From an uncultured Planctomycetaceae bacterium (GTDB taxonomy: Bacteria; Planctomycetota; Planctomycetia; Gemmatales; Gemmataceae), in assembly GCA_937888715.1 (NCBI GenBank), contig CALARU010000173.1, positions 1 to 39,878 on the forward strand: a stretch of DNA of 39,878 bases, in the 5' to 3' direction. The notes beneath the pieces were generated by a model, which searched no databases, had not been told where the DNA came from, and was given only the letters and a program-made list of their open reading frames with translations. Every line of letters begins with the position of its first letter. Position 1 is the stretch's first letter. Both the position numbers and the translations under genes were made by a program. This document shows, in pieces, positions 1 to 39,878 of this stretch.

Positions 1-417
1 CTAAATACTATTACCAACAAAACTTTCAGGCTTCCTTCTGAAGCAGAATGGGAATATTCCTGCAGGGCAAACACCAAATCCAGTTATCATTTTGGAGAAA
101 TTCTAACCCCTGCAAATGCTAATTATGTTGATTCCAAGCATGGCACCCCAATCGAAGTCGGTTCTTACAAACCTAATGGTTTCGGACTTTACGATATGCA
201 TGGGAATGTTTGGGAATGGTGCAATGATTTTTTTAGCGAATATCCAGAAGGAAAAACAATCGACCCAAAAGGCCCAGAGGATGGCGAATTTAGAACAATC
301 CGAGGAGGCGGTTTTGATGCTGTCACCAGGCTTCGTGCAGCTTTTCGCAATTTTTCATCACCAACCGATCAAACCAAAAGCATTGGCTTGCGCTTGGCTT
401 TAACAAACGGAACATGA
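1..417 (+). CDS. FGE-sulfatase (SUMF1-type) domain protein, C-terminal part
   Basis: The frame is open from the first base of the window to TGA at 415-417, so the 5' end lies outside and 138 residues are visible. The translation carries the hallmarks of the formylglycine-generating-enzyme/SUMF1 fold: an RLPSEAEWEYSCRA block, YGLYDM-type and HGNVWEWCND segments, an RGGGFDA block and a C-terminal GLRLA strand. True formylglycine-generating enzymes oxidise a sulfatase cysteine to formylglycine. Many bacterial members of this fold do other jobs, such as acting as partners of kinases or as C-type-lectin-like binding proteins. The visible part cannot tell these apart: one Cys lies in the WEWCND segment and one in YSCRA, and the typical catalytic cysteine pair is not clearly present. 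Planctomycetes carry many such domains alongside sulfatases. The family assignment is firm; the function is open. Confidence 0.85.
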   Translation, partial: LNTITNKTFRLPSEAEWEYSCRANTKSSYHFGEILTPANANYVDSKHGTPIEVGSYKPNGFGLYDMHGNVWEWCNDFFSEYPEGKTIDPKGPEDGEFRTIRGGGFDAVTRLRAAFRNFSSPTDQTKSIGLRLALTNGT

Positions 418-509
418 TTTCCACCTCCACCTTTACCCAGACTCTTTTATAAAATCATTTTCGCTTGACTCGCCAGCCCTAAAGTCCATACTACAATTAG
501 CAAATAGGC

Positions 510-515
510 TATAAT
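510..515 (+). promoter_or_regulatory. Candidate -10 element for the thioredoxin-like gene
   Basis: A perfect TATAAT sits about 48 bases before the ATG at 564. No good -35 hexamer lies 16-18 bases upstream, so this is only suggestive. The ribosome binding site GAGGT at 554-558 is well placed for the ATG. Confidence 0.3.
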
Positions 516-563
516 TAGAAAACACAAATGCAACAGAATAAAACTCACAATTTGAGGTAAGAA

Positions 564-1814
564 ATGCGATTAAATATTACCTTGTGCCTAGGATTAACTT
601 TTGGATTAGCCTACAGTCCTGCCTCTGAGCCGATTAAACCTGAGCAATTTAATAAACTTCATTCAATCATCAAACCGAATTCAGATGAAGAAAAATTTAT
701 GCAGATCCCCTGGATGATTGATCTCTGGGAAGCGCGCAAAAAAGCTGCTTCTGAGGATAGACCAATCTTGCTCTGGGAGATGGATGGCCACCCGCTTGGC
801 TGCGTCTGAAACAACGGAGTTGTGGGCCGTGAGCTCACTTTTGCAGATGCGAAAATCATTGAAATTGTAAACAAGAATTTTGTACCCGTCGCAATGGACG
901 ATTGGTTTCAGCGTCGTAGGCAGGATGCCGAGGGAGACTTCTTTCGTAAGGTTGCCGATCAAGGACCACGCAAGGGGCAAGGGGGCGGCACCCGCCAAGG
1001 AATTTACGCATTTACTGCAGATGGCAAACTTTTACAGTATCGCAACAGCCAAGACCCTGAAGTTATGCGTGCGTTTTTACTAAGTGCCCTAAAATCATGG
1101 GGAAACCTATCACAAGCAGATCGTAATGCAGCAAAGGTTGGCGTTCCTGAATTGAAAAAGATCGATCCGCGGTATGTGCCGACTCTGACTAAAAATACCC
1201 TAATAGTAAATGTTCATGCCCGCATTCTGGAAAAGGAAAACGATTCTTTCTGCCATGGCACTTGCAAATTTCCGGGTGGCCAAAGGGCATCTCATGACCA
1301 TATGTGGATCCGTGAATCCGAATGGCAGGGATTGCTTCCCAAAGATCCCAAGGTAGGCCAAGAGATTGAAATTCCGGAGAATCTGGTTTATCGTCTTTCT
1401 CGTTTTCACTTAATCGACAATACACGGGGTGAACCTCCGATGTGGGCACGCAACGAAGTGCGTAAAGCTGCACTAAAACTTGTTGTTTCAGATATAACTA
1501 AAGACGAAGTACGCTTAAAATTAACAGGTGCTATTTTGCTTGCAACGGATGCAGATGAAAAAAATGCAAAACGGGGCTACGATGCATCGATGCTAGGGGA
1601 AATCTGCTACGAACCTTCCAAAAGAAAGATCATTAAGTTTAATGCTATCGTAATGGGCGAGCATTGGGGAGAAGGAACATACACAGGAGGTTCGCGCCCC
1701 GGGCGTTCGCCTTTCGGAATTGCTTTTGAGTTAGCAGATCCTGCGAAACCAGCAGACCGCGTACCGCCGCAGGCAATTCGTGAATTTGCAGGATACTACG
1801 AAGCGAGTAAATAA
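564..1814 (+). CDS. Secreted thioredoxin-like protein with in-frame UGA, probable selenoprotein (Sec82)
   Basis: I read one 416-residue protein through the in-frame TGA at 807-809. Both halves share a frame, and the second half has no convincing start of its own. Residues 1-20 form a signal peptide. Residues 65-115 resemble a thioredoxin-type strand-redox loop-helix-strand unit: PILLWEMDG, then GCV-U-NNG, then a helix, then IVNKNFVPVAMD. The UGA falls one residue after Cys80, giving a C-x-U pair where DUF255/thioredoxin_7-type proteins have their redox cysteines. A hairpin fitting bacterial SECIS rules follows at 822-838. The C-terminal 200 residues, which contain a CHGTC motif, match no family I recognise. 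The start ATG has GAGGT seven bases upstream. Likely role: periplasmic thiol/selenol redox enzyme (inference). Alternatives are a nonsense mutation, or two separate products with reinitiation at GTG 822. No selA/B/C/D genes are in the window. Confidence 0.72.
822..838 (+). promoter_or_regulatory. Candidate bacterial SECIS hairpin inside the coding region
   Basis: GUGGGC pairs with GCUCAC (six pairs, one G-U) around the five-base loop CGUGA. The stem starts 12 bases after the UGA, and the loop lies about 19-23 bases after it. A G within the first two loop bases and a loop 16-37 bases from the UGA are published features of bacterial SECIS elements. The fit is by eye; no folding energy was computed. 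Confidence 0.6.
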
Positions 1815-1833
1815 AAACCGTAAAAGTTGTTAT

Positions 1834-3093
1834 TTAAACATTAAAATCAAGCCCTTTAAGGGTGCCCGTGCTGGATCCAAATTTATCCGCATTGATTCCA
1901 GTGCGTTGCAACATACTGACATAAAGATTAGATAAAGGCGGTGGATTAGCAGGATCAAAAGCCAGATGCTGGCCATGCTTGAATCCGCCACCCGCAAGAA
2001 TAATAGGCAGATTTTTAGTCGAGTGATTGCTAGCATTACCAAGGTTACTGCTAAAAAACACTGAAGTGCGATCAAGCAAATTCGAATCCTGCTCCTTAGT
2101 TTCCTTAAGTTTTGCAAGGAACGCTGAGAAGGTTTTCATCTTTTCAATTTCAACAGTTTTAAGTTGAGCAATTTTTAAGGGATCTTGACCATGGTGCGAA
2201 AGATCGTGATGCCCCAAACTAACCCCAGGAATCGGCGGGACCAAACTGGTTCCCAAAAGAAGCATGGTAATCAATCGGGATGAATCAGTCTGCAAGGCAA
2301 GATGGGTCAGATCAAACATCAACCTGGCTTTGCCCGCTACATCTGCACCATTCGCAATATTTACTGGTTGTTTTGCTTCAACTTTGGGTTTTGGTTTCCG
2401 AGACCATTCTTCAGCAACGGCAAGGTTTTTCTCTAACTCTCGAACACTAGTGAAATATTCATCCAACTTAGACTTATCAAGCTTACCCAATACGGGCGTT
2501 ATTGCTTTTGCTTGTTCCGAAACTGAATCAAGAATACTTCGTCCATCGCGAAGCCTTTGAATTTGCGACTGAACCTCGTCCGGCCTACCTTCAAGGAAAA
2601 GCCTCGCAAAAACACTGGAAGGAAAACTATCGGAAGGCACGATGGCACCACTGCGTGTCCAAGATAGGCTGAAACCCTCGCAGGAAAGCGCGAGGCTAGG
2701 AAAGCGGGTTTTCCCACCAATAAATGAAGCAGCATATTGATCGAGAGAAATGGAATTACGAAAACCAGCCCTATGCTCTGGGTGGGGTGCTGCAGTAAGG
2801 AAACTATAAATGGAATCATGGCTGGAACCAACATCAGGGTGTGAAAGCCCAGAAACCACAGTGAAATCATCTTTGAAAGGAGCCAAGGTTTCAAGATAAG
2901 GCGAAGGAGTGTAATTTTTGCCCGCTTCCTTGGGAAAGAAGTTAGCAGGATGCAAGCTTAACGGAGTGCAAATGCAAACCATACGCCTTGGAATACCCGC
3001 TGCTGAGTTTTGAGCAAAAGCTTCAAGCCAAGGTAAAGCCAGAGTGACGCCCGTAGCTTTTAGGAAATTCCTGCGCGTTGCTTTAGGGTTCAT
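1834..3093 (-). CDS. DUF1552 family secreted protein
   Basis: This 419-residue protein begins with a twin-arginine-like leader (ATRRNFLKATG, then a hydrophobic stretch ending in PWLEAFAQ), typical of DUF1552 proteins exported by the Tat route. I chose the ATG at 3091-3093 because the family starts with the MNPKATRR segment and the longer open frame runs into the upstream gene. It sits 16 bases downstream of the DUF1592 gene on the same strand, so the two are almost certainly co-transcribed. This pairing recurs throughout planctomycetes. Family function is not established; association with cytochrome-like PSD1/DUF1592 proteins suggests an extracytoplasmic redox or polymer-related role, but that is inference. 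The stop lies 19 bases from the stop of the converging thioredoxin-like gene. Confidence 0.9.
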   Translation of the reverse strand: MNPKATRRNFLKATGVTLALPWLEAFAQNSAAGIPRRMVCICTPLSLHPANFFPKEAGKNYTPSPYLETLAPFKDDFTVVSGLSHPDVGSSHDSIYSFLTAAPHPEHRAGFRNSISLDQYAASFIGGKTRFPSLALSCEGFSLSWTRSGAIVPSDSFPSSVFARLFLEGRPDEVQSQIQRLRDGRSILDSVSEQAKAITPVLGKLDKSKLDEYFTSVRELEKNLAVAEEWSRKPKPKVEAKQPVNIANGADVAGKARLMFDLTHLALQTDSSRLITMLLLGTSLVPPIPGVSLGHHDLSHHGQDPLKIAQLKTVEIEKMKTFSAFLAKLKETKEQDSNLLDRTSVFFSSNLGNASNHSTKNLPIILAGGGFKHGQHLAFDPANPPPLSNLYVSMLQRTGINADKFGSSTGTLKGLDFNV

Positions 3094-3109
3094 GTATTTA
3101 ATTCCTTGG

Positions 3110-5503
3110 CTATTTATTGAGAAAGAAATCACTTGAAGTAATTTCATGGACCAGTGATTTAAAACCATAGTTATTCGCGCGAATCTTCGCAACTATCGCT
3201 TCGATGCCTGGTTGATCCGTTGGTTGCGGAGTTGAACCCGTGGCATAAATAATCAGCCGTTCGGTAAGGGATCGCGCTATTTGATCCTTATCGGTAAGAA
3301 GCAAGGTCTTTAATTCGTCAATGTCTTTAAAAGCGCGCCCATCTGACAGAACATCAGCGGGATCGATTTTTCGCCCCTTACGGAAGTTCGCAGGTCGCCC
3401 ATCAAGAACATAATGCTCACGCCAACCGCCTATTACATCAAAACTTTCCAAGGCAAAACCTGGAGGATCGATTTTGGAATGGCATGAAGCGCAAGATTCA
3501 ATGGATCTGTGCTTGGCAAGTTGTTCTCTTATTGTAATTGCACCACGAATGTCTGGTTCAACTGCCGCAATGCCTTCGGGTGGCCTTGGCGGCGGGGTTC
3601 CTAAAATGCGCTCAAGGACCCAAGTCCCACGAAGAATCGGAGAGGTATAGGTTCCATTTGCAGTAACTTTTAAAACGCTTGCCATGGTTAACAAACCACC
3701 CCGATGGCTATCTTTAGGAAGCATTACTTTGCGAAATTCCCAACCGTTTACATCAGGGATATTGTAATGCTTTGCGAGCCGACCATTGAGCATTGTGAAA
3801 TCTGAAGCCACAAAATTAGTGATGCTTAAATTGTTTTTTAAAACCTCATCAAAGAAGAGATAGGTTTCGCGAAGCATGGAAGCTTTAAGCATATCATCGT
3901 AATGGGGATAAATGATACTGCTTGGAATAGTAGCATCAATTTCACGAAGGTTAAGCCATTGCCCTGCAAAGTTTTCAGTAAATGAAGAAGCTTTGGGGCT
4001 ATTAAGCATGCGTTCAACTTGATCATAAAGGATTTTCGGATCGCTCAACTTTTTCTGTTCTGCAAGACCGAAAAGTTCATCATCAGGCATGGTGCTCCAG
4101 AGAAAATACGACAACCTGCTGGCGATTGCGAAGTCGTCAAGTTTGCCTGGCTTTTCTAGAAGAAAGAGAAAATCTTTAGAAACCATGATCGCCATGAGTC
4201 CAACACGAACCGCTTGTTCGAATGAATATTTATCTGCAAGGCGTGCTTTTACAAGAGCAAGATAGGGCGCAATGTCATCAGCGGAAACTGATCTACGAAA
4301 AGCTCTGCGAGCAAAACTGCGAAGAATCTTACCCGCATCAGATTCAGGGTCGGTGGAAGTAACCTCAACCCGTTTACTGTAATTGTAAATAGGAGCGGTT
4401 TTAGTGGGAAGATCGCCAAAGATTCGGCGATGACTAGGGGGAGGCCAGGATTCGTAAAGAGGGCCTTCAACCTCAACCCACTGAACAGCTAAACCAGGGC
4501 CTTCATAAGAATCTGCACCAATTTTGTGAACCGCTTGGGCGCTTGCCAAACCATAAGGAAGAATTCGTATCGTTGCGCGAGGTTCGAGTTCTTGAGTGAA
4601 TTCCAGAACGGTGGGTTTATCCGCAGGTGCATCAAAATAACCAACAAGATTGTTTTTCCCTGTCATCCCCATCACCCCCGCATCAATGCGATATACAACA
4701 GGTTTACTCTGGCTTTGAAACCCAGATACAGAAATGCGAAATTTATACTTACCTCGGTCAGGTGGATAGAAAGAAGACAAACCAACCGCTTGCCAAGCGG
4801 AGGAGGAAAAGCAAATTACGGTTCCATCATCTTGATGCCGAAAGACTTTCTCCGTGGTAGCTTTGACAGAGTGCATATCCTTAAGACTGTATTGTTTTTT
4901 AATAAGAGGCGGTTGGGGCAGATTGGCGATTGCTGTTTTCAGCCCTTTATCTGCACCTTCCAAATATTTATCCATCAAAAAAGATGATGTATGCAAGGCT
5001 TCACCAATGTTATCGAACCCATTGGAAGAACTATCTTGAGGCAATAATCCTCTTAATTCAACCGGAACACCCAAAAGATCACGCATGGTGTTTTCATATT
5101 CAATGTTGTTAAGCCTGCGTAAAACGACCCTACCTTCTTTTAATCGCTGAACATCGGCAAGCTTGGTGCTGGAGTTAATCCAATCAAAAACTGAAAGCAA
5201 TTCTTTTTCTGTCGGCTTGGTTTTTTCTTTTGGAGGCATCTCGCCTGATTTCATTTTTTTAAACACCAATTGCCAGGCATCTCGATTGGATCGATCCTCG
5301 AAATTTGAAGTAAGCTGATCAAGCTTAAAATTCCCTCTGGGCTTTTCAGAGGACTGCGAATGGCAGGAATAACAATGTGTTTTAAGCGCAACTAAAGCTT
5401 TCTCGTCGATTAAAGGTAGCGATGTTAAAACAGGTTCCTCTGCTCGTAATAATCCAGAAACAACAAAAAGAAGCAAAGCAAAAGGAACGATCTTTACGCA
5501 CAT
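3110..5503 (-). CDS. Planctomycete cytochrome-like DUF1587/1592/1588/1585 protein
   Basis: A 797-residue secreted protein. After a signal peptide (residues 1-20) comes a PSD1-type cytochrome c motif, CYSCH (residues 44-48). Then follow blocks typical of DUF1587 (RRLNNIEYENTMRDLLGV), DUF1595/1592 (RLSYFLWSTMPDDELF, FAGQWLNLR), DUF1588 (HRGGLLTMASVL, then ILGTPPPRPP) and DUF1585 at the end (LTERLIIYATG). A second CASCH motif lies in the DUF1588 part (IESCASCHSKIDPPG), so two c-type haem sites are possible. I chose ATG 5501-5503 because it gives a clean signal peptide; a GTG at 5575 and ATGs at 5525-5530 extend the frame. It heads an operon with the DUF1552 gene. The exact substrate of this planctomycete-enriched family is unknown to me. 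Confidence 0.9.
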   Translation of the reverse strand: MCVKIVPFALLLFVVSGLLRAEEPVLTSLPLIDEKALVALKTHCYSCHSQSSEKPRGNFKLDQLTSNFEDRSNRDAWQLVFKKMKSGEMPPKEKTKPTEKELLSVFDWINSSTKLADVQRLKEGRVVLRRLNNIEYENTMRDLLGVPVELRGLLPQDSSSNGFDNIGEALHTSSFLMDKYLEGADKGLKTAIANLPQPPLIKKQYSLKDMHSVKATTEKVFRHQDDGTVICFSSSAWQAVGLSSFYPPDRGKYKFRISVSGFQSQSKPVVYRIDAGVMGMTGKNNLVGYFDAPADKPTVLEFTQELEPRATIRILPYGLASAQAVHKIGADSYEGPGLAVQWVEVEGPLYESWPPPSHRRIFGDLPTKTAPIYNYSKRVEVTSTDPESDAGKILRSFARRAFRRSVSADDIAPYLALVKARLADKYSFEQAVRVGLMAIMVSKDFLFLLEKPGKLDDFAIASRLSYFLWSTMPDDELFGLAEQKKLSDPKILYDQVERMLNSPKASSFTENFAGQWLNLREIDATIPSSIIYPHYDDMLKASMLRETYLFFDEVLKNNLSITNFVASDFTMLNGRLAKHYNIPDVNGWEFRKVMLPKDSHRGGLLTMASVLKVTANGTYTSPILRGTWVLERILGTPPPRPPEGIAAVEPDIRGAITIREQLAKHRSIESCASCHSKIDPPGFALESFDVIGGWREHYVLDGRPANFRKGRKIDPADVLSDGRAFKDIDELKTLLLTDKDQIARSLTERLIIYATGSTPQPTDQPGIEAIVAKIRANNYGFKSLVHEITSSDFFLNK

Positions 5504-5815
5504 AAAAAATCCGTCCGGGGACATCATAATGGCCATTGCCAAAAACAACATCAAAAAGGTGGGACTGATCAACACCGAAACTTATTTAACAAACATAATT
5601 ATCGCTTATAAAAAGACTTGCTGCAAGCCCCAGACCTCGAATTCGCCTAACCCAAACCACATATTCTTTCTAACGTCCAAGGTCGAAAATCAAACGAGCA
5701 ATACGATTCACCCCCATCATTAAAAAATCAAAAAGATTGCGAAACTAAAACCCTATAAATGGGTTAAATTATAAATAGCCCGATGTTTATTTCCTTCATC
5801 CCAAAGAGGTGATCC
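5504..5815. other. Divergent intergenic region
   Basis: About 310 bases between the DUF1592 operon (minus) and the small secreted gene at 5816 (plus). It is AT-rich with several TATAAA-like words (5754-5759, 5770-5775) but no well-spaced -35/-10 pair. A short hairpin, AACCC/GGGTT around TATAAAT, lies just before the plus-strand gene. No gene, tRNA or longer repeat is seen. Confidence 0.5.
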
Positions 5816-6214
5816 ATGAAATTTCAATCCATGTTATCTGCCGCTATTGCATTATTTATTTTTTCTGGAACCGTTGAAGCTGCAAAATCCAAACCTCAAA
5901 AAGGGGTAATTTCAAAGATTGAGAAGGATAGCGGAAAAGAATCGGGAACTATTACTGTAAAAGTAACTCCCAAGAAAAAGAAAACTGACACCACACCAGC
6001 ACCAACAGCAGCCGAAGAAAAATCATTCAAAATCACTGAATCAACGAAGCTAGAAACCGTATCTGGAAAGAAAAAAGATGCGACCACAACGCCAGCAAAA
6101 TTCAGCGACTTTAAAGAAGGCAGCGGAGTGTTGATAATAAGTGATAAAAAATCAGTTGACAGTGTTAAAATAACCAAAGCTAAGAAAACAAAGACGAAAA
6201 AGACCGCAGCTTAA
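5816..6214 (+). CDS. Small lysine-rich secreted protein, unknown function
   Basis: A 132-residue protein with a clear signal peptide (cleavage likely after VEAA, near residue 22), followed by a mature region very rich in Lys, Thr and Ser. The mature part has a basic Thr/Pro/Ala linker (near residues 50-65), flanked by short beta-like segments (KGVISKIEKDSG, GTITVKVT, SFKITESTKLETV, GVLIISDKKSVDSVKIT). The alternation suggests a small single beta domain interrupted by a charged loop. The ribosome site AAAGAGGTGAT at 5803-5813 is strong and supports this ATG. The next gene, also secreted, follows 43 bases later on the same strand, so co-transcription is plausible. I recognise no family. Confidence 0.8.
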   Translation: MKFQSMLSAAIALFIFSGTVEAAKSKPQKGVISKIEKDSGKESGTITVKVTPKKKKTDTTPAPTAAEEKSFKITESTKLETVSGKKKDATTTPAKFSDFKEGSGVLIISDKKSVDSVKITKAKKTKTKKTAA

Positions 6215-6257
6215 TTAGATTTGTTTTTATTCATTACACCACAATTAGGGAGGATTT

Positions 6258-6941
6258 ATGAGACTCACTTGCGCACTCATGATAAGCGGAATTTTAACAA
6301 TCGTTGGGCTTGGCATTTCTGCTGAAACCCCTGCAGATGCAAATACCAAAATGGTGACCATCGACAAAACAGTTCTCGAGGATTCATTAACAAAAGGCTT
6401 CGGTGATGGCTGGAAATCAGCTAAGGGGAAATGGGAGAATGTTGATGGCAGCATTAAGGGATCAGAAATAAAAGCCGATATGCATGGTGCAGTTTCAAGG
6501 CATGATGCCAGCTTTAGCGATGGAGTTGTTTCATTTAATTTCAAGCTTGAAGGGGCAAAAGGTATCAGCTTAAGTTTAAACGCAACCAAAAGCCACATTT
6601 GTAGAGTTGCAATCAAATCTTCGGGTTTCTCGGTGGTTAAAGATTCACAAGACAAAAAAGCTGGCGATAAATCAATGGTTCTTGCCAGCAGTGAAATTAT
6701 GATTAAAGCAGGTGAATGGCATTCCATGGTATTGGAACTTCAAGGCCCAAACATGCTAGCAACCCTTGATGGTAAAAAGACCATACTAGGAACCCACCAA
6801 GCGGTTGATAAACCAAAGGCCAATTTAGGCTTTACTGTTTCTGGTGAAAGCGCTTCTTTCAAGGATCTTAAAATTTCTTCAGGTACCTTATCCAAGAATT
6901 GGGATAAAACGAAAGATGCGTTTCTAAAGAACAACAAATAG
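6258..6941 (+). CDS. Secreted DUF1080-like (LamG/concanavalin-fold) protein
   Basis: A 227-residue protein with a signal peptide (cleavage near ISAETP). The mature part reads like the DUF1080/3-keto-disaccharide-hydrolase jelly-roll fold: GWKSAKGKWENVDGSIKG, then GVVSFNFKLEGAKGISLSLN, then AGEWHSMVLELQGPNMLATLDGK, then KANLGFTVSGESASFKDLKI. The strand order and the closing F-KDLKI strand are characteristic. Proteins of this fold bind or cleave carbohydrates in the periplasm, and planctomycetes encode many. At 227 residues it holds a single domain and no anchor. The start is supported by a very strong AGGGAGGAT ribosome site. A rho-independent-type hairpin follows the stop. Family call moderate; substrate unknown. 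Confidence 0.75.
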   Translation: MRLTCALMISGILTIVGLGISAETPADANTKMVTIDKTVLEDSLTKGFGDGWKSAKGKWENVDGSIKGSEIKADMHGAVSRHDASFSDGVVSFNFKLEGAKGISLSLNATKSHICRVAIKSSGFSVVKDSQDKKAGDKSMVLASSEIMIKAGEWHSMVLELQGPNMLATLDGKKTILGTHQAVDKPKANLGFTVSGESASFKDLKISSGTLSKNWDKTKDAFLKNNK

Positions 6942-6964
6942 GCTTATATTAGCACTCCGAAACG

Positions 6965-7010
6965 AAGAATGCATTCTGCCATAAAGCAAAATGCATTCTT
7001 TTATTTTTAT
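6965..7010 (+). terminator. Rho-independent terminator after the DUF1080-like gene
   Basis: A perfect 10-base inverted repeat, AAGAATGCAT (6965-6974) and ATGCATTCTT (6991-7000), with a 16-base loop, is followed by TTATTTTTAT. It lies 23 bases after the stop and between converging genes, so it may also limit transcription from the minus side. Confidence 0.75.
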
Positions 7011-7026
7011 CACACGGCTTTACCGA

Positions 7027-8208
7027 TTAGCTTTTCTTGGCTTTCTCAGCTTCCACCACTAATTCATTAACTTTCTTTTCGAGCTCTTCACCGCGTAGGC
7101 CTTTGGCCCGGATAACACCCTTGTGATCAAGAATGTACATCGTGGGAAAGAACTTAATATTCCAATCTTTTAAAATCCCTTTACGATCAGCGAACCAATG
7201 AACCCATGGCATCTTTTCTTTCTCAAGAAAACTAGTAAGTGTTTCTTTAGTTTCATCTCCAGAAATGGAAATAAATGCAAAAGGCTTACCCTTAAGTTTC
7301 TCGTTCATTTCTCTTTCATGTGGAATCATCGCTTTACAAGGCCCGCACCATGTAGCCCAAATATCAAGCACAACAACTTTTCCTTTGTAATTGGAAAGCT
7401 TATCCTCTTTATCGCCATCAATATTCAAACACAGTACTTCGGGAGCAACTTTACCCACACTTAAATTTTGAAGCTCAAACAAAGCCGCCTTGATTGTGGA
7501 ACCAATCGTGCTGCGACCATTAGCCATAGGCACATCCGCATAACCCTTGGCAAGTTTTTCATAAATCATTTCAGTTCTTTTATTCAATTCCTCGGCTTGC
7601 TTTGGACCAACATCACCAGCTTCATTCTGAAGATTTTCAGTGACGGCATACCAAGCAAGGCCAGCAATATTCCGGTCATCTGTTTTGGTTGCGATTTTTT
7701 CAAGAATCGCTGCACCATCGGGAGATGTTGCTATAAATCCAAGAACCGAAGCCATTTTGAGATTTTTAGAATGATCTTTAACAATCATGTCAACCGCTTG
7801 CTTCATGATCTCTTTATTGTTACCACGAGAAACCATGCTCATTGCAAAAACTAAGGAATCAAAGCTACCCTGATCAGAGGGTTTGATGGTCTTGGAAAGC
7901 GCAATTGCTTTTTTGGCATACTCTTCACGAGGGAGTTTTAACAAATTCTTTTGTATTTTCGGAATCAATTTCTGGGCCTCTTCAGGAGACTTGGCATCTT
8001 TGTATTCCTGAATCACATCATCTTGCAATTTCTTAAATTCGTTACGAAGGGAGTCAAGTTTTTTCTGACCTTCCGATTTTTCGATATCGGAGCCTGCGGA
8101 TTTATTGGGTTCAGCAGGTTTTGTTGGAGCTTTTTTACCCGTTGTATCCTGCGCAAACAAAGGCAGCACCATGCCTAATAAAACAAGGTAAGCAAATCGA
8201 ATTTTCAT
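7027..8208 (-). CDS. Secreted TlpA/ResA-type thioredoxin with helical N-terminal domain
   Basis: A 393-residue exported protein. Residues 1-20 form the signal peptide and 20-45 a Lys/Pro-rich linker. Residues 45-245 form a charged helical domain that includes a coiled-coil-like part (SLRNEFKKLQDDVIQEYKDA). A thioredoxin domain fills residues 250-393. The redox site is W287-C288-G289-P290-C291, followed by the KAMIPHE helix, and the cis-proline segment FFPTMYIL is intact. TlpA/ResA-like proteins keep cysteines reduced outside the cytoplasm, for example in cytochrome maturation or on specific partners. The long N-terminal domain suggests a dedicated partner, as in other large planctomycete members. 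AAGGAAG lies just upstream of the ATG. It is transcribed alone, convergent to the preceding gene. Confidence 0.9.
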   Translation of the reverse strand: MKIRFAYLVLLGMVLPLFAQDTTGKKAPTKPAEPNKSAGSDIEKSEGQKKLDSLRNEFKKLQDDVIQEYKDAKSPEEAQKLIPKIQKNLLKLPREEYAKKAIALSKTIKPSDQGSFDSLVFAMSMVSRGNNKEIMKQAVDMIVKDHSKNLKMASVLGFIATSPDGAAILEKIATKTDDRNIAGLAWYAVTENLQNEAGDVGPKQAEELNKRTEMIYEKLAKGYADVPMANGRSTIGSTIKAALFELQNLSVGKVAPEVLCLNIDGDKEDKLSNYKGKVVVLDIWATWCGPCKAMIPHEREMNEKLKGKPFAFISISGDETKETLTSFLEKEKMPWVHWFADRKGILKDWNIKFFPTMYILDHKGVIRAKGLRGEELEKKVNELVVEAEKAKKS

Positions 8209-8509
8209 GTCATCTTCCTTTATTTAAACAACATTAAATATTCATAAAACATTCAAATAACATTTTGTATCATAAATGTTTTTCGCAAGCTTAGCATTAT
8301 AGAATCCAGCTTTTTGACAAATTAATCCTAAAACTTGCCTCTTTTTTAGAACTAACGAAATCAGACTTATTTTGCTGAATTCTTACCATCTTCCAGTTAG
8401 GATGCTTAGGTTAGAAGAAGGCTACAAACAAAGTAAGCAGTTGAGATGATTCGCCCGGCTTTAATTGCTGTCTTCCCTATAACCTTAATTATCTTTTGGA
8501 GTCAGGCTT
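8209..8509. other. Divergent intergenic region
   Basis: Three hundred AT-rich bases between the TlpA-like gene (minus) and the aldo/keto reductase (plus). A TATGAT word on the minus strand could serve the TlpA-like gene. A TTGACA on the plus strand near 8314 has no partner at a usable distance. A 36-codon frame from ATG 8446 is noted but not called. Confidence 0.4.
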
Positions 8510-9496
8510 TTGAAAAATCGCATTCTGGGCAATACGGGTGCCAATGTTTCTGAAATTGGATTTGGCGCTTGGGCTATTGGAGGCGGTTGGGGCCCACAAG
8601 CCAACGATGATTCCATCGCAGCATTAAATAAGGCCCTTGATCTTGGTGTTAATTTTATTGACACCGCAGAAGTATATGGCAACGGCAAAAGCGAACAAAT
8701 CATCGGTGAAGTGCTACGGAGCCGTAATAGTCAAGTTTATGTTGCAACCAAAACTCCACCCGTACCAGGAAAATGGCCACCTTCACCATATTGCAAAGCA
8801 GAAGATCGCTACCCAGAGGCATACCTTCGAAAAAACATTGACGAAAGAAGGAAAAATTTAGGCGTCGATTGCATCGATCTTCTACAGCTTCACACTTGGA
8901 GTCGTGCCTGGAATCGTAACCCCACCCCACTCGATGTTCTCAAAAAACTTCAGGCTGAAGGTAAAATTAAACACATCGGAATTTCAACTCCAGAACATGA
9001 CCAAAATTCACTTATAGAACTTATGCGCAAAGGTTACCTCGACGCAGTTCAAGTGATTTACAACATTTTTGAACAGGAGCCGGTTGCTGAACTTTTGCCC
9101 GCTGCAATCGAACATAATGTTGGGGTTATCATCAGAGTGGCTTTTGATGAAGGTTCACTAACTGGGAAGTATGCGTTAGGGCAGGAATTTCCTGCGGATG
9201 ATTTTCGAAGCAGATACTTCCAAGCAGACCGGCTTGATCGAACTGTTTCAAGGGTCGAACGCATCAAGGAAGATCTTGCAAAGTTAATGCCCGCAGATTC
9301 CTACACACTTGCAGATGTTGCGTTACGATTTGTTTTGGCTCACCCTGCAGTAAGTACGATCATCCCAGGTATCCGAAATATTCACCAAGCTGAAGCTAAT
9401 ACCAAAGTATCGGATATGCCCCCTTTACCCGATGCAGTGATCCACAAATTAAGGGATCATTACTGGCACCGCGGCATTTGGTACGGCGGAAAATAA
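8510..9496 (+). CDS. Aldo/keto reductase
   Basis: A 328-residue cytoplasmic NADPH-dependent oxidoreductase of the aldo/keto reductase superfamily. The catalytic tetrad is visible: D51 and Y56 in FIDTAEVYGNG, K81 in VATKTPP, and H128 in LLQLHTW. The N-terminal GFGAWAIGGGWG strand and the late AHPAVSTIIPGIRN phosphate-binding segment are typical of the AKR families that include YhdN/PdxI-like proteins. The start is TTG at 8510, supported by GGAG nine bases upstream and by the family-typical beginning (KNRILGNTGANVSEIGFG). A secreted alpha/beta hydrolase follows 74 bases later. The natural substrate cannot be read from sequence. Confidence 0.92.
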   Translation: MKNRILGNTGANVSEIGFGAWAIGGGWGPQANDDSIAALNKALDLGVNFIDTAEVYGNGKSEQIIGEVLRSRNSQVYVATKTPPVPGKWPPSPYCKAEDRYPEAYLRKNIDERRKNLGVDCIDLLQLHTWSRAWNRNPTPLDVLKKLQAEGKIKHIGISTPEHDQNSLIELMRKGYLDAVQVIYNIFEQEPVAELLPAAIEHNVGVIIRVAFDEGSLTGKYALGQEFPADDFRSRYFQADRLDRTVSRVERIKEDLAKLMPADSYTLADVALRFVLAHPAVSTIIPGIRNIHQAEANTKVSDMPPLPDAVIHKLRDHYWHRGIWYGGK

Positions 9497-9570
9497 CCTT
9501 TCAATCAAACAAAAGGCCATCCATCTCTTGATATTCAAGTTCGACAAATTTCATTAAAGGAACATTTTCC

Positions 9571-10458
9571 ATGAGAGTTTTATTTACCGCAATTGTTATT
9601 CTTTTAGGCGTATCGACAGCCATGGTTTCTGGGTATGAACCTCAAAAAGAAATCATACTCTGGCCCAAAGGCATGCCAGAACCCAAAGTCCAAACTGAAA
9701 TGCCAGAAACTTCTATCAAGGGGAAAGACGAAATTTCCCGCAGATCAAATGTTTCTAATCCCAGACTTATTGTTTTCAAACCCGAAGCAGGATCCAAAGC
9801 CTCAAAGGCCGCAATCATCGTAGTTCCAGGCGGCGGTTTCGGCATTCTCGCAGATGAACACGAAGGCTCTGATGCTTGCAAATGGATCGCAAAAAACGGC
9901 ATCACCGCTTTTCAACTAGTTCATCGAACACCTACAAACAAACATACCGAGCCTCACGCAGGCCCTGTGCAAGATTTGCAAAAAGCCATTATCGAAGTCC
10001 GAAACAATGCTACAGATCTCAACATTGATACAGATAAAATTGGCGTGCTTGGTTTCTCTGCGGGCGGTCAGGTTACTCTTATTGCAGCTACCAACAAACC
10101 TAACTTTACCCTCGTTGATGTTAAGGCCAACCATAAACCTGATTTTCTACTGCTGCTTTACCCCTACAAGATTTATGATCCTATCACTAAAAAATTAAGA
10201 TCCGATATCAAAGTTGAAAACGGGCTACCCACTTCCTTCATTGCTCAGGCCAGCGATGACACAGGCTCTCTTCCCCAGGGCAGTACCCTGCTCTTCCTAG
10301 AACTCATTAATAAAAAAATTCCCGCAGAGCTACATATTTATGAACGGGGCGGGCACGGTTTTGGCATGAACTTGCGACCAGGAACCACTGGGCCAGGCGA
10401 TTGGCAAAAGCGAGCATTCGATTGGCTTTCACAGCATAAACTTCTACTTCAACCCTAA
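9571..10458 (+). CDS. Secreted alpha/beta hydrolase (esterase/acetyl-xylan-esterase-like)
   Basis: A 295-residue exported serine hydrolase. A signal peptide covers residues 1-20. The oxyanion-hole GGG lies at 87-89 (VVPGGGFG). The nucleophile is S163 in GFSAGG, the acid is probably D229 or D230 (QASDD), and the base is H262 in GGHGFGM. The ILWPKGMPEP opening and the HEGSDACKWIAKNGI segment match the BD-FAE/esterase group often annotated near xylanases in planctomycetes. It probably deacylates carbohydrate esters in the periplasm or outside the cell (inference). AAAGGAAC lies upstream of the ATG. It may share a transcript with the aldo/keto reductase before it. Confidence 0.88.
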   Translation: MRVLFTAIVILLGVSTAMVSGYEPQKEIILWPKGMPEPKVQTEMPETSIKGKDEISRRSNVSNPRLIVFKPEAGSKASKAAIIVVPGGGFGILADEHEGSDACKWIAKNGITAFQLVHRTPTNKHTEPHAGPVQDLQKAIIEVRNNATDLNIDTDKIGVLGFSAGGQVTLIAATNKPNFTLVDVKANHKPDFLLLLYPYKIYDPITKKLRSDIKVENGLPTSFIAQASDDTGSLPQGSTLLFLELINKKIPAELHIYERGGHGFGMNLRPGTTGPGDWQKRAFDWLSQHKLLLQP

Positions 10459-10459
10459 T

Positions 10460-10494
10460 GCCAGTATAAAAGATTTAACTCTGGCTTTGTTTTC
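10460..10494 (+). terminator. Weak candidate terminator after the esterase gene
   Basis: GCCAG (10460-10464) can pair with CTGGC (10481-10485) across a 16-base loop, followed by a T-rich run (TTTGTTTT). The short stem makes this a weak call. Confidence 0.35.
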
Positions 10495-10646
10495 TGCCTT
10501 GATTCCTTAAAATAACATTATTGGGTTTAGTTATCTGATTGGTCTATCAGTACCTTACAAGCTATATCCCAGCAATTTTACTTGTATTTTGCGCAATTGC
10601 TCTCCCTTGATTTTGATAGGTTGATGCTTGCAGGAAAGATCTTTTT

Positions 10647-12479
10647 ATGAACGACGAGATCGTTGGAATCGATCTTGGCACCACCTTCAGCCTGGCTGCT
10701 TATGTCCGTAATGGCAAAGCACAGGTTGTAAAGGATACTTCTGGTAATTCCCTGATCCCCAGCATCATAAGCATCCATGCTGATGGTAGCGTATTTGTTG
10801 GCACAGAAGCTCAACGCCATTGCCTTACTGACCCAGTACACACTATTTTTAGCATCAAGCGTTTAATTGGAAGAACCTTAAAAGATCTTGAAAAAGACCT
10901 CCCTTTTATCCCCTATCAAATCCAAGAAAAAACTCGGGATGATGGCAGAACGGTTCTTACCGTTAAAATTGGGGACAAAGATTTCACACCCGAGGAAGTG
11001 TCTGCAATTATTTTGGGAGAAGTCAGGCGACTCGCTGGAAACCCCACTAAAGCTGTTATCACCGTGCCAGCATATTTTGATGATTCCCAAAGACAAGCGA
11101 CACGAGATGCAGGGAAAATCGCTGGCCTTGATGTTCTTCGGATTATCAATGAACCCACTGCTGCTGCTCTTGCTTACGGCCTTGATCGTAAGCGCAATGG
11201 TACTATTGTGGTTTATGATCTAGGCGGTGGTACTTTTGATTGCTCCGTTCTTTCCATTGCTGATGGCGTTTTCAAAGTCCTTAGTACCAATGGTGATACC
11301 CACCTTGGTGGAGATGATTTTGATCACGCAATCATACGGCATGTTTTAGATGACAAGCTTAATATCAAAACAAAACTGGATGCACGGAGCATTGCAGCAC
11401 TTAAATTAGAAGCTGAAAAAACAAAACGAAACCTAAGCAGCAATGACCAAGCAACTTTCAATTTAGATTCCCTTCCAACCCTCGGCACAACTCCTTTAGA
11501 AATCACCAGAGAAAATTTCGAACATAAAATCATTCCTCTAATTGAGCGCACTCTAGCTTGCTGTAAAAAAGCTCTTAAAGATGCTAGCATAAAAACCACT
11601 TCTGTAGACGAGATCGTTCTTGTAGGGGGATCTTCTAGAGTTCCCCTTGTTCAGAAAATGGTTCAAGACTTCTTTGGTAAAAAGCCATTAACCTCGATCA
11701 ACCCGGATGAAGCAGTAGCTATCGGCGCTGCGGTACAGGGCGAAATACTATCAGGCAAACGCAAGAATCTATTACTATTAGATGTCATTCCACTTTCCCT
11801 TGGTATTGAAACATTAGGTGGGGCGATCAGCAAACTAATCCACCGCAACACCACCATCCCTGCAATTGCAACCGAACGGTTCTCCACTGGAGTAGACAAT
11901 CAAACAGGTATTGTTTTCAACATCTATCAAGGCGAAAGAGAACTAGCTAAAGATTGCAAAAATCTTGGCAAATTCACACTTTCTGGCTTCCCGCCCATGC
12001 CTGCCCAAATGCCTCAGGTTGATGTCTCTTTTATTATTGACGCCAACGGGATCCTCACTGTAAGCGCAAAGGAAATCCGAAGCGGCGTGGAAGCAAGCGT
12101 TAAAGTGCAACCTGCAAGCGGCCTTAGCAAAGAAGAAATCGAAAACATAGTTCTCGATAGTATTGAACACGCAAGCGAAGATTTTAAGCAAAGGATGCTA
12201 ATCGAGTTAAGAACCAAAGCAGGCATTGATCTTAATCATGCACGAAGAATTCTTTCAAACTCCATGCTCCCTCTTTCTGAAAACGACAAATCGAATATCA
12301 ACACGGCAATTGCAACCGTAGAATCTGCTGTTCTTCAGCAGGAACCTGGAATAATCAAAACAGTTCTTGATGAATTTCAAACGGTTTTAACGCCCTACGC
12401 CTCAATGGCTATGGACGCTGCAGCAAAGATGTATCTTTCAAATCAAAACCCTGAACAACTAAATGATTTAGGAAAATAA
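10647..12479 (+). CDS. hscA: Hsp70-type Fe-S assembly chaperone HscA
   Basis: A 610-residue Hsp70. The ATPase domain shows the phosphate-1 loop (GIDLGTTFS, residues 7-15), [12 protein letters not shown] (168-178), phosphate-2 DLGGGTFD (191-198) and the adenosine segment [12 protein letters not shown]. The linker VIPLSLGIE leads into the substrate-binding beta domain and a helical lid, without the long glycine/acidic tail of DnaK. HscA hydrolyses ATP to help transfer clusters from the IscU scaffold, with HscB as co-chaperone. Assignment to HscA rather than DnaK rests on length, divergence and the iscX gene four bases downstream. AGGAAAG precedes the ATG. No iscS, iscU, hscB or fdx is in view, so the rest of the ISC system must be elsewhere. 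Confidence 0.87.
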
Positions 12480-12482
12480 ACA

Positions 12483-12695
12483 ATGAACTGGAATGATTTT
12501 CGAGATATAGGCGAACTGCTTTTAGCAAAGCATGGCAAACTTAATCCTCTTTCTGTGCGTTTCACTGATCTTCATAAATGGGTACTCGAACTTGAAAACT
12601 TCGAGGGAAAACCTGAAGCTTCAAACGAAAAAACTCTCGAAGCAATACAGATGGCTTGGTATGATGAATGGCAAGATGAGCACGGTGACGACTAG
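12483..12695 (+). CDS. iscX: IscX (YfhJ) Fe-S assembly protein
   Basis: A 70-residue acidic protein that closely follows the IscX pattern: MNWNDFRDIGELL at the start, VRFTDLHKWVLELENFEG in the middle, and EASNEKTLEAIQMAWYDEW at the end. IscX binds IscS and iron and modulates the rate of cluster assembly. It starts three bases after the hscA stop, so translation is probably coupled. The stop overlaps the psuG stop on the opposite strand by four bases. It is short but the family signature is strong. Confidence 0.93.
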   Translation: MNWNDFRDIGELLLAKHGKLNPLSVRFTDLHKWVLELENFEGKPEASNEKTLEAIQMAWYDEWQDEHGDD

Positions 12696-13600
12696 GCTTG
12701 CCCTTGTTTTTCAATCAATTCAAGTGCAACTTGTGCAGCAAGCGTAGCATTAGCGAGAAGTAGTTTTTCATTTGCAACAACCGTTGCCCCTTGGGTAAAT
12801 TCTGCAACTGCTCGAAGAAGATAAGGGGTACTTGCTTGGCCTATGATTTTATCTTCAACAGATTTATGAATTGCATGATTCAAAGCATCCGACCAGACTT
12901 CTGGAGATAGAGCAAAACCACTTTCTACAGGAAGACACAATAATATTGCAGAGTTTGAGTACTTCCAGTGTTCAAAAGCAATAGCAGCGAGTTCTTTTAC
13001 ATTTTGAATGCAAGGAATTTTATAACCGCTAAATCTGACAAAAAATGCAGGAAATTCATCAGTTTGAAAACCAAACACAGGAACTGCCAACGATTCTAAA
13101 ACCTCGAGTGTTGCACCAAGATTCAGAATGTTTTTTGCCCCAGCACACACAACAATAACTTGGTTTCGGGAAAGTTCCAGCAAATCTGATGAAACATCCA
13201 ACGGTTTATCATTCGCACAATGATGAACACCGCCTATCCCCCCTGTTGCAAAAACATGGATTCCAGCTTTGGCGGCAATTTTTAAAGTGCCTGAAACTGT
13301 TAGAGCTGCTGTTTTTTTTTGGGCAACAGCTATGCCTATTTCCCTTGATCCTGCTTTAAGGATTCCACTTTCGGTAGCTAATCTTTTTATTTCTTCGACA
13401 GTACAACCAACCGTGATCACACCATCAATTATGGCTAGCGTTGAGGGTTGGGCATTTTCTTTGCGAATACAATCTTCCATTGCATGGGCGATTTCAAGAT
13501 TTTTGGGGTACGCCAACCCTTGGCTGATTACTGAACTTTCCAGAGCAACCACTGCTTTTTTAGAATCCAAAGCGTTTTTAGCGCTCGTGGCGACTTTCAT
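12692..13600 (-). CDS. psuG: Pseudouridine-5'-phosphate glycosidase
   Basis: A 302-residue enzyme that splits pseudouridine 5'-phosphate into uracil and ribose 5-phosphate (a reversible C-C bond reaction). Family landmarks are ALESSVISQGLAYP at the N-terminus, HVFATGGIGGVHHC, VVCAGAKNILNLGATLE and the FGFQTDEFPAFF block. Likely active-site residues by analogy with E. coli PsuG are E21, K82 (LKAGSREI) and K156 (GAKNIL). AAGGAAG precedes the ATG, and the start overlaps the end of rsgA by 23 bases on the same strand, so the two are likely co-transcribed. The partner kinase psuK is not in the window. Confidence 0.93.
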   Translation of the reverse strand: MKVATSAKNALDSKKAVVALESSVISQGLAYPKNLEIAHAMEDCIRKENAQPSTLAIIDGVITVGCTVEEIKRLATESGILKAGSREIGIAVAQKKTAALTVSGTLKIAAKAGIHVFATGGIGGVHHCANDKPLDVSSDLLELSRNQVIVVCAGAKNILNLGATLEVLESLAVPVFGFQTDEFPAFFVRFSGYKIPCIQNVKELAAIAFEHWKYSNSAILLCLPVESGFALSPEVWSDALNHAIHKSVEDKIIGQASTPYLLRAVAEFTQGATVVANEKLLLANATLAAQVALELIEKQGQA

Positions 13601-14783
13601 GCGGGTCTTCCTTTTTGATCATGCCTAGATAACTTAGATAACGATCGGGGCTAATAACCCTTCGAAAAACCTGTCTTTTAATCGCACAACCTGTTTCATG
13701 CGTATGGGTACAGTCTGCAAATTCGCAGTAAGGCAACATTGGTCGAAATTCTCTAAAAAAGTTCTCAACTTCTGAGGGCATTTGATTCGACAACTCAAAA
13801 GATCGAATGCCAGGAGTATCCACAACCCAGCCCTTGCACTCCAATGGAATTAATTTTGCAGAAGTGGTGGTATGCTTGCCCTTTTGATTAACTTCACTTA
13901 CCACATTAACCCTTAACCCAAGGTTTGGCTGTACTGCATTTAACAACGAAGATTTACCAACACCGCTTTGCCCACAAACTACCGATTGCTTGTTCGATAA
14001 CACATGCCTTACATCATCAATCCCTACGCCTGTTCGTGTGCTTGTGAATAACACCTTGTAGCCAAGTTGCGAATATAACCCAACCAAGTACTGGTATTGA
14101 TCTTCGCTAATCAGATCAACCTTGTTGAAACAGAGTATCGGTTCGAGCTTGCCTTCAAGAGCACCTGCAATATATCTATCCACCAAATGAACTTTCAATT
14201 CCGGTTGAGAAAGCGATATCACAAACATTACTTGATCAACATTAGCAACAATGACATGATCTTTATGCTTAGACTTCCTAGTCAATATCCCTTTTCTAGG
14301 TTCAACAGTCTGAACTACACCTACTGGCAGAACCGCACTGTCAGGCACCGGATCTAACTTTGGCACAAGTTCTAGAGTTAAAGGAATATGTTCTGGAATT
14401 ATCCAAACTTTATCGCCCGTTGTTACGGCACTTCGCTCATCCGTCGCAAGTGTTTTAAGCAATCGCCTTACGGTGCATCGATAAATTGCACCATTTCCTA
14501 CCTGAACCAAAACAGTTAAACCAGTGATTTGAATCACCCGACCAGGAATGGCATTAATTAAATCTGCAGCGGGCCTAACTTCACCATCTTGGCCTCCAGA
14601 ATCATCATTGGTAATAATGGTACGCTTACGGGAAATATCCCCCTTGGCCCGAACTTGTTGGGTGCCAGATAGGTCATCAATTTTTTCAGAAGCAGTTTTA
14701 AAATCGCGAGTAAAATCATTCACACGAGGGGCTTTACCCCTATTCTTGATGAAATCCACCCTGATTTTTTTCTTCTTACTCAT
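13578..14783 (-). CDS. rsgA: Ribosome small-subunit-dependent GTPase RsgA
   Basis: A 401-residue circularly permuted GTPase that helps late 30S subunit maturation. Order: basic N-terminal extension (SKKKKIRVDFIKNRGK, residues 1-70), OB fold (about 75-150), G4 NKVD (220-223), P-loop GQSGVGKSS (271-279), G3 DTPG (322-325), then a zinc knuckle with C353, C358, H360 or H362, and C366. The G4-G1-G3 order is the family hallmark. The long basic extension is typical of planctomycete RsgA and may bind rRNA (inference). The psuG start overlaps its 3' end. Confidence 0.95.
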   Translation of the reverse strand: MSKKKKIRVDFIKNRGKAPRVNDFTRDFKTASEKIDDLSGTQQVRAKGDISRKRTIITNDDSGGQDGEVRPAADLINAIPGRVIQITGLTVLVQVGNGAIYRCTVRRLLKTLATDERSAVTTGDKVWIIPEHIPLTLELVPKLDPVPDSAVLPVGVVQTVEPRKGILTRKSKHKDHVIVANVDQVMFVISLSQPELKVHLVDRYIAGALEGKLEPILCFNKVDLISEDQYQYLVGLYSQLGYKVLFTSTRTGVGIDDVRHVLSNKQSVVCGQSGVGKSSLLNAVQPNLGLRVNVVSEVNQKGKHTTTSAKLIPLECKGWVVDTPGIRSFELSNQMPSEVENFFREFRPMLPYCEFADCTHTHETGCAIKRQVFRRVISPDRYLSYLGMIKKEDPHESRHER

Positions 14784-15115
14784 ACCCTTTACTTTCTATC
14801 TAATGAAGACTTCTCAATTATACAACATTCGGGGCTGTTAGAAATCTAGATTTAGCCAGTGCTTTTGAACTTTTGATGAATAACTAAGCATCTAGCACAA
14901 AAAACAGGCAGGCGTACCACCCCATTCTCAAATCACATCCTAAAACATTAAAAATTACTGCAAATATCAACATCCAAAATATTTTCGGTATTGGCACAAA
15001 GATTGCTGGAGTAATGGTGTTCAATATTCTGTTCACATGGAAGGAATAGAAATTGTTTATATCACATGAAAACTTAGGTTACCTAGAGGAACCTTACTTC
15101 ATAAAGGAAAATGCA
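14784..15115. other. Intergenic region holding a sigma-54-type promoter
   Basis: About 330 bases between rsgA (minus) and the small gene at 15116 (plus). Contents: a 12-base perfect palindrome AAATCTAGATTT (14842-14853), a sigma-54-type promoter (14992-15007) and three TCACAT words (14933, 15033, 15062). No RNA gene is recognised. Confidence 0.5.
14992..15007 (+). promoter_or_regulatory. Sigma-54 (RpoN) type -24/-12 promoter
   Basis: TGGCAC, five bases (AAAGA), then TTGCT: the GG and GC dinucleotides are separated by ten bases, exactly as in the -24/-12 consensus. It points at the small gene starting at 15116, about 100 bases downstream. I did not find a clear activator-binding inverted repeat upstream. 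Confidence 0.65.
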
Positions 15116-15259
15116 ATGAACGAAAACGAAATAGTTGAAATATCCTTACTATTATCCAAAGCTCACCTTCGCCTATTAGAAGATCTTGCAGATTCAAAGC
15201 GTTGCTCGCTTGGAGAGGCTGTACGGTTATTACTAAAGCAATCCAGCATATTAAAATAA
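15116..15259 (+). CDS. Small ribbon-helix-helix-like (CopG-size) protein
   Basis: A 47-residue protein. A short beta-like strand (VEISLLLS) is followed by a helix (KAHLRLLEDLADSKRC), a turn (SLGE) and a second helix (AVRLLLKQ), the layout of a minimal MetJ/Arc/CopG DNA-binding dimer subunit. I chose ATG 15116 because AAAGGA sits eight bases upstream; an in-frame TTG at 15053 would add 21 residues that do not fit the fold. It is preceded by a sigma-54-type promoter, and its 3' end overlaps the fumarase stop on the other strand by nine bases, so the transcript is probably monocistronic. RHH assignment is by pattern only; no toxin partner gene is adjacent. Confidence 0.62.
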   Translation: MNENEIVEISLLLSKAHLRLLEDLADSKRCSLGEAVRLLLKQSSILK

Positions 15260-16798
15260 TCCTGACACCTTAGAAAGATTACTTTTAGAAGTACCTGCAA
15301 TTTCTTGATGAAGTGAAACACCATGAGAATCCATGGTAACAACTACTGGAAAATCAGTAACGATCATTTCCCAAACCGCTTCGGGGCTACCAAACTTATC
15401 TTTTAAATAAACATTAGGTATATTGTTTACACAAGCAGCATAGATTTGAGCAGCTCCACCTATCGCATGCAAATAAACACAACCAAAATCCTTGCAAGCT
15501 TGTAATGTTTTAAGACCCATTCCACCTTTACCAATAACCGCTTTAATACCATATCTCTTTATGACCTCGGCCTGATAGGGTTCCTCTCGAATCGAAGTAG
15601 TAGGGCCCGCAGCAACAGCTTTATAAACTCCATCTTTCTCAAGAATTACCGGACCACAATGATAAATAACTGCATCTTTAAGGATGGGAAGATCGCCACC
15701 TTTAAACAAATATTTATGAACTTCATCCCTACCCGTGAATATTTTGCCTGATAACAAAACAATATCACCCGCTTTAAGAGTTCGAATTTTTTCTTCGGAA
15801 ATAGGAGTGGTCAACCGAACAACAGTAGTCGACTTCGAACCTAACTTGCCTAAATCAATTACAGTAAACGATTCACCTTCTTTTTGAAGCTCAAAGTTTT
15901 CATTAGCTTCCTGATAAAGCCATTCATGAACCTTTCCAGAAAGATCGAAAATAACTCCTCGCCTTCGATAAGCCCAACACATATAAGCAACAGAAACAAA
16001 GAAAGAAGCAGGCAACCGGTTCAGGGTCCCAATCTTACATGCACCCAGTGTAAGCTTTCCCCCAAAACCCATAGGGCCAATTCCAAGTTTGTTTGCATCC
16101 TCTAATATCATGTTCTCAAGTTGCGAAAGCTTAGAGTCTGGATTTACATCATCAACAGTCCGAAGTAATTGTTGCTTAGCAAATTCGTAACCACTAGCAC
16201 GGTCACCCCCAATACAAACGCCTAAAAATCCAGGGCCACAACCTTTGCCCTGCGCCTGCCAAACAGCATCTAAAATTACAGCTTTAGCACCAGCAAGATC
16301 ACGATCACAGCGTACACCATTGATCGAAGCAGGAAGGGAATACTGGGCGCTCATGTTTTCACAACCGCCACCCTTTAGTATCAATTTTATTTCGATGTGA
16401 GCGCTATCATGCTGATGCCAATGAAAAACCGGAGAGCCTGGGCCGATATTATCACCACTATTTTTCCCGGTCACACTATCAACAGAATTCTGCCTGAGGT
16501 AGCCTAACTCTGTCGCTTTTGAAACAGCAGAAATACAAGCTTTTTCAATATCAATTTGATTGGTTGACACCGGAGTAAAAATGTAAAAAGTGATGGTGCC
16601 AGTATCTTGGCAGATCGGTGCACTTTTCTCTTTGGCCATCAGAATGTTCTTGTAAACAAGTTCAAGCGCAAGATCCGCGTTTGAACCCTGTTGCTCTAAA
16701 ACACGGTTCAGATCGATCACTTCCCTTACATCTTTGGGAAGGCTAGTAGAAGTGCGACGAACAAGTTCCAGTATATTTTTGAATAGCAGTTCATTCAT
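15251..16798 (-). CDS. Class I (Fe-S) fumarate hydratase
   Basis: A 515-residue enzyme with the alpha and beta parts of class I fumarases fused in one chain. The alpha part holds PICQDTGT (C63), GKGCGPG (C187) and VAYMCWAYRR (C274), the likely three ligands of the 4Fe-4S cluster. The beta part has the GDIVLLSGKIFTGRD opening, the HCGPVI segment, the AAGPTTSIREEPY block and IGKGGMG. These enzymes hydrate fumarate to L-malate in the TCA cycle; some relatives dehydrate tartrate, and sequence alone does not fully exclude that. It follows the epimerase gene by 29 bases and so is probably the last gene of the hem-linked operon. Confidence 0.9.
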   Translation of the reverse strand: MNELLFKNILELVRRTSTSLPKDVREVIDLNRVLEQQGSNADLALELVYKNILMAKEKSAPICQDTGTITFYIFTPVSTNQIDIEKACISAVSKATELGYLRQNSVDSVTGKNSGDNIGPGSPVFHWHQHDSAHIEIKLILKGGGCENMSAQYSLPASINGVRCDRDLAGAKAVILDAVWQAQGKGCGPGFLGVCIGGDRASGYEFAKQQLLRTVDDVNPDSKLSQLENMILEDANKLGIGPMGFGGKLTLGACKIGTLNRLPASFFVSVAYMCWAYRRRGVIFDLSGKVHEWLYQEANENFELQKEGESFTVIDLGKLGSKSTTVVRLTTPISEEKIRTLKAGDIVLLSGKIFTGRDEVHKYLFKGGDLPILKDAVIYHCGPVILEKDGVYKAVAAGPTTSIREEPYQAEVIKRYGIKAVIGKGGMGLKTLQACKDFGCVYLHAIGGAAQIYAACVNNIPNVYLKDKFGSPEAVWEMIVTDFPVVVTMDSHGVSLHQEIAGTSKSNLSKVSGLF

Positions 16799-16827
16799 AA
16801 CAACACATCCATTTTAAATGAAATTAA

Positions 16828-17793
16828 TCAGACAGAATTTTCTTTTAGTGCACTTAAACAATCAAGCAAGGTTTCATCAAGTTTACATTTACTCGACCAA
16901 CCCGTATATTGCTTTATCTTATCCAATGAAGGAACCCTGTGAAGAATTTCTTCAAAACCCGATGGCATTACATCTTCATATGGAATCATTTTTATTTCTA
17001 ACAAAGGATCAACAAGCGATCGGATTTTATCTGCAAGATTACGGATCGAAATTTCTTTGTTGTTGCCTATATTATATACCTGTCCATTACATGAATCATG
17101 ATTCATAAGAGAAAACATGGCATCAACAGCATCTTCAACATGGCAAAAAGATCGGGTTTGTGTTCCATCACCAAAAACGGTGAGTGGAATACCTTTGATT
17201 GCTTGAGATAAAAGATTAGGTATTACTGCACCATAGGCTTGATTTTGCCTAGGGCCTACTACATTAAAGAATCTGCCTACAACGAGTGGAATATTTTTAT
17301 CACGATACAAAGAAAGCAGCAAGTATTCTGAAAGTAATTTACTGCAGGCGTAAGCCCATCTTGCTTTACCTGGTTCACCCAACACCAAGGGAAGACCTTC
17401 GGAAAGGGGTGAAACATTTGTTTTCCCATAAACCTCACTGGTACTCGCATAAAATATTTTCTGATGAGACGAGGCAGTAGCACAAATATCACGAATTTGA
17501 TCAACTTGCGTATTGGCAGTGCCAATGGGATTTTCGATAACCCGACGAACCCCAAGGGTAGCAGCAAGAAGATAAATTTGATCAGTCTCTGTAATAAGGC
17601 TTCTAAATAAAGATGAATCAGAAACAGAACCCTGAACATATCTAAAGGCAGAAGAGTTCAGATTAAAAAGATTATTAGAGTTATTCCAAGGGGCGTGATC
17701 AAGTGCAACAACATAGTGATTATCGCAAAGCAGCCGAGAAATCAAATGACTCCCGATAAAACCAGCACCACCAGTGACAAGACATTTGGCCAT
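16828..17793 (-). CDS. NAD-dependent epimerase/dehydratase (extended SDR)
   Basis: A 321-residue nucleotide-sugar enzyme of the extended short-chain dehydrogenase family. The Rossmann motif GGAGFIG lies at residues 8-14, the serine segment STSE at 117-120 and the catalytic Y148-x3-K152 in YACSK. GRFFNVVGPRQ and RSFCHVEDAVDAM are typical of UDP-glucuronate decarboxylase/UDP-glucose 4-epimerase relatives. It probably acts on a UDP- or dTDP-sugar for cell-surface glycans (inference; exact reaction unresolved). It lies 14 bases after hemA on the same strand, an unusual partner for a haem gene. Confidence 0.9.
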   Translation of the reverse strand: MAKCLVTGGAGFIGSHLISRLLCDNHYVVALDHAPWNNSNNLFNLNSSAFRYVQGSVSDSSLFRSLITETDQIYLLAATLGVRRVIENPIGTANTQVDQIRDICATASSHQKIFYASTSEVYGKTNVSPLSEGLPLVLGEPGKARWAYACSKLLSEYLLLSLYRDKNIPLVVGRFFNVVGPRQNQAYGAVIPNLLSQAIKGIPLTVFGDGTQTRSFCHVEDAVDAMFSLMNHDSCNGQVYNIGNNKEISIRNLADKIRSLVDPLLEIKMIPYEDVMPSGFEEILHRVPSLDKIKQYTGWSSKCKLDETLLDCLSALKENSV

Positions 17794-17807
17794 GATTCAC
17801 TTAAGTA

Positions 17808-19085
17808 TCAATCTTGCAAACGAAATAATTTACGCAGAGCATCAATAAGCGAATGGTTAGAGGCATTGCCTCTTTGCATTTCTTCTGCAAGTGCGCTGAT
17901 GGGTCCATGAAGAAACTGATTTTGCAATAAGCGAAAAGCACCTTCAATATAATCTTTATCTTCCTTGGAAAGCTTACCATTTAATTTGGCAAGTAAGTTT
18001 GAAACAACATTCTTGCGTTTGGTTTCAAATTCTTGATTAAGCCTGGCAATAACGGGACCATTGCGCCTTCGCTCCCAATCAGCCATGAATCTGGAAGATT
18101 CCTGTTCCACGATAACTTCAGCCTGAGGAACATGCTTCAAGCGTTCCTTAAGGGTTGATTCTCGAATTTTCTGAAGGTCATCAATATTAAAAAGGCAAGT
18201 TTGATCACCGTCATGAATTTCCGGATCAAAATCTCTGGGCACAGCAATATCAAGAATAACCAAGGATCTACCATTGCGCTTGTGAGAGACCGATGAAAAA
18301 AATTCTTTGGTGACGATCGGTTCCTGAGAACCTGTGGAACTAATGATAATATCTGCATGAACAAGAACATCTGAAAGTAGTTCCCATGGGTAGACTTCAC
18401 CATTGCAACTTTTAGCTAGAGCAGCACTTTTTTCAGGGCTTCGATTGGCAACGATAATTTTTTTAGGCTTAAGTTCCTGGAGGTTTTTGAGAGTAAGTTC
18501 TCCCATTTTCCCTGCACCAAGAATGGCAACAACCTTATCCCCAAAATGATCAAAAACCTGTTTCACATAACCAATAGCAACACTAGAAACAGAAATATTA
18601 CCTCGAGAAATCATGGTTTCGGTTCGGACTCTTTTGGCCACTCTTCGAGCCTGCCGAAATAAAGAGTAAAGCAATGGCCCAGCAGTGGAAGCAGAAGAAG
18701 CAGTTTCAAGGGCGCTCTTTACCTGCCCTGCAATCTGACCTTCGCCCACGATCATACTATCTAAGCTGCCAGAAACCCTGAATAGATGTTTAACCCCAGC
18801 GATTGCCCCAAGAAAGAAAAAATGTTTTTCAACAACATCAATGGGAACAACAAAAAACTCAGAGAGGAATTTAGTAACAATTTCTTTACCCAAAACCTCA
18901 AGACTATCAATGCCAGCGATATAAATTTCCACCCTATTGCAAGTTGCAAGAATAATGACTTCTACATTGGAGTTGGCACTAAACCAATCAAGGGCGGCTT
19001 TAAGCCGATTACTATCTAAAGAGAATTTTTCCCGTATCTCGATGGGAGTATTACGAAAATTACAGCAGGTTACCAGAAGATTCAT
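17808..19085 (-). CDS. hemA: Glutamyl-tRNA reductase
   Basis: A 425-residue enzyme making glutamate-1-semialdehyde from glutamyl-tRNA, the first committed step of C5-pathway haem synthesis. The catalytic cysteine is C49 in LATCNRVEIY. SMIVGEGQIAGQVK and the NADPH-binding ILGAGKMGELTLKNL segment are diagnostic, and a C-terminal dimerisation helix follows. I chose ATG 19083-19085 because AAGAGGTG sits before it and the ATG overlaps the upstream stop as ATGA, implying translational coupling. The longer open frame adds 14 residues that do not belong to the family. Confidence 0.95.
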   Translation of the reverse strand: MNLLVTCCNFRNTPIEIREKFSLDSNRLKAALDWFSANSNVEVIILATCNRVEIYIAGIDSLEVLGKEIVTKFLSEFFVVPIDVVEKHFFFLGAIAGVKHLFRVSGSLDSMIVGEGQIAGQVKSALETASSASTAGPLLYSLFRQARRVAKRVRTETMISRGNISVSSVAIGYVKQVFDHFGDKVVAILGAGKMGELTLKNLQELKPKKIIVANRSPEKSAALAKSCNGEVYPWELLSDVLVHADIIISSTGSQEPIVTKEFFSSVSHKRNGRSLVILDIAVPRDFDPEIHDGDQTCLFNIDDLQKIRESTLKERLKHVPQAEVIVEQESSRFMADWERRRNGPVIARLNQEFETKRKNVVSNLLAKLNGKLSKEDKDYIEGAFRLLQNQFLHGPISALAEEMQRGNASNHSLIDALRKLFRLQD

Positions 19086-19897
19086 TTCCCCACCTCTTGC
19101 GGCAGATCGTGAGGGAGAACCAAACAAAGTATTAGAAGTGCGAAAACAGTAATAGTTAAGCTTGCAAGTTGTTTACCGCGCAAATGAAATCCGTAACGAG
19201 CATAAATCAAAACGAGAAACGCCAGCCATAATATAGATGATCCGATGATTTTCGGATCCGTCCACCCCGTAATCTTTTCCACATTTTTCAACATCAAATA
19301 TAACCCCAATAGCAACCCCATGGACAAAAGAGGAAAGGATAATGCGATGCAGAAGCGGATGACTGTTTCGAGTTTTTCAAGGCTGAGCATCGCCAATCCT
19401 TTTCCTGGTGCAAGTTTTAATTTCAGTTGATTAGCATGCAAAAGGTACATGAAGCTTGCAAGAGAACCAAGGCAGATAACAACTGTGGCAGTGAGCAAAA
19501 AAACGACATGTAAAAGACCGAGAGTTTTGATATTGGAAACCAACCCACCGATTCTATTGCCAGCAGCATCCATTGCAGGGGGGAAAAAAGCTGCCAAAGT
19601 TACCAGCAAAATAATAAGCGGGAGAACAAAAATACCCCAAGCAATTTTCCGATAATGAATGATGCCATATAAGTAGAAAGTAGAAAGAATCCAACTGGAC
19701 AAAAGAAACCACCCGAATTGTTGCGCAAGCGGGGGTTGCCACCATGCAAGATACCATGATTGTGCAAACAACCCAGCAAGAGCGAATGTAATTTCGAGAA
19801 TGTTAAGAAGGCGAATAGGCCTATACTGGTACAAGATGTTAAGTACCAGAGCGACAGAATAACTAGCACCAAAACAAAAAAGGCTAATCTTATCCAA
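19082..19897 (-). CDS. HemX/CcsA-like cytochrome c assembly membrane protein
   Basis: An integral membrane protein of 271-287 residues with about eight transmembrane segments, fitting the cytochrome c assembly (CcsA/CcmC/HemX) family: ISLFCFGASYSVALVLNILY, AWGIFVLPLIILLVTLAAFF, LLHVVFLLTATVVICLGSLASFMYL and others. A HemX-like protein directly before hemA is a common bacterial arrangement; in Bacillus HemX influences HemA level. I prefer TTG 19895-19897 because AAAGGG sits six bases upstream. A TTG at 19943-19945 would give 287 residues but lies almost on top of the predicted transcription start. Translation is coupled to hemA (ATGA overlap). Confidence 0.82.
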   Translation of the reverse strand: MDKISLFCFGASYSVALVLNILYQYRPIRLLNILEITFALAGLFAQSWYLAWWQPPLAQQFGWFLLSSWILSTFYLYGIIHYRKIAWGIFVLPLIILLVTLAAFFPPAMDAAGNRIGGLVSNIKTLGLLHVVFLLTATVVICLGSLASFMYLLHANQLKLKLAPGKGLAMLSLEKLETVIRFCIALSFPLLSMGLLLGLYLMLKNVEKITGWTDPKIIGSSILWLAFLVLIYARYGFHLRGKQLASLTITVFALLILCLVLPHDLPQEVGK

Positions 19898-19953
19898 AGG
19901 AGGCCCTTTAAAACCGGAGCCGTTTAAAACAGCAAGGTATAACAATAAAAGTT

Positions 19954-19983
19954 ATTATACTTGAAAAGTTGAAAATGAACCAA
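19954..19983 (-). promoter_or_regulatory. Candidate promoter of the hemX-hemA operon
   Basis: On the minus strand TTGGTT (19983-19978), an 18-base spacer and a perfect TATAAT (19959-19954). Predicted transcription start near 19947. It lies in the 76-base (or longer) gap between the secreted protein gene and the hem operon. Confidence 0.5.
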
Positions 19984-20021
19984 AATAGTGAAAATAATGA
20001 GCGACTAATTGGGAACTTTAA

Positions 20022-20894
20022 TCATTCAACCCGGATGGCATAAAAAGCAGAATCACGATCAACCAGTTTTGATGACCCAGCAATGGCCTTAGCATCGGAA
20101 GTAAAAAGAAAACCTTGAAAATTCTGCTCAATCCGGGGGAATTTAATAATGAATTGAATCGCATGAGGTGGAGCACCCGCCTTACCACGCACCTCGTACT
20201 TTTGCCCATCTTTATCGGAATAAAAAGAACCAAGCACCTCGCCAAGTTCGTCCACCTTGAGAATCAATTTACCAGTCCTTCTACCATCATCGTTTAGCTG
20301 GTAGGTACCATTGAAATATTTCATATCGAAAGTAGGCCCAACGGTAACTGCATTATCTTTTTTCATGGGTTTAGCATCAGGGTGAGGCTTAATTACAAGA
20401 AAAAGTTTAGCTTTACCAAGGGGTGAGATTTTGGGAGAACCTTTATCAGATTCAAATAGAATATCGCCACCCAATTCAGAAGGAACAACCTGACCAAGAT
20501 CAAAACTAAATCTGAACTTCGAGAAAAGGGCTATATTTTTTGAAGAAGCAAGAACAGTTCGTTCCTCACCTTCGCGGTAAGTGGCAAATCGTTCGAGAAG
20601 CACCATGGGAGTAGCATTGTTGGCATCAATTTTTTGCCTGGCAAATTGAACGAGCGAGCGAGAATAACGGCCTTCATTGGTTTTAACGATAACAAAACCT
20701 GCTTGAATGCCTGGAAGAACTGAATCAATATCAGCAATATCTTTAAGGGATATTGCATCAACTGCCTTGCAGAACCCTTCTGCGACCATTTTTTGCAAAA
20801 CTTGATTGGTATACTCATCGAAAAGATCAGCACGCACCAATATCGGTTTTACAAGAAACAATAATACAAGCAATAAAAGTCGTTTGAGGAACAT
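20022..20894 (-). CDS. Secreted beta-rich protein of the adaptor cassette, unknown function
   Basis: A 290-residue protein with a strong signal peptide (residues 1-22). The N-terminal half is mixed alpha/beta. The last 95 residues alternate strands (FNGTYQLNDDGRRTGKLIL, EVLGSFYSDKDGQKYEVRG, AIQFIIKFP, GFLFTSDAKAIAGSSKL, SAFYAIRVE) in a way reminiscent of avidin/lipocalin-type small barrels; this is an impression from the pattern, not a family match. It follows the M50-HlyD gene by 40 bases on the same strand and is probably the last gene of that operon. A periplasmic partner or cargo of the export system is possible (inference). No family is recognised. Confidence 0.78.
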   Translation of the reverse strand: MFLKRLLLLVLLFLVKPILVRADLFDEYTNQVLQKMVAEGFCKAVDAISLKDIADIDSVLPGIQAGFVIVKTNEGRYSRSLVQFARQKIDANNATPMVLLERFATYREGEERTVLASSKNIALFSKFRFSFDLGQVVPSELGGDILFESDKGSPKISPLGKAKLFLVIKPHPDAKPMKKDNAVTVGPTFDMKYFNGTYQLNDDGRRTGKLILKVDELGEVLGSFYSDKDGQKYEVRGKAGAPPHAIQFIIKFPRIEQNFQGFLFTSDAKAIAGSSKLVDRDSAFYAIRVE

Positions 20895-20934
20895 ATTGCA
20901 CCCATGAAGGTAAAGGCGGAAATATCACAAGGGA

Positions 20935-23220
20935 TTATCTTACCAGACCAATATCAAAAAGGTCACTGATAAGGCGCCAAAGCCATTGGGCACAAGTTTC
21001 GGGCTGCAGGTAGATTTTAGCTTGCGCCATACATCCGGGGAAAATCGTGGCATCAGCATCGATAACATCGATATAAACAAGAAATTGCTGCGCCTGAGGA
21101 ATTAATTGGTTTGGAACCTCTGTAGCCTTTACGGGAATAGGCCCGCCAGCCTTATTCGAAAGAGCCATGGGAATTTCCTTGGCTTCTGACGAAGGTAAAC
21201 TTTCCTGCCGGATTTTACCCTTCCAAACCTTGGAATCACGGCCTTGAACCCGGATATAGATATCAGGTTCCCAAGTAGCTATATTTTTAACCGACTTATT
21301 TTTTAATTGTTCCGCATAACGAAGATTCATCCTCAATTGATTAAAATCGGAGGGAACCAAAGGAAGGCAAATACTAAGCACCTTCGGTTCATAAATGGAA
21401 ACAAGCGGTGCATTCGGATCATCAAGAAAGAGTTTTCCAATATCTTCAGGTTTTGGGGCATGGCCAATAATCCCATTACGACTTGCGACAATCGCAAGCT
21501 TATCTTTTTTCAATTTAACAAGAGTATCGGCCTCAATCCTTGCCATATCACCTGTTCGGACCGATTTATTTATCTCCATTTCGAAGCGATCGCGTTCAGC
21601 ACGGTCGTTAGTGCGATCCTTCAAGACCAAAAGAACACGATGATATTTATCGCTAGCTTCAAGCTCAGTTTTTGCTAAAGAAAGTTTAGATTCAAGTTCA
21701 TGATTACTGAAGATGGCAAGTTCATCGCCTTTAAAAACCTCTTGCCCAGCTCGCACCTTGATATCTTGAAGGAATCCTGGAACAGTTACAAAAAGTTTAT
21801 CTGTCGTTTCAGGTCTAGGCACTACAAGCCCGTAACCGCGCAGTCTATTTACGGGTAGGGGAACGGTGAAAAAGACCAAAAGTAAAACCGCTGCTATAAA
21901 AGCAGTTAGAGTCGTTCTGGCACGATTCATATCTGGCAACCTCCCCCTCCGAAATAAGTTTTTCCCGAACCGATACAAAGGCCAACCAACCATAGACCCG
22001 ACCGAGGCCAAGGTCAAAGTAGCACTGATAACTTCAAGCTTGTATGGTTTGAGAAACGAATACATAAAATACAAAATGGTAAAAGTGACAACCCACCGAT
22101 AAAGATAACTAAAAACAGCATACAATATAAAAAGTGTTTTTCTGGTTGCAGCCATGTAAGGCTCGGGAGGCACTTCGATACCGAAACAATGTTCAAGAAA
22201 AAGATTTTTGATAAAGCGATTAGCCCTTTCCCGAAGGTTGGGAATTTCCAACCAATCTGCAAGAGCGTAATAACCATCGTAACGCATCAAAGGGTTGGCA
22301 TTAAAAACTACGGTGCTAACACTGCAAACAATCATGATACACAGGGCAAGATTGTTAACAAAAGGATCGTTAGGAGTATTCCACCAAACGAAGGTAGCAA
22401 TAGAAGCAATGATAAGTTCGACATAAATACCGGCAGCACTAATAATAATGCGATGCCATTTGTTGGGAAGAGTCCAAGCATCAGAAACATTAGCGTAAAG
22501 AGCTGGGGAAAAACAAAGGAAGAGCATGCCCATTTCATGCACTTCACCTCCAAACTTTTTACAACTAAGCCCATGCCCAAATTCATGGATGACTTTAACA
22601 ATGCCCAGAGCCAACCAGAGATAGATCAGGGTTTTGAAACTAAAGAAGAATTCGTAATAATTGGGTAGTTTGTTGCGAAACGTATCAAAATGGGAAGCAA
22701 CGAGTAAAACAGCAGCACTCATGATTACAAGGCTTATAAGAAACCAACCGAAAGAGAAGATCCAACTAAAATACTTGATCATATGCTTCAAGAGGTAATC
22801 GGGATCGAAAACTGGGACTTTAATATAAAGGATGTTAGTGAAAGCTTGAAATAGTTCGGTTCGTCTTTTTTTTACATGCCTTTCGTACAACTGTTTACCA
22901 GATTTGGGTGCCTCATTTTGAGCCAACCCAGCGGTTAAAAGTTGTTGGGCAAACGCTTCGAGATCTTCGAGCCTCAATCGATCAGGGCGAAAACGATCTT
23001 CATAAGCTTTTTGGGCATCTTGAAGGGTCCGCTTCCCGTCCATGAATTCGAGTAAAAAATGCTCATGTTCTTTGAGTCGATAATAGCGAAGGCTGACAGG
23101 ATCTTTGACGACAAAAAAAGTACGGCCTTCGTAAAGCTGCGATTCAATAGACAGATCTTTACGAAGGCGGATTTTAATCTGCTTGCGTCGTTCAAGATCT
23201 GAAGAAACTGGCTCACTCAT
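20935..23220 (-). CDS. PqqD-like / M50 site-2 protease / HlyD adaptor fusion
   Basis: A 761-residue membrane protein. Residues 20-100 resemble a PqqD-type peptide-binding winged helix (RYYRLKEHEHFLLEFMDGKRT). Residues 145-420 contain about eight membrane segments with an intact M50 zinc site: H212-E213-F214-G215-H216 plus the partner ligand motif NANPLMRYDG (D315). After a last membrane helix (435-455), residues 460-740 form an HlyD-type adaptor: lipoyl half (TVPGFLQDIKVRAGQEVFKGDEL), a short coiled hairpin (505-575), second lipoyl half and barrel. It lies 24 bases after the WD40-HlyD gene. The architecture suggests an inner-membrane element of an export machine, with a protease site possibly trimming a peptide cargo (inference). 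Confidence 0.88.
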   Translation of the reverse strand: MSEPVSSDLERRKQIKIRLRKDLSIESQLYEGRTFFVVKDPVSLRYYRLKEHEHFLLEFMDGKRTLQDAQKAYEDRFRPDRLRLEDLEAFAQQLLTAGLAQNEAPKSGKQLYERHVKKRRTELFQAFTNILYIKVPVFDPDYLLKHMIKYFSWIFSFGWFLISLVIMSAAVLLVASHFDTFRNKLPNYYEFFFSFKTLIYLWLALGIVKVIHEFGHGLSCKKFGGEVHEMGMLFLCFSPALYANVSDAWTLPNKWHRIIISAAGIYVELIIASIATFVWWNTPNDPFVNNLALCIMIVCSVSTVVFNANPLMRYDGYYALADWLEIPNLRERANRFIKNLFLEHCFGIEVPPEPYMAATRKTLFILYAVFSYLYRWVVTFTILYFMYSFLKPYKLEVISATLTLASVGSMVGWPLYRFGKNLFRRGRLPDMNRARTTLTAFIAAVLLLVFFTVPLPVNRLRGYGLVVPRPETTDKLFVTVPGFLQDIKVRAGQEVFKGDELAIFSNHELESKLSLAKTELEASDKYHRVLLVLKDRTNDRAERDRFEMEINKSVRTGDMARIEADTLVKLKKDKLAIVASRNGIIGHAPKPEDIGKLFLDDPNAPLVSIYEPKVLSICLPLVPSDFNQLRMNLRYAEQLKNKSVKNIATWEPDIYIRVQGRDSKVWKGKIRQESLPSSEAKEIPMALSNKAGGPIPVKATEVPNQLIPQAQQFLVYIDVIDADATIFPGCMAQAKIYLQPETCAQWLWRLISDLFDIGLVR

Positions 23221-23244
23221 ATGATTTAATTAATTGAGGTTGAG

Positions 23245-25419
23245 TTATTTATCTGGAGTAACAGAGACCTTAGCACCGGGAATAACAAGGGTTGCGGTGC
23301 CGCCTGGATGCAACCAACCAGGGTTTTTAAGATCAACCCAAATACGAACCTGTCTGGAATTAGAATCTAAAAAGTTTTCATTAAGAGAGATATTACCAAT
23401 CAATGTTTCTTCAACTTCCCGCTTGTTGGGCAATGCCCAAACAAGAACTTGGTGATCTTGTGTACCTGTAACAGCAAAGCTTCCATCCGGAGAAAAAGCA
23501 CAGCAAGAAGAAGAGCCGCCAGTCCAGATATATTGTCTTAATTCAGCAGGGCGCGCATTGTTAATGGGAGTGCGCCAAAGTTGAACCTTACCATCACGAC
23601 CACCATTAGTAAGAACCGTTTTGCCATCCGGAGAATAGACAGCAAAATTAGTAAAGCTAGAAGAACCGGAGTTAGAATGGATGATACCTTCAAGGTGTCT
23701 ATCTTTGAGAGAAAGGACACGGATTTCTTTACCTTGATCAAACAGGATAGTTTTACCATCAGGGCTTGCACCCAAATGCGAAACATCACCACTGCGTTTA
23801 TCAAACGAAAGAAGCATGGAAGGATCAATCTTCCCTGCATCGAAAGCCCAAACACGGATAGAATTATCCTTGCCCGCCGAAATAATTTGGGTAGCGCCAG
23901 CAAAGGCAACCGATGTAATTCCTGAACGATGTGCATCAGCAAATTTTTGCAGAAGCTCTGCACTTGCAATTTTCCAAACACAAAGAGAATGATCTTCACC
24001 AGCAGAAACTGCGTATTCGCCATCAGGGGAAATAGCAAGAGAATGAACAACCCCACGATGCCCTGAAACCGAAGATTTAATAGCGTCTTTTTCACGGATT
24101 GTGGCAGGGGAAAAGAAAACCAGCGATCCATCGGAAAGGCCGGCCACAACTTGAGACGATTTGCCACTGTAACATGCAATCGATTTAACAGGATTTTTAA
24201 GAGTAAGTGCCCATAATTGCTCGCTAGTATCAGGGTTCCAAGCACGTATACTGCTATCTTCGCTACCTGAAAGAATCGTGCTTACACCACCCTGCTGACA
24301 AACACCAATTGCAGTTACTTCTTGTAAATGCCCGCGTAAAACAAGCTTTGGTTGCTCCGGTTGCGAAGGTTCAACAATAACCTTGGTATCACGGCCAATA
24401 GATCGGGCATCCTGAACTTCAACAAGGCCCTCAACCCGCAAGCGATCGGGATTTTGAACCTGAAGCAATGGCTCAAGATTTTTAATAGCTTCACCACGAT
24501 TCCTGTAAATGGTTTTAATAACACCAGGAATCGAGCTACGGATTTCATGCATTTTAAGAGTCGTAACAGCAGCATTTAATTCGCGTTGGGATTGAACTAC
24601 CAAGGCAGCTTTGCCTAATTCTTCATCAATATATCTACGCCAGAATAGTTCTGCGGAACGATACTCTTCATCAGAACCGGCACCTTTTTGCCTGAGCAGA
24701 GATTGCTGTTGGAACCGTTTGTGAGCCTCATCACGGGTTTTTTCACTCGCCCTACGATCGGCTTCACTGGCTTCCAACTTGGCAGCACGAATTCCCAAAT
24801 CATCCAAAGCCAATATTGGATTCACCAAGGCTACCATCTGGTTATTTTGAACTTCATCACCAACTTCAAGCTTATAAAATATAGTTTCTTTATAGTCCAA
24901 CGCCAATTTCCCGGGGGTCAGTGGATCTTGCCCTCCCTTCCATAACCGAAACTTTTTATTAGATTTATTGTCCAACAAAATCACATCACTTCCAGAAACC
25001 TTATCATCTTCGATCACTAATCGACTAATGGTAAGCTTGAAAACATCATCAGGATGAATATCCCGTTTGGGCTTAATATCAGTACCCACGAACAACAACT
25101 TGCCATCTTTTTCAGCAGGAATCTCCTGCCTCTCCATGGCACTAATGCGAGCGTTTCCGATAACTAAAGGTTGATTAACCCCGGGTCTCGAAACTGTTAC
25201 TGTGGCAGGTCCATCAACCCTAGGCTGATTATCCCCTGAATTACCATCCACAAGATTGGTTTTGTCTTCCCCTACCTGCGCAACAAGATCTTCAGTAGTT
25301 GAAGCGAAGACAATATCATCTGTGGCTACCGCCTTTTGGGAAGTAGACTTATTGATGGCATTAAGCACAACAACGCCCAAACCAAAAAACAAAACTGTTA
25401 CTGCTGCCAATCTAAACAT
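23245..25419 (-). CDS. HlyD-type membrane fusion protein with inserted WD40 propeller
   Basis: A 724-residue exported protein with an N-terminal membrane anchor (residues 5-22) and a linker. A lipoyl half follows near 175-200 (LDYKETIFYKLEVGDEVQNNQMV), then a coiled-coil hairpin (205-290), the second lipoyl half (EIRSSIPGVIKTIYRNRGEAI) and the start of the adaptor beta-barrel (RVEGLVEVQDARSIGRDTKVIVE). Residues 358-665 are seven WD40-type blades (several GH..S-D/SPDG..AVSAGEDHSLCVWK units). The barrel then resumes at 668-715 (GNISLN...RQVRIWVDL...LHPGGTATLVIP). The propeller thus replaces one barrel turn. AGGAG precedes the ATG. The gene sits between two other adaptor genes. It probably links transport to a protein-binding platform (inference). 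Confidence 0.9.
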   Translation of the reverse strand: MFRLAAVTVLFFGLGVVVLNAINKSTSQKAVATDDIVFASTTEDLVAQVGEDKTNLVDGNSGDNQPRVDGPATVTVSRPGVNQPLVIGNARISAMERQEIPAEKDGKLLFVGTDIKPKRDIHPDDVFKLTISRLVIEDDKVSGSDVILLDNKSNKKFRLWKGGQDPLTPGKLALDYKETIFYKLEVGDEVQNNQMVALVNPILALDDLGIRAAKLEASEADRRASEKTRDEAHKRFQQQSLLRQKGAGSDEEYRSAELFWRRYIDEELGKAALVVQSQRELNAAVTTLKMHEIRSSIPGVIKTIYRNRGEAIKNLEPLLQVQNPDRLRVEGLVEVQDARSIGRDTKVIVEPSQPEQPKLVLRGHLQEVTAIGVCQQGGVSTILSGSEDSSIRAWNPDTSEQLWALTLKNPVKSIACYSGKSSQVVAGLSDGSLVFFSPATIREKDAIKSSVSGHRGVVHSLAISPDGEYAVSAGEDHSLCVWKIASAELLQKFADAHRSGITSVAFAGATQIISAGKDNSIRVWAFDAGKIDPSMLLSFDKRSGDVSHLGASPDGKTILFDQGKEIRVLSLKDRHLEGIIHSNSGSSSFTNFAVYSPDGKTVLTNGGRDGKVQLWRTPINNARPAELRQYIWTGGSSSCCAFSPDGSFAVTGTQDHQVLVWALPNKREVEETLIGNISLNENFLDSNSRQVRIWVDLKNPGWLHPGGTATLVIPGAKVSVTPDK

Positions 25420-25490
25420 GATTATCTCCTAGCCTACTCTGTATATATTTCTAATTCTATCCATACAGCATTGATTTCGAGCTTGCTGAT

Positions 25491-27611
25491 TTAGAAGAAA
25501 AACACAATTTTCTCGTAGAAGAATTCCCAAAGCCCGTAAAAAAGGGAATAACCCATTCTTTCGTTACCGCAAATGATTTTCGCATGAACTTCGGTACCTG
25601 AAAGAAGTAATTCTCGAGGAAGTTCATATTCTTTATCAACACCAACCAAGGTAACACAGGCAATCACCACCGGCTCAGCTTCCATACCGGAAGAGCGCTC
25701 GGGATTGGCTTCGCCCCCAATTTTTATTTTGGTAAGCTTGCCCTTAAATTTGCGAGTAGGGTCGCTGCGCACTATAAAATCAACATCCAGTTCATCTTTA
25801 TTCATGCGCACAAAACCTTTAAGAACCTGCCCGATATGTTGTTGGGGAATTTTGAGTTCAACTTCCCATGGGCCATCGACTGCACCCAGACGGAGTAATT
25901 CTTCAGAAGGTTTGACAACGCGATTGGTAAGATTTTCTTGGAACGCACTGCTTAGCACTTTCCATTCTTTATTACCAACCCTAACCGCTTCCTGCGAAGT
26001 AAACATCGGGGCTTTTAAGGCAAAAAAACCTTCTTTTTGCAGATTTAGATCCGCATTGGTTCTTTTGACCAAGGCATCAAGTTCCCGCTCTTTACTAAGC
26101 CTGATAATGCTACTTTTTTCGGCCTCAACCAGGCTTGATAAACGCTCTGAATCAGTGCCCTTGCTGGAACGCTGTTCGTACATCCGAGCATCAAGATCAG
26201 CCACTTGGATCTCTTTACGTTGGGTTCGAATTTCTTTTTCCAACTGACTGTCATACATTATGCCCAACGAGCGATTTTCGGAAACCATATCACCAGGTTT
26301 AACACTCAATTCTTTGATCACACCTTCAACGGAGGAGAAAACCTTACGCCTTATTTCGGGTTGCAATTGACCTGAGGCATCCATTTTCAAAGGATAAGGC
26401 ACGAAGTAAAGCATGAAACCTAAACCAATAACTCCTACTACAACCGCAAGCGTAATCGCTTTTGTTGCGCCCCCCAAACCTTCTTGAACTTTCGCTAGCG
26501 GCATCCAAATATAGCGCATTGGAATTCTGCGATACTGGATGGAATTGAAAATTGCAGTAGCGGCATGGCGACCAACAACATCAAGCCTTGCGATTAACTG
26601 CTGTGGATCTGTAGGCGGATCGAACGATTCCATAATTAAAACGGTTCGAAACGGCGGTTTTCGATCTTTATCGCGATCATCGGTGACAGGGTAAACCACA
26701 AGAAGTTTACTACCGCTTTCAGCAAGATATTCATCAAGGGCGGCAAGCACCTTAGGAGGTAATGTTTCTTCTTTAGCGCCAGTGAAAACAAGTTTTTCAC
26801 CCCACTCAAGCACTTTGGCCGAAAGTCTTTGCATGAGCCTGACAAGGTTGGATCGTTTTTCAACGACATCCGCACCAGAAATGGCTTCAATTACAGGCTT
26901 TTTACCATAGCAAATACCAACGCTTAAACGATCACAGTTAACCAAACGCCTTCCATCATTGGCAATTTGGTAGGCAACTTCGACAGGATCGAGACTCGCA
27001 TGAACCAAGCGGGAAAACGATTCGACCTGAGTCCAAATTTGTTGTTGGCCCAGCATTTGACCCAGCATTTGATTTCGCTGGTAACGGGTGGCAATATCCG
27101 CCATCAAGGCAATGTATTGCATAAAACCAGGGACGGCATTCATGGCACGATTCGATCCCTGAAAAACCTCAATGATACCTGTGATTTGGTTATTTAAAAG
27201 AATGGGAACCATCAAAAGCAAGAAATCGGTAGGATTTCCTGCACCCGATTTGCCTGGTTCATCAGAAGCAAGTCCACTTCGAGGAAGCAAGACAACTTGT
27301 CTTGGGTTGACTACTACCTGCCTAAGAAGTTCTTCATGACTTTGGCGAGATTCTTCTGATCGGTCGAGACCGACTTCCTTCAAACTGATTTGGAATTGCA
27401 GCTGAAGATTACCTTGATTGGTTCGAATCCAAAGCGCACCTACAGGGGCTGCTAGGGATTCCAAAAGCTTCTTTAGTAGCTCACCGTAAAATACACCGGG
27501 GGGAACATCGGATTCACAAAGCTTGGACAGTTCTTCCAGCCTTTGACTTAAGCGTTTTCGCTCTAAATCTAGGGCTCGAGGATCAACTTGAGGCTCTGGC
27601 GCGGTACTCAC
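25491..27611 (-). CDS. GAF-GAF-TM-HlyD sensor/adaptor protein
   Basis: A 706-residue protein. A coiled start (residues 10-35) precedes a first GAF-like domain (about 40-175: GVFYGELLKKLLESLAAPVGALW, then VPILLNNQITGIIEVFQG) and a second (about 205-355: DPVEVAYQIANDGRRLVNCDRLSVGIC, then KLLVVYPVTDD). A single transmembrane helix lies at 385-406. The outer part is HlyD-like: VFSSVEGVIKELSVKPGDMVSENRSL (424-450), a coiled hairpin (455-515), and a barrel ending near 680. The GAFs are predicted in the cytoplasm and the adaptor outside. The start is GTG at 27609-27611 with AAGGTGG upstream. It heads the adaptor cassette; the WD40-HlyD gene follows after 71 bases. Sensing of a small ligand coupled to transport is inference. 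Confidence 0.88.
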   Translation of the reverse strand: MSTAPEPQVDPRALDLERKRLSQRLEELSKLCESDVPPGVFYGELLKKLLESLAAPVGALWIRTNQGNLQLQFQISLKEVGLDRSEESRQSHEELLRQVVVNPRQVVLLPRSGLASDEPGKSGAGNPTDFLLLMVPILLNNQITGIIEVFQGSNRAMNAVPGFMQYIALMADIATRYQRNQMLGQMLGQQQIWTQVESFSRLVHASLDPVEVAYQIANDGRRLVNCDRLSVGICYGKKPVIEAISGADVVEKRSNLVRLMQRLSAKVLEWGEKLVFTGAKEETLPPKVLAALDEYLAESGSKLLVVYPVTDDRDKDRKPPFRTVLIMESFDPPTDPQQLIARLDVVGRHAATAIFNSIQYRRIPMRYIWMPLAKVQEGLGGATKAITLAVVVGVIGLGFMLYFVPYPLKMDASGQLQPEIRRKVFSSVEGVIKELSVKPGDMVSENRSLGIMYDSQLEKEIRTQRKEIQVADLDARMYEQRSSKGTDSERLSSLVEAEKSSIIRLSKERELDALVKRTNADLNLQKEGFFALKAPMFTSQEAVRVGNKEWKVLSSAFQENLTNRVVKPSEELLRLGAVDGPWEVELKIPQQHIGQVLKGFVRMNKDELDVDFIVRSDPTRKFKGKLTKIKIGGEANPERSSGMEAEPVVIACVTLVGVDKEYELPRELLLSGTEVHAKIICGNERMGYSLFYGLWEFFYEKIVFFF

Positions 27612-27802
27612 AGCAGTCCACCTTAATAAATTTCAGATTGCAACTTAAATAAACTCTACACCATTCTACCTAAGTAGATTGCTGAATCATAGTTAACCTT
27701 AAACAAATTGAAATTATTTTAAGAAGACCAACCTTAAGAAAGCTGATTATCCAGCATAACCGTCGAAAAAATAGGGGAAACAAAAAGGATGGGCAATATA
27801 GG

Positions 27803-28213
27803 TCAGGCTGCCTTCCGCCTCATCTCCGAACCTTCTCCAAACGCAGTTACCGAGTGCATCGTCTCACGATCTCGTTTTGTCAGCACTTTTACCATCCGTG
27901 AAAGTAGACTCATGCAATCACTAGGATACTCTTCCAGCACTTCGTGCAGTTCTTCTGCAGCTAATAACTGATGCGCATTAGCTCTTTGGCCTTCGATTTC
28001 CCATAGCACCAAAATTTTGCGGATAGATCGACCTTTGGTGGCCAACCTTTGCAGTTTCAACTTCAATAACACCGGATTTTTTTCGCATGCCACTAACTTC
28101 TCTGCTCTTTCAATCAACCAGTTTATAAAAACCTTAGCAACATCTTCCGCCAAACCTTCTGTCATGAACTCATCATCCAAAAACCCTGCTAATTGAACTC
28201 GACTAATTAACAT
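27803..28213 (-). CDS. Hypothetical helical protein
   Basis: A 136-residue, mostly helical, cytoplasmic-looking protein. I chose ATG 28211-28213 because GGGGAAG lies just before it; the open frame continues 21 residues further upstream without a good site. It begins with MLISRVQLAGFLDDEFM, has an amphipathic middle (VFINWLIERAEKLVACEKNP), and ends in a basic tail. No family is recognised. It stands alone between the adaptor cassette (190 bases away) and the DUF885 gene. Confidence 0.62.
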   Translation of the reverse strand: MLISRVQLAGFLDDEFMTEGLAEDVAKVFINWLIERAEKLVACEKNPVLLKLKLQRLATKGRSIRKILVLWEIEGQRANAHQLLAAEELHEVLEEYPSDCMSLLSRMVKVLTKRDRETMHSVTAFGEGSEMRRKAA

Positions 28214-28341
28214 TAAAACTTCCCCCCGACGAAAACAGTTCTTTCCCCCAACCAACAAGAAGGGGATATAACACAAACAATTATCGCTTCAATGGCACTT
28301 TGCTTAAAGAATCATCCTTTCTTTTTTGGGATTGACGCACA

Positions 28342-30123
28342 TTATTTAACTCGTTTTTCCAACCCAAGATCCACCCACACTAAATCCCGAAGCAAATTTA
28401 AAGGAAGGGTGCCGTGAGATAAAACAGCCTCATGATATTGCTTGAGGTTAAAAGTTTCACCTTTGGCGTTCTGTGCATCGGATCGAAGATTGTTAAAGAA
28501 TACAGCGCCAGCAAAATAAGTAGAAAGCTGACACGACGATTGCTTCGATCTGATGATTTTCCCCAGAGCTTCACCCTTCGTTTGAAACGCACGGTTCACG
28601 AGTAAATCTAACGCCTGCTCATCCGTCATGTTGTTGCAATGCATTTGATAATCAAGCACCGCATTGGCGACCGCCCGCAGATACCATTTCAATTGATGTA
28701 TTCTCAAGCCAGAATCTTGATCACCATAGCCTTCATCAAGCATCATTTTTTCGGTATAAACAGCCCAACCCTCTGCAAAAACGCCCGAGGACAATACCCT
28801 GCGAATTTTCGAGGGGTGCTTGTTTGAATATTCAAGCTGCACATAATGCCCGGGGTAAGCCTCGTGGATAGTCAAAATCTGCAACATATAACTGTTGTAT
28901 TCCTTCATGAAACTTAAAACGGTGTTGGCATCCCAATCAGATGGCGGCGGGCTTATTGCGTAAACACTAGAAGCATTAGTATCAAGTGGTGGAGCCTGAT
29001 TTAAATAAGCGACAGAGTTTCCCCTTTGAAATTCAGGCATCTCAAGAATCTGGCATCGATCAGGTTGAGGCAAAGTGAGAATATTCTTTTCTGTGATGAA
29101 GGATTGAATCTTTTTTACAGTGCTGCGGGTATCTTTAAGGAGGTCCTGTGGTTTGCCTCGTTTCTCGCTCAGTTTTTCAAGAACCTTTGCAATAGTTTCG
29201 TTTTTACCCTTAACATCCGGAACAGGAAGAACTTTCCCAGGATACAATCCCGACCACAACTGCCTTGCTATCACATACATTTCATGGGTGACGGTAACCA
29301 TTTCCAATTCTGCAAGGCGGAGTAATTCATCTGCAGCGACTCCGGTCTGTAGTTCGTGAACCAATTTAAGCTTAAATTGTTCTTTGCCGATTCGCCAATC
29401 TGTTTCGCCACCTTTTTTGGCAAAATCCTGAAGAAAATCCTGATAACTTTCTAGGCTAGGTACAACTTTGTTGGTGGCCTCTAGAAGGCGGGTTTTAAGG
29501 TCCGGATTTTTAACAAACTCACCAATCCCTTTTTTATAAAACCGAATAGATCCTAAGTTCTGCTTTATCGCAGTATTGAGAATAACTTTGGGCGGGTTTT
29601 TAATCGATTCTTTTGCAGACTGCAAAACCTTGGGCACCAGGGCAACTCTTGAAACCAACGCAGCGACAATTTTTTCTTCGGGAATGGTTGATTGAGATAA
29701 AGGTAAATAAAGGCTATCTGCGATCAATTCGTTGTAAACTCTGGGGTCATTCTCATAGGTTTTGTTAAATTCCTGAAGCCATAGGGTGCGATCCAGATTC
29801 GATTCAAGAACCTTGAAGTCAACTTTCCCGCTGGCACTTAGCAATTCCTGCTTAATTTGAGAACGCAACTTTTCAAGGGAAGATTTGTAGAATTGTTTCC
29901 ATAACTCCCGATTTTCTTTGCTGGGGTTTTCTAACTTGTCATCGAACCGATGATCTCCCAATTGGGTTGCAACCATTGGGCGCAATTTGAATTCATCCTC
30001 CAGCATCGCATCAAAAAACTTTACTAACTTCTTGTCTTCATCTTGTTGGAGATTGAACATTGCAGCTCCACATAATGCCATCGAAAAGAAAAACAAGCCA
30101 CATGCTATCAGTTTAAGTTTCAT
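28342..30123 (-). CDS. Secreted DUF885 metallopeptidase-like protein
   Basis: A 593-residue exported protein of the DUF885 family. A signal peptide covers residues 1-20. The family zinc signature is intact: H420-E421-A-Y-P-G-H426 followed by AEGWAVYTE with E451, a pattern like gluzincin peptidases. SVYAISPPPSDWD and LRIHQLKWYLRAVANAVLDYQMH are further family blocks. DUF885 proteins are generally thought to be zinc carboxypeptidase- or dipeptidase-like; the substrate is unknown here. It starts six bases after the ATP-grasp gene on the same strand, so they form an operon, and peptide hydrolysis alongside an ATP-grasp ligase is a notable pairing. Confidence 0.9.
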   Translation of the reverse strand: MKLKLIACGLFFFSMALCGAAMFNLQQDEDKKLVKFFDAMLEDEFKLRPMVATQLGDHRFDDKLENPSKENRELWKQFYKSSLEKLRSQIKQELLSASGKVDFKVLESNLDRTLWLQEFNKTYENDPRVYNELIADSLYLPLSQSTIPEEKIVAALVSRVALVPKVLQSAKESIKNPPKVILNTAIKQNLGSIRFYKKGIGEFVKNPDLKTRLLEATNKVVPSLESYQDFLQDFAKKGGETDWRIGKEQFKLKLVHELQTGVAADELLRLAELEMVTVTHEMYVIARQLWSGLYPGKVLPVPDVKGKNETIAKVLEKLSEKRGKPQDLLKDTRSTVKKIQSFITEKNILTLPQPDRCQILEMPEFQRGNSVAYLNQAPPLDTNASSVYAISPPPSDWDANTVLSFMKEYNSYMLQILTIHEAYPGHYVQLEYSNKHPSKIRRVLSSGVFAEGWAVYTEKMMLDEGYGDQDSGLRIHQLKWYLRAVANAVLDYQMHCNNMTDEQALDLLVNRAFQTKGEALGKIIRSKQSSCQLSTYFAGAVFFNNLRSDAQNAKGETFNLKQYHEAVLSHGTLPLNLLRDLVWVDLGLEKRVK

Positions 30124-30129
30124 TGCGGT

Positions 30130-31161
30130 CTACCCCCGTTTGATTTCAATCGTACCATTCTTGTAGTAAACAATAGTATTGCCTTTACTCTCGGGTTGAG
30201 AAAGAAGCAAATCGTTTCCCGCCCATAAGGAAGCAGGATTAATTAGAAGGTGATGTCTCGCGCCAAGGTAAGAAGTTGTAAGTCTAGGATTGATTTCGAA
30301 GACATAATCTTTAAGTCCCTTGGTGTTTGGGCCAAGAATCAAATCAACGCCAACCCAGCCATTTAGGCCATCGAAATCACGCAAGGTTTTCTGGGCAAGA
30401 ATTAATGCCCGATATTCGAAATCCAAGGGCAAAGGAAGTGAACCGCCATGATAAACAAACTGATGGTCAAGGCATTCCGTGTTTTGAAAGCTGGAAATGA
30501 TCGGTGTACATTGGCCTTTATGAACAAAAAAGCAAAAGCTTGCAGGCAAACCTTGCTTTAACTCTTGAACAATCCATTGATCTAGTTCAAGAATGCTGGA
30601 AGCCTTATTCCTTAGAACCCCAATATCGCTTATATAAAAAGTATCAGCGGTTCCTGCACCATTTCTGGGTTTTAAGACCAAAGGAAAAGTTAGTTGCTGT
30701 GCTTTCAGAAAATTGCCCAGCAGCATGGTTGCTGGAGTCGGGATATCCATTCTGTTTAAATAAAGAAATGTCTGATATTTATCTCCTGCCAAGGTTATTG
30801 CCTCAACCGAGCAGTTCAGGTTTTCTGCGCCCGTTTCATTTAGCTGCTTGATGCGATGGGCAAGAATGCCATCCGATTCAGGTGCCATGATCAGCACCGC
30901 ATCTTTGGGATTAACAACATTTAAAAAAGGGTTGGAAGGTTCAGGGACAATCCATTGAGTTAAGTTGATAAGTTTTTCAGCAACAAGTGATTCCCCTACT
31001 TCGTTTGAGGCAAAGATAAAAAGCTCAAACTGATTCAGTTTTGTAAAATCAATGATCAATGCTTTTAGAATAGACACCCCTTCTTTAAGAAGAGGTGCAA
31101 GAGCGCTCTCAGGCTCGATTTTCATTGCAGAAAGTTCTTCGTACAAATACAAGCGCTTCAT
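30130..31161 (-). CDS. ATP-grasp ligase, MfnD-like possibility
   Basis: A 343-residue protein with an ATP-grasp core: FPLVLKPRNGAGTADTFYI (nucleotide-binding lysine and glycine loop), WIVQELKQG, GWVGVDLILG and the metal-binding FEINPRLTTSYLG. Such enzymes join a carboxylate to an amine or thiol using ATP. The size and the ending resemble archaeal tyramine-glutamate ligase MfnD and the ATP-grasp genes linked to the tetrahydromethanopterin C1 pathway that planctomycetes possess, but I cannot confirm this without alignment. The start is ATG 31159-31161 (an in-frame TTG at 31173 is an alternative). The gene lies just downstream of the tolC terminator and six bases before the DUF885 gene. Confidence 0.8.
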   Translation of the reverse strand: MKRLYLYEELSAMKIEPESALAPLLKEGVSILKALIIDFTKLNQFELFIFASNEVGESLVAEKLINLTQWIVPEPSNPFLNVVNPKDAVLIMAPESDGILAHRIKQLNETGAENLNCSVEAITLAGDKYQTFLYLNRMDIPTPATMLLGNFLKAQQLTFPLVLKPRNGAGTADTFYISDIGVLRNKASSILELDQWIVQELKQGLPASFCFFVHKGQCTPIISSFQNTECLDHQFVYHGGSLPLPLDFEYRALILAQKTLRDFDGLNGWVGVDLILGPNTKGLKDYVFEINPRLTTSYLGARHHLLINPASLWAGNDLLLSQPESKGNTIVYYKNGTIEIKRG

Positions 31162-31205
31162 TAGGGGTTCCAATCAATGCCCTGAATTTACAACCGGTAA
31201 AAACG

Positions 31206-31234
31206 AAAGAAGCCGGCATTATACCGGCTTCTTT
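31206..31234 (-). terminator. Rho-independent terminator after the TolC-like gene
   Basis: A perfect 11-base inverted repeat, AAAGAAGCCGG (31206-31216) and CCGGCTTCTTT (31224-31234), with a seven-base loop. Read on the minus strand it is followed by CGTTTTT. It lies 33 bases past the TolC-like stop. Confidence 0.85.
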
Positions 31235-31266
31235 GCAGAAATCGCCTAGATAACCTTAAAGATACT

Positions 31267-33477
31267 CTACTCAGGCTTCATGCTGATTTCAGGTTTTACA
31301 AACTTCAACCCCGTGGAAGTGGGTGCACTGGTGCTTGCAGCAACAGGCTTGATAACTGTTTGGCTCGAGGCTGGATTTAAATCTTTGGAAAGATTGTTGC
31401 CATCGATTTTTGGTACGGGGATCAACATAGGGCTCTTACTATCGGCGCCCTTCTTGATTTCTTCAGGCACTTCAGGTGCATTTTTCAGTAAAGCGGGAAG
31501 GCTTACTGCGCCATCGTTGGGGATTTGTGGCAGGCCAGGGTCGCCAGCATCTGCATTAGGAGAATTATGCTTCAAGGGGTTCTGGTGTTCTCTGATAACC
31601 AAAGCCTTGGTTCTTTCTCTGAAGTGTTCAACAGCCCTTACTTGTGCAACACCAGGCAGCGAACCTTCGGAAATCTGAATATTGTTGTGCTTAAGGATAG
31701 TGCCTTTAGCAAATTCAAAGTTGGCAAGAGAGATATTGTATTGCACGATTGCAGCATATTCATTGGCAAGCGAATCAGCCCAGAAGCGTTGTGCTTCGAG
31801 AAGAATATCTACAGTATCGCGGGTTCTGTTGCCTGCACCCTTGCCTGCAAGAAATTCTTGGAACCGAATTCGAAGTTGTTCTGCAAAAGCTTCTCGCTGA
31901 GCGCGTTGCACCCTGATCTGTTCATAGGTGGTAAACACTTTGCGATAGGATTGGGATAGGAACCTTCCTGCCTTCAATTCCTGATCTTGTAAAACTTCAT
32001 AGCTCTTTGAAAGTTCCAATCTTGCATTTCGAACATTAGCATGTTGCGATCTGAAACCGATTGGCACATTCATTCTCAAGCCCAAGGACCAGTTGTTAAA
32101 CCTGTTTTCTGCAAGGTTCCTGAGGGCGTTAGTACCACCCGCACCATCCAGCGTGCTTCCAATCGAGTTGGAGTCATAGGTCGAAAGGAAACGCAGATCA
32201 GGCATCAAGGTGTTCTTTGCAAGAATCAAATCCATCTGCTTGGTCTTAACTTCCTGACGGGCGATGAACAATTCTGGTCTAAGGGTAAGAGTTTCATCCA
32301 AAGCGGAATCCCAATCAGGCTCGAATCTGGAAAGCGTGGGTGCATCGCTAGGGACAAGCCTGGTCGAATCTTCAGCAGGCATACCCAAGAGCGCGCGCAC
32401 TTGTCTTTCATTTTCAAGAACTTTATCAAGGGCCTCAAGACGTTGGCCGCGGAACAACTCATACTGACCACGGGTCTGGGCAAGGTCTGCAAGCGTAATA
32501 GTACCAGCATCAAGCCTTGCTTTGCTGATTCTCCAAGCTTCATAACCCTGACGAAGAGCCTGCTCGCGAGCAAACAAGGTCCAGTAAGAACCATAAAGAT
32601 TCCAATAAGCATATTCCACATTAAGAACTTGATAGTTAAGGTTTCGTTCAAATTCAGCTCGCTGTTGATCAAAGCGAATCCTAGTTACAAGGATACCTTC
32701 AGCAGCAGGCTGGCCACCCAATACACCAGGGGTGGTGACACTGCCTGGATGCGAACTTCGCAACTGGTTGATCTCTACGCCATAGCCTTGCAAAAGGGGC
32801 TGTTCAAACTGAAACTGCAAAGTAGGCCTGTAGTTCGGATTAACAAAAGCGGGCAGATTAGTGAACTGATAATCTGTCTTGAAGGTGATACCGGCAACAC
32901 CACCTGTAGGCAATGGTTTCAAAATGGTGGAATTCAAAGAAGAATCCAAGGTTTCAATCGAGTTCAAACCACCCGAAGAAGTTATAAAGTTATCAAGCGC
33001 GGTACCAATAGGGCGGTCAGTGTTATTCCAGTTAATACTGGAGGTCCACACCGCATCAAACTTGGAGAGGGATTTTTCAATTTCGTTACCAATAATTGCT
33101 GGCTCAAGCGCAAACACTCGGATGGCGTCAGAACCGCCTGCTCCCCTGCCTGTAAAACTCACCAAAGTATCTTGTCCAATACCTGGGAAGAGGGGGTTTT
33201 GAAAACCTACCGTACCTTGTTCGATTGCAATTGATACGCTTTCAGCAAGCGAAATGTAACGGGGCTTTCTTTCTGGTTCGTTTACTGTCGGGGGTTTGCT
33301 CATGGATTTGGTGATCGGCGCAATCACTGCTGCAGGATCATTTTCCAGATTTGCTGGCATCAGGTTTTTATAATGCTCATAGTCAGCTTCCGCAAGGAAG
33401 AGGTTCTGCTTGCAACCACTTACAAGAGCAAGAAATAACGCTGCGCAAATAATTGATGGTTTCAATTCCATGACCAT
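31267..33477 (-). CDS. TolC-like outer-membrane efflux lipoprotein
   Basis: A 736-residue outer membrane channel protein. A lipoprotein signal ends in LVSG-C22, so the N-terminus is probably acylated. The body has the two-fold TolC/OEP pattern with long helices (RISKARLDAGTITLADLAQTRGQYELFRGQRLEALDKV and AYRKVFTTYEQIRVQRAQREA-like stretches) and barrel strands (NWSLGLRMNVPIGFR). About 130 residues at the C-terminus form a Pro/Ser/Ala-rich extension absent from TolC. I chose ATG 33475-33477 with GGGG upstream; ATG 33469-33471 is two codons later. It could serve as the outer-membrane exit for the adaptor cassette at 20-27.6 kb (inference from proximity); it has its own terminator. Confidence 0.88.
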   Translation of the reverse strand: MVMELKPSIICAALFLALVSGCKQNLFLAEADYEHYKNLMPANLENDPAAVIAPITKSMSKPPTVNEPERKPRYISLAESVSIAIEQGTVGFQNPLFPGIGQDTLVSFTGRGAGGSDAIRVFALEPAIIGNEIEKSLSKFDAVWTSSINWNNTDRPIGTALDNFITSSGGLNSIETLDSSLNSTILKPLPTGGVAGITFKTDYQFTNLPAFVNPNYRPTLQFQFEQPLLQGYGVEINQLRSSHPGSVTTPGVLGGQPAAEGILVTRIRFDQQRAEFERNLNYQVLNVEYAYWNLYGSYWTLFAREQALRQGYEAWRISKARLDAGTITLADLAQTRGQYELFRGQRLEALDKVLENERQVRALLGMPAEDSTRLVPSDAPTLSRFEPDWDSALDETLTLRPELFIARQEVKTKQMDLILAKNTLMPDLRFLSTYDSNSIGSTLDGAGGTNALRNLAENRFNNWSLGLRMNVPIGFRSQHANVRNARLELSKSYEVLQDQELKAGRFLSQSYRKVFTTYEQIRVQRAQREAFAEQLRIRFQEFLAGKGAGNRTRDTVDILLEAQRFWADSLANEYAAIVQYNISLANFEFAKGTILKHNNIQISEGSLPGVAQVRAVEHFRERTKALVIREHQNPLKHNSPNADAGDPGLPQIPNDGAVSLPALLKNAPEVPEEIKKGADSKSPMLIPVPKIDGNNLSKDLNPASSQTVIKPVAASTSAPTSTGLKFVKPEISMKPE

Positions 33478-33731
33478 TAGACCCCAAAGTTTAGTGTCGA
33501 TAAACAACACCTTAATTTCATTCCCAAAGCTTGCCTTAAACGCATTAATTAAAATGCAAATAAGGTTCGCCATTAACTTTATCGGCGGTTCCGGTTACAA
33601 AAGTTAGGAAACTTCTAGGGGTTATGACTTTTTTAGCGATCTTGAGGATAAAAAGGGTAATTCTGGCAGACAGGGCGCGTGTTAATGTAATAGCACCAGC
33701 AAGCACAGGGCAAATGGGCCGACCAGGCACC

Positions 33732-34067
33732 TTACAGCCTGTTCGGATCTTCAGGATTCCACCTAGGGGATATCCCAACATACTTCATTCCAAGCATCTT
33801 CTTAATTGCTGCCCACTCGCCAACATCATTGCCTTCAACTTGATGGCCAATGAATTGCAGCAAGTAACCAACAAAAAGGGCCCCTGCCCCCCAATACCAC
33901 TCATAAAGAAACAATAACGGAATGCCCGCAACCGCAACGGGAATTCCAACCATGTGAATTGCAAAATTGAAAGGCAACTGATGCCTAAGCATCCAGTTAC
34001 CAAGTCTTCTTTTTATAAATGGTAAAACACCTTTTTTATTTGCTTGAAGTGGTGCTTGATTCGACAT
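33732..34067 (-). CDS. DUF962 / Mpo1-like membrane protein
   Basis: A 111-residue protein with two or three hydrophobic segments. The HRxxNxxxHMxGIP-like block (LPFNFAIHMVGIPVAVAGIPLLFLY) and QFIGHQVEGNDVGEW are the family signature, including the conserved histidines that in yeast Mpo1 bind iron for fatty-acid alpha-oxidation. The bacterial role is unknown. It follows argS by 41 bases and likely shares its transcript. Confidence 0.87.
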   Translation of the reverse strand: MSNQAPLQANKKGVLPFIKRRLGNWMLRHQLPFNFAIHMVGIPVAVAGIPLLFLYEWYWGAGALFVGYLLQFIGHQVEGNDVGEWAAIKKMLGMKYVGISPRWNPEDPNRL

Positions 34068-34108
34068 GTTCGTTCACCCTTTTAAAACCTGACCGCTTAT
34101 TTTAAATA

Positions 34109-35875
34109 TTACATTTTCTCGAGCACACTTATGCCCAACAACTCCAAACCTTGCTTCAGTACCCTTGCGGTTAAATCGCACAGCAACAACCTGCTTTGCC
34201 TGATACCCTCATTTGGGGCCTTTAACACCGGGCAGTTCTGAAAAAATACACTGTAGGCTTTTGCAACATCCCAAAGGTACGAAGTTATCAGGCTTGGCTT
34301 GTAATCTACCAAAGCAAGAGTAAGGGCTTCTTCAAAGCGGAAAAGCTGCAAAGCCAAGGCACGCTCTTCTACTGTATCTAAAAGTACTGGGATCAAGGCA
34401 TTTCGATAGTTGTCGGGGTTAAGCTCGCCTTTTCTGAATATGCTTCGATTTCTTGCATATGCATATTGCATGTAGGTCGCAGTATTGCCTTCCATCGCCA
34501 TCATTTTTTCCCAGTTAAACACATAATCACTAGTACGATTTTGGCAAAGGTCTGCATATTTCACGGCCCCAATGCCCACCACATCACCCACTCTGTTTAA
34601 ATCCTCGAGGCTTTCTTTGCTTTGCGTTTCACCTTCCTGGTGGTAAGCAGCTTGATACACTTCCTTTGCCAGCCTTACCGCTTCATCAAGCAATTGATCC
34701 AAAGAGGCAACAGCATCACCCGATCGGGTTTTAATAGGCTTTCGATCAGCACCTAAAACAGAACCAAACGAAATATGCTCTAAGCGAGTTTGCTGCCCAA
34801 GCCATTGCTGTGCGATCTGGAATAATTGGGAAAAATGCAAAGACTGCCTTGAATCCACAACATACAGAATGGCATCAGGCTTCCATTGCTCAACCCGATA
34901 CTGAATAGTTGCAAGGTCGGTGGTCATGTAAGTAAATGCGCCATCCGATTTTCGAATCAAAGCAGGTGTAGCATCTTCGGTAAGGAAAATAGCAAGCGCG
35001 CCTTCACTTTCCCGCGCCAGCCCCGATGCGGAAAGATCCTGCACTACTTTATTCAAAAAGGGCTGATAAAAACTTTCCCCATAAGTATGATCAAAACGCA
35101 CACCCAGCCTTTGGTAAACCAGATCAATTTCACCCAAACAAACTGGCATAAACTTACGCCAAAGCTCTAAATTGGTCTGATCACCCTTGTGCATTTTTGC
35201 AGTTTCATCCCTGCAGGCATTTTGCACAGGATCAATCACGCCTTTAGCTATTTCCTCTGGTGTTTTGAATAACTTTCTAACTTCCACATAAAGTCTTGCC
35301 AATTCTTTTACAGGCTCGTTCTGAAAGGCCTTTTCATCAAGCATATTCTTGTAGCCATGCAGAATAATTCCAAATTGCGTGCCCCAATCACCCAGATGAT
35401 TATCGGTAATAACCGTATGACCAAAGAAGCGCAGTGTTCGTGCCAGGCTATCGCCCAGAATAGTGCTACGAAGATGGCCCACATGCATGGGTTTTGCAAC
35501 ATTCGGAGAGCTAAAATCGATTACGAAAGTTTTAACTTTATCAGGCTTGAGTACACCTAGCCTAGGGTCTGCAGCCATCTCTTGTATTTTTTCTGCAAGC
35601 CATTGAGGTTTGATGCGCAGATTTAAAAAGCCAGGCCCCGCAATTTCTACAGGCTCCAAAACATCTGGAAGGGCAAAGAATTCAACAATCTTTTCAGCAA
35701 CTTTCCGTGGCGAAACCTTCGCTTCTTTGGCCAGCCCCATCGAGCCATTGAACTGGTAATCCCCAAACTTTGAATCCGAAGATGCCTTGATTTGCGATAA
35801 CGCATCCACAGAAGCAAAGCCTGCTTTGGTTAATGCTTCTTCTAGATAGGTCGAAATAAATACAGGAAAATTCAT
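34109..35875 (-). CDS. argS: Arginine--tRNA ligase
   Basis: A 588-residue class I aminoacyl-tRNA synthetase charging tRNA-Arg. The N-terminal Add-1 domain is followed by the ATP signature KPMHVGHLRS (HVGH) and, later, the degenerate KMSK-like loop in DRKPIKTRSGDAV. The C-terminal DALR anticodon-binding domain (TATYMQYAYARNRSIFRKG, LALVDYKPSLITSYLWDVAKAYSVFF) is complete. The ATG at 35873-35875 lacks an obvious ribosome site. The rsfS gene ends 55 bases upstream on the same strand. Confidence 0.96.
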   Translation of the reverse strand: MNFPVFISTYLEEALTKAGFASVDALSQIKASSDSKFGDYQFNGSMGLAKEAKVSPRKVAEKIVEFFALPDVLEPVEIAGPGFLNLRIKPQWLAEKIQEMAADPRLGVLKPDKVKTFVIDFSSPNVAKPMHVGHLRSTILGDSLARTLRFFGHTVITDNHLGDWGTQFGIILHGYKNMLDEKAFQNEPVKELARLYVEVRKLFKTPEEIAKGVIDPVQNACRDETAKMHKGDQTNLELWRKFMPVCLGEIDLVYQRLGVRFDHTYGESFYQPFLNKVVQDLSASGLARESEGALAIFLTEDATPALIRKSDGAFTYMTTDLATIQYRVEQWKPDAILYVVDSRQSLHFSQLFQIAQQWLGQQTRLEHISFGSVLGADRKPIKTRSGDAVASLDQLLDEAVRLAKEVYQAAYHQEGETQSKESLEDLNRVGDVVGIGAVKYADLCQNRTSDYVFNWEKMMAMEGNTATYMQYAYARNRSIFRKGELNPDNYRNALIPVLLDTVEERALALQLFRFEEALTLALVDYKPSLITSYLWDVAKAYSVFFQNCPVLKAPNEGIRQSRLLLCDLTARVLKQGLELLGISVLEKM

Positions 35876-35930
35876 GATTAGATTGGTTTTTCAAGTGACA
35901 GAAAACTTTAATATTCCAGATAGATCAACG

Positions 35931-36287
35931 CTAGTCTTGTTTCCAATCGATTCGTGCTGCATCGGCCCACAACTCTTCTAACGAAAAATAAAACCTCGCA
36001 TCCTTATCAAATATATGTACCACGACATCGCCATAATCCTGCACCACCCAGCGGCTAGCTTCGTATCCTTCGAGGCCTATGCGTTTATCTCCAACCTTCT
36101 TCATCCGGTCGTCGATTTCTTCTGCAATGCTGTGAATCTGTCTTCTGCTTGCCCCGGTGGATATTACAAAATAATCGTATAGAGGTGTTATTTTCCTCAT
36201 GTCCAAAACCAGAATATCCTTGGCTTTGTTTTCATTTGCGGTTCGGGCACAAATCAGCGCACGATCCAATGGTCCTGGCATTTCCAT
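35931..36287 (-). CDS. rsfS: Ribosomal silencing factor RsfS
   Basis: A 118-residue protein of the RsfS/Iojap family, which binds uL14 on the large subunit and blocks subunit joining when nutrients are scarce. The block KAKDILVLDMRKITPLYDYFVISTGASRRQIHSIAEEI and the late YGDVVVHIFDKDARFYFSLEELWADA are diagnostic. ATG 36285-36287 has AAAGGA at good distance. A TTG at 36315-36317 with AGGAG (inside a small inverted repeat, AGAGG/CCTCT) would add ten residues. It heads an rsfS-argS-DUF962 operon. Confidence 0.95.
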   Translation of the reverse strand: MEMPGPLDRALICARTANENKAKDILVLDMRKITPLYDYFVISTGASRRQIHSIAEEIDDRMKKVGDKRIGLEGYEASRWVVQDYGDVVVHIFDKDARFYFSLEELWADAARIDWKQD

Positions 36288-36603
36288 CCTGATTTCCTTT
36301 GTAAGTTCCGTATTCAAAAAGAGGCTCCTCTATTAAAAACTAATTCTTCTTTGCTAGTCCTAGCGTATTTATAACCAGCCTCTTCTCATTCATCTTCTCT
36401 TTAAAACGCTTGTATTTCAATTATCATACAAGAAACTTGTACAAATATTTTCTTTTTGTCTGCTAATAAGCGGTATTTGATTAAAAAGCCTGCATTTATT
36501 ACCCTAATCCACACGCTCTCACCGAAATGAAAATATTTGTTGCACTATTCAATACAATCCATGCTAAATTATCTCCCATTAAGCTTCACCCACCGGATAT
36601 TAT
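36288..36603. other. Divergent intergenic region
   Basis: About 315 AT-rich bases between rsfS (minus) and the MFS gene (plus). A weak pair TTGCAC (36540-36545) and TAAATT (36565-36570), 19 bases apart, could serve the MFS gene. No RNA gene or repeat is seen. Confidence 0.4.
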
Positions 36604-37953
36604 ATGAGCAATAATGGCGTTTCTGCAAATAAAGCTTGGATAGTTTGCGGTTTGCTTCTGCTTGCCACCATGATTAATTACATGGATAGGCTTACCCTCA
36701 ATCAAACCATCAGCCGCATCATGGTGGATTTTGACTTCCAGAAAGATTTCTACGGAAAAATCGAAGGGGTGTTCGGGCTCGCTTTTGCTGTTGGCGCCAT
36801 CACCACAGGCCTGATTGTCGATAAAGTTTCCGTCAAATTCCTCTACCCACTTATGGTGTTTTTCTGGTCCCTGTCTGGCTTTATGACGGGCCTCGCTCGC
36901 GATAAAGAAGAATTGTTATACTGTAGGGCGGCTCTTGGCTTTTTCGAAGCTGCCAACTGGCCCTGCGCTCTTGTCACCACTCAAAGGCTTTTGGCCCCAT
37001 CCAAACGAACCATGGGTAACAGCATCCTTCAAAGTGGTGCAGCTTTGGGCGCCGTTATCACTCCCATTATTGTTGAACTCTGCCTTCATAGCCAATTACC
37101 TGGCACACTTGCCCACCTTGCAGGCTGGCGTATCACCTTCCTCATTGTCGGACTCATTGGCCTTTTATGGATTCTTCTTTGGAGTATCGTCACCAAAGAT
37201 ATCTCTCTTAATGCAAGTGATGAATCTTTCTCTTCAGAAAATTCAAAATCAAGCTTTCAAGCTATGTACGAAATATTCTCCGACCGAAGGTTCTGGGTTC
37301 TTCAACTCATGGTTCTTGCCATCAATTCAACCTGGCACTTTCTAAGAGCATGGCTGCCACTTTATCTAAGAGAAGCGCATGGCTACACTGAATCCCAAGT
37401 GAATTGGTTTTCTTCGGGTTATTATCTGGCATCCGATGCGGGTGCACTCACCGCAGGATTCCTAACTTTGTTATTGGTCAGTAAAGGTGCAAGCGTCATC
37501 AATTCACGAAAATGGGTTTATGGCTTCTTTTCGTTCTTTACGTTGCTTAGCATACCTGTAGCGTTCATGCCCTCGGGGCCATTATTCCTTGTAGTTTTAA
37601 TCATGATCGGGTTTTCGACCCTCGCGCTTTTCCCTAGCTATTATTCTTTTAGTCAAGATTTAACGGTGAAACATCAGGGAAAAATCACCGGAGCGTTAGG
37701 CAGCTTGAATTGGGTTGGGATGTTTGTGATGCAAATCAGTGCGGGGTATCTCATCCAAAGAACAGAAAACAAATACTTTGCAAGCTTTATCAGCGATGGT
37801 TTTGCAATCGATGAAGCGCGCAAACTCGCTCAAGGGCAGGCATACACCTGGGGCATTATCATTGCTGGGATTCCACCGATTCTCGCTTTAGTAGCCCTAC
37901 ATCTCTTCTGGTACGAAAAAAACAAATCTCACCAGATCCCTACTGCCACCTGA
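36604..37953 (+). CDS. MFS transporter, ACS (hexuronate/organic anion) type
   Basis: A 449-residue protein with twelve predicted membrane helices. The MFS signature between helices 2 and 3 (GLIVDKVSVKFLYP) and the ACS-family features INYMDRLTLNQ near the start and RAALGFFEAANWPCALVTTQRL in helices 4-5 place it with hexuronate/sialate/organic anion:H+ symporters such as ExuT. The substrate cannot be read; uronates or related acids from polysaccharide breakdown are plausible. It is transcribed alone; its stop lies three bases from that of the converging glycosyltransferase gene. Confidence 0.92.
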   Translation: MSNNGVSANKAWIVCGLLLLATMINYMDRLTLNQTISRIMVDFDFQKDFYGKIEGVFGLAFAVGAITTGLIVDKVSVKFLYPLMVFFWSLSGFMTGLARDKEELLYCRAALGFFEAANWPCALVTTQRLLAPSKRTMGNSILQSGAALGAVITPIIVELCLHSQLPGTLAHLAGWRITFLIVGLIGLLWILLWSIVTKDISLNASDESFSSENSKSSFQAMYEIFSDRRFWVLQLMVLAINSTWHFLRAWLPLYLREAHGYTESQVNWFSSGYYLASDAGALTAGFLTLLLVSKGASVINSRKWVYGFFSFFTLLSIPVAFMPSGPLFLVVLIMIGFSTLALFPSYYSFSQDLTVKHQGKITGALGSLNWVGMFVMQISAGYLIQRTENKYFASFISDGFAIDEARKLAQGQAYTWGIIIAGIPPILALVALHLFWYEKNKSHQIPTAT

Positions 37954-37956
37954 TGC

Positions 37957-39642
37957 CTATCTTTCTGGAACCTCATACACCAACACGGTCGAATTCGCAC
38001 CTTTTCGCGTGCAAGGCCAATCATAAACCACTTTACCCTTTTGCGCCTTTAATGATTCTTCATCCTGCGTCTGCAATCGAAGGTGCGGGTTGCTGGATCT
38101 TTCCACAATCACATACTTGACTCGGGGATCAGAAACAACCAAACCCGATTTCCCTTCTAAAAACACTTTGCCTGCATAATAATGGGACCAACAAAAGGCA
38201 TCTTCCACCAAATCACCTTCGTTGCAATTTATTGCAAGCCATTTCCCAACTTGCTTAAATCCCTCGCGGTTATAATGCAATGTCTCCATACTTTTATAAA
38301 CCGAAGGAACCAACAATAATATCAATAGCAACGAAAACTGATTCAACCTGCCTAGGCCAACCTTAATCCATGACTCTCTAAAAAAAACAACAACCATATC
38401 CCCCAAAACAACGCCGCCATATGCAGCCCAAATAACCATCATCATCAGCGCCAGCATAACATGCCTCTCCGACAGATAACCCATCACCAGCGCAACACGA
38501 TAAAAAGCTACATTCAAGATGGCAAAAGAAACAACAATTACTATAACGCTAGGCTTCCACCACACCCCCTTGGGCATCAACAACAACCCTACCAATGCAA
38601 ATGCACAACCAAGGTAATTCAACCCTTTTAGATACGAATCCCCAAGCACCATGAAAGACCACATAAACCGCGCCGCTGGCCCTTTATCTTCCCCCTCCCA
38701 CCAACTAGCAAACAAGGGCGCTTGATCAAAAACCTTCATCACCACCCCTGGCCCATTCAGTAAAGCCAGTCGCCTATCTGCTTCAACTTGCAATACAGCA
38801 ATTTTCTCTAGTATTTTCTGCCCGGTGGGCTTCGTAGTCAACTTTCCAATCGTCAACATAAATGGTAATGCCAGTACAATAAAACCTAAGATCAACCCAG
38901 CCAAACCTGCAACCATCTTTATTTTGGATTTCGAATCATTAAACTTCCCTAATACGATATTTACCAACATCACCACAAAACATGCGAATACAATTATCAT
39001 CCCCTCAGGCCTTACCAAATAGGCACACGCAGAAAACAACCCCGCAAAAAACCATGTTGTCACTCGACCAGTTTTAAACGCTATAAAAATACAAAACAGC
39101 GCACTCGCTGCAAAAAATAAAAACATGCCTTCAGACAATCCATCCCCCAACACCTTGCTAATCGCAGGCAAAAACTCAAACAACAACACCGACCATATAG
39201 CAACCTTGATGCTAAAGATTTCAAATGCCAAATAGAACAATGGCAGCACTAATAACACACTAAAAAAAGAGGAAACCAATTGACTGCTAAGCTGATACGC
39301 AAATGGCAAATCAGAACCTACAAAGAAACGAACAGGCTTACTTACCAAATGAATTGCCAAAGGAAATCCAGGATGCTGCTGCGCATCTTTGATCACCGAT
39401 TTCCAATCCTTTGAGTTTTCAAGCAGCCATGCATAACGAATAAAGCCAATACTATCGCGCGCTGCTACTTCCGTATGAGTTATTTGCCAGGCGCGCAAAC
39501 CCGCAACCAATAACATCAAAATCAACAAGATAAATACTTGCGACCTTACTGAAGGCAACACTTTTTCTTCCACTGCTTCATTCAACATTGCTAACGCTAC
39601 ACCCATTCTCGTTAACCAACCAACACTACGTATCCGAATCAT
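37957..39642 (-). CDS. GT39-like (ArnT/PMT-type) membrane glycosyltransferase
   Basis: A 561-residue multi-pass protein with about eleven membrane segments. The first extramembrane loop carries the family-type acidic site (TEVAARDSIGFIRYAWLLE, D63) followed by HPGFPLAIHLV, as in polyprenyl-phosphate-sugar-using transferases of the GT39/ArnT group. The C-terminus is soluble and ends near VYDWPCTRKGANSTVLVYEVPE. It probably moves a sugar from a lipid carrier onto an envelope component (inference). The start is uncertain: ATG 39640-39642 overlaps a promoter-like TATGAT, and ATG 39604-39606 is a good alternative. Confidence 0.85.
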   Translation of the reverse strand: MIRIRSVGWLTRMGVALAMLNEAVEEKVLPSVRSQVFILLILMLLVAGLRAWQITHTEVAARDSIGFIRYAWLLENSKDWKSVIKDAQQHPGFPLAIHLVSKPVRFFVGSDLPFAYQLSSQLVSSFFSVLLVLPLFYLAFEIFSIKVAIWSVLLFEFLPAISKVLGDGLSEGMFLFFAASALFCIFIAFKTGRVTTWFFAGLFSACAYLVRPEGMIIVFACFVVMLVNIVLGKFNDSKSKIKMVAGLAGLILGFIVLALPFMLTIGKLTTKPTGQKILEKIAVLQVEADRRLALLNGPGVVMKVFDQAPLFASWWEGEDKGPAARFMWSFMVLGDSYLKGLNYLGCAFALVGLLLMPKGVWWKPSVIVIVVSFAILNVAFYRVALVMGYLSERHVMLALMMMVIWAAYGGVVLGDMVVVFFRESWIKVGLGRLNQFSLLLILLLVPSVYKSMETLHYNREGFKQVGKWLAINCNEGDLVEDAFCWSHYYAGKVFLEGKSGLVVSDPRVKYVIVERSSNPHLRLQTQDEESLKAQKGKVVYDWPCTRKGANSTVLVYEVPER

Positions 39643-39667
39643 ATTCCCATTAGGCTATTTTGGTCAA
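39638..39667 (-). promoter_or_regulatory. Promoter-like TTGACC/TATGAT pair before the GT39-like gene
   Basis: Minus strand: TTGACC (39667-39662), 18 bases, TATGAT (39643-39638). The -10 word overlaps the upstream ATG candidate of the glycosyltransferase, which would favour the later start at 39606. Confidence 0.4.
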
Positions 39668-39852
39668 TACATTGATTTCCCATCTTCGTCTCCCTCGCGA
39701 ATATTTTAATGAACTGCGGATGAGACCCCGCTGGTGCTCGCCCCGAGTCTTTTTCTTTTGTTTTCTTTTTTCCTTTTACTTTTCCCCCTACTCCCAACCC
39801 TCTTTTTTTTGCTTTTACGCCAACTTTTTCTTTTTCTTCCCCCAACTCCCAA

Positions 39853-39875
39853 CCCTCTTCCCTCCGGGAAAAGGG
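39853..39875. repeat. REP-like palindrome at the window edge
   Basis: CCCTCTTCCC and GGGAAAAGGG pair with one mismatch around the loop TCC, resembling the CCCTCTCCC-GGGAGAGGG repeats common between genes in many bacteria. The preceding ACTCCCAACCCTCTT (39845-39859) has an exact partner at 39790-39804. The stretch from 39643 holds no gene and is strongly pyrimidine-rich from 39750 on. Confidence 0.5.
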
Positions 39876-39878
39876 CCC

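What the first reader, a model, noticed from the sequence alone, without database searches (positions are those of the whole stretch)
564..1814. Probable undescribed thioredoxin-like selenoprotein with a C-x-U motif
One in-frame UGA (807-809) interrupts an otherwise continuous 416-codon frame. The residues around it (strand, GCV-U-NNG, helix, strand) look like the active site of a thioredoxin-type fold, so the UGA sits exactly where a redox Cys would be expected. Upstream and downstream parts only make one sensible domain when joined. The protein is exported and has a long C-terminal domain of unknown family. This would be a selenocysteine enzyme in the periplasm of a planctomycete.
Basis: partly seen in the sequence, partly recalled or inferred. 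Interest (0 to 1): 0.85.

Follow-up and report, generated by a model that had tools for sequence, protein, structure and literature searches.

The report
New exported selenocysteine redox protein family
A bacterial gene that looks broken by a stop codon almost certainly makes an exported redox enzyme with the rare amino acid selenocysteine at its active site, and it belongs to a large family, found in planctomycetes and their relatives, that we could not find in the catalogues searched.

Summary
Window 564-1814 is one continuous 416-codon frame interrupted only by TGA at 807-809 (residue 82). The selenoprotein reading is strongly supported. The genome has selA, selB, selD and a tRNA-Sec with anticodon UCA. 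Of 145 distinct homologous sites, 132 have TGA at the aligned column, 1 has Cys (TGC, a Gemmatimonadaceae MAG) and 12 have Ser, Asp, Arg or Pro. A hairpin right after the UGA meets the published bacterial SECIS model and shows compensatory changes. The Arg codon in its loop is never CGC in 108 Sec genes, although CGC is 45% of Arg codons elsewhere in those genes. An AlphaFold2 model (pLDDT 93) shows a DsbD-gamma/DsbH/ERp18-like thioredoxin domain plus a C-terminal beta-barrel of no clear known fold. U82 aligns with the first, nucleophilic Cys of CxxC. The second Cys is lost, and a Cys sits at U-2 (or U-1 in paralogues). No NCBIfam or Pfam model reaches its cut-off on this protein, and a 2026 table of 119 prokaryotic selenoprotein families lists no evident match. 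Most likely it is an exported selenol-disulfide oxidoreductase of a new selenoprotein family that almost never appears as a Cys form. Substrate and function are untested.

The parts
554..557 (+). Shine-Dalgarno-like GAGG, 6 nt before the start codon
   Evidence: sequence
564..1814 (+). selenoprotein gene, 416 residues with U82 plus TAA stop; annotation pipelines would see a short fragment or the 330-aa GTG ORF 822-1814
   Evidence: dN/dS on both sides of the UGA
564..623 (+). probable N-terminal export signal (about residues 1-20: basic start, hydrophobic core, small residues)
   Evidence: sequence; low-confidence segment of the model; no signal-peptide program was run
690..1118 (+). thioredoxin-like domain, residues 43-185
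   Evidence: AlphaFold2 model; 3f9u Z 13.6, ERp18 12.2, DsbH 11.2, DsbD-gamma 10.0
801..803 (+). Cys80, candidate partner of Sec (C-x-U)
   Evidence: Cys at U-2 in 108 and at U-1 in 20 of 132 Sec sites
807..809 (+). in-frame UGA = Sec82, at the N-cap of helix 83-90, aligned with the first Cys of CxxC
822..838 (+). bacterial SECIS hairpin: 6-bp stem 822-827 with 833-838, apical loop CGUGA 828-832 (invariant G at 829, followed by U), loop starts 18 nt after the UGA
   Evidence: covariation counts; consensus fold; published bSECIS constraints
1185..1745 (+). C-terminal antiparallel beta-barrel domain, residues 208-394, no clear known fold
   Evidence: AlphaFold2 model of the domain alone, pLDDT 94.7; best Z 6.5

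Best explanation
The gene encodes an exported selenoprotein. SelB-Sec-tRNA reads UGA 807-809 as selenocysteine, directed by the hairpin at 822-838. The protein is a DsbD-gamma/DsbH-type thioredoxin domain followed by a beta-barrel domain. Sec82 sits at the position of the attacking Cys of CxxC. The usual resolving Cys is a glycine, and Cys80 (C-x-U) most likely closes a short selenenylsulfide with Sec82 after it attacks its substrate. Another reductant would then recycle it. The barrel domain probably presents or binds the substrate. Shown by computation: conserved UGA, SECIS, sel machinery, fold, position of U. Inferred: export, the selenenylsulfide chemistry, a redox (disulfide or peroxide-type) reaction outside the cytoplasm, and the role of the barrel.
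For: Own genome: selA (455 bits), selB next to it (405.5 bits), selD (349.7 bits, itself with one TGA) and tRNA-Sec (68.8 bits, anticodon TCA). U in 132 of 145 distinct sites, one Cys homologue. Of 86 sampled planctomycete genomes with a strong UGA-form, 83 have a strong selA match, against 239 of 392 genomes overall with selA over the cut-off (Fisher P about 2e-17, my tally). Hairpin: 88% of cells paired against 36-45% when slid, covariation score 0.55 against 0.32 shuffled, 5 of 6 pairs with two-sided changes. Arg codon in the loop CGC 0 of 108 against 45% elsewhere; Sec-less homologues use CGC at 9 of 11 Arg sites. Fold and U position.
Against: No biochemical evidence. Three of 86 genomes with the UGA form lack a full selA match (one is 67% complete, one has only a weak match of 2.6e-20). 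The partner Cys is absent within 8 residues upstream in 2 of 132 sites (L077, L079), so the C-x-U chemistry is not universal. Neighbouring genes are not conserved, so no pathway is indicated. Export is read from sequence only.
Confidence: 0.9

Rival explanations
1. The UGA is a genuine stop or a recent frame-disrupting mutation (pseudogene or assembly error), and the downstream part is a relic or a separate gene.
For: Only that UGA also terminates genes here and that a 330-aa GTG ORF exists downstream.
Against: Same TGA codon in 132 of 145 distinct sites from many assemblies and two main phyla; purifying selection on both sides; one structural domain spans the site.
Confidence: 0.01
2. UGA is read as another amino acid (Trp by near-cognate readthrough or code change) or the gene makes two products by partial readthrough.
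For: UGA readthrough by Trp-tRNA is known in bacteria in general (own knowledge).
Against: No homologue has Trp at this column; the replacements seen are Cys, Ser, Asp, Arg and Pro. Presence tracks selA, and a covarying bSECIS with loop-codon constraint follows. Other genes end in TGA.
Confidence: 0.02
3. It is a selenoprotein, but the domain is a selenium- or metal-binding or sensing module, not a catalytic oxidoreductase.
For: The second Cys of CxxC is lost in all members, sites without any nearby Cys exist, and Sec-less paralogues carry Ser or Asp instead of Cys, which suggests that the site can be dispensed with or works without a second thiol.
Against: Sec sits exactly on the nucleophile position of a DsbH/DsbD-gamma fold; 128 of 132 Sec sites keep a Cys at U-2 or U-1.
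Confidence: 0.2
4. It is a distant branch of an already catalogued family (Trx7/PDZ NF041199 or VPGUxxT NF041382/NF041383).
For: Weak similarity of the Trx region to these models in some members (best E 5.5e-4 for VPGUxxT type 2; 16.3 bits for NF041199 on a paralogue).
Against: The window protein itself matches none of them even at E 10; paralogue scores of about 11-17 bits against cut-offs of 275-350; different motif and C-terminal domain.
Confidence: 0.1

Closest known systems
DsbD C-terminal domain / DsbH / ERp18-AGR thioredoxin-like domains (3f9u, 2fwf, 2ju5, 1sen)
   Same: Fold and position of the nucleophile at the helix N-cap: Z 13.6 over 121 residues, rmsd 2.6 (3f9u); 10.0 to 12.2 for the others
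   Different: CxxC replaced by U-x-x-G with the Cys moved to U-2; C-terminal barrel; Sec
NCBIfam NF041199 Trx7/PDZ domain-containing (seleno)protein
   Same: Thioredoxin_7-like domain with Sec; weak match of a paralogue
   Different: Motif CxxU in the published table (PMC13188914); PDZ domain; this protein does not match the model
NCBIfam NF041382/NF041383 VPGUxxT thioredoxin-like (seleno)proteins
   Same: Sec in a thioredoxin-like domain; weak matches in up to 3 of 48 members
   Different: VPGUxxT motif, scores far below cut-off
CxU entries of the 2026 table: rhodanese form 3 (NF041203), UshA-like (NF041198), ferredoxin-thioredoxin reductase (NF041072), thioredoxin-like Sec.1 (PF13192)
   Same: C-x-U spacing (PMC13188914)
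   Different: Different domains; none of these models is hit by this protein

Membership tests
bacterial selenoproteins | in-frame UGA conserved in homologues | tested here: met
   132 of 145 distinct sites
bacterial selenoproteins | bSECIS immediately downstream: loop 3-9 nt, stem 4-16 bp, G in the first two loop positions, 16-37 nt from UGA, MFE at most -7.5 (PMC13188914) | tested here: met
   6 bp, loop CGUGA (G second), 18 nt, -8.6 kcal/mol for 44 nt; covariation
bacterial selenoproteins | selA, selB, selC, selD in the genome | tested here: met
bacterial selenoproteins | Cys homologues (Cys/Sec pair) | tested here: met
   only one found: L169, TGC, 33% identity, in a genome that has selA
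bacterial selenoproteins | selenium found in the protein | not testable with these tools
   needs 75Se labelling or mass spectrometry
thioredoxin-fold oxidoreductases | thioredoxin fold with nucleophile at helix N-cap | tested here: met
thioredoxin-fold oxidoreductases | CxxC (or UxxC/CxxU) pair | tested here: not met
   U-x-x-G; residue U+3 is never Cys in 132 sites
NF041199 Trx7/PDZ | score over the curated cut-off of 300 bits | tested here: not met
   no match of the window protein; 16.3 bits for a paralogue
NF041383 VPGUxxT type 2 | score over the curated cut-off of 275 bits | tested here: not met
   no match of the window protein; paralogues 11.6-17.4 bits
PF03190 Thioredox_DsbH | score over the gathering cut-off of 27 bits | tested here: not met
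   16.6 bits

The most novel reading that the evidence does not exclude
A large exported selenoprotein family in which Sec is close to obligate. Sec replaces the nucleophile of CxxC, the resolving Cys is lost and moved to U-2 or U-1, and when Sec is given up the site becomes Ser, Asp, Arg or Pro rather than Cys, so the chemistry may need selenium itself.
Probability: 0.5. Interest if true: 0.75.

Novelty: new variant of a known kind. Interest (0 to 1): 0.62.

Why it matters
It would add a multi-copy selenoprotein family, common in Planctomycetota and present in Verrucomicrobiota, that Cys/Sec-pair methods would tend to miss because Cys forms are almost absent (1 of 145 sites). At least four further family members with the UGA are in this one genome, and such genes are prone to truncated annotation. 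The family also offers a natural test of when selenium cannot be replaced by sulfur: Sec-less paralogues carry Ser, Asp, Arg or Pro, and one Cys form keeps a hairpin at the SECIS position.

Tried and rejected
Rfam search around the UGA found nothing meaningful, although the SECIS shows in the covariation test. Conserved gene neighbourhood: none beyond close relatives, so no operon-based function. Sequence profile against PDB sequences: no match. C-terminal domain: the best structural matches are OmpA, Ail, PagL and LmcA at Z 5-6.5, which is within the common-arrangement range and not used as evidence. The C-terminal PRC-barrel Pfam hit (E 0.17) was rejected as noise. The broad alignment A1 was too diverse for the DNA pattern scan, so the scan used the C-x-U subfamily A2; its sampling is biased to that motif, but one of its two patterns required a Cys codon at the Sec site and the scan still gave only one Cys homologue.

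Full report
Observation. The frame 564-1814 (+) has ATG 564 behind a GAGG stretch, one TGA at 807-809 and TAA at 1812-1814. Codon changes against close relatives are mainly synonymous both before and after the TGA (dN/dS 0.08 and 0.09 against L099, 0.08 and 0.14 against L100). A standard ORF list shows only a 330-aa GTG ORF.

Distribution. The window's own genome (4.56 Mb, 99.6% complete) holds four further UGA-containing relatives: two in tandem on C242, one on C53 and one on C310. Full-length homologues with exactly one TGA occur in other members of the genus (95, 93 and 78% identical) and across the family and class. In a sample of 392 planctomycete-phylum genomes many carry strong full-length matches with one TGA. 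A scan of 85,000 species genomes with the C-x-U subfamily returned 79 loci, in Planctomycetota (including the isolate Limnoglobus roseus PX52) and Verrucomicrobiota (Akkermansiaceae, Roseibacillus and others). All scored copies have TGA except one, L169 from a Gemmatimonadaceae MAG, which has TGC. Pooled and made distinct, the column is TGA in 132, Ser in 7, Asp in 3, and Arg, Pro and Cys in 1 each.

Machinery. selA (C287), selB beside it, selD (C312, itself with an in-frame TGA) and a tRNA-Sec with anticodon TCA (C124) are present. Of 86 sampled genomes with a strong UGA-form, 83 have a strong selA match; overall 239 of 392 have selA over the cut-off (one-sided Fisher P about 2e-17, tallied). 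I transcribed this tally by hand from the two tables, and relatedness among genomes is not corrected for. In 20 genomes reached through, 16 have selA over the cut-off and two more have truncated matches (E 2e-72 and 2e-25, near contig ends); two lack it, one of which (L175, labelled Rhodobacteraceae) is probably a misbinned contig.

SECIS. Counting the U of UGA as nt 1, nucleotides 16-21 pair with 27-32, with loop 22-26. In 74 diverse C-x-U genes 88.1% of cells pair, against 35.6-44.6% for slid registers and 75.4% for shuffles (0 of 500 reach it). The covariation score is 0.55 against 0.32, and 5 of 6 pairs show two-sided changes, for example C-G to U-A at 17-31 and G-C to C-G at 18-30. RNAalifold finds the same helix (five of the six pairs) on its own. 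G23 is invariant. The published bSECIS model (PMC13188914) asks for a 3-9 nt loop, 4-16 bp stem, G in the first two loop positions, 16-37 nt spacing and at most -7.5 kcal/mol; the window has 5 nt, 6 bp, G second, 18 nt and -8.6 kcal/mol for the 44-nt piece. The first three loop nucleotides are the codon of invariant Arg89. It is CGT 62, AGG 33, CGG 10, AGA 2, CGA 1 and CGC 0 of 108, while CGC is 45% of Arg codons further downstream in the same genes. Among Sec-less, non-Cys homologues 9 of 11 with Arg there use CGC. The Cys homologue L169 keeps CGT and a predicted hairpin there, as a recent Sec-to-Cys change would.

Fold and active site. AlphaFold2 with a 48-sequence alignment gives pLDDT 93.1, pTM 0.90. 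Residues 43-185 match DsbD-type, ERp18/AGR and DsbH domains (Z 13.6 to 10). U82 immediately precedes helix 83-90. Profile-profile alignment with Thioredoxin_7 proteins of the same genome (probability 96.6, E 4.8e-10) puts U82 on the first Cys of CxxC and Gly85 on the second. U+3 is never Cys in 132 Sec sites; Cys is at U-2 in 108, at U-1 in 20, elsewhere upstream in 2 and absent in 2. Residues 208-394 form an antiparallel beta-barrel with no clear solved relative (pLDDT 94.7, best Z 6.5).

Mechanism. Shown: UGA conservation, SECIS, machinery, fold, U position. Inferred: export (N-terminal sequence), nucleophilic selenol, selenenylsulfide with Cys80, recycling by another reductant, substrate handling by the barrel. 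The loss of the resolving Cys, and Ser/Asp/Arg/Pro instead of Cys in Sec-less copies, are unusual. The Sec-less copies may have lost redox activity and kept the barrel function.

Comparison. Pfam: DsbH 16.6 bits, below the cut-off of 27. NCBIfam release 20 (2026): no match for the window protein even at E 10, and only weak matches among 48 relatives and paralogues to VPGUxxT and Trx7/PDZ selenoprotein models. [quoted passage not shown] A 2016 study (PMC4807772) reports selenoproteins in two planctomycete genomes in a supplementary table that I could not read, so a member may appear there unnamed. I therefore call it a new variant of a known kind with that reservation.

Noticed in passing
G000:C312:74197-75126 (L042): selD of this genome is itself a candidate selenoprotein with one in-frame TGA.
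   Followed up: no
G000:C242:9427-12320 (L002, L005): Two UGA-containing paralogues in tandem, with the motif G-x-C-U instead of G-C-x-U.
   Followed up: partly
L007 (G000:C310) and L035: Related Sec-containing Trx domains in longer or differently extended proteins; the L007 protein has a weak match (E 0.026) to a carbohydrate-binding domain (CBM_11).
   Followed up: no
L027, L032, L028, L083-L090, L092: Sec-less paralogues with Asp, Ser, Arg or Pro at the Sec column, several in genomes that also hold Sec forms.
   Followed up: partly
L169: The single Cys homologue, in a Gemmatimonadaceae MAG that has selA, keeps a hairpin and CGT at the SECIS position, like a relict SECIS.
   Followed up: partly
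L100, L175: Labels look wrong: L100 is named Candidatus Kuenenia stuttgartiensis but is 93% identical to the window protein; L175 is named Rhodobacteraceae, and no selA was found in that genome.
   Followed up: no
window 1834-5575 (-): DUF1552 protein and a planctomycete cytochrome / DUF1592-1585 protein, convergent with the gene; a related cytochrome protein also lies near the homologues in L099 and L101.
   Followed up: no
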